Source: Alphaproteobacteria bacterium (GTDB lineage Bacteria; Pseudomonadota; Alphaproteobacteria; SMXQ01). From it: a stretch of DNA of 36,128 nucleotides. Below, piece after piece: positions 1-36,128 of this stretch. The notes beneath the pieces are model-generated. The model did not search any database. It was not told the DNA's origin and saw only the letters and a program-made list of their open reading frames with translations. How positions within the stretch are numbered: the first letter of the stretch is position 1; every line of letters starts with the position of its first letter. Both the position numbers and the translations under genes were made by a program. The stretch is from the NCBI GenBank assembly GCA_004356985.1, contig SMXQ01000069.1, forward strand, positions 1 through 36,128. Reading direction: 5' to 3'.

Positions 1-50
1 AAAGAAAATGGACGAGCTTAGGGCGGTGGCCCGGGAACAATTGTCCTAAC

Positions 51-69
51 CGATCGATACCTTCGATCG
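51..69. terminator. Small inverted repeat downstream of purB
   Basis: CGATCGA at 51-57 and TCGATCG at 63-69 are perfect reverse complements with a 5-base loop, lying just past the stop of the minus-strand purB gene. There is no clear U-tract, so a terminator role is only a guess. Bases 1-86 show no other gene. Confidence 0.3.
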
Positions 70-86
70 CCGGTGCCGGAAGTGCC

Positions 87-1385
87 CTAGGTTTCGCCGA
101 ACACCCGTTCGAAAATCGTGTCCACGTGCTTGGTGTGGTAGGAGAGATCGAATAATTCGTCGAGTTCGGCGCTGTCGAGGTGCGCTGCCACATTAGAATC
201 CGCCGCCAAGGCCGCTTGAAAGTCTTCGCCATTTTCCCAAACCAACGTGGCGTTGCGCTGGACCGCCTCATAGGCGTCTTCCCGGCTCATCCCCTTCTGT
301 GTCAGGGTAAGGAGGACACGTTGGGAGAAAACCAGCCCGCCGAGTTGGTCCAGGTTGCGTCGCATGTTTTCCGGATAAACCAGAAGTTTTTCGATCACTT
401 CGGTGGCTCGGTGCAGGGCAAAGTCCAATGTCACCGTCGCGTCGGGGCCGATCATCCGTTCCACCGATGAATGAGAAATATCGCGTTCATGCCAGAGCGC
501 CACATTCTCCAGCGCTGGGACCACCATGGAGCGGACTATCCGTGCCAGCCCCGTCAGGTTCTCGGTGAGAATGGGATTGCGCTTGTGGGGCATGGCCGAC
601 GAGCCCTTCTGCCCGGGCGCGAAATATTCCCCGGCCTCGTGCAATTCCGTTCTCTGCAGATGCCGGATTTCCACCGCCAGGCGTTCGATGGAGGACGCGA
701 TGACACCGAGTGTCGCGAAAAATGCCGCGTGCCGGTCGCGAGGGATGACCTGGGTCGAGACCGGTTCCACCGCCAAGCCCATCTTTTCCGCGACGTAACC
801 TTCCACGAAAGGGTCGATGTTGGCGAAAGTGCCCACCGCGCCCGATATGGCGCAGGTGGCGATTTCGGCTCTTGCCGCGAGCAGCCGGCGGCGGTTGCGG
901 CTGAACTCTGCGTAAAATCCTGCGAGCTTGACACCGAAAGTGGTCGGTTCGGCATGGATGCCATGGCTCCGCCCGACGCAAATCGTGTGCTTGTGTTGCA
1001 TGGCGCGGCATTTGAGCGCGGCCAGCAAGGCATCGATATCCGCTAACAAAATATCCGCCGCCTGGGTCAACTGCACGGCGAGGCAAGTATCGAGAACATC
1101 CGATGACGTCATCCCCTGGTGCACGAAACGGGCTTCCGGGCCGATATTTTCGGCAAGGTTGGTCAGAAACGCGATGACGTCATGTTTGGTTTCACGCTCG
1201 ATTTCGTCGATGCGCTCGATGTCGAAAGCGCCGGCTTCACGCACCGCCTTGGCCGCCTCGCTGGGAATCACGCCAAGCTCCGCCTGGGCGTCGCAGGCGT
1301 GGGATTCGATTTCGAGCCAGATCTTGTACTTGTTTTCGGAATCCCAGATGGCGACCATTTCGGGACGGGAGTAGCGCGGGATCAT
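87..1385 (-). CDS. purB: Adenylosuccinate lyase
   Basis: This 432-residue protein matches the length of alphaproteobacterial PurB. The enzyme removes fumarate from adenylosuccinate and from SAICAR, so it acts twice in cytosolic purine synthesis. The fumarase/aspartase superfamily signature SSAMPHKRNPI is visible near residue 265 and contains the flexible loop with the catalytic serine. The N-terminus MIPRYSRPEM and the segment TSSDVLDT (substrate-binding region, about residues 93-100) are also typical. The gene heads the left end of a minus-strand housekeeping run and follows radC with a gap of about 57 bases. No truncation or odd residue is seen. The identification is secure; the only alternative, another lyase of the superfamily, fits less well because of the PurB-type N-terminus. 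Confidence 0.96.
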   Translation of the reverse strand: MIPRYSRPEMVAIWDSENKYKIWLEIESHACDAQAELGVIPSEAAKAVREAGAFDIERIDEIERETKHDVIAFLTNLAENIGPEARFVHQGMTSSDVLDTCLAVQLTQAADILLADIDALLAALKCRAMQHKHTICVGRSHGIHAEPTTFGVKLAGFYAEFSRNRRRLLAARAEIATCAISGAVGTFANIDPFVEGYVAEKMGLAVEPVSTQVIPRDRHAAFFATLGVIASSIERLAVEIRHLQRTELHEAGEYFAPGQKGSSAMPHKRNPILTENLTGLARIVRSMVVPALENVALWHERDISHSSVERMIGPDATVTLDFALHRATEVIEKLLVYPENMRRNLDQLGGLVFSQRVLLTLTQKGMSREDAYEAVQRNATLVWENGEDFQAALAADSNVAAHLDSAELDELFDLSYHTKHVDTIFERVFGET

Positions 1386-1442
1386 GATGTCCTTCGGCTG
1401 TTCAAACTTTTCTCCGGCAGGGGCCCGGAAAAGAGGCGCAGT

Positions 1443-2123
1443 CTACAGTAAACCCAGGCTTTTGAAACTGGCATGGCCTTTCCTGCCGATGATCAGGTGA
1501 TCATGGAGGACGATGCCGAGGCGCTCACCCGCTTCCCGGATTTCCTTGGTCATGTCGATATCCTCCCGGGACGGTGTCGGGTCGCCCGAGGGATGGTTAT
1601 GGACCACGATAACGGCGGAGGCATCCAGTTCAAGGGCGCGCTTGATGATTTCGCGGGGATAAACCGGCGTGTGATCGACGGTGCCGGTCTGTTGCACTTC
1701 GTCGGTGATCAAGACATTTTTCTTGTCGAGGAAGAGGACGCGGAATTGCTCTCGTTTTTCCCGCGCCATGGCGATGTAACAATAGTCGATAAGCTGCATC
1801 CAGGACGACAATACGGGCTTGGACAAAACTTGGGTGCGGGCCAGCCTGATGGCGGCGGCTTGGACCGATTTGAGGGCGACGACGGTGGCGTCCCCGGCGC
1901 CGGGGACTTGCTTGATCTCCGACGGGCTTGCGAACAACAAGTCCGAATAAGAGCCGAATCGGGCGATCAAAGCCTTCGCCAAGGGCTTCACATCGGTCCT
2001 CGGGAGCGCCACGAAAAGAAGCAGTTCCACCAATTCATAATCGGAGAATCCGGTGCCCAAATCCCTTAGAAACCGGTCCCGCAGCCGTTGGCGATGCCCC
2101 AGATAATGCGCCTTGTCGCCCAT
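1443..2123 (-). CDS. radC: RadC family JAB-domain protein
   Basis: This 226-residue protein has the normal RadC length. An N-terminal helix-hairpin-helix-like part (about residues 1-95, with [19 protein letters not shown]) precedes a JAB/MPN+ metalloprotease-like domain. The JAMM motif is visible as [16 protein letters not shown] around residue 175, so the zinc ligands are present. RadC was named for DNA repair, but that role is disputed; a nuclease or peptidase activity is inferred only from the fold. The ATG is preceded by a GGGGA ribosome-binding sequence. It lies 18 bases after map on the same strand, so the two are probably co-transcribed. Confidence 0.92.
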
Positions 2124-2141
2124 GAATTCCCCGTTTGCGGC

Positions 2142-2999
2142 TCAGGCTTTGTAGGGCGGGCAGGTATGGCCCTTGGGGGACAGCGTGAAAATCTCGCATC
2201 CTTCGGCGGTGACGCCAATGGAATGCTCGAACTGCGCTGAAAGGGACCGGTCCTTGGTGACCGCGGTCCATTTATCGGCAAGGACTTTGACCTCGTAGCG
2301 CCCGGCATTGATCATCGGCTCCACCGTAAAGAACATCCCTTCCTCGATCACCAGGCCCTGGCCGGGTTTCCCGTAATGGAGCACGTTTGGCGGCGTGTGG
2401 AATTCCTTGCCCAGCCCGTGGCCGCAAAAATCCCTGACCACCGAGTAACGCATGCCCTCGGCAAATTCCTGTATGGCATGGCCGACATCTCCGAGGGTGG
2501 CCCCGGGCCTGATGGCGGCGATGCCCCGCATCATCGCCTGATAGGTCGTTTCCACGAGCTTCCGCGCCTTCACCCCGGGGTTGCCCACGTGGAACATACG
2601 CGATGAATCACCGTGCCAGCCATCGAGTATGGGCGTGACGTCGATATTCACGATGTCGCCGGTTTTGAGAATTTTACTGTCACTGGGGATCCCGTGACAG
2701 ACCACATGATTGACCGAGGTGCAAATGGACTTGGGAAACTGGCGGTAGCCGAGCGGCGCCGAGATTCCACCGCGATCGGCGACGAATCGGTGGCAAAGAC
2801 GGTCCAACTCGCCGGTTGTTACGCCCGGCTTCACATGAGGCGTTATGAAATCAAGGGTTTCCGCGGCCAAGCGGCCGGCGCGCCTCATGCCATCGAAATC
2901 GACCTCGCCATGAACCAGGATACCCGGCGAGCGTCCGGACTGGGCACCCCCTGCGGGAATCTGGCCGCTACGATACCTGGTCAGGTCAAGCTCGCTCAT
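2142..2999 (-). CDS. map: Type I methionine aminopeptidase
   Basis: This 285-residue protein removes the N-terminal methionine from nascent proteins in the cytosol. The five metal ligands of the pita-bread fold are readable: two aspartates in NIDVTPILDGWHGDSSRMF, the histidine in GHGLGKEFH, and the glutamates in TVEPMI and AQFEHS. The histidine in CTSVNHVVCHG matches the substrate-side histidine of the family. An N-terminal extension of about 28 residues precedes the catalytic core, as in many alphaproteobacterial copies. It sits between sfsA and radC on the same strand with short gaps, forming a map-radC pair. Nothing looks defective. Confidence 0.95.
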   Translation of the reverse strand: MSELDLTRYRSGQIPAGGAQSGRSPGILVHGEVDFDGMRRAGRLAAETLDFITPHVKPGVTTGELDRLCHRFVADRGGISAPLGYRQFPKSICTSVNHVVCHGIPSDSKILKTGDIVNIDVTPILDGWHGDSSRMFHVGNPGVKARKLVETTYQAMMRGIAAIRPGATLGDVGHAIQEFAEGMRYSVVRDFCGHGLGKEFHTPPNVLHYGKPGQGLVIEEGMFFTVEPMINAGRYEVKVLADKWTAVTKDRSLSAQFEHSIGVTAEGCEIFTLSPKGHTCPPYKA

Positions 3000-3051
3000 G
3001 ATGGTCCTTCGCGCCGCGTCGGATCAAAGCCGCGACATTCTCCGGGCCGCT

Positions 3052-3753
3052 TCATTGAAAGGCCATGGGCAACGGCGAATCCAGACGAATGCCGTCACGG
3101 CGGATTTTGCAGACATAGCAGAGAGTTTCAACGCCTTTTCGCCTTGCTTCGGTCAGCGCCGCGCCGTAGGTCGGATCGATGTCCGCGGCGATGGAGAACG
3201 TCTTGCAGTCCATCCTTTGCACCACGTAAAGCATCACCGCGCGGCTCCCATTCGCGACCGCGTCCGAAAGCTCGAGGAGGTGTTTGGTGCCCCGGGCCGT
3301 GACCGAATCGGGGAATTCCGCCAAGCTGCCGCGTTTGAGGTGGACATTTTTGACCTCCAGCCAGCAGTCGGGCAGGTCCTTTTCCCGAAGCAGAAAATCA
3401 ATCCGCGAATTCTTGCCATGGCGGACTTCCCGCCGCAACGACCCGTATTCGGCAAGCTCTTTGACCGTGCCAGCGCCCAGGGCTTCCTCGACCAAACGAT
3501 TGGGGAGTGAGGCATTGACCCCGACCAGATGCCGGCCCACGCGGACCAATTCCCAACTGAAGGCAAGCTTGCGCTTGGGGTTGTCCGACCGCGACAGCCA
3601 CACTTCCATTCCTGGCTCCGCCAGGCCCGTCATGGCGCCGGGATTGGCGACATGGGCGGTGACGCGCTCGCCGGATTCGAGTTCGATGTCGCTGAGGAAC
3701 CTCTTGTAGCGCCTAATCAGACGGCCCTTGAGGAGGGGCGTAGGGAATTTCAT
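3052..3753 (-). CDS. sfsA: SfsA family sugar fermentation stimulation protein
   Basis: A 233-residue protein of the SfsA family, proposed to bind DNA and to carry a nuclease-like fold; its true role remains unclear. Family motifs seen are the N-terminal MKFPTPLLKGRLIRRYKRF, HVANPGAMTGL, the segment SRIDFLL, WLEVKNV and PDSVTARGTKHL. These include the conserved D and E-x-K residues expected of a nuclease core. I chose the ATG at 3753 because the homologous part starts with MKFPTPL; an ATG 15 codons upstream exists but adds residues unlike the family. It is followed by map after about 52 bases. Confidence 0.92.
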   Translation of the reverse strand: MKFPTPLLKGRLIRRYKRFLSDIELESGERVTAHVANPGAMTGLAEPGMEVWLSRSDNPKRKLAFSWELVRVGRHLVGVNASLPNRLVEEALGAGTVKELAEYGSLRREVRHGKNSRIDFLLREKDLPDCWLEVKNVHLKRGSLAEFPDSVTARGTKHLLELSDAVANGSRAVMLYVVQRMDCKTFSIAADIDPTYGAALTEARRKGVETLCYVCKIRRDGIRLDSPLPMAFQ

Positions 3754-3864
3754 GGATGCAAGGGTAGCACCGTGCCTGCATATCACAATCAATTTCAACT
3801 GGAACGCTTACCCGACTCGACCCGCCAGAAGGGCGGAGAAATTACGGTGGAAAACCGTCACAGG

Positions 3865-5676
3865 TTAAGCCGGCTCGGCGGTGCAATTAAGAAATTTCGC
3901 GGCGAAATCCGCGGCCGGAACCGGCTTGCTGATCAAAAATCCCTGAATTTCTTCGCATCCCGCGTCCTGAAGGAATTCCAACTGATTTTCCCGCTCCACT
4001 CCTTCGGCGACGACTTTCAGATTGAGAGAGTGTGCCATGGCAAGGATGGCGCGGACAATGGCGGCGTCCTCCGGATTTTCGGTGACGTCGTCGATAAAGG
4101 AGCGATCGATTTTTAGGGCCTGGAGCGGGAAACGCTTGAGATGTCCAAGTGACGAATAGCCGGTGCCGAAATCATCGATGGCGATGCCGATTCCCATATT
4201 GTGCAGCAGGCACAGGGTGACGACGGCGTCTTCCGGATTTTTCATTAGCGAACTTTCGGTGATTTCCAGGGCCAACTGGTCGGCGCTCAAACCGCTTTCC
4301 TCAAGGGCGTCGGTGACCGTTCTCAGCATGTCTTCCTGATGGAACTGGCGGCTCGACATATTGACCGAAACCACCACCGGCGGCAGGCCGGAATCCAGCC
4401 ATTCCTTGGCTTGGGCGCAAGCTGTCTGAAGGACCCACTGGCCGATCGGCACGATCAATCCGGTTTCTTCGGCGATGGGGATGAAACGCGCCGGCGGCAC
4501 CAGCCCCAGTTCCGGGTGCTGCCACCGGACCAGCGCTTCCACGCCGACGATTCGGCGGTCGGGAAGGCTGATCTGCGGTTGGTAGTGGAGAAGGAGTTCG
4601 TCTCGTTCTATGGCGCGCCTCAGGTCGTTTTCCAGGTTCAGTTGTTCGACCGTGGTAGCGTTCATTCCAACGGTATAGAATTGAAAATGATTGCGCCCCT
4701 CTTCCTTGGCCCGGTACATGGCGACGTCGGCGTTGGTGATGAGGGCGTTCTTGTCTATGCCGTCGTTGGGGAAAAGACTGATGCCGATGCTTGTGGTGAC
4801 GAACACCTCGTGACCTTCGATAACCACGGGTTTCGATAATTTATCGATGATTTTCTTGGCGACTTTGGCGGCGTCTTGGGCCCCGTTGATGCCGTTCAGC
4901 ACGACCACGAATTCGTCTCCGCCCAGCCGCGCCAGGGTATCGCTGTCCCTGATGCAGGCATTGACCCGCAAGGCCACATCGGCCAATAGCTTATCCCCGA
5001 ATTCGTGGCCCAGGGTGTCGTTCACCAATTTAAACCGGTCCAGATCGAGCAATAAGAGCCCCACAAGAGTTTGTTGGCGGGTCGCCTGGGCGATCGCCTG
5101 AGTGAGGCGGTCAAGCAGCAGTTGCCGGTTGGGCAGACGCGTCAGGCTATCGTAATGGACCAGGCTTTGGAGCTGGCGTTCCATCCGTTTGCGTTCCATG
5201 GCAAAGCGGATCGAACGGATCAGGGCATCGGCGTCCAGGGTTTCCATGACGACATAGTCTTGGGCCCCAAAGGCCAAGGTCTGGACGGCGGCATCTTCGT
5301 CGTCGCTGGTGCCGCAAATGATCAGCGGGATATCGGCAAACAATTCGCTGACCGCACGGATGGTTTTCGAATTGTGGTCTTTCGGCCGGTCGAGGTGGAG
5401 TATCACGGCATCGTATTCGGCCTCCCTCGCGTCCCTGGCGGTTTGCGCCGCCTGCGCCATGCCGTGGACCCAATCCACGTGGAATCGGCCCCGCCCCGCC
5501 GCATCGAAAAGAGTCTCGAGATGATGGGTGTCCGCGCCTTGACGGGATACCAGCATCAAGCGCAAACGCCTGACTCGCGAAACCGGCTCCGCGAGCCTCG
5601 GGTAGGTTTGTTCGATGAGCCTTTGTGTTACGTCCGTCGCCACTTGTACTGTCCTACCTTTTTTACTTCCTGCCAT
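3865..5676 (-). CDS. GGDEF-EAL c-di-GMP turnover protein with N-terminal receiver-like domain
   Basis: This protein of about 603 residues has three parts. The first 150 residues are receiver-like, with an acidic ILHLD strand end that could be a phosphoacceptor. Next comes a GGDEF diguanylate cyclase domain with intact RLGGDEF and an RDSD inhibitory site five residues before it. Last is an EAL phosphodiesterase domain with GVEALVRW, NMSSRQFH, EITES, DDFGTGYSSL and KIDRSF, so the metal-binding residues look present. Both activities are therefore possible; the net direction cannot be read. The start is uncertain: the frame stays open to a GTG at 5814, with ATGs at 5739 and 5676. The last is preferred because the sequence before it is arginine/glycine-rich and unlike a domain. 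A perfect CtrA box lies at 5833-5848, just upstream. Confidence 0.88.
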   Translation of the reverse strand: MAGSKKGRTVQVATDVTQRLIEQTYPRLAEPVSRVRRLRLMLVSRQGADTHHLETLFDAAGRGRFHVDWVHGMAQAAQTARDAREAEYDAVILHLDRPKDHNSKTIRAVSELFADIPLIICGTSDDEDAAVQTLAFGAQDYVVMETLDADALIRSIRFAMERKRMERQLQSLVHYDSLTRLPNRQLLLDRLTQAIAQATRQQTLVGLLLLDLDRFKLVNDTLGHEFGDKLLADVALRVNACIRDSDTLARLGGDEFVVVLNGINGAQDAAKVAKKIIDKLSKPVVIEGHEVFVTTSIGISLFPNDGIDKNALITNADVAMYRAKEEGRNHFQFYTVGMNATTVEQLNLENDLRRAIERDELLLHYQPQISLPDRRIVGVEALVRWQHPELGLVPPARFIPIAEETGLIVPIGQWVLQTACAQAKEWLDSGLPPVVVSVNMSSRQFHQEDMLRTVTDALEESGLSADQLALEITESSLMKNPEDAVVTLCLLHNMGIGIAIDDFGTGYSSLGHLKRFPLQALKIDRSFIDDVTENPEDAAIVRAILAMAHSLNLKVVAEGVERENQLEFLQDAGCEEIQGFLISKPVPAADFAAKFLNCTAEPA

Positions 5677-5832
5677 TTCTGGTGATGCTGTTCCCGGCCC
5701 CCGCCGCGATTCTCTGCTCCATGCGACGCCGATTCTCATTCCGCTGGTTGGCCGCCGCCCTGAGGAGGTATGGGCCCATGTCCCGAGACAACCAAGGTTT
5801 CCGCGGTGCCCCACTCCCGACCCGGCGGAGCG

Positions 5833-5848
5833 TTAATACTTAGTTAAC
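5833..5848. promoter_or_regulatory. Perfect CtrA binding box upstream of the GGDEF-EAL gene
   Basis: TTAA at 5833-5836, a seven-base spacer, then TTAAC at 5844-5848 exactly match the TTAA-N7-TTAAC consensus for the response regulator CtrA, which is itself encoded at 19681-20418. The box is 19 bases before the open frame of the c-di-GMP gene and about 160 bases before the preferred ATG. A further TTAAC lies at 5857-5861. The GC content around it is low, so chance occurrence is more likely here than elsewhere in the window. Confidence 0.55.
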
Positions 5849-5980
5849 CAAGTATATTAACTATTATTAGGTAAAATTTTATTCAAATGAAGTATTTATG
5901 CAATATATTATAAGTATTTTCGAGAATATGTTGTATTTAATACTTGAACGCAAAAGGTTTCGAATTTATTAAAATACCCA
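5835..5980. repeat. AT-rich intergenic island with repeated AAGTAT/ATACTT motifs
   Basis: The region 5677-6161 between the GGDEF-EAL gene and cinA holds no convincing gene apart from a possible N-terminal extension up to 5814. Bases 5831-5998 are strikingly AT-rich against the GC-rich flanks. The motif AAGTAT or its complement occurs at 5836-5841, 5850-5855, 5890-5895, 5912-5917 and 5940-5945, in both orientations, so several overlapping hairpins can form. The two outer copies sit in the longer direct repeat TTAATACTT. No DnaA-box consensus was seen. A promoter region, a protein-binding array or a foreign insertion are all possible. Confidence 0.5.
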
Positions 5981-6161
5981 CTTCATGGAATAAATTTTGC
6001 CGTCTGCCGCAGGGCTTTGGGCCTGCCGATTTCCCTCGGCCACCCGTTGGCCGCGACATTTGGGCCCGGGCTGGCGGCGACAAGGCTAGAATGACCTTGT
6101 TCAGCGGGCCGGTGGCGCCTTAGTGGCCCAGGACCGGGGTTCGCGTGGCGGGAGGTCGATC

Positions 6162-6920
6162 ATGGAAGCAAAACCGGTAACCGCGGGGTTGGTGGTCATC
6201 GGCAACGAGATCCTTTCGGGCCGGACGCGGGACGCCAACACCCAGTTCATCGGGGCCGAACTCAACGATCTCGGTATCCGTCTGGCAGAGGTTCGCGTTG
6301 TCGCCGATGTTTGCGGGGCCATCGTCGGTGCCGTCGAGGCGTTGCGGAAGGAATACGATTACGTCTTCGTGACCGGCGGGCTGGGGCCCACCCACGACGA
6401 CATCACCGCCCGGAGTATCGCCAAGGCATTCGCCGTGGAGCTGGTTTGCGACCCCGAGGCCCATGCGCGCCTGGAACGCCATTACGGGAGCGAGCGGTTC
6501 AATGCGGCGCGCCAGCGCATGGCCTATATACCGGAGGGCGCCGCGCTGATCGACAACCCGGTCAGTGCGGCGCCGGGATTTCGGATCGAAAACGTCTTCG
6601 TCATGGCGGGGATTCCCCGCATCATGCAGGCCATGTTCGCGAGTGTCCGGCACCGGCTGTCAGGCGGCGCGCCGCTGCTGTCGCGGACCATCGGCACGGA
6701 TCTTGGTGAAGGGACCCTGGCCGCGGAACTCGGCCGCGTCCAGGAAGCGTTCCCCGACATTCAGATCGGCAGTTATCCGTCCATGGGGTCCGGCCGGTCG
6801 GGCGTGCGAATCGTGCTACGTTCGGTCTCCGAAGACCGGCTCGGGGCCGCGGTGGAGGCGGTGCGCGCCATGGCGGCGCGGCTCGGCGGGCAGGCCGAAG
6901 AACTCGACATCACCGGCTAG
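6162..6920 (+). CDS. CinA-type molybdopterin-binding domain protein
   Basis: This 252-residue protein has the MoaB/MogA-like domain of the CinA family (competence/damage-inducible protein A N-terminal half). Motifs include VVIGNEILSGRTRDANTQF at the start, FVTGGLGPTHDDIT in the middle and VMAGIPRIMQAMF later. In family members this fold binds molybdopterin or acts on pyridine nucleotides (ADP-ribose pyrophosphatase); the C-terminal NMN deamidase half of full CinA is absent, as in many alphaproteobacteria. I chose ATG 6162 because GGGAGG lies just before it; an in-frame GTG at 6123 is less likely. It is transcribed away from the AT-rich island. Confidence 0.88.
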   Translation: MEAKPVTAGLVVIGNEILSGRTRDANTQFIGAELNDLGIRLAEVRVVADVCGAIVGAVEALRKEYDYVFVTGGLGPTHDDITARSIAKAFAVELVCDPEAHARLERHYGSERFNAARQRMAYIPEGAALIDNPVSAAPGFRIENVFVMAGIPRIMQAMFASVRHRLSGGAPLLSRTIGTDLGEGTLAAELGRVQEAFPDIQIGSYPSMGSGRSGVRIVLRSVSEDRLGAAVEAVRAMAARLGGQAEELDITG

Positions 6921-6953
6921 AGCATTTCCCGGCTAAAGGATTGGGGGGGCGGG

Positions 6954-6977
6954 ACCAACGCTCATGGGGGCGTTGGT
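6954..6977. terminator. Hairpin downstream of cinA-type gene
   Basis: ACCAACGC at 6954-6961 pairs perfectly with GCGTTGGT at 6970-6977 across an eight-base loop. It lies 34 bases after the stop of the CinA-type gene and between two convergent genes. The downstream sequence has only a weak T stretch, so it could be a terminator or simply a stem in the intergenic DNA. Confidence 0.45.
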
Positions 6978-7060
6978 TCACCTTCATGGCGCGTCACGGC
7001 GGCGCAAAACCCGCCGGCGGTGTTTCCGGTCTCCCGGATCGGGACGTCAGGGGGCCGGGC

Positions 7061-7720
7061 TCATGGCTGGAGGTAGCGCCGGTGCTCGATAATGGTGCCG
7101 ATGATGCGGCCCGGATGATCGGCATCCATGTGCAGTATCGGCCAGTCGTCGTTGAGCGGCACCAGATCGATGATCGGACGGCCGGCGCTATCGGTGCCCC
7201 GCGGCCGGAATTTCTTGAACGTCGCCTCCTCCTCGCCATCGAGCTTGGCCACCACCAGGGCCCCGGGCTGGGGTGCGACGTCCGGGTCGATGATGATTTT
7301 GTCGTTTTCCTGGAAATCGGGAGCCATGGAATTGCCCTTGATCACCAGGCCGAAGGTATTGGCCCCGACGGTCTGTTCGGTGACCAGGCGGTCCATGCCG
7401 CGGCCTGGTGGATAGGGGTCGGCCACCGCGTTCCAGTCTCCCGCCTGCACGAAATCGATGACCGGAACCGTTTTGCCGCGGGGTCGATAGGGAACCGCCT
7501 CTTGTTCCTGGCCGGTATATTCGCCTTCGCCGGTGATCCAGGATACCCAGACCCCCAAGGCGTCGGCCGCGTCGCCCAAGTGATCGAGGCTGGGCCGCGT
7601 GGTGCCGAGTTCCCACTGCGCGACGGCGGCCCGGCTCACCCCGCAATGGTCGGCCAGCATCTGCTGGGTCATGTTCGCCCGTTGCCGGGCGTCGCGAATG
7701 CGGAGGCCGATACCGATCAT
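7061..7720 (-). CDS. XRE-family phage-type repressor with S24 self-cleaving domain
   Basis: This 219-residue protein has an N-terminal helix-turn-helix (residues 1-60, with LRIRDARQRANMTQQMLADH and GVSRAAVAQWELGTTRPSL) and a C-terminal S24/LexA-like peptidase domain. The likely Ala93-Gly94 cleavage site (DFVQAGDW), the nucleophile Ser131 in KGNSMAPDF and a lysine in the ATFKKF stretch near 169 are all visible, so RecA-stimulated self-cleavage is plausible. It resembles CI/C2-like prophage repressors more than LexA, whose DNA-binding domain is a winged helix. It is divergent from the DUF6362 gene, with palindromic operator candidates between them, which suggests repression of its own and its neighbour's promoters. 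Confidence 0.9.
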   Translation of the reverse strand: MIGIGLRIRDARQRANMTQQMLADHCGVSRAAVAQWELGTTRPSLDHLGDAADALGVWVSWITGEGEYTGQEQEAVPYRPRGKTVPVIDFVQAGDWNAVADPYPPGRGMDRLVTEQTVGANTFGLVIKGNSMAPDFQENDKIIIDPDVAPQPGALVVAKLDGEEEATFKKFRPRGTDSAGRPIIDLVPLNDDWPILHMDADHPGRIIGTIIEHRRYLQP

Positions 7721-7742
7721 AACGCCGCCATTATGAAAGACT

Positions 7743-7811
7743 TACTAACATTTGTCATGGAAATTTTGCGGGTAACCCCGGGTTACTATTGACAGAGCAG
7801 TTAGTATAACT
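7743..7811. promoter_or_regulatory. Divergent promoter-operator region for the S24 repressor and DUF6362 gene
   Basis: A perfect palindrome GTAACCC-C-GGGTTAC occupies 7772-7786. It abuts a consensus -35 hexamer TTGACA at 7789-7794 reading towards the DUF6362 gene. A second inverted repeat, AGTTA-GTA-TAACT, is at 7799-7811. The heptamer GTTAGTA occurs at 7800-7806 and, inverted, at 7743-7749. The spacing of the -10 element is unclear; TACTTT at 7812-7817 is a weak candidate. Arrays of such half-sites are usual for CI-like repressors, so the neighbouring S24 protein is the obvious candidate binder. Confidence 0.55.
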
Positions 7812-7856
7812 TACTTTTAGGGGCACCATCAGCGACCGACAAACGGAGGGAAATTC

Positions 7857-8450
7857 ATGTCACGACGTTATTCCGGCGGCGCCGGGCCGGGCAAAGGTGA
7901 GATAATGGGTGCCCCCGTACCGCTTCGGGGCGCGCGCAACGGAATGCGCGCCGAGATTCCCCCCGGCGGCGGCAAGCGCGGCGCAGGCCTGGCATGTCCC
8001 CTTTGGGACCGGGCCGCGGTGAAGACCCGGCTGGAGGAAGCCGCGGAGACCCTGAGGGCGATGACCCTGAACTGCCGCGACAGGCCCGCGCGGGTTGCTT
8101 CGGGCTGGCCTGATGTGGTGCGCCAAAGCTGCGAGGCTTATGGCTATAGCGAGGTTCGTGTGCGACCGCCGGCGCCGCCGCCGGCCCGTATCAGCCGCGC
8201 CGACGAAGCGGTAACCTGGCTCCTCTGGCTGACCGATGCCGAGCGCCGCGTGTCCTGGGCCCGGGCGTCGGGCATCACCTGGCGGCGGCTCGAGGATATC
8301 GATGGCCGCTCCCACGTCACCCTCCGCAAAATCCAGTTCTCGGCATTGGAATGTATTTGCAAGCATCTCAATGCCGCCGGCAGGGGACAAGACGTGGCGG
8401 CGGCGCGGACGCGGGCGCGACCGGATAACCCATGGCCGACCAGGCTATAA
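7857..8450 (+). CDS. DUF6362 family protein (phage-associated)
   Basis: This 197-residue protein matches the DUF6362 pattern: RLEEAAETLRAM near residue 60, then SGWPDVVRQSCEAYGY, ISRADEAVTWLLWL and RRVSWARASGITWRRLE in the last third. The end resembles a helix-turn-helix, and family members occur in alphaproteobacterial phages and gene-transfer-like elements. The exact role is unknown; DNA binding is inferred from the C-terminal helices. The first 55 residues are Gly/Arg/Pro-rich and unrelated to the family. The ATG follows a strong GGAGGG ribosome site by seven bases. It is divergent from the phage-type repressor and ends just before an orphan tRNA 3' end. Confidence 0.78.
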   Translation: MSRRYSGGAGPGKGEIMGAPVPLRGARNGMRAEIPPGGGKRGAGLACPLWDRAAVKTRLEEAAETLRAMTLNCRDRPARVASGWPDVVRQSCEAYGYSEVRVRPPAPPPARISRADEAVTWLLWLTDAERRVSWARASGITWRRLEDIDGRSHVTLRKIQFSALECICKHLNAAGRGQDVAAARTRARPDNPWPTRL

Positions 8451-8455
8451 ATAAT

Positions 8456-8508
8456 CCTTGACTCCCTTGGCTTCGGCCTTGCAGGTTCGAATCCTGCCGC
8501 CCGCACCA
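8456..8508 (+). tRNA. Partial tRNA 3' end (probable attachment-site remnant)
   Basis: A perfect T-arm (GCAGG stem 8481-8485, loop TTCGAAT, CCTGC 8493-8497) is followed by an acceptor 3' strand CGCCCGC, discriminator A and an encoded CCA ending at 8508. Before it, GGCTTCGGCC looks like the long variable arm of a class II tRNA (leucine type likely). No D-arm or anticodon arm of normal form precedes it, so this is not a complete gene. Such 3' tRNA pieces are left at the far end of elements that integrate into tRNA genes. By the usual geometry the element would lie to the left, where the phage-type genes are. The left limit of the remnant is approximate. Confidence 0.68.
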
Positions 8509-8555
8509 TGAGGCAAAAAATCAAGGTAAATCCTATTGGGATAAGAGGAAGAAAC

Positions 8556-9368
8556 ATGGCGGAAGATAACAATATCAATGTCGAGGATATCGTGTGCGCG
8601 GACAGTATGCCGGCCTACCTGGCCAAGCCTATGGGCGGAGAGCCGCGGGCCTGTATCGTTCTCATGCATGAACGCTACGGCCTTGTGGATCATACCAAGG
8701 ATCTGGCCCGCCGCTTCGCTCGCGACGGCTATGTCTGCATCGCACCGGATTTCTTTTTCCGCCACCCGGACCAGGACGCGCTCCATCGCGGTGACGAAAG
8801 GTGCGATATTACCGACGGTGCCGCCGTCCGCGACCTATCCGCGGCCATCGATGCGCTCGCCGAAGTGGACGGCGCCGATCCCGCCCGTTGTGCCGTGATG
8901 GGCGTTTGCCAGACGGGCCGCCACCCCTTGGTGCTGGCCGCGGAACGGTCAATATCCGCGGCGTTGGTTTGGTACGGGGCCGCCTCGAAGCGGGAATGGG
9001 AGGTCAACGACCGCCAACCCCGGCTCTTGGAAGATGTCATCGCCGATGTGAATTGCCCGGTTTTCGGCTCATTCGGCGAGGCGGATCACCTCATCTCCCT
9101 CGATGATGTGCGGCGGTTCCGCAACTGCCTGGAAGAGAAACAGAAATCGTACTCCATCAAGATTTTCGGCGGTGCGCCCCATGGATGGCTCAACGATACC
9201 ATGCCGGGGCGCTATCGTCGGGAACAGGCGGAAGCCGCATGGGCCGCGCAATTGGAATTCCTCGATTGGCTATTCGATCCCGGGAGAGACCCGGCGCGGA
9301 TCGAATGGAATTTCGCCTGCGTGACCACATCGGATTACAATTTCTCCAAGAACGTCCGCTTGGAGTAA
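8556..9368 (+). CDS. Dienelactone hydrolase family protein
   Basis: This 270-residue alpha/beta hydrolase is a member of the dienelactone hydrolase family, which opens lactone rings in aromatic degradation; the actual substrate here is unknown. Motifs are ACIVLMHERYGL (oxyanion region), the nucleophile elbow GVCQTGRH with cysteine, the acid GEADHL and the catalytic histidine GAPHGWLND. The elbow is atypical because the family usually has G-x-C-x-G-G. I chose ATG 8556 since AGAGGAAG precedes it; the upstream in-frame ATG at 8508 overlaps the tRNA CCA and is probably not used. It is followed by the SRAP gene after 35 bases. Confidence 0.85.
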   Translation: MAEDNNINVEDIVCADSMPAYLAKPMGGEPRACIVLMHERYGLVDHTKDLARRFARDGYVCIAPDFFFRHPDQDALHRGDERCDITDGAAVRDLSAAIDALAEVDGADPARCAVMGVCQTGRHPLVLAAERSISAALVWYGAASKREWEVNDRQPRLLEDVIADVNCPVFGSFGEADHLISLDDVRRFRNCLEEKQKSYSIKIFGGAPHGWLNDTMPGRYRREQAEAAWAAQLEFLDWLFDPGRDPARIEWNFACVTTSDYNFSKNVRLE

Positions 9369-9403
9369 GTTGACCCGATCACACGTTGCGCGGGAGCCTG
9401 GCC

Positions 9404-10096
9404 ATGTGCGGGCGCTATGCGATCACGTCGCCCCTCGAAGCGATCATAGAAGCCTTCGCCGTGAAGGGAGCGCGCCCCAACCTGCAACCACGCTACAATG
9501 CCGCGCCGAGCCAGGATCTGCCGGTCGTTCGCGCTGGGCGCGAAGGGCGGGAACTGATCCTGATGCGTTGGGGGCTGGTGCCGTCATGGTCCAAGGGGCC
9601 CGATTCACGTTATTCCATGATCAATGCGCGGGCCGAAACCGTGGCCAGCAAACCTGCCTACCGGGGACCGTTTCGCCAAAGACGCTGCCTGGTTCCGGCA
9701 AACGGTTTTTACGAGTGGAAAAAAACCGCCGACGGCAAGCAGCCCTATTTCATTGCCTTGGCGACGGGTGAACCCTTTGCGTTCGCCGGGCTCTGGGATC
9801 ACTGGACGGGTCCCGAGGGCGAAGCGATCACCTCCTTCACCATCATCGTCACTGCCGCCAATGACTGTGTCCGTCCGATCCATGACCGCATGCCCGTCAT
9901 GCTGGGGCCGGACGATCATGAATCGTGGCTCGGCGAACGTGGCGCGCCGTCGCGGACCAAGCTTGCCATCATGCTGCGTCCCTACCCGGCGGAACTCATG
10001 CGGGCCTATCCGGTGGGCCGCGATGTGAACAGCCCGGCGAATGATGGCCCCGGCCTGTTGGAACAAGTCGGCGCAGGCCAGTCGGGGTTTCTATGA
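9404..10096 (+). CDS. SOS response-associated peptidase (SRAP/HMCES/YedK family)
   Basis: This 230-residue protein starts MCGRYAITSP, so after methionine removal Cys2 becomes the N-terminal residue that forms a thiazolidine crosslink with abasic sites in single-stranded DNA. The other active-site residues are visible: Asn74 in MINARAET, Glu104 in GFYEWKK and His160 in IHDRMPV. It protects abasic sites at forks in the nucleoid. The ATG at 9404 is required by the Cys2 rule; the upstream in-frame codon at 9386 would place extra residues in front. It is downstream of the hydrolase on the same strand. No SOS box was seen immediately before it. Confidence 0.95.
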   Translation: MCGRYAITSPLEAIIEAFAVKGARPNLQPRYNAAPSQDLPVVRAGREGRELILMRWGLVPSWSKGPDSRYSMINARAETVASKPAYRGPFRQRRCLVPANGFYEWKKTADGKQPYFIALATGEPFAFAGLWDHWTGPEGEAITSFTIIVTAANDCVRPIHDRMPVMLGPDDHESWLGERGAPSRTKLAIMLRPYPAELMRAYPVGRDVNSPANDGPGLLEQVGAGQSGFL

Positions 10097-10307
10097 ACTA
10101 GCGTATCGGGCATTCCGCACGTTGTCGTGAAGCCCAGGCGAACGACGCCAGGCAGACCTTCCCTTGCGTCCGTTTGGGCTGTGACCATGCGGCCTTCACG
10201 AGAAATTGAATGCCCATGTATTGATTTCAGAGAAAGTGCGAGTTATCCCTCTGCAAGCACAATCGTTCCACGGGCCGGCGCCGACAAATCCGAGTTGAGA
10301 GGTGGCT

Positions 10308-10808
10308 ATGATCACGAGAAAGAACGTCTTGATGATTTCTAATTGGTGCGCCGCCACCGGATTCGCCCTCCTGGCGCTGGTTGGACTGTCTCTATCCGGC
10401 ACGGCGGCACCCGCCGCCAGTCAACCGACCATCGTTACCCTGACTCAGGTGGGCTGCCAGTTCATCGAATCGGAAAACGGCGTCGATCACATGTACAAAA
10501 CGATCAAGGCCGCCGATTGCAACGGGATCAATGCTAAAACCAGGCGCGCACGCCTGGCCAAGGCCAAGGTGTTGAGGTTGAAACCGGGCCGATACATATT
10601 CCGGGTGACCAACAAGAACGTGCCTTACGGTCTTGGGTTTTGGTTGCGAGGCAAGGGGCTTGGACGCGTGACCCTTCCCAGTGTGTCTGGGGGCGGAATG
10701 AACCTTGGCGTGACCCTGGACTACGAGATCACGCTGAGGCCGGGCGAGTATTATTATTCATGCCCGCTCAATCCAACGCCGGATTATCGGCTCGTCGTTG
10801 ATGGGTGA
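10308..10808 (+). CDS. Exported protein of unknown function
   Basis: A 166-residue protein with a likely signal peptide: basic start MITRKN, a hydrophobic stretch (about residues 15-31) and APAAS before the mature part. The mature region has short beta-rich segments: PTIVTLTQVGCQFIE, KPGRYIFRVTNKNVPYGLGFWL, and GEYYYSCPLNPTPDYRLVV at the end. The layout recalls a cupredoxin fold. However, the Cys near the end lacks the nearby His and Met ligands of a type 1 copper site, so copper binding is doubtful. GAGAGG five bases before ATG 10308 supports this start. The gene stands alone between the SRAP gene and convergent argE. Confidence 0.7.
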   Translation: MITRKNVLMISNWCAATGFALLALVGLSLSGTAAPAASQPTIVTLTQVGCQFIESENGVDHMYKTIKAADCNGINAKTRRARLAKAKVLRLKPGRYIFRVTNKNVPYGLGFWLRGKGLGRVTLPSVSGGGMNLGVTLDYEITLRPGEYYYSCPLNPTPDYRLVVDG

Positions 10809-10859
10809 GACAGTCAGGCTGGCCGTTGTGCCGCCAGGGATTATTGGGTGGTGTGGTGG

Positions 10860-12035
10860 TCACGCGCGATCATTGGCGGCGATGATATCGTGGAGGAATG
10901 TCCGGCAGAGCGCGATTTGATCGAGTGCGACAAACTCGTCGGGCTTGTGGGCTTGGGCAATATGGCCAGGGCCACATACAATGGTGGGAATTCCGACACC
11001 TTGATAAAGGCCGGCTTCGGTTGCGAAGCTAATCCGTCCCGGCGCGTTGGTGCCAGTCAGTTGAAGGGCGACGGTCAGAATTTCGTTCTCTTCATCGGGC
11101 GCGAGGGCCGGAATATCGGACTGGATATCGATTTCGACGCCGCTTTTGGGCGCGACCGCCTGCATTTCTGGAAGGAGGGTATCGCTTATATACGAGCGCA
11201 ACTCCGCCAGGATTTCGCCAGGGTCCTGATGGGGTAGATTTCGGATCTCGAACTCGAAGCGGCAATCCTTGGGGATGATGTTTCGCGCGATTCCCCCCTG
11301 CATCTGGCCCGTGTGAATGGTCGTGAAAGGCGGATCAAAACGGCTATCAAACGGTCCTTCCCTTCGTAAGTTTTTTTGCATCGCACGAAGGTGAGCGACA
11401 ATTTCCGCAGCAATCTCAACCGCGTTGACCCCCTTGTCGATAAAGGCGCTGTGGCCTTCGGCGCCGCGCACGTGGCAGTCGACAGACAGTTTTCCCTTGT
11501 GTCCATCGACCACGGCCATGCCGGTGGGTTCACCAACCACACAACGTAGCGGGCGAATCTTCAACCGTTCCAAGTGCCGGGCCAGGGCGCGGCCTCCGAA
11601 GCATCCCGTTTCCTCGTCATAGGTGAACGCCAGATGGATAGGCCGCCGCAAACGTGTATTTGCGAGCTCCGGGACGGCCGCTAAAACCACGGCGATGAAA
11701 CCCTTCATGTCACAGGTGCCGCGCCCATAAAGGCGGCCCTTCCGTTCATCGACCCGGAATGGGTCGGTCGCCCAGTCTTGATTTTCGACCGGAACCACGT
11801 CGGTATGTCCCGCCAGCATGAGCCCGCCGGTATCCGATGGGCCGATAGTGGCAAGAAGATCCGCCTTTGTGCCCGTCTCGTCCCTGATCAAGGTGCTTTG
11901 AATGCCAAAGCGGAATAGGTACGCGCTGATGAATTCGATCAGCGCAAGATTCGAGTTGCTGCTCACGGTGTCGAAACCGACCAGTTCTTCAAGAAGTGAT
12001 CGGGCATCCGGATCCCGGCTGGGCTTCGGGGGCAT
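10860..12035 (-). CDS. argE: Acetylornithine deacetylase (M20 family)
   Basis: This 391-residue M20 metallohydrolase matches alphaproteobacterial ArgE, which releases ornithine from N-acetylornithine for arginine synthesis. Metal-site motifs are AGHTDVVPV, YGRGTCDMKG, the glutamate pair in TYDEETGC, GEPTGMAVV and the last ligand in CGPGHIAQAHKPDEFV. The dimerisation domain is in the middle (about 180-290). The gene begins 16 bases after the stop of nadK, so the two are probably co-transcribed. Related M20 enzymes such as succinyl-diaminopimelate desuccinylase are less likely, given the C-terminal GHIAQAHKPDE pattern. Confidence 0.9.
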   Translation of the reverse strand: MPPKPSRDPDARSLLEELVGFDTVSSNSNLALIEFISAYLFRFGIQSTLIRDETGTKADLLATIGPSDTGGLMLAGHTDVVPVENQDWATDPFRVDERKGRLYGRGTCDMKGFIAVVLAAVPELANTRLRRPIHLAFTYDEETGCFGGRALARHLERLKIRPLRCVVGEPTGMAVVDGHKGKLSVDCHVRGAEGHSAFIDKGVNAVEIAAEIVAHLRAMQKNLRREGPFDSRFDPPFTTIHTGQMQGGIARNIIPKDCRFEFEIRNLPHQDPGEILAELRSYISDTLLPEMQAVAPKSGVEIDIQSDIPALAPDEENEILTVALQLTGTNAPGRISFATEAGLYQGVGIPTIVCGPGHIAQAHKPDEFVALDQIALCRTFLHDIIAANDRA

Positions 12036-12051
12036 CGCGCTCTCCGGCTGA

Positions 12052-12819
12052 TTACGGGAGAAATTGTTCTCTTATAATCCGCTCTTCGAGGTTGTGTTCT
12101 GCGTCGAACAGGAGGGTCAAGATGTGATCTTTTGCTTCCTTGACGGTCACCTGCGTTACGTCGCGGATTTCGGTAAAATCGGCAACGGCACTGACGGGCC
12201 GCTTTTTCGCCTCCAGAATCTCAAAACATACCTCGGCTCGAGCGGGCAATAACGCGCCGCGCCAGCGTCGCGGCCGAAACGCGCTAATGGGTGTCAATGC
12301 CAGCAATCCGGTACCGATGGGAATGATCGGTCCATGTGCCGACAGGTTATAGGCGGTGCTTCCCGCCGGCGTAGATACGAGAACTCCGTCGCAAATCAAT
12401 TCATCGATGCGTATCACACCATCCACCTTGACGCGAATTTTCGCTGCTTGCCCCGTTTCGCGAAGGAGCGACACCTCATTGATCGCAAGTGCCTCGCGGG
12501 TATCGCCATCCGTGGTGACAGCATCCATGTGAAGAGGGTGGAGCGACACGGCGACAGCCGATTGCAGTCGGTCCTTCAGTCCCTTCTTCTCATAGCTGTT
12601 CATCAGGAAACCGACAGAGCCTCGATTCATGCCGTAGACCGGGATGCCGTTATCGATATTGTTGTGAAGCGTCTCCAACATGACGCCATCACCGCCTAGC
12701 GGGACGATCACATCGGCATCCTCGATGGCGCAATTGCCGTATTCCGCCGTGAGTGCATCGAGCGCTTCGAGGGCTTGTGGCGTGCCCGCGGCGACGATGG
12801 CGATGTTTTCGAATGCCAT
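12052..12819 (-). CDS. nadK: NAD kinase
   Basis: This 255-residue protein phosphorylates NAD to NADP in the cytosol. The ATP-grasp-like GGDG signature is at residues 42-45 ([10 protein letters not shown]), followed by NEVSLLRE and the NAD-binding [21 protein letters not shown]. Length equals the compact alphaproteobacterial form. I chose the ATG at 12819 since [10 protein letters not shown] matches the family start; an upstream ATG at 12888 adds 23 unrelated residues. argE follows at 16 bases. Bases 12820-12995 upstream show no gene. Confidence 0.94.
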
Positions 12820-12995
12820 GTCCGTCCATTCCCTTGGGAGCGAGTGCGAAAAGTCACGGATTATACCCGAGACTATGCACCTTGGCACCTTGGCGGCGGT
12901 ACGAGGCGGTTTGCCAAACCTCGGGCCGCCTTCGTAAATGCTTTAGTCGCGGCTTATTGGGGTTGCAGGGTGATAGGAGTCTGGAAGCGGCAGGC

Positions 12996-14081
12996 CTATT
13001 GCGCTTCACCCGCAGGCGGAATGATGGCAACACATTTATTGGAATTCATGAGGAAGCTCTGAAGGAATTCGCAATAGGTGGGCTTTTGTCCCGCTTCCTC
13101 CATGGCGCCGATCATCGGGCACCAGTTTACCAGCTCGTGCTGGCCCGAATCTTCCAGGGCGGAAAGCTCAAGGTCGCGCCACGCCATGTAGTTGCCGGAC
13201 TTGAGTTCGGTGAAACGTGCGAGGTCTGCCTCGAGGTCGGGGTAGAGGTGATGGTTCTTTTCTGTCAGGAAGCCGTGTGAAAAACTTGCCGATGCGACCA
13301 GCGCGACGCGCCAGGGGCTTGCCAAAAGCATGCGTCCGATGGCGCGACCAAGTTCGAAGCACCGCCTGGGCGTGGGTCCCGGGGGATCGGGTTCGCGATT
13401 TCCTGGGGCCGGGTCATTTCCCCCCACAAGGCCGCCTTTGGCCCGGATCAGCGCCGACCCATAAGCATTGATGGCGAATGGTATGATGGGATAGGGCCAT
13501 CCCTTCCTTTCGTGGTCCAAATAAAGAAGTGTATTGGCAAAGGCATGACCCAGGTATTCCTGGTGGGGCAGGGAGTAGCTATAGGCCGGGTCGAAGCCTT
13601 CCCCGAGCAGGGCATTCACTAAGAATTTCGCAATTTCCGGCGCCCCGTCATTTTCCAGGACCAGGTCAAATGGGTCGTGCCAGATATTCAGGGTATCGCC
13701 ACCAAGACCGCGGGCGCGTAAATAGGGCTTGGTCAAAAACTTGTCGCCCACAAAGACGCAATAAGCAGGCACCAGGTCCTCGCGGAAACATTCATACTGG
13801 TCATCGCCGAATATGATCACCGCATCGGGCCTAAAAGAGTCGATCGCGGCCCGGATGCGTTTCAATCCATCGAAATACTGATCACGATGGATTGCGGCGA
13901 ATTTGGCACCCTGATCGTTCCCCCATTCGGCTTGCATGGGCTCGGGCCATTTTTCCGGAGAATCGAGTTCGGGTGGGAGAGAGCCATTGGCAAGGCGCGC
14001 CTTGGCTCTCGCGGACATTTCTTCATCGGAAAACATGAATCCGCCAAAATGGCTCAAACCCAGTCCAAGAAGTTCGGCCAC
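12996..14081 (-). CDS. LigB-type class III extradiol ring-cleavage dioxygenase
   Basis: This 361-residue protein resembles the catalytic (LigB-like) chain of class III extradiol dioxygenases that use iron to open catechol rings. A histidine expected to bind iron is in GLGLSHFGGFM near the start. Others are in LPHQEYLGHAF and SASFSHGFL; EKNHHLYPDLEADL and HELVNWCPMIGAMEEAG follow. The C-terminal segment with CEFLQSFLMNSNKCVAI lies past the core. The real substrate is not readable; many homologues are uncharacterised. The start is GTG, needed to keep the first histidine. It lies 31 bases downstream of moaA on the same strand. Confidence 0.82.
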   Translation of the reverse strand: MAELLGLGLSHFGGFMFSDEEMSARAKARLANGSLPPELDSPEKWPEPMQAEWGNDQGAKFAAIHRDQYFDGLKRIRAAIDSFRPDAVIIFGDDQYECFREDLVPAYCVFVGDKFLTKPYLRARGLGGDTLNIWHDPFDLVLENDGAPEIAKFLVNALLGEGFDPAYSYSLPHQEYLGHAFANTLLYLDHERKGWPYPIIPFAINAYGSALIRAKGGLVGGNDPAPGNREPDPPGPTPRRCFELGRAIGRMLLASPWRVALVASASFSHGFLTEKNHHLYPDLEADLARFTELKSGNYMAWRDLELSALEDSGQHELVNWCPMIGAMEEAGQKPTYCEFLQSFLMNSNKCVAIIPPAGEAQ

Positions 14082-14112
14082 AAACGCGCCCTTTCACAAG
14101 GTCGGTGTAGGA

Positions 14113-15102
14113 TTATCCGCCGGTGACACTCATGTGGCGGGAAAGGGCGGGCTGCTTGTTGCGCCGGTCGATGATGAAATCATGCCCTTTCGGCTTTCGC
14201 GCGATAGCTTCGTGAATTGCCGCGACAAGAGCTTCGTCACTATCGCTTGCACGCAGTGGCGCACGGAGATCGGCGGCATCCTCTTGGCCGAGGCACATAT
14301 AAAGCGTGCCGGTGCAGGTCACGCGTACCCGGTTGCAGCTTTCACAGAAGTTATGGGTCAGAGGGGTGATAAAGCCCAGGTACTGGCCCGTCTCTTCAAC
14401 CTTGGTATATCGGGCGGGGCCACCGGTACGGTGCGTGGAATCGGTCAGGGTCCACCTCTTTTCCAAATCCGAGCGGACGACGGAAAGTGGCAAATACTGA
14501 TCCGTTCGGTCGCCGGAAATGTCGCCGAGCGGCATGGTTTCGATAAGCGTCAAATCGCAACCGTGCTCGCCGCACCAACGGATCAAGTCGTCAAATTCAT
14601 GATCGTTGACGCCCTTGAGCGCGACCGCGTTGATCTTGATTTTGAGCCCTGCCTCAAGGGCAGCATCGATTCCGCCAAGGACCTTTCCAAGGTCGCCTAT
14701 GCGGGTAAGGGCCTTGAATCGGTCCGGGTCAAGGCTGTCCATAGACACGTTGATCCTACGAACGCCGAAATCCACCAAGGAACGCGCATGCACGGCCAAT
14801 TGCGAGCCGTTCGTGGTCAGGGTCAATTCCTCCAATGCGCCCGTTTCGAGGTGGCGGCCCAATTTCTCGAACAAAGTCATGATTCCCTTTCGCACCAGAG
14901 GCTCTCCACCGGTAATCCGGAGTTTCTTGACGCCGAGGCCGACGAAGGTGCTGCACAGGCGGTCGAGTTCTTCAAGGCTCAAGACCTCTGATTTGGGCAA
15001 AAAGGTCATGTCTTCTGCCATGCAGTAAATGCAGCGGAAATCGCAACGGTCGGTGACCGAGACGCGCAAATAGGTTATGTGACGGCCAAAAGGATCAATC
15101 AT
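14113..15102 (-). CDS. moaA: GTP 3',8-cyclase, molybdenum cofactor synthesis
   Basis: This 329-residue radical SAM enzyme starts molybdopterin synthesis by rearranging GTP. The N-terminal 4Fe-4S cluster cysteines are Cys20, Cys24 and Cys27 ([11 protein letters not shown]). The C-terminal second cluster motif is [19 protein letters not shown], and the protein ends in the conserved Gly-Gly required for activity (SVTGG). RITGGEPL is also seen. It is followed by the LigB-type gene. mobA, another cofactor gene, is 2 kb away on the other strand with a histidine kinase between. Confidence 0.96.
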
Positions 15103-15229
15103 CGGGACATGCCTCCAGACCCCAAATATAGTGCTAAATGCAGGGGAAACAAAGGGCGTATCGCACTACCCCCGCGTGATTGTGGAAGGGGCACCGAAAC
15201 CCACACCCGGCGTTTCGTTCAGCCTTGAT

Positions 15230-16921
15230 TTACTTGGCAGGTTTGGCCTGTGGGAGAGACAGGATGAACCTCGTCCCTTCGCCGACGGCACTTTCGACCG
15301 TGAGGTCGCCCTTCATCAACTGAGCGAGCTGACGGGAAATGGCGAGGCCGAGGCCAGTGCCTTCGGTTTCGCGGCTCAGGATATTCTTTTCAACCTGATA
15401 GAAGGGATCGAAGACACGTTCTTGTTCGTCGGCTGGAATTCCGATCCCAGTGTCCCACACGGTTATTTCAATCAAGCCATCGGCGCCTGAGCCGACCTCA
15501 ACGCCAACCCTGCCGTCGTCGGGCGTGAATTTGATTGCGTTGCTGAGAAGATTTACGAGTATTTGCCTTGCGCGGAGGCGGTCGGTGAGAACGAGAAGAC
15601 CGGTGTCGACAACTTCGCCGTTGTCGATCTCGATTCTACGTTTGTCGCCAACCTTTGGGTCCACCAAATTCGCGGCTTCTTCGACCAGTTCCCTGACCCG
15701 CACGGGAATCACATCGATCGCGATATTCCGGGCTTCGATATTTGCCGTATCGAGAATGTCGTTGATAATGTCCAGAAGGTGGCCACCCGCCTTATGGATA
15801 TTCTTGAAGTATTCCACATAGGATTGGTTCAGGGGGCCATGGACCTTTTGCGTTGCAGCATCCGAAAAACCGATGATGCAGTTGAGCGGCGTCCGCAGTT
15901 CGTGGCTCATCATTGCAAGAAAATCAATTTTGGCCTTGTCTGCGACGTGTGATTTTTCCAACGCTAAGACGAGATCCTTATTCCGCTGCCTAAGTTCCGC
16001 AAGAGTTATTTCCAACTCGGCCTTGGCATCGGTTGCTGATTGTTCGGCCTTGAAGCGACGGGTTATGTCAGTGCCCGTTCCCCGGTAACCCTCAAACCGG
16101 CCGCTGGCCTCGGCGAATACCGGAACGCCACTTACAAGCACATGACGAGGTTGGCCATCGGTTCCCTCCATGAGGAATGTTCGATTCCGAAATGGTCTGT
16201 GGATCTCCATTTCTTTTTGTGTCCCGCTGGCCTCCCCGGCGTCGTCGAACTTGCCCAGGGTGAAGAAATTGCGGCCATTGAGTGTTTGCGCCGGCGTGCC
16301 GATGGCTTCCGAAATGCGCGGCGAAACAAATGTCAGATTGAAATTGTGATCCACCGCCCAAAGCCAGTCCGAAGAGGATCGAATGACGTCTTGAAGCCAA
16401 CCCTCCATTTCGCCGGCTTTCTGGGTAGCCCGGGCGAGAGGGCTGACGTCTTCGTATATGCCGCCAAATCCAATGATCTGCCCCTTGTCGCTGCGGATCG
16501 CGAAATGATTGGAGATATAATAGTTTTCCTTGCCGTCGATGGAGATCGTATCGGATCGCCGTATCTTTTCGCCATTCGCATGGAGCTGTTCGATTATCGC
16601 CTTGAGCGCGGCCGGCGTCTCGTCCAAGGAAGGTAGATCTTCGTCAGAGGAATACAGGCGGGGCGCAAGATCCCTGAATGCTTTATTGGAAATGACGATG
16701 TTTCCGGAAGAATCGGTGAGATAGAATGGCGTAACTCGATCGAACAAGGCATCAAGCAAATCCTTGTCCCCGATTTGCCGTTTCGGGGCGGTCTGGCCCT
16801 TGCGTTTTGCAGCAGGCTTCTTCGATTCGCCTCGGGCATGGTCCGCGTTGGCAACGGCAATGCCGATGACTTGATTGGCGCCTTGCAGGAGGTCGCGAAG
16901 ACTTTTCTGGGCTACACTCAT
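15230..16921 (-). CDS. PAS-domain sensor histidine kinase
   Basis: This protein of about 563 residues has two PAS-like regions (about residues 55-165 and 195-305), a short coiled segment, then a kinase core. The H-box is MMSHELRTPLNCIIGFSD with the histidine near residue 340. The N-box is LLSNAIKFT, the G1 box VWDTGIGIPADEQERVF and the G2 box TEGTGLGLAISRQLA, so it should be active. No membrane segment is apparent, so it is probably a soluble sensor of a ligand or redox state. The start is uncertain: ATGs at 16987, 16939 and 16921 are in frame, and I prefer MSVAQKSL at 16921. No response regulator is adjacent; CtrA-pathway genes are the nearest two-component partners. Confidence 0.88.
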   Translation of the reverse strand: MSVAQKSLRDLLQGANQVIGIAVANADHARGESKKPAAKRKGQTAPKRQIGDKDLLDALFDRVTPFYLTDSSGNIVISNKAFRDLAPRLYSSDEDLPSLDETPAALKAIIEQLHANGEKIRRSDTISIDGKENYYISNHFAIRSDKGQIIGFGGIYEDVSPLARATQKAGEMEGWLQDVIRSSSDWLWAVDHNFNLTFVSPRISEAIGTPAQTLNGRNFFTLGKFDDAGEASGTQKEMEIHRPFRNRTFLMEGTDGQPRHVLVSGVPVFAEASGRFEGYRGTGTDITRRFKAEQSATDAKAELEITLAELRQRNKDLVLALEKSHVADKAKIDFLAMMSHELRTPLNCIIGFSDAATQKVHGPLNQSYVEYFKNIHKAGGHLLDIINDILDTANIEARNIAIDVIPVRVRELVEEAANLVDPKVGDKRRIEIDNGEVVDTGLLVLTDRLRARQILVNLLSNAIKFTPDDGRVGVEVGSGADGLIEITVWDTGIGIPADEQERVFDPFYQVEKNILSRETEGTGLGLAISRQLAQLMKGDLTVESAVGEGTRFILSLPQAKPAK

Positions 16922-17185
16922 AACGCCTTTAAACCCCATAAAAGACGGGGCCCCAATGTTTTTTCCACGCACCCTTCGAGGGGCCAAATCGATCCGATCC
17001 AGCGTAGAGTTGGTGGATAATGCAGATCGGATGGGGATTCGTCAAGTTCTTCAATAAGATATAAGGAAAATAAAAAGCTATGTCTTAATGTAAATTGGTG
17101 CGCATCCGGTGGCGAATTTGAATTCGTTCTGGCGCCGTGACTTTAGTTGTGCATCACAAGAGTTAGATTTCTGGAGCAGAAGACA

Positions 17186-17860
17186 GTGTCAGGGACCAGC
17201 AAAACAACCCCCGTCCGGATGCCATATGAAAATGCCGAGCTTCCCATAGTCGGCGTTGTTTTAGCGGGCGGGCGTTCACGCCGTTTCAAAGGGGTGGACA
17301 AGTCCCTCGAAATTTTGGCTGGACGACCATTGATCCAAAGAGTTCTCGAAAAGGCGGGGCCTCAAGTTGATGAATTGGTCATTAGTACCAATGGTGACCC
17401 ATCTAGATTTTCAGGAATCACCGCTGCGGTCGTGATTGTCGATGATATGAAGGGGCACCAAGGACCGCTCGCCGGGCTGGCGGCCTGCCTATCCTGGTTG
17501 GCCGAAGAGCGGCCAGAAGTTCGCTGGATTGCGACCTTTCCTGTGGACGGCCCTTTTTTCCCAGGGCATTTGGTGGCGTCCCTTTCCGCTGAGGCGTTGC
17601 CAAAGGGAGTTCCCGCTTTCGCGTCATCGGGTGGGCGGGCACATCCCGTCTTCGGTTTATGGCCGATTGGCATCGAACCGGAGTTGCGACGTTACCTGGT
17701 AAAGCGAAAGCGAAGTTCGTTGGTGGATTTCATTAAGTCGCAAGACGGCATCGAGGTCGCCTTCGCGGAAAATTCGCCGGATCCGTTTTTCAACATCAAT
17801 ACAGAATTAGATTTTTCGCGAGCCGAAGCCATGTGTCGGGAGTCGGAGGGTGGCGTTTGA
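17186..17860 (+). CDS. mobA: Molybdenum cofactor guanylyltransferase
   Basis: This 224-residue protein attaches GMP to molybdopterin to make the bis-MGD cofactor. The nucleotide-binding start GVVLAGGRSRRFKGVDKSL, the middle HQGPLAGLAACL and the metal-binding FPVDGPFFP are family motifs. The end DPFFNINTELD is also typical of MobA. I chose GTG 17186 because GGAG lies ten bases before it; an in-frame TTG at 17147 and ATG at 17220 are alternatives. It is convergent with the DUF3553 gene, with eight bases between stops. Bases 16922-17185 upstream hold no gene. Confidence 0.88.
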   Translation: MSGTSKTTPVRMPYENAELPIVGVVLAGGRSRRFKGVDKSLEILAGRPLIQRVLEKAGPQVDELVISTNGDPSRFSGITAAVVIVDDMKGHQGPLAGLAACLSWLAEERPEVRWIATFPVDGPFFPGHLVASLSAEALPKGVPAFASSGGRAHPVFGLWPIGIEPELRRYLVKRKRSSLVDFIKSQDGIEVAFAENSPDPFFNINTELDFSRAEAMCRESEGGV

Positions 17861-17868
17861 GGCCGGGT

Positions 17869-18060
17869 TCAGTCGTTGATCAGTATCAACTGCACGATAT
17901 TGGTTTTGATCAGTTGCTTGCCGGCATTCTCAAAATTTATTGTGACACGGTTCCCATCCACGGACTGCACCTGCCCAACTCCCCAAGCGGGGCAACCGGG
18001 GTGCCGTACGCGGTTTCCAGGTGCGAGGAGCGATGCTGGGACTGGTGTCTCCGATACCAT
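17869..18060 (-). CDS. DUF3553 domain protein
   Basis: A 63-residue protein with the DUF3553 pattern: PGNRVRHPGCPAWGVGQVQSV followed by GNRVTINFENAGKQLI. The domain is beta-rich and resembles the CarD/UvrD C-terminal type of fold, which suggests contact with RNA polymerase or DNA, but no function is proven. Small genes of this family are common in Rhodospirillales, often near chpT. It is convergent with mobA and divergent from chpT, with about 105 bases to the chpT start. Confidence 0.82.
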   Translation of the reverse strand: MVSETPVPASLLAPGNRVRHPGCPAWGVGQVQSVDGNRVTINFENAGKQLIKTNIVQLILIND

Positions 18061-18165
18061 TGTTATCTTATTCCCATTTCAAGTGGGTCGCCGTAAAGCC
18101 TATGCTATCTCTACCGGTGGAGCTTGGCACCTCATTTTTATCTTTGATAAATTGGAAAGACTGCG

Positions 18166-18807
18166 ATGGATACTCAGCTAGAAGCAAGGGTCATGGAGCT
18201 TCTATTTGCGCGCTTGTGCCACGATCTCATCGGTCCCATTTCCGCCATCAATAACGGGGTGGAACTTGTTCAGGATTATGGCGACGAAATGCAGGGCGAG
18301 GCTCTTGCGCTGATTGGAGAAAGTGCGACCAAGGCATCCCAGTTGTTACAGTTCTATAGGGTGGCATTCGGTTCGGCGCGAGCGGTGGATGGAAGCGGGA
18401 TCGAGATTGAAGAAGGTCGTCAGCGCACCCTTGACGCATTGTCTTCAGAGCGAGTTACCATTCAATGGCCCGATAAGGAAGCGGAAGGGGATGGGGAGGC
18501 CTCACGTCTGACGGTCAAACTTATCCTCAACCTCGTTCTGCTGGGCGTCGAGATTCTTCCCGGTGCGGGCGAAGTCTGCGTGGAGATAAAACGGGGCAAC
18601 CCGGGGCAGGTACAAATCACCGTGCAAAAGAATGGCCTTTCCATGAGTGAAGACTTAGCCGCTGTTCTCAATGGTGAAGTTTTGCCAAACGAGCTAACGC
18701 CCCGCACCGTCCAAGCATTTTTCACTCGGTTTCTCGCGAAATCCGTTGGTAGCGATATCCGGGTTCAATGCGGGAACGATTTTATATCCTTAGTGGTAGA
18801 AATTTAA
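18166..18807 (+). CDS. chpT: Histidine phosphotransferase ChpT
   Basis: This 213-residue protein passes phosphate from the CckA receiver domain to CtrA. The phosphorylated histidine is His19 in RLCHDLIGPISAINNGVEL, in the first helix of the four-helix dimerisation bundle. The rest (about 80-213) is a degenerate GHKL-like domain without ATP-binding boxes, as known for the family. Its partners are encoded nearby: cckA at 29223-31799 and ctrA at 19681-20418. It precedes the chemotaxis remnant in the same direction, and a hairpin overlaps its stop. Confidence 0.93.
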   Translation: MDTQLEARVMELLFARLCHDLIGPISAINNGVELVQDYGDEMQGEALALIGESATKASQLLQFYRVAFGSARAVDGSGIEIEEGRQRTLDALSSERVTIQWPDKEAEGDGEASRLTVKLILNLVLLGVEILPGAGEVCVEIKRGNPGQVQITVQKNGLSMSEDLAAVLNGEVLPNELTPRTVQAFFTRFLAKSVGSDIRVQCGNDFISLVVEI

Positions 18808-18816
18808 CCCTACCAC
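18794..18816 (+). terminator. Hairpin overlapping the chpT stop codon
   Basis: GTGGTAG at 18794-18800 pairs perfectly with CTACCAC at 18810-18816 over a nine-base loop that contains the chpT stop codon. A T-containing stretch follows (CTAATTTGTAATTT). It may terminate or attenuate chpT transcription before the cheA remnant. Confidence 0.45.
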
Positions 18817-18871
18817 CTAATTTGTAATTTATCGCAAAAATCCCTAAAAACAAACGTGAAATTCACTTATT

Positions 18872-18888
18872 ATTAACCTGTTTCTTAC
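18872..18888. promoter_or_regulatory. Near-consensus CtrA box upstream of the cheA remnant
   Basis: TTCA at 18872-18875, seven bases, then TTAACC at 18883-18888 differ from TTAA-N7-TTAAC by one base. The site is about 95 bases before the cheA start codon, in an AT-rich intergenic stretch (18817-18981) that otherwise holds no gene. Confidence 0.5.
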
Positions 18889-18981
18889 ACCTTTTGGCGA
18901 TCATTTTCTTCTGCCGGACGGAATATGCCTTTTGCCCGTCAACAAGACAAATCGCTACCCCAATCGGAAGGGTGAGAATCA

Positions 18982-19131
18982 ATGGATGATCTACTTCGCG
19001 AGTTTTTGACGGAAAGCGGCGAAAGCCTCTCCGAACTCGATGTCGAACTGATCCAGTTCGAGCAAAATCCCAATGACGAAGCTCTGTTGGGCAACATCTT
19101 CAGACTGATGCACACCATAAAAGGCACTTGA
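18982..19131 (+). pseudogene. cheA: Truncated cheA, N-terminal Hpt segment only
   Basis: Only 49 codons remain: MDDLLREFLTESGESLSEL at the start and RLMHTIKGT at the end. This is the beginning of the CheA P1 (Hpt) domain and includes the phosphorylated histidine in MHTIKGT. A full CheA is over 600 residues. The stop codon TGA at 19129-19131 is created at the junction with cheR sequence, so the CheA dimerisation, kinase and CheW-binding domains are missing. GAGAATCA precedes the ATG. The rest of cheA, and any cheW, cheY or cheB that lay between, are not in the window. Confidence 0.9.
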
Positions 19132-19582
19132 ATTTGCGGGTTGGAACATTGAAATCGTCGCTACCGACATCTCCGAGGAAATCCTGGCAAAGGCGCGCAC
19201 CGGCATTTATTCCCAGTTTGAGGTTCAAAGAGGATTGCCGATCCAACTCCTGATGAAATATTTCACTCAGGTCGAAATGGGTTGGGAACTCGATGAATCC
19301 ATTCGATCCATGGTGCAATATCGGTATTTCAACCTTCTGGAAAGCATGTCCGCTCTTGGCGTGTTTGATGTGGTCTATTGCCGCAATGTCTTGATCTATT
19401 TTGATCAGCCGACGAAATCCGACGTTTTAAGCCGAATTCGCAATCAGATGAGCGAAGACGGTGTGCTCTATCTAGGCGGCGCCGAGACGGTTCTCGGAAT
19501 TTGCGAGGACTTCAAGCCGGTGCCTGGTCAGAGAGGCATGTACGGCATCGTATCCAACGTGGCACAAAGAGCCGTCGGATAG
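19127..19582 (+). pseudogene. cheR: Truncated cheR, C-terminal part of methyltransferase
   Basis: About 151 codons of the C-terminal half of CheR follow the cheA stub, in a frame shifted by one base from it. Motifs kept are GWNIEIVATDIS (end of the SAM-binding region), VVYCRNVLIYF and DGVLYLGGAETVLGI. The N-terminal helical domain and the first SAM motif are gone, so no CheR activity is expected. Translation could only begin at an internal codon such as TTG 19235. The shared CTTG around 19127-19130 would fit a deletion between short repeats, though the ancestral sequence is not available. Confidence 0.9.
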
Positions 19583-19617
19583 GATTTGGATTAATCAATA
19601 GCGTTGGTGCCGGGACG

Positions 19618-19647
19618 AAAAAAAGCCCCGGCATTCTTTGCCGGGGC
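19618..19647 (-). terminator. Rho-independent terminator of ctrA
   Basis: GCCCCGGC at 19625-19632 pairs with GCCGGGGC at 19640-19647 over a seven-base loop, with seven A residues at 19618-19624. On the minus strand this reads as a GC stem followed by a U-tract, about 34 bases after the ctrA stop. On the plus strand the tract is absent, so it mainly serves ctrA. Confidence 0.88.
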
Positions 19648-19680
19648 CGTCGGACTGAAAGCTGAATCGTACGAATAGGA

Positions 19681-20418
19681 TCAGGCAGAGGCGGCCGCGG
19701 CTTCCTGCTGGTCGCTGTCCGCTGTCCGCGCCGCATTCTGACCGTCTGGGTCACGCAATACATAACCACGGCCCCAGACGGTTTCTATGTAATTTTCACC
19801 GTCGGTTGCTGCAGAGAGTTTCTTCCTTAGCTTGCAGATGAAGACGTCAATGATCTTGAGTTCGGGCTCGTCCATCCCGCCATAAAGATGATTGAGAAAC
19901 ATTTCCTTGGTCAGCGTCGTACCCTTCCGGAGCGACAACAACTCCAAAATTCCGTATTCTTTGCCCGTCAGGTGGAGCGGCTGCTGATTGACTTCCACCG
20001 TCCGCGTATCAAGGTTGACGATGAGTTTCCCTGTTCGAATTACGGATTCCGAATGGCCCTTTGAACGGCGCACGATGGCATGGATACGGGCGATCAATTC
20101 CGCCTTGTCGAAGGGCTTGGTAAGGTAGTCATCTGCACCGAAACCAAGTCCTTTTACCTTGCTGTCGGGTTCGGTCAATCCGGAAAGGATCAGCACGGGG
20201 GTCGTGACCCGGGCGGCGCGAAGACGTCTCAGAACCTCATATCCGTCGATGTCCGGCAGCATGAGGTCAAGAATCATCAAATCATAATCATAGAGTTTGC
20301 CGATCTCTAATCCGTCCTCACCAAGGTCCGTCGAATCGACGACGAAGCTCTCAGATTTGAGCATGAGCTCAATGCTCTTGGCGGTAGCGGAATCGTCCTC
20401 GACGAGCAGGATGCGCAT
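19681..20418 (-). CDS. ctrA: Cell-cycle response regulator CtrA
   Basis: This 245-residue OmpR/PhoB-type regulator starts MRILLVEDD. The receiver has the phosphoacceptor Asp51 ([12 protein letters not shown]), Ser/Thr in [11 protein letters not shown] and Lys in LTKPFDK. The winged-helix domain has [30 protein letters not shown]-type sequence and ends in WGRGYVL. The C-terminal tail after this (to AAAASA) is longer than the core and ends in alanines, a feature linked to ClpXP turnover in Caulobacter CtrA. I chose the ATG at 20418, preceded by GGAG; an upstream frame adds 17 residues. It is divergent from fliI and is the likely user of the TTAA-N7-TTAA sites in this window. Confidence 0.96.
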
Positions 20419-20489
20419 AATAAGATTTCTCCAGCTTTTCGATCCCATTGAGAGGACCTTGAAAACCAATCTCCAAAGCCCCTGAAGGG

Positions 20490-20561
20490 TTAACTTTAAG
20501 CTTGATTAACCATATGGGTCATTATGGATCGCCACACGTTAACAAAAGATTTACCAGAATC
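20490..20561. promoter_or_regulatory. CtrA-like boxes and GANTC site between ctrA and fliI
   Basis: TTAA at 20539-20542, seven bases, then TTTAC at 20550-20554 match the CtrA consensus with one mismatch. Extra TTAA half-sites are at 20490, 20496 and 20506, the last two separated by six bases. A GAATC sequence (GANTC, the site of the CcrM methylase in alphaproteobacteria) is at 20557-20561. In Caulobacter, ctrA is autoregulated and one of its promoters carries a GANTC site; the same is inferred here, not shown. The region lies between divergent start codons at 20418 and 20582. Confidence 0.55.
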
Positions 20562-20581
20562 GGAAAATTTTAATTGTTCGA

Positions 20582-22066
20582 ATGGTTGCTCGTTTGAAGA
20601 CACTCGGGAATGATTTGGTGCCCAAAGCGGCTTCACCCGTAGCCCAGCAGCGCTTTTACCCTAACTTAAGCAGTTCCCGTCATTATGAACAAACACATGG
20701 TGGCGTGCCACATGGATTGAATTTGGGTATTTCTTTGGGCCAGTTGTTTAAAGCTGTTCAAACCGACCTTTCTCAAATTCCGGAGCATCATCTCTATGGT
20801 CGTGTAACGGCCGTACAAGGGATGCTGATCGAGGTTGGGGGAGTACACAGAGACGCCGATGGTCGGAGACCACTGTCACGTCCAAAGGCGGTCAGAAGCC
20901 CCATTGCGGTGCGAGGTCGTGGGGTTTCGGAATGGACGTGCCCTACTACTGCCTTATGGACCACTGGAGGGGATTGGGCTCGGTTGCAAGGCCGAGATCG
21001 AGAGCCAAGAACCGGTGATTCGTCCAACCCAGGGTTGGTTGGGGAGAGTGGTGAACGCCTTGGGTGAGCCGGTCGATGGAAAAGGCCCCTTGGAGGGTGG
21101 GGACCATCCTTGTCTCCTTCGAGCCCAGCCCCCCCCGCCCATGCTCGAAAAAGGGTCAAGGGAAAGGTCGACCTGGGGGTGCGGGCCATCAATACCTTCC
21201 TAACCTGTTGCCGGGGGCAACGCATGGGGATTTTTTCCGGATCTGGCGTGGGAAAGTCGGTTCTGCTGGGTATGATTGCCCGATACACGGCGGCTGACGT
21301 CAACGTCATTGGCCTCGTCGGCGAGCGCGGCAAGGAGGTCCAGGAGTTCATATCGGATAACCTCGGAGAGGCCGGCCTGGCTCGAAGCGTTATCGTTGTC
21401 GCAACCTCCGATGAGCCGCCACTTATGCGTCGTCAAGCAGCCTATGTCACCATGGCCCTCGCGGAATACTTCAGAGATCAGGATAAGGACGTTCTTTGTA
21501 TTATCGATAGTATTACTCGTTTTGCGATGGCACAGCGCGAAATTGGCCTATCCGCCGGGGAGCCACCGACCAGTAAAGGATATCCGCCAACGGTTTTTTC
21601 CGAGTTGCCGAAGCTTATGGAACGGGCCGGGCCAGGCTGCGGCAAAGGCACCATCACCGGCCTATTCTCGGTTCTCGTCGAGGGCGGTGACCATGATGAA
21701 CCCATCGCGGATGCGCTGCGCGGCATCCTCGACGGCCATATCGTTCTTGATAGATCTATTGCCGAACGAGGCCGTTTTCCCGCCGTGAACATCCTTCGAA
21801 GCCTTTCTCGATCAATGCCCGACTGTAATCTTCCCGAGGAAAATGCGCTGGTCGATAAAGCACGGAAAATGATTTCCACTTATGAAGATATGGCAGAGAT
21901 GATCCGTTTGGGGGCTTATAAACCAGGTGCCGATGAGGCAGTGGACGCCGCCATAAAGTTTCACCCGGCGCTCGATGCTTTCTTGGCACAGGATCGGAAC
22001 GACCGCAGCGACCTTGCGACGGGCTATGCAGAACTTGCGCGGATGTACGGGGAGGGAGATGAATGA
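20582..22066 (+). pseudogene. fliI: Flagellar export ATPase fliI with two compensating frameshifts
   Basis: Together the three frames give a nearly full FliI of about 490 residues, the ATPase of the flagellar type III export apparatus. Frame one runs to LIEVGGVHR near 20852. A one-base gain between 20852 and 20862 moves to VGDHCHVQRR through RAQPPP. A loss of one base in the C8 tract at 21129-21136 returns to [21 protein letters not shown]. The Walker A motif [18 protein letters not shown] and [12 protein letters not shown] lie in the intact last part (21110-22066). As written, no single protein is made. The start is uncertain and may be nearer 20717. The stop overlaps the fliJ start (ATGA), typical of an operon. 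Confidence 0.88.
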
Positions 22067-22482
22067 GAAATTTGGATAGCATCATTCGATTGCATCAGTG
22101 GCGATTGGACGAAAAGCGGCAAAAGGTCGCGGAGTTGGAGCGTCTCGCCACCAGATTCCGTGCAGAAATCAAGCAACTCGAGACGGGACTTAAGTTAGAG
22201 CAGGAAGTTGCGGCAAGAAGTGCCGAGGCTGTTACAGGGTACGGCAATTATGCTTTAGCCGTCGTGGCACGCCGCGACAAGTTGGAACAATCCTTGGCTG
22301 AACTGGAGAATGCAATGATCCAGGCGGTCGAAGACGTGACCGTGGCGTTCCAGGAATTCAAGAAATTCGATTTGATTAGAGCCCATGATCGAGAGAAGGC
22401 CGAATTGAAAAAGAAACGGGCACACCAAAGGGCTATCGACGAAGCAGGACTGAACCTTTACCGGCGCGCCAACACTAATTAG
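22063..22482 (+). CDS. fliJ: Flagellar export chaperone FliJ
   Basis: A 139-residue, almost entirely helical protein with heptad-like patterning ([20 protein letters not shown], then [13 protein letters not shown]), as expected for the FliJ coiled coil that fits into the FliI ring and escorts export substrates. Sequence identity is weak in this family; the call rests on length, coiled-coil character and position. Its ATG overlaps the fliI stop by ATGA. The FLIJ gene is intact even though fliI is frameshifted. A short 6-bp inverted repeat follows at 22484-22498; bases 22483-22727 show no gene. Confidence 0.82.
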
Positions 22483-22727
22483 CATTCCATCATGGAATTC
22501 TCTGCCCGAGGACGGCCGTGGGCGTGCTTCATCTAAAAGGCACTATACGATGACGCTGCTGCCATGTGTGGTCTGTTAACAGCGGGAAATTTTGCCGGGT
22601 GCTATGGATTATTTTCCCGTTGCAGATCTATGGCGCTACGCAGAGGTGGCAACGGCAAAATGACCCGCGGCACGTTGCCTAGGTTGCAAATTTTCGGTCT
22701 TGATGGGACTTGGGGTCGCCGGCCCTA

Positions 22728-22964
22728 TCAGCCAGGTGTGCGTAAGGCCGACCGGTAGTCTTGAATTTTTGTGGCCCTGAGACCGCGGACGCCGTGGCTA
22801 TCGATCAAGCGCTGCCAGGACAGGAATTCCTCGATGGACAGGGTGTAACGCTCACACGCTTCCTCAATGGTGATCAGGCCTGCGCGAACGCCGGCAACGA
22901 CCTCTGCTTTCCGGCGGATGACCCAGCGTTTGGTGTCCGACGGGGGCAGGTCGTTGATGCTCAT
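22728..22964 (-). CDS. sciP: CtrA inhibitor SciP (DUF1153)
   Basis: A 78-residue protein of the DUF1153 family: DTKRWVIRRKAEVVAGVRAGLI followed by TIEEACERYTLSIEEFLSWQ, a helix-turn-helix. In Caulobacter, SciP binds CtrA and blocks its activation of target genes in early G1. The full length equals that of Caulobacter and other SciP proteins. Here it faces fliJ in a convergent arrangement and is divergent from the fliX remnant, with about 285 bases between that contain no gene. Its presence with chpT, ctrA and cckA completes the CtrA control set. Confidence 0.9.
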   Translation of the reverse strand: MSINDLPPSDTKRWVIRRKAEVVAGVRAGLITIEEACERYTLSIEEFLSWQRLIDSHGVRGLRATKIQDYRSALRTPG

Positions 22965-23204
22965 GGGGTTTCCATGAGGCGCGAAGATGCGGCTCGTAAA
23001 TCTGTCATGCGGCTACGACATGTGCATTTTCCTCCCCTCAGGACTGGTCCTATCCGGTGTCCTCGATGCGGGGGCAAGGTGGTCCTGGCCCTGTCATCCC
23101 CATGTTCTTCGATGAACCGAAACTGACGCCAAAATATCCCCAAGGCCTTTAAAAAAAGCTAAAGAAAAGGGTTAATATTCAATGGTTAAGCCCTGCCCCC
23201 GGCG

Positions 23205-23519
23205 ATGCCGGAAACACGGGGTATCACAAGCGTCAAGGGGGTGGCATAGATCGAATCACTGCTCGCGGCGCAGGAAGTGGACGATCCCGCCGACCTTCCG
23301 GCAAAGGCACGCCAACGGGCCGAAGATATCCTCGATCGGCTCGATTGGTTACGCCACGGGTTGTTGGCCGGGGCCTTTTCACGGCGTGATCTGGAAGGCT
23401 TGGCCCGTCTGGTCAGAATAGAAAAGTTGGAAGTCAACGATCCAAAACTTACTGAAATACTCGAACAGATCGAGCTGCGCGCCGAAATAGAACTCGCTAA
23501 ATACTCTACGCTGGATTGA
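23205..23519 (+). pseudogene. fliX: Flagellar assembly regulator fliX, damaged N-terminus
   Basis: The C-terminal domain of FliX is clear from IESLLAAQEVDDP (23250 on) through DILDRLDWLRHGLLAG to LEQIELRAEIELAKYS and a stop at 23519. FliX regulates early flagellar assembly with FlbD-type activators. In frame, the codon just before IESLL is TAG (23247-23249), preceded by a readable MPETRGITSVKGVA from 23205. Normal FliX has about 50-60 residues before this point. So the gene is either broken by this stop and an N-terminal loss, or translated as an 80-residue piece from GTG 23277. A single base error could also explain it. Confidence 0.7.
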
Positions 23520-23641
23520 ATTACTTCCAGATAACTATTTGGAAATGCCGATAATTTTCCTCATTTCCGCACTTGCGAAAAGCCTTCCCGATTCAATATA
23601 CTCCGCGCCGCTTCCAGTTGGGTTGGAAAAGGTTTTGGGAA

Positions 23642-24058
23642 ATGCCGACAAAGATTGCCCGGAATTATCGGCCGTCGCCAAATGAGCCGTTCATGAACGC
23701 CAAACAGAGAGAATACTTTCGCCGAAAGCTACTGGGCTGGCGGGGAAATCTCCTTAGTGAAACGTCCGAAACGCTTCAGCACCTACAGGAAGGTGGATTT
23801 CAAGAGCCCGACATTGCCGATCGTGCATCTCTTGAAACGGACCGTTCGCTCGAGTTGAGGACGCGGGATCGGGCGCGAAAGCTGATCGCGAAAATAAATG
23901 AGGCGCTCAATCGGATCGAGGACGGCACTTACGGATATTGCGAGGAAACCGACGAACCGATCAGCCTCGCCCGATTGGAGGCGCGGCCGATCGCGACCCT
24001 CTCCATAGAGGCGCAGGAACAGCATGAGCGCCTGGAACGGACCCGGCGCGACGATTGA
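23642..24058 (+). CDS. dksA: DksA/TraR-type RNA polymerase-binding regulator
   Basis: This 138-residue protein is a DksA homologue, which enters the secondary channel of RNA polymerase and works with ppGpp. The family start is YRPSPNEPFMNAKQREYFRRKLLGWR, followed by the coiled-coil arms and the end YGYCEETDEPISLARLEARP, then IATLSIEAQEQHERLE. Only one of the four zinc cysteines is kept, as is normal in alphaproteobacterial DksA. I chose ATG 23642 by similarity of the start; upstream in-frame codons add unrelated residues. It is followed by a strong terminator. It sits downstream of the fliX remnant. Confidence 0.92.
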   Translation: MPTKIARNYRPSPNEPFMNAKQREYFRRKLLGWRGNLLSETSETLQHLQEGGFQEPDIADRASLETDRSLELRTRDRARKLIAKINEALNRIEDGTYGYCEETDEPISLARLEARPIATLSIEAQEQHERLERTRRDD

Positions 24059-24089
24059 CCGGAGATTTGGGAAGACCCCCCATGGGGAC

Positions 24090-24120
24090 GGCCGGCGCGG
24101 TTGCGCCGGCCTTTTTATTT
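24090..24120 (+). terminator. Rho-independent terminator of dksA
   Basis: GGCCGGCGC at 24090-24098 pairs perfectly with GCGCCGGCC at 24103-24111 over a four-base loop, followed by TTTTTATTT. It lies 32 bases after the dksA stop and is a textbook intrinsic terminator. Confidence 0.93.
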
Positions 24121-24262
24121 GCCTGAAATTCAGGAGATCAGAAAGGATAGATGATATCCAGTATCTGGGTGCCGTACCGGGGCAACGACACCCAAGCCCG
24201 TTAACGTATTCTTGCCGATGCCAAACGGGCCAAGTTCTGGGCCGCTTGTGACGATGTCGGTC

Positions 24263-24352
24263 TGATCCAAATGCGCGACCGATTGCCTTGAGCGACTCCC
24301 TGTGCTGCCACCGATCCCACAACTCCTTTTGCTCGTGGTCCTCGATGGAAAC
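24263..24352 (-). pseudogene. Fragment resembling an IS30-type transposase N-terminus
   Basis: On the minus strand about 30 residues read EDHEQKELWDRWQHRESLKA then IGRAFG, which resembles the N-terminal helix-turn-helix of IS30-type transposases (a run of acidic residues, ELW-RW, then E-S-AIGRALG). No following catalytic part is found and the frame breaks soon after, so this is at best a decayed remnant. The surrounding bases 24121-24541 hold no other recognisable gene. The match is short and could be chance. Confidence 0.35.
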
Positions 24353-24541
24353 CACACTTTGGCACTCTAGATGCCGGGAGCGGGAGCCATCCACACAGGA
24401 CATAAAGGTCAGCGTTTTGCTCGAAAAAAATCGCCTCCCAAAAGGTCGAGCCAATTCTTGGACGGCGCCACTAAAATGTGAAGTTGCCGTCTTACCCATC
24501 AAGGTAGTCGACAGATGATATTTGTCTAACGGCTGCGGTAA

Positions 24542-24835
24542 TCACTGAGGGGTGCTGGTCTCCAGACTTGCGACCTCACTCAGACCGTTCAATAACCCGC
24601 ACATGAACGCGTACTTTTGCCTCTCCGTCGAATTGGAATTCTCATAAACCTCCCCAACTCTTTTCCATGTAAGAGAGTCCAGGCCGATCAGACTGATGGT
24701 CTCAGGAGCCATTTTTTTGAGATGCTGCTCAAATTGCGTCGCTGGGCTTTGACGCTCGAAAGCAGCTTCGTAACCCTGCTGCCATGCAGATCGCTCGCCT
24801 TCATTTGTGAATTTTTCAAGGGAACTCGCAATCAA
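24542..24835 (-). CDS. Small protein of unknown function
   Basis: A 97-residue acidic, helical protein I do not recognise. It begins with TTG, but an ideal AGGAGG ribosome site lies six bases before it, which strongly supports translation. Segments include FTNEGERSAWQQGYEAAFER and AFMCGLLNGLSEVASLET. No signal peptide, membrane segment or metal motif is seen. It is an island between an IS-like remnant and a broken methyltransferase gene, in a stretch that otherwise looks decayed. It may be recently acquired. Confidence 0.55.
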   Translation of the reverse strand: MIASSLEKFTNEGERSAWQQGYEAAFERQSPATQFEQHLKKMAPETISLIGLDSLTWKRVGEVYENSNSTERQKYAFMCGLLNGLSEVASLETSTPQ

Positions 24836-24960
24836 TTTAATCCTCCTACAGTTTTTTGGTAGCTGGACATGGACCTTAGTAACTCCCTTCCCAGGTACCT
24901 TTCAGATCGGCTCGAACTGTACCCAAAATTCACCCTCGCTGGAATAGTTTCATCTCCCCT

Positions 24961-25226
24961 TGGGTGGGTGGCGGTTCCAAGTCCGTCGCCTTCCTTGCCG
25001 CGCTTGACAACGGGCCTGAAATCGGCGCCGTGGTCGATATCAATCCGCGCCGCTGGGGACCCTCCTTCCGGTGACAGGGCATGGAATCATTGCCCCCCAA
25101 CGTCTGAACGCGCTATCGCCCTTCCGGGTGAACGCCGTGAATCCGGTGTGCCCTGGCGAGATCGCGGAGACGCTCTCGGGTCTCGGGCAGCGCGCCATCC
25201 TCCAATCCCTGGGCGATGACGTCTGA
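24961..25226 (+). pseudogene. C-terminal fragment of a C-methyltransferase-type gene
   Basis: The reading GGSKSVAFLAAL, AVVDINPRRWG and, after a one-base shift near 25054, TLLPVTGHGIIAPQ and VNPVCPGEIAETLSGLG matches the C-terminal domain of sugar C-methyltransferases (Methyltransf_14: G-x-G-S-K, VVDINP, PGTGxxIVAP, MNPxYxDEI). The N-terminal zinc-binding and SAM domains are absent, the original frame ends at TGA about 25070, and the shifted frame ends at 25226. It is a dead remnant, perhaps of a surface-polysaccharide or flagellin glycosylation gene. The rest of 24836-25334 holds no gene. Confidence 0.65.
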
Positions 25227-25255
25227 TATCCGTCCGTGCCCGGTGGGGCGGATAT
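25226..25255. terminator. Hairpin between the methyltransferase remnant and csrA
   Basis: ATATCCG at 25226-25232 pairs with CGGATAT at 25249-25255, and internal CC/GG pairs are possible. It overlaps the last stop of the remnant and lies about 80 bases past the csrA stop on the other strand. A T-rich stretch (TTCTTACTTT) follows on the plus strand, so it could terminate the dead gene. Confidence 0.45.
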
Positions 25256-25334
25256 TCTTACTTTCTCCCCGCCAGATTGGTTGACGACAGCCTCAACCAA
25301 GGTTCTTGCGCATTCGCAGGGAGGGGCGCGAATT

Positions 25335-25574
25335 TCAGTCCGATTTGGGGACGGGGGCCGACGGTGGGAGGATATCGCCGATGCCTTCGATGCCGGCCGC
25401 GGCGGCGCGGTTTTCTTCCTGGATTCGTTCGTAGATCTCGCGGCGCAGAACGCTGACCCCAGGGGGGAAGGTGAACCCCAGTTTTATGGATTTTCCCCGC
25501 ACCTCGACGACGGTGATTTCCACATTGTCGTTGATGATCACCGATTCACCGATTTTTCGCGTCAGGTAAAGCAT
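25335..25574 (-). CDS. csrA: Carbon storage / flagellin translation regulator CsrA
   Basis: A 79-residue member of the CsrA family, which binds GGA motifs in mRNA leaders and blocks translation. The family start [20 protein letters not shown] is followed by [27 protein letters not shown], with the C-terminal RNA-binding arginine of VLRREIY present. The tail beyond residue 55 is Ala/Pro-rich and not conserved. In many bacteria csrA lies in flagellar clusters and controls flagellin synthesis; here it is divergent from flgB with CtrA-like sites between. Confidence 0.94.
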
Positions 25575-25652
25575 GGCCGTTCCTACCTAGAACCTTGACC
25601 GGCCTCCAGCCGGGCGCAGGAGCCTACGCGTTGGACACAAAACCCATCAAAT

Positions 25653-25678
25653 TTAAATTGGTTTTTACGTAATCTTAA
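25653..25678. promoter_or_regulatory. Three CtrA half-sites phased at 11 bp between csrA and flgB
   Basis: TTAA at 25653-25656, TTTA at 25664-25667 and TTAA at 25675-25678 are each separated by exactly seven bases. This gives two overlapping CtrA-type boxes (TTAA-N7-TTTAC and TTTA-N7-TTAA), one mismatch each from consensus. The first has the same form as the box beside ctrA. The site lies about 140 bases before flgB and 80 before csrA, so one regulator could control both. The 25575-25817 intergenic region has no gene. Confidence 0.6.
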
Positions 25679-25817
25679 TAGCACAGGCGACAAACTAGCA
25701 CATCTTCAAGAGAACCGTAGCCCCAGGTGTCGGAGCAGGCGGTTCGGATCGGGATCACGTAGATCCCCATCCCAGTTCACCCGCCAGGACGGCGCAACCG
25801 GAGCCACGCGACAAGCG

Positions 25818-26228
25818 ATGGAATTCGGCAAGCTGCCTCTTTTCGCCCTGATGTCCCAGCGCTTGGCATTACTGGGCAAGCGCCAATTGGTGCTGGCTCA
25901 GAATATCGCCAACGCCGACACGCCCGGTTACCGCGCGCAAGAGGTCAAGGAACCCAAATTCAAGGAAATATTGCGCGGCAACGGACCGCGTAAGATAGCC
26001 ATGGCCGCCACCCATGCCGCGCATATGGCTGGTCGCCCTGGAGTCTCCAAATCGTTCAAGATCGTCGAAGATCGGTCTGCGGAGGTATCTCTGTCGGGGA
26101 ATTCCGTGGCCCTGGAGGACCAGGTGATGAAGGTCGCCAAGACGGCCATGGACCACCAATTGACCATCAATCTCTATCGCAAGCATATCGCCATGATCAA
26201 GACGGCGCTGGGCCGGCCCGGTGCTTAA
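25818..26228 (+). CDS. flgB: Flagellar basal-body rod protein FlgB
   Basis: A 136-residue rod protein, exported without a signal peptide through the flagellar type III apparatus and placed at the base of the rod. The family motif ANADTPGYRAQ is at about residues 34-44, and the C-terminal helix DHQLTINLYRKHIAMIKTAL closes the coiled-coil pair. It heads the flgB-flgC-fliE-fliQ-fliR-flhB operon and lies downstream of CtrA-type sites. It is intact, in contrast to fliI. Confidence 0.95.
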   Translation: MEFGKLPLFALMSQRLALLGKRQLVLAQNIANADTPGYRAQEVKEPKFKEILRGNGPRKIAMAATHAAHMAGRPGVSKSFKIVEDRSAEVSLSGNSVALEDQVMKVAKTAMDHQLTINLYRKHIAMIKTALGRPGA

Positions 26229-26242
26229 GGCGAAGAGGTAGC

Positions 26243-26653
26243 ATGGAAATTCTCAAGGCAATGCAACTGGCAAGCGCCGGGATGCGCGTCCAAGGGACGC
26301 GGATGCGGGTGGTCGCCGAGAACCTTGCCAACGCCGACACCGCGCCCGAAAACGCCAATGGCGAGCCCTACCGCCGTAAAATGGTGACCTTCAAGAACGT
26401 CCTTGACGGGAGCACGGGCGTTTACAGGCTCCGCGTCGACCGCATCATCACCGATCGCACGGAGTTCGAGCGTAAATACGATCCCGGCCATCCGGCCGCC
26501 GATGATCGCGGTTACGTCACCATGCCCAATGTCAAGACGATGATCGAATTGATGGACATGAAGCAGGCGCAGCGCTCCTTCGAAGCCAACCTCAGTGTCA
26601 TCCAAGCGGCGAAAACCATGCTCCAGAAGACCATCGATCTGCTGCGCGCCTAA
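26243..26653 (+). CDS. flgC: Flagellar basal-body rod protein FlgC
   Basis: A 136-residue proximal rod protein. The N-terminal helix with GMRVQGTRMRVVAENLANAD and the following PYRRK match the family. YVTMPNVKTMIELMDMKQAQR then SFEANLSVIQAAKTML form the C-terminal helix. It follows flgB with a 14-base gap that contains a ribosome site (AGAGGTAGC), so it is part of the same operon. Confidence 0.95.
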   Translation: MEILKAMQLASAGMRVQGTRMRVVAENLANADTAPENANGEPYRRKMVTFKNVLDGSTGVYRLRVDRIITDRTEFERKYDPGHPAADDRGYVTMPNVKTMIELMDMKQAQRSFEANLSVIQAAKTMLQKTIDLLRA

Positions 26654-26678
26654 TCGGCCACACCAAGAGGGTTAGACC

Positions 26679-26990
26679 ATGCCTGTAAATTTGACCGGCG
26701 CAGTTGGCGCCTACAACAATGCTCTCCAAAACGCCATCAAGCCGGGCCTGGACGCCCGGACCCCGCCGGGCGGCAAGAGCTTCGAGGCGATGGTCTCCGA
26801 CGTCGCCGAATCGATGCTCAAAACCGGCGCCGAAGCGGAAAAGGCGACCGCCCAGGCGATGACCGGCAAGGCCGACCTCAACGAGGTGGTCATGGCGGTG
26901 GCCAATGCCGATATCGCCGTCCAGACCGTGGTGGCGGTCCGCGATAAGGTGATCCAGGCCTACCAGGAAATCCTCAGAATGCCGATCTAG
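26679..26990 (+). CDS. fliE: Flagellar hook-basal body complex protein FliE
   Basis: A 103-residue protein that joins the MS-ring to the rod. The C-terminal family pattern is clear: KADLNEVVMAVANADIAVQT then VVAVRDKVIQAYQEILRMPI, the conserved helix ending at residue 103. The N-terminal half is alanine-rich and less conserved (KSFEAMVSDVAESMLKTG). It lies 25 bases after flgC. Confidence 0.94.
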   Translation: MPVNLTGAVGAYNNALQNAIKPGLDARTPPGGKSFEAMVSDVAESMLKTGAEAEKATAQAMTGKADLNEVVMAVANADIAVQTVVAVRDKVIQAYQEILRMPI

Positions 26991-27011
26991 GGCGGCGGCC
27001 CAGGAGTTCCC

Positions 27012-27281
27012 ATGGGGCCCAACGACGTCCTCGAAATCGTCCGCGAAGCGATCATCGTCACCTTGAAGTTGGGGGCACCGGTGATGCTGATCGGCCTCAG
27101 CGTCGGCCTATCCATCTCCCTGGTCCAGGCCTTGACGCAAATCCAGGAAATGACATTGGCCTTTATTCCCAAGATTCTGGTGATCTTCTTGTCCCTGCTG
27201 CTGTTGGGACCCTACATGTTGCGCACCTTGACCGTGTTCGCGAAACAGCTGGCCGCCCGCATCGTTTCCGGCGGCGGATAA
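27012..27281 (+). CDS. fliQ: Flagellar export gate protein FliQ
   Basis: An 89-residue inner-membrane component of the flagellar export gate. Two hydrophobic spans are visible (LGAPVMLIGLSVGLSISLV and IPKILVIFLSLLLLGPYML), with the family QIQEMTLAFIPK between them. It partners with FliP and FliR in the gate; fliP is not in the window. Its stop is followed directly by the fliR ATG with no gap. Confidence 0.95.
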   Translation: MGPNDVLEIVREAIIVTLKLGAPVMLIGLSVGLSISLVQALTQIQEMTLAFIPKILVIFLSLLLLGPYMLRTLTVFAKQLAARIVSGGG

Positions 27282-28043
27282 ATGCTCCAGGAGCTGTTGC
27301 CGGCGGACCTATTCGCCTTCTTTCTGGTGTTTGCGCGGATCGGTTCGGTGATGATGATGATGCCGGGGTTCGGCGAGAGGTACGTATCGCCGCGTTTCCG
27401 GCTGCTTTTGGCGGGCGCCATCACCCTGCTGATCACCCCGGTGATCGCCGGCGTCCTGCCGCCTTTGCCGTCTTCCCCGCTGAGCCTATTCGTTCTCCTG
27501 TTCGGGGAAATCGTGGTGGGCCTGTTCTTCGGCACCATCGGACGGATCATCATGTCGGCGCTCCATACCGCGGGTACCGTCATGTCGTTCCAATCGGGGC
27601 TCGCCAATGCGCTCACTTTCGATCCGGTTTCCTCCCAACAGGCGGCGATGTTCGCCCTGTTCCTGTCGCTGGCGGGGATTCTCTTCGTGTTCGTGACCGA
27701 CCTGCACCATCTCATGCTGGAGGCGATGGTCATGAGCTACAGCGTGCTGGAGCCCGGCACGGTGCCGCCGATAGATGATTTCTCCCAGGTGATCACGCGG
27801 TTGGTGGCCGATTCCTTCATCCTGGGCGTTCAGCTCGCGGCTCCGTTCATCACCGTCGGGCTGGTGTTCTATCTGGGCATCGGGCTGCTCGCCCGCTTGA
27901 TGCCGCAAATTCAAATATTCTTTATCGCCCTGCCGGTCCAGATCTTCCTTGGTTTCCTGGCTTTCGCGCTGTCTGTCAGCGCCATGCTGTTGTGGTTCAC
28001 GAACCGATTCGAAGAACTGTTCACGGCGTCCCTGGGCGGCTAG
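27282..28043 (+). CDS. fliR: Flagellar export gate protein FliR
   Basis: A 253-residue integral membrane protein with about six hydrophobic spans, forming the export gate with FliP and FliQ. Family traits are the start ADLFAFFLVFARIGSVMMMMP, the GEIVVGLFFGTIGRIIMSA segment and the FNPVSSQQA-like stretch (TFDPVSSQQAAMF). It follows fliQ directly and precedes flhB by 15 bases. The reading frame is clean throughout. Confidence 0.95.
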   Translation: MLQELLPADLFAFFLVFARIGSVMMMMPGFGERYVSPRFRLLLAGAITLLITPVIAGVLPPLPSSPLSLFVLLFGEIVVGLFFGTIGRIIMSALHTAGTVMSFQSGLANALTFDPVSSQQAAMFALFLSLAGILFVFVTDLHHLMLEAMVMSYSVLEPGTVPPIDDFSQVITRLVADSFILGVQLAAPFITVGLVFYLGIGLLARLMPQIQIFFIALPVQIFLGFLAFALSVSAMLLWFTNRFEELFTASLGG

Positions 28044-28058
28044 GAGAGGCAAGGGCGG

Positions 28059-29138
28059 ATGGCCGAAGACCAACAAGACCCAGCACAAAAAACAGAAGAA
28101 CCGACCCAAAGGAAGATCGACGAAAGTCGTCGAAAGGGTCAGGTCGCCACGTCTCGCGAAGTCAATAACTGGTTCATGCTGTTGGGGGGCAGCATCATCT
28201 TAGTGACCATGGCTCCGGATTTCATGGGCGATTTAAAGCGCGTGCTGGGCCGCTTCATCGCTTCCGCCCACGATCCAGCCATGGGCGCCCAGGGTATCGG
28301 CATCCTGCTGTCCGCCACGGTCAAGGAAATCGGCGGCATTCTCATCTTGCCCCTGGGTCTCCTGGTGGTGCTGGCGGTGCTGTCTTCCCTGGTGCAGCAT
28401 GGGCCCTTGATCGCCGCCGAGAGCCTCAAGCCGAAGTTGGAGAAAATCTCTCCGGCCAAGGGGTTCAAGCGGATGTTCTCCAGCCGGTCGATCATGGAAT
28501 TCGTCAAAGGCATCCTCAAGATGGTCATCGTCGGGAGCGTGGCGGCATTGGTCATGATTCCCGAATTCGAAGGCCTCGGGCGGTTGCCGTCGCTGCACAT
28601 GGCGGATTTCATGGATGTGCTGTGGAAAATCACCTCCAAGGTGATGATCGCAGTGTTCTCCGTGGTCACGGTGATCGCCGCGCTGGACATGGCGTATCAG
28701 AAGATGCAGCACCTCAAGCAGCTGCGCATGAGCCGCCAGGAGATCAAGGACGAATCGAAGCAGACCGACGGCGATCCCATGGTCAAGGCGCGGCTGCGCC
28801 AGATCCGCACGGAACGCGCCTGTCAGCGCATGATGCAGGCGGTGCCCGATTCCACCGTGGTCATCACCAACCCGACCCATTTCGCCGTCGCCCTCAAATA
28901 CCGACATGACGAAATTGATGTGCCGGAGGTGGTGGCCAAGGGTGCCGACCTGGTCGCCAAACGCATCCGCCAAGTGGCGGAGGAGAACCATGTCCCGCTG
29001 GTGGAGAACCCGGCGCTGGCGCGCGCCCTCTACGCGGGTGTCGACATCGGCGCGCAAATTCCCACCGAACATTACCGCGCCGTCGCCGAAGTTATCGGTT
29101 ACGTGATGCAGTTGAAGCGGCCCTGGCCGACCGCGTGA
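28059..29138 (+). CDS. flhB: Flagellar export switch protein FlhB
   Basis: A 359-residue membrane protein that switches the substrate specificity of the export apparatus. The cytoplasmic N-terminus has KTEEPTQRKIDESRRKGQV, then four hydrophobic spans. The self-cleaving NPTH site is intact (VVITNPTHFAVALKY, Asn at about residue 271), so the switch should be functional. The end VAEVIGYVMQLKR is typical. It closes the flgB operon and lies 84 bases before cckA on the same strand. Confidence 0.95.
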   Translation: MAEDQQDPAQKTEEPTQRKIDESRRKGQVATSREVNNWFMLLGGSIILVTMAPDFMGDLKRVLGRFIASAHDPAMGAQGIGILLSATVKEIGGILILPLGLLVVLAVLSSLVQHGPLIAAESLKPKLEKISPAKGFKRMFSSRSIMEFVKGILKMVIVGSVAALVMIPEFEGLGRLPSLHMADFMDVLWKITSKVMIAVFSVVTVIAALDMAYQKMQHLKQLRMSRQEIKDESKQTDGDPMVKARLRQIRTERACQRMMQAVPDSTVVITNPTHFAVALKYRHDEIDVPEVVAKGADLVAKRIRQVAEENHVPLVENPALARALYAGVDIGAQIPTEHYRAVAEVIGYVMQLKRPWPTA

Positions 29139-29222
29139 CGTGCCAGGGTTGGGCCCGCGCTTTAAAGTTGGCGGCGGCGCCAATGTGGCGCATCTTAGGC
29201 CCATGATTGGAAGCGAAGCCCT

Positions 29223-31799
29223 ATGGCAAGGACCTTGAGCGGCGCGACGAGAGGCGCCGCGCGGGGTGTGTCCGCCGGGTTGCCCGAGGGGTGGCCCACC
29301 GGCGCGCAAGCGGCCCTTTGGGCGGTGGCGGGGCTCGCCCTTGTCTGCGCCTATATCCTGTGGAGCGGGTCTTCGGGGTTCCTGCCGCGCCCGGCGGCGC
29401 TGGATCAGGTGCTGGCCGCCCTCGGCATCGGCCGGTGGGGCTCGGCCGTGGGAGGCATTGTCGCTCTCCTTCTCGCCTGCGCCATCGCGGTCGGCGCCCT
29501 GGGCACCCGAACCTGGGGCCGCAGCAGGGGCCTGTTGGATGAGGCCCTTGCCGGGGAACCCAACGGCCGGGCCATAACCGGTGCCGATGGGCGGATTCTA
29601 TGGTGCAATTCCGCCTTCGTCGAAATCATGGCCGACGACAAGGGCGAGGTATTCGCCGGGCTGACCAATCGTGCCGGCGACCAAGACAGCGCGGCGCTGC
29701 TCGCCTGCCTCAAGGAGACCGCCCAGGCCGGCGGCGCCACCGACGGAGAGTTCCGCATGACCGTGGGCGACGGCAGCGCCAAGTGGCTGAAGATGCAGGC
29801 CCGGCCCTTGCCGGGCGAGCCGGGGTGCACGCTTTGGTGCGTCGAGGACGTCACCCAGCGCCGCGAGATGGAGCAGGTGATCGCCGAGGAACGCAGCAGG
29901 CTGGTCGATTTCCTCGATAACGCGGAGATCGGCTTTTACGCGGTCGACGGCGCCGGTGTTTTCGAATTCGCCAATCAGGCTTTCGGCGAATGGGTGGGCG
30001 TGCCGGCGGACTCCCTGGTCCACAACCGGCGCCGGCTGGCCGAAGTCGTCGGCGGCGAGGGGATCGATCCCGATCGCCCGTTCAGCCCGTTTTCCAAAGG
30101 CTTCGGTGGGGATCATGGCGAAGCCGCCTTCCGTCGGGCAGACGGCGGTGAATTCCGGGCCGATGTCATCCAGACCGTCACCGGCGATCCCGGCGGCGGG
30201 ACGCTGAAGGTGCGCGCCGTCGTCCGCGACCTCAGCGCCGAGCAGGAATTCGAACAGATCCTGGCGTCATCGGAACATCGTTTCCGCACATTGTTCGAGG
30301 ACGCGCCGGCGGGCATCGCCATCCTCGATGCCGACGGCGTGGTGATCGACGCCAACCTCGCGTTCCGCCGCATTGCGGCCGCAGGCGAGGACCCGTCGGG
30401 CCGTTCGGTGATCGAGCTGGTGGCGCCCGACGATCGCGCCAACCTTGAGGCCAGGCTCGCCGAGGCCGCCCGGGGGAGCGTCACCGACGAGGTGCTCGAC
30501 GTGCGTCTGGCCGGCAACGAAGACGGCGCCGCGGCGCTTTACGTCACGCCGCTGGAGGATGCCCAGGGCGGGCCCCTGGGCGTCATCCTCCACGTCTTCG
30601 ATACCACCCAGTATCGCCGCCTGGAGGAGCGCTTCACCCAGTCCCAGAAGCTTCAGGCCGTGGGCCAGTTGGCCGGCGGCATCGCCCATGACTTCAACAA
30701 CCTGCTGACGGTGATGATCGGCTTCTGCGACCTCATCCTGCAGCGCCACCGGCCCGGCGAGCAGACCTTCGCCGACATCATGCAGATCAAGCAGAACGCC
30801 AACCGGGCGGCTAACCTGGTGCGCCAACTGCTGGCTTTCTCGCGCCAGCAAACGCTCCAGCCCAAGGTCATCAACATCACCGACGTGCTGGCCGAACTCT
30901 CCAATTTGCTGCGCCGCCTGATCGGCGTCAACATCACCTTCAACGTCGTCCATGGCCGGGACCTCGGGCTGGTGAAGGTGGACCAGGTGCAGCTGGAACA
31001 GGTCATCATCAACCTCGCGGTCAACGCGCGGGACGCCATGAAGGACAAGGGCGGCATCCTCACCCTCACCACCGCCAACGCCGAGATCACCGAACCCGTC
31101 CGCCGCGGCGCCGACGTCATGCCGCCCGGCCGCTATGTCTCGATTTCCGTCGCCGATACCGGCACCGGCATCGCCAAGGGCGATCTCGACCGCATCTTCG
31201 AGCCCTTCTACACCACCAAGGAGGTGGGCTCGGGCACCGGACTCGGATTATCGACGGTCTACGGCATCGTCAGCCAGACCGGCGGTTTCGTGCAGGTCGA
31301 ATCGGTCGAGGGCGAGGGTGCGGTATTCACCATCTTCCTGCCGCTTCATGAGCAGACCGAGGAGGAAAGGGAGGAAGCGGCCGCGGCCGAGAGCATCGCC
31401 GCCGCGCCCGCGCCGGCCCAGGATCTGTCCGGCGTCGGCACGGTGCTCCTGGTGGAGGACGAAGACCCGGTCCGCCTGTTCGGCGCCCGAGCGCTTCGCA
31501 ACAAGGGCTACAACGTGCTCGAGGCGAAAAACGGCGATGCCGCCCTCGAGGTCATCCGCCAGGCGGCCGGGCCGATCGACCTGGTGATTTCCGACGTGGT
31601 GATGCCCGGGCTCGACGGGCCGGGGCTGATCCGCGAGGTGCGTGCGCGCTACCCCGACATGAAGGTGATCTTCATTTCCGGTTACGCCGAGGACGAGTTC
31701 CGCGAGGCCCTGGAGAGCGAAGCCGATATCCACTTCCTGCCCAAGCCCTTTTCCCTCGACCAATTGGCCGGCAAGGTCAAGGACGTGCTCTCGGGCTAG
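29223..31799 (+). CDS. cckA: Hybrid histidine kinase CckA
   Basis: An 858-residue hybrid kinase. Two membrane spans (about residues 30-48 and 75-93) precede three PAS-like regions (about 105-215, 225-345, 350-465). The HisKA domain has QLAGGIAHDFNNLLTVMIGF with His489, the catalytic domain has NLAVNARDAM, VADTGTGI and GSGTGLGLSTVYGIV, and the receiver has the phosphoacceptor Asp791 (LVISDVVMPGLDG) and FLPKPF. This is the CckA architecture; it phosphorylates or dephosphorylates CtrA through ChpT, both encoded in the window. In Caulobacter, c-di-GMP switches CckA to phosphatase. It is downstream of flhB on the same strand. Confidence 0.93.
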   Translation: MARTLSGATRGAARGVSAGLPEGWPTGAQAALWAVAGLALVCAYILWSGSSGFLPRPAALDQVLAALGIGRWGSAVGGIVALLLACAIAVGALGTRTWGRSRGLLDEALAGEPNGRAITGADGRILWCNSAFVEIMADDKGEVFAGLTNRAGDQDSAALLACLKETAQAGGATDGEFRMTVGDGSAKWLKMQARPLPGEPGCTLWCVEDVTQRREMEQVIAEERSRLVDFLDNAEIGFYAVDGAGVFEFANQAFGEWVGVPADSLVHNRRRLAEVVGGEGIDPDRPFSPFSKGFGGDHGEAAFRRADGGEFRADVIQTVTGDPGGGTLKVRAVVRDLSAEQEFEQILASSEHRFRTLFEDAPAGIAILDADGVVIDANLAFRRIAAAGEDPSGRSVIELVAPDDRANLEARLAEAARGSVTDEVLDVRLAGNEDGAAALYVTPLEDAQGGPLGVILHVFDTTQYRRLEERFTQSQKLQAVGQLAGGIAHDFNNLLTVMIGFCDLILQRHRPGEQTFADIMQIKQNANRAANLVRQLLAFSRQQTLQPKVINITDVLAELSNLLRRLIGVNITFNVVHGRDLGLVKVDQVQLEQVIINLAVNARDAMKDKGGILTLTTANAEITEPVRRGADVMPPGRYVSISVADTGTGIAKGDLDRIFEPFYTTKEVGSGTGLGLSTVYGIVSQTGGFVQVESVEGEGAVFTIFLPLHEQTEEEREEAAAAESIAAAPAPAQDLSGVGTVLLVEDEDPVRLFGARALRNKGYNVLEAKNGDAALEVIRQAAGPIDLVISDVVMPGLDGPGLIREVRARYPDMKVIFISGYAEDEFREALESEADIHFLPKPFSLDQLAGKVKDVLSG

Positions 31800-32014
31800 G
31801 GGCGGGGGCCACGCCGGCCGCCGCCATCCCCCGTCTCCCCCGTCTGCCCACCCCACCGCCGCGGCCGCTACCTTAACCGCCCCCGGTGCCGTTGGGCCCG
31901 GTGGCGCCGCCATCCCTGCGTCCCCGTGGGCGCGGCCCCGTACGGGGGATTCCGCGTGCGCGGGCCATTTGTTCACTCAAGTATATAATCGCCATAAGCG
32001 GTATTTTCCGCCCT

Positions 32015-32100
32015 GAACAAAACACGAATATGGTTGAATTATCACTTGTTTATCAAGATATTATAAATTCTCTTGCAAATGAGAACAAAACGTGTACTCT
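32015..32100 (+). promoter_or_regulatory. recA promoter region with SOS-like GAAC-N7 boxes
   Basis: Alphaproteobacterial LexA binds GTTC-N7-GTTC, or GAAC-N7-GAAC on the other strand. GAAC-N7-GAAT is at 32015-32029 and GAAC-N7-GTAC at 32083-32097, each one base from consensus and both sharing the core GAACAAAAC. A possible -35 TTGCAA (32073-32078) and -10 TACTCT (32095-32100) with a 16-base spacer overlap the second box. The rest of 31800-32178 is GC-rich after cckA and then AT-rich, and shows no gene. Confidence 0.5.
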
Positions 32101-32178
32101 CCGGTCTTCGATGGATTCGTTTGGGGGCGTGGCCGGTTGCATCCGTCTCCCCCCTGTGAAATAAGGAAGGAGAGGCTC

Positions 32179-33285
<1,107 letters not shown>

Positions 33286-33327
33286 GCGCGGCCCCCTTCC
33301 GGCCGCCGCGCGCCGGCGGCCCCTTGG

Positions 33328-33361
33328 CGATCCCCCGCAGGCCAGGTGCCGCGGGGGATCG
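33328..33361. terminator. Strong hairpin between recA and alaS
   Basis: CGATCCCCCGC at 33328-33338 pairs with GCGGGGGATCG at 33351-33361, eleven perfect base pairs over a twelve-base loop, 43 bases after the recA stop. There is no T-tract, so it may act with Rho or as an mRNA stabilising stem. Confidence 0.6.
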
Positions 33362-33466
33362 TCGCTTGCGCGCCGTCTGGACAGCGGCGCGGGCGCGCTG
33401 TAAAAGCAAGGGCCTCGGTCCCGGCCAAGGGGCGCGGCCCCAGGGGAGGGGGATCCGATCATCATC

Positions 33467-33494
33467 ATGACAAGCACCCCATGACAAGCACCAA
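33467..33494 (+). repeat. Tandem 14-bp repeat duplicating the alaS start
   Basis: ATGACAAGCACC occurs at 33467-33478 and again at 33481-33492, a tandem repeat of 14-base period. The first ATG starts a five-codon frame (Met-Thr-Ser-Thr-Pro) whose TGA overlaps the alaS ATG as ATGA. A GGAGGGGG stretch at 33445-33452 is 14 bases before the first ATG and 28 before the second. Confidence 0.7.
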
Positions 33495-36128
33495 CGACAC
33501 GCGGGCGGCATTTCTCGACTACTTCCGGGCCCACGACCATCAGGTCGTGGCCTCGAGCCCGCTGGTGCCGCTCAACGATCCGACATTGCTGTTCACCAAT
33601 GCCGGCATGGTCCAGTTCAAGAACGTTTTCACCGGCGCCGAATCCCGGGACGTCCAGCGCGCCGCCACCTCCCAGAAATGCGTGCGCGCTGGCGGCAAGC
33701 ACAACGATCTGGAGAACGTCGGCTACACCGCGCGCCACCACACCTTCTTCGAGATGCTGGGGAATTTCTCTTTCGGCGATTATTTCAAGGAACGCGCCAT
33801 CGAACTCGCCTGGGGGCTGCTGACCGCGGAATTTGGCCTGTCCCCGGACCGCCTGGTGGTCACCGTCTATGACAGCGACGAGCAGGCCCGGGAACTGTGG
33901 CGCAAGATCTCCGGGTTGCCCGACCGGCGCATCATCCCCATCGCCACCGCCGATAATTTCTGGTCCATGGGGGAAACCGGTCCCTGCGGCCCGTGTTCGG
34001 AGATCTTCTACGACCACGGCAGCGAACTGGCCGGCGGGCCCCCGGGATCCAAAGACCAGGACGGCGACCGCTTCGTCGAGCTCTGGAACCTGGTGTTCAT
34101 GCAGTACGACCAGGTCAGCGCGGAGGATCGCCGTGACCTGCCGCGGCCCTCCATCGATACCGGCATGGGGCTGGAACGCATCGCCGCCGTCCTCCAGGGC
34201 AAGCACGACAATTACGATATCGACCTCATGCGCCGCCTCATCGAGGCCTCGGCCGAGGCCTCGGGCAGCGCCGCCGACGGCCCCCACGCGGTTTCCCACC
34301 GGGTCATCGCCGACCACCTGCGGGCCACCGCTTTCCTCATCGCCGACGGGGTCTTGCCGTCCAACGAGGGCCGCGGCTACGTGGTGCGCCGCATTCTGCG
34401 CCGCGCCGCCCGCCATGCCTATATGATGGGCTGCGCCGACGCCCTGCTGCATCGCCTGGTCGGCGTGCTGGTCGCCGAGATGGGGACGGCCTATCCCGAA
34501 CTGGTGCGGGCCGAGGCCCTGATCACCGATACCCTCAGGCTCGAGGAAGAGCGCTTCCGCCAGACCCTGGTCCGCGGCCTGAGGCTTTTAGAGGAAGAAA
34601 CCGGCAAGCTGGCCGCGGCCGCGCCCCTGCCCGGCGAGGTCGCCTTTCGCCTTTACGACACCTTCGGCTTTCCCCTCGACCTCACCCAGGATGCCCTGCG
34701 CGCCCAAGGCCGCGCGGTGGACCTAGCGGGGTTTGATGAGGCCATGGAGAAGCAAAGGGCCGCCGCGCGGGCCGCTTGGGCGGGCTCCGGCGACGCCGCC
34801 ACCGACGAGGTCTGGTTCGGGTTGCGCGAACGCCTGGGGGCCACCGAATTCCTGGGCTACGAAACGGACATGGCCGAAGGCGGGATCATCGCCATCCTCG
34901 TCGATGGCGTGGAGGCGGCATCCATTTCGGCCGGCGCCAAGGCCGTCATCGTCGTCAACCAAACCCCCTTCTACGGTGAATCCGGCGGCCAAATGGGCGA
35001 CCGGGGGGTGATGTTCACCAAGGACGGCGCCGAATTCGCGGTCGAGGACACCCAGAAGAAACTGGGCGACCTTCATCTCCACGTGGGGACGCTGGCAGGC
35101 GGCACCCTGAAGGTCGGCGACATCGTCGAATTGCGGGTCGACGGCGCCCACCGGGCGCGCCTCCGGGCTAACCATTCGGCGACCCATCTCCTTCACGCCG
35201 CCCTGCGCCGGCACCTCGGCGACCATGTGACCCAGAAGGGCTCAATGGTGGCCGCCGACCGGCTGCGCTTCGACATCAGCCATCCCAAGGCCCTGGAGGC
35301 CGGCGAATTGCGCGACGCGGAGGCCGAGGTCAATGCCGAGATTCGCGCCAACGCGGAGGTTTCGACACGGATCATGACACCCGAGGAGGCGGTCGCCGCC
35401 GGCGCCATGGCCTTGTTCGGGGAAAAATACGGCGACGAGGTGCGCGTGGTCGCCATGGGCGGCGGCCGGGGCCGGGGCGGCGGCCATTATTCGGTGGAGC
35501 TTTGCGGCGGTACCCACGTCCGCCGGACCGGCGATATCGGCACTTTCCGCATCGTTTCCGAAGGCGCGTTGGCGGCCGGCGTGCGGCGGATCGAGGCCCT
35601 GACCGGGCCCGATGCCGATGATTACGTCAACCGGCACGCGGCCTTGCTCTCGGAATCGGCGGCACTGTTCAAGAGCGCGGCCGAGGACGTGCCGGCGCGC
35701 ATCGCCCAGCTCCTCGAGGAACGCCGCCGGTTTGGGCGAGAGCTCTCCGACCTTCGCCGCCAGGTGGCGCTGGGGAGCGGCGGCGGGGCGGCGGCCGAGG
35801 AGGGCAGCGAGGTCGCCGGCGCGAAACTGGTGACCCGCAGCCTCGAAGGCGTGCCGGCCAAAGATCTCAAGCCCATGGTGGATGATTTCAAGGCCCAGGG
35901 ATCGGGCGTTTACGCGGTGATCAGCGCCTCCGGAGAGGGCAAGGCCTCCATCGTCGTCGGCGTGACCGACGACCTGACGGACCGCTTCGACGCGGTCGCC
36001 CTGGTGCGCGCCGGTGCCCAGGCGCTGGGTGGCAAGGGCGGGGGCGGACGTCCCGACATGGCCCAAGCGGGCGGTCCCGACGCCGGCGCCAGCGCGGCCG
36101 CCTTCGCGGCCATCGCCAAGGCCATGGA
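33481..36128 (+). CDS. alaS: Alanyl-tRNA synthetase, 3' end outside the window
   Basis: The frame is open from ATG 33481 to the right edge, 882 complete codons, close to the full length of about 880-890. It charges tRNA-Ala and edits mischarged serine/glycine. The catalytic start has [14 protein letters not shown], and the class II region includes [10 protein letters not shown]-like sequence and FMQYDQ. The editing domain has [13 protein letters not shown] near residue 564 and LCGGTHV near 673, with the metal ligands in place. The C-terminal part ends [13 protein letters not shown], so only a few residues are missing. It is the reason no stop is seen; it is not truncated in the genome as far as can be told. 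Confidence 0.96.

Follow-up and report, generated by a model that had tools for sequence, protein, structure and literature searches.

The window analysed here (the whole stretch of DNA, 36,128 nucleotides) carries what is probably the residue of an ancient temperate phage or phage-like element that lay between a CinA-like gene and the tRNA-Leu(UAA)/DLH region, and that has been eroded to a two-gene switch consisting of an S24 repressor and a DUF6362 gene; a deletion would have removed most of the remainder and left half of the tRNA gene behind. The repressor is notable mainly for its long retention, and the remnant is otherwise an ordinary kind of fossil. The window is one complete contig (C151) of a draft genome (G000; 2.69 Mb, 90% complete) that was searched both by pattern and by family, and all of the genomes compared are draft metagenome assemblies. 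G001, G002 and G003 belong to the same genus as G000, and G003 is a sister species. The features of the locus, in window coordinates, are:

6123..6920, + strand: molybdopterin-binding/CinA-like gene; left chromosomal flank of the remnant
7061..7720, − strand: S24 (LexA/cI-type) phage repressor, 219 amino acids; HTH N-terminus, AG cleavage site, Ser131/Lys169 dyad
7730..7758, − strand: putative repressor promoter; −35 ATGACA, 17-bp spacer with operator half GTTAGTAA, −10 CATAAT
7772..7786, no strand: putative operator, perfect 15-bp palindrome GTAACCCCGGGTTAC, between the two promoters
7789..7817, + strand: putative DUF6362 promoter; TTGACA, 17-bp spacer with GTTAGTATAACT, −10 TACTTT
7800..7814, no strand: putative operator GTTAGTATAACTTAC, overlapping the DUF6362 promoter
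7857..8450, + strand: DUF6362 protein (PHROG 6836); HTH domain models like sigma-70 region 4
8451..8462, no strand: 12-nt junction ATAATCCTTGAC from the DUF6362 stop codon to the tRNA half; left side of the presumed deletion scar
8463..8508, + strand: 3′ half of tRNA-Leu(UAA); nt 39 (anticodon stem 3′ strand), variable arm, T arm, acceptor 3′ strand, CCA
8556..9368, + strand: DLH (dienelactone hydrolase family) gene; right chromosomal flank of the remnant

The repressor, the DUF6362 gene and the promoters between them

The first-pass annotation described the leftward gene as an S24 repressor with intact cleavage residues, and this is borne out by its domain matches (Pfam HTH_3, 1.1e-13, and Peptidase_S24, 6.5e-17; PHROG 4 "transcriptional repressor", 4.6e-41) and by the presence of the cleavage site A93-G94, S131 (in GNSM) and K169 (in ATFKK), all of which are invariant across the nine family genomes that have the gene. 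It shares with the S24 phage repressors (lambda cI/LexA-like; PHROG 4) the HTH and S24 domains, the AG site, the Ser/Lys dyad and a divergent promoter with operators, but unlike the usual members of that class it is a near-core gene of a whole family, vertically inherited, with its phage mostly gone. Almost all family members with the gene carry it next to CinA or the same SfsA-Map-RadC-PurB block, and the order in sister genera is PurB-RadC-Map-SfsA-EAL-CinA-S24, some of them lacking parts; the departures are G006, in which no CinA was found, and G005, with a short contig that stops before the block. Pairwise S24 distances track those of SfsA, Map and CinA (Mantel r 0.96, 0.87 and 0.93, respectively), which shows an old gene inherited vertically, and its ratio of amino-acid to fourfold-site divergence between G000 and G003 (0.57) is comparable to those of CinA (0.47) and SfsA (0.54), so that, by these sequence measures, it is held under constraint much as its core-gene neighbours are. 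The gene was not found in G001 and G002, so the repressor is not universal even within the genus.

These same properties would suit a domesticated host switch, in which the S24-DUF6362 pair is no longer a phage relic but responds to damage and regulates promoters at other chromosomal sites: S24 is intact in most of the family with its catalytic residues unchanged, its divergence ratio is like those of CinA and SfsA, and the putative operators are conserved. Domestication is nonetheless unlikely in our judgement, since DUF6362 has been lost in G003, G004, G008 and G009, S24 was not found in two genomes of the genus, and the S24 start is disrupted in G003 and apparently in G008.

The repressor faces the phage-associated gene across two putative operators, the 15-bp palindrome and GTTAGTATAACTTAC, much as the first-pass annotation had it, and operator-like motifs in this divergent region are conserved between genera. 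The spacers (16–18 bp) of both promoters hold a GTTAGTA/GTAAGT-type motif in several genera, and the count of 8-mers common to several genera in the region lies above that of all 500 shuffles. The layout of the putative repressor promoter, which has the repressor start codon about 10 nt downstream of it, is matched in G005, G006, G007 and G010; that of the putative DUF6362 promoter recurs in G007 and G010 (18-bp spacer) and in G005 (16-bp spacer). A strict promoter scan of the region reported the repressor promoter as its sole site, which is about the chance expectation, so conservation across genera is the actual argument for the promoters. The palindrome itself was not found in relatives.

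The product of the rightward gene matches DUF6362 (Pfam 9.6e-24; PHROG 6836, 3.9e-27), a domain that in phages is found immediately before terminase and that precedes the terminase large subunit (TerL) gene in viral contigs. No match was obtained by tblastn in sequenced phages, though viral contigs carry DUF6362, and a literature search found no papers on it. Its relatives are the DUF6362/PHROG 6836 proteins of alphaproteobacterial phages, with which it shares the domain and, in related genomes and viral contigs, the terminase neighbour; the window gene differs in having no packaging gene after it and in an N-terminal extension of about 45 residues without homologues. In a structure modelled from 32 sequences the confident part is a helical domain like sigma-70 region 4 (5fgm, TM by target 0.78, E-value 1.1); PDB hits for the DUF6362 fold have poor E-values (best 0.27), and the model also has sigma-like viral structural neighbours. 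Phages place late transcription regulators, which are sigma-4-like (e.g. the RinA/ArpU type), before their terminase genes, and these are likewise small HTH proteins, the likeness to DUF6362 being one of position and model. DUF6362 may have activated the late genes, with the repressor keeping it silent. The locus places DUF6362 among the late genes of a phage and hints that the family acts as an activator of the sigma-region-4-like kind. In G005 a small phage ORF (RLTWPERELVRQLG motif; L100 4267–4587) lies between S24 and DUF6362; it matches 52 of 64 DUF6362 viral contigs (loci L281–L339) and is just upstream of DUF6362 in those inspected.

Phage genes at the same place in sister genera

Outside the window, phage packaging and structural genes occupy this locus in G005, G006, G007 and G010. 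TerL directly follows DUF6362 in G010 and G005 (69% identical), a 125-residue terminase stump follows it in G007, and in G006 a TerS-like gene follows it at one contig end; at the end of another G006 contig tail genes adjoin an intact tRNA-Leu(UAA) and then DLH, a contig break separating TerS from these tail genes. The terminase after DUF6362 matches the PHROG terminase large subunit (6e-45), and the relatives' TerL proteins are 44–52% identical to TerL of sequenced phages. The survival of terminase and tail genes at the same chromosomal position supports the original description of the window's pair as the remnant of an element, and it argues that the pair formed the left end of a prophage that is ancient and has been eroded. 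Neither an integrase nor att repeats were seen in the relatives' annotated flanks or short tRNA matches (in G006 with a contig gap), so the case for phage integration is made from gene content. A gene transfer agent was also considered and rejected: there are no RcGTA-type genes, G010 TerL has no match in G000, and the relatives' TerL belongs to another PHROG.

It would appear, then, that the ancestor of this alphaproteobacterial family carried a temperate phage, or an element resembling one, with the CinA-like gene on one side and tRNA-Leu(UAA)/DLH on the other. Judging from the relatives, the repressor would have been transcribed leftwards, with DUF6362, terminase and the late genes running rightwards up to the tRNA, and these late genes would have been lost to a differing extent in each lineage. 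While the phage was active, the repressor probably silenced DUF6362 until it cleaved itself under RecA stimulation, and DUF6362, being sigma-region-4-like, probably switched on the packaging operon. The window would retain this switch, with S24 and DUF6362 on opposed promoters and operators in the spacers to which binding is predicted from sequence. The deletion in G000 would have extended from 12 nt past DUF6362 to tRNA nt 38, taking the late genes and the tRNA 5′ half, and would have left the native 3′ half as a scar and the repressor retained under constraint. The element is ancient and is decaying in place; it is no recent arrival. Such a remnant would date from before the radiation of this uncultured family, with stepwise decay visible at one locus and the repressor outlasting the other phage genes.

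Two observations concern the flanking genes. In G010 (L095 12587–15737) the stretch from terminase to DLH holds genes for a RES-domain protein and an AAA ATPase, which may be toxin or defence cargo. In the window an SRAP (HMCES/YedK-type) gene (9386–10096) is immediately 3′ of DLH, and this DLH-SRAP pairing is kept in G006 and G007.

The tRNA half and its boundary

The orphan tRNA 3′ end with CCA noticed in the first pass is real, but homology starts at position 8463 and not at 8456; its probable assignment to leucine was correct, as the half matches intact tRNA-Leu(UAA) genes in G007, G010 and G006 at 87–89% (G006, 87%, E 6e-7), and the 46 nt at 8463–8508 match G003 at 45/46 (96%). Homology begins at nt 39, the first base past the anticodon loop, and loop nt 32–38 are absent. 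No 5′ half was found in the window, as had been stated, and neither ARAGORN nor Rfam gave a complete tRNA. In G006 the intact tRNA-Leu(UAA) stands directly before DLH, oriented as it is in the window, so the window holds the native gene, still in its original place but reduced to its 3′ half. The fragment was first taken for the right-end att site of an element that used a tRNA gene, but the genes to its left belong to the family core and do not form an island with a second tRNA at its end. Half a tRNA next to phage genes does not have to mark an att site. Two spurious ORFs (window 8445–8786 and 8144–8578, both on the − strand) read the tRNA antisense (AGGRIRTCKAEAKG), and such ORFs are a usual source of false gene calls.

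Genomic islands in tRNA genes (Islander type, anticodon subsite) resemble the window in having a 3′ tRNA fragment with CCA that starts beside the anticodon loop. The window differs from them in that there is no intact tRNA opposite, no integrase and no island. No intact tRNA-Leu(UAA) in the window or in G000 brackets an element, no integrase lies between the CinA-like gene and the tRNA half, and the fragment stops short of the crossover site, whereas an anticodon-type crossover is expected to leave the anticodon loop. The earlier remark that the window holds neither integrase nor second tRNA copy stands, and G000 as a whole has no second copy. An exact search for the tRNA 3′ end in genome contigs and viral contigs found nothing. 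No identical end exists elsewhere in G000, and the locus is conserved at the family level; these last two results speak against an att site.

Deletions at this locus tend to end at the repressor start and, in the genus of G000, at tRNA nt 39. In G003 the loss is larger: DUF6362 is gone, and the repressor breaks off at codon 5, where it meets that same tRNA base. G004 and G008 keep the repressor but not DUF6362, and the junction is at about codon 3–4. The repressor frame in G003 (C153; L093 671–1358) now runs into the tRNA half antisense and begins MVPSF...AGGRTRTCKAEAKG. At the codon 3–4 junctions (L274 and L097 in G004; L098 in G008; 437–1085) G008 has about 650 bp extra relative to G004, and two G004 contigs overlap there by exactly 127 bp.

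Simple random deletion does not explain the nt-39 endpoint shared by G000 and G003. An earlier insertion at nt 39 would explain it, but the loop is missing from the fragment, and neither an integrase nor an element was detected. In the fullest version of this idea, a separate integrative element used tRNA-Leu(UAA) as attB by a crossover in the anticodon loop, the 3′ half at 8463–8508 is the native fragment that was displaced, the restored tRNA went with the element, and deletions fixed at the right end of the element later eliminated it. Two sister species do have the same fragment start with different left neighbours, as if the boundary pre-existed; islands formed by anticodon-centred crossover, with 3′ fragments, are the type met most often (PMC4383910); and an intact tRNA-Leu(UAA) is present in 0/4 genomes of the genus versus 7/7 of the sister genera. 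Yet no element DNA has come to light, a loop crossover should leave part of the loop but homology stops right after it, what lies to the left of the fragment is family core or the older phage, the 3′ half is in no viral contig, and the absence of the intact tRNA from the genus means little (below). We regard such an integration as improbable, about on a par with domestication, and prefer a deletion that ran from the eroded prophage into the native tRNA gene.

tRNA-Leu(UAA) in the genus and the reality of the junction

Neither an intact tRNA-Leu(UAA) nor its 5′ half was found in the four draft genomes of the genus. The genes for tRNA-Ser(UGA), Ala(UGC) and Ile(GAU), which are also needed, are likewise missing from all four, so the absence is due at least partly to the draft state of the assemblies and does not show that the gene was lost. 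Loss of UUA decoding was rejected on the same ground and because TTA is used (25/8962 codons in the window). A split or permuted tRNA gene was rejected because there is no 5′ half in G000 or G003 (both incomplete genomes), and a group I intron in tRNA-Leu(UAA) because G000 and G003 do not share the sequence that precedes nt 39.

That the DUF6362/tRNA-half junction is a false join made in assembly seems quite unlikely. These are metagenome assemblies, in G003 that tRNA base is joined to other sequence, and the G004 assembly graph branches at the S24 start, but no repeat across the junction is long enough to mislead an assembler, the order and orientation of both flanks agree with the relatives, and two separate assemblies carry the tRNA half. 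It is very improbable that the sole working tRNA-Leu(UAA) of the genus resides on a mobile element lost in binning, with the identical nt-39 scars of the two species marking where excision or deletion recurred at the anticodon-loop edge; if that were true, UUA decoding would depend on that element. Elsewhere in G000, identical tRNA-Sec genes are found at the ends of two contigs (L028, C19:46–140; L029, C28:20622–20716), and these are probably a single locus split by assembly.
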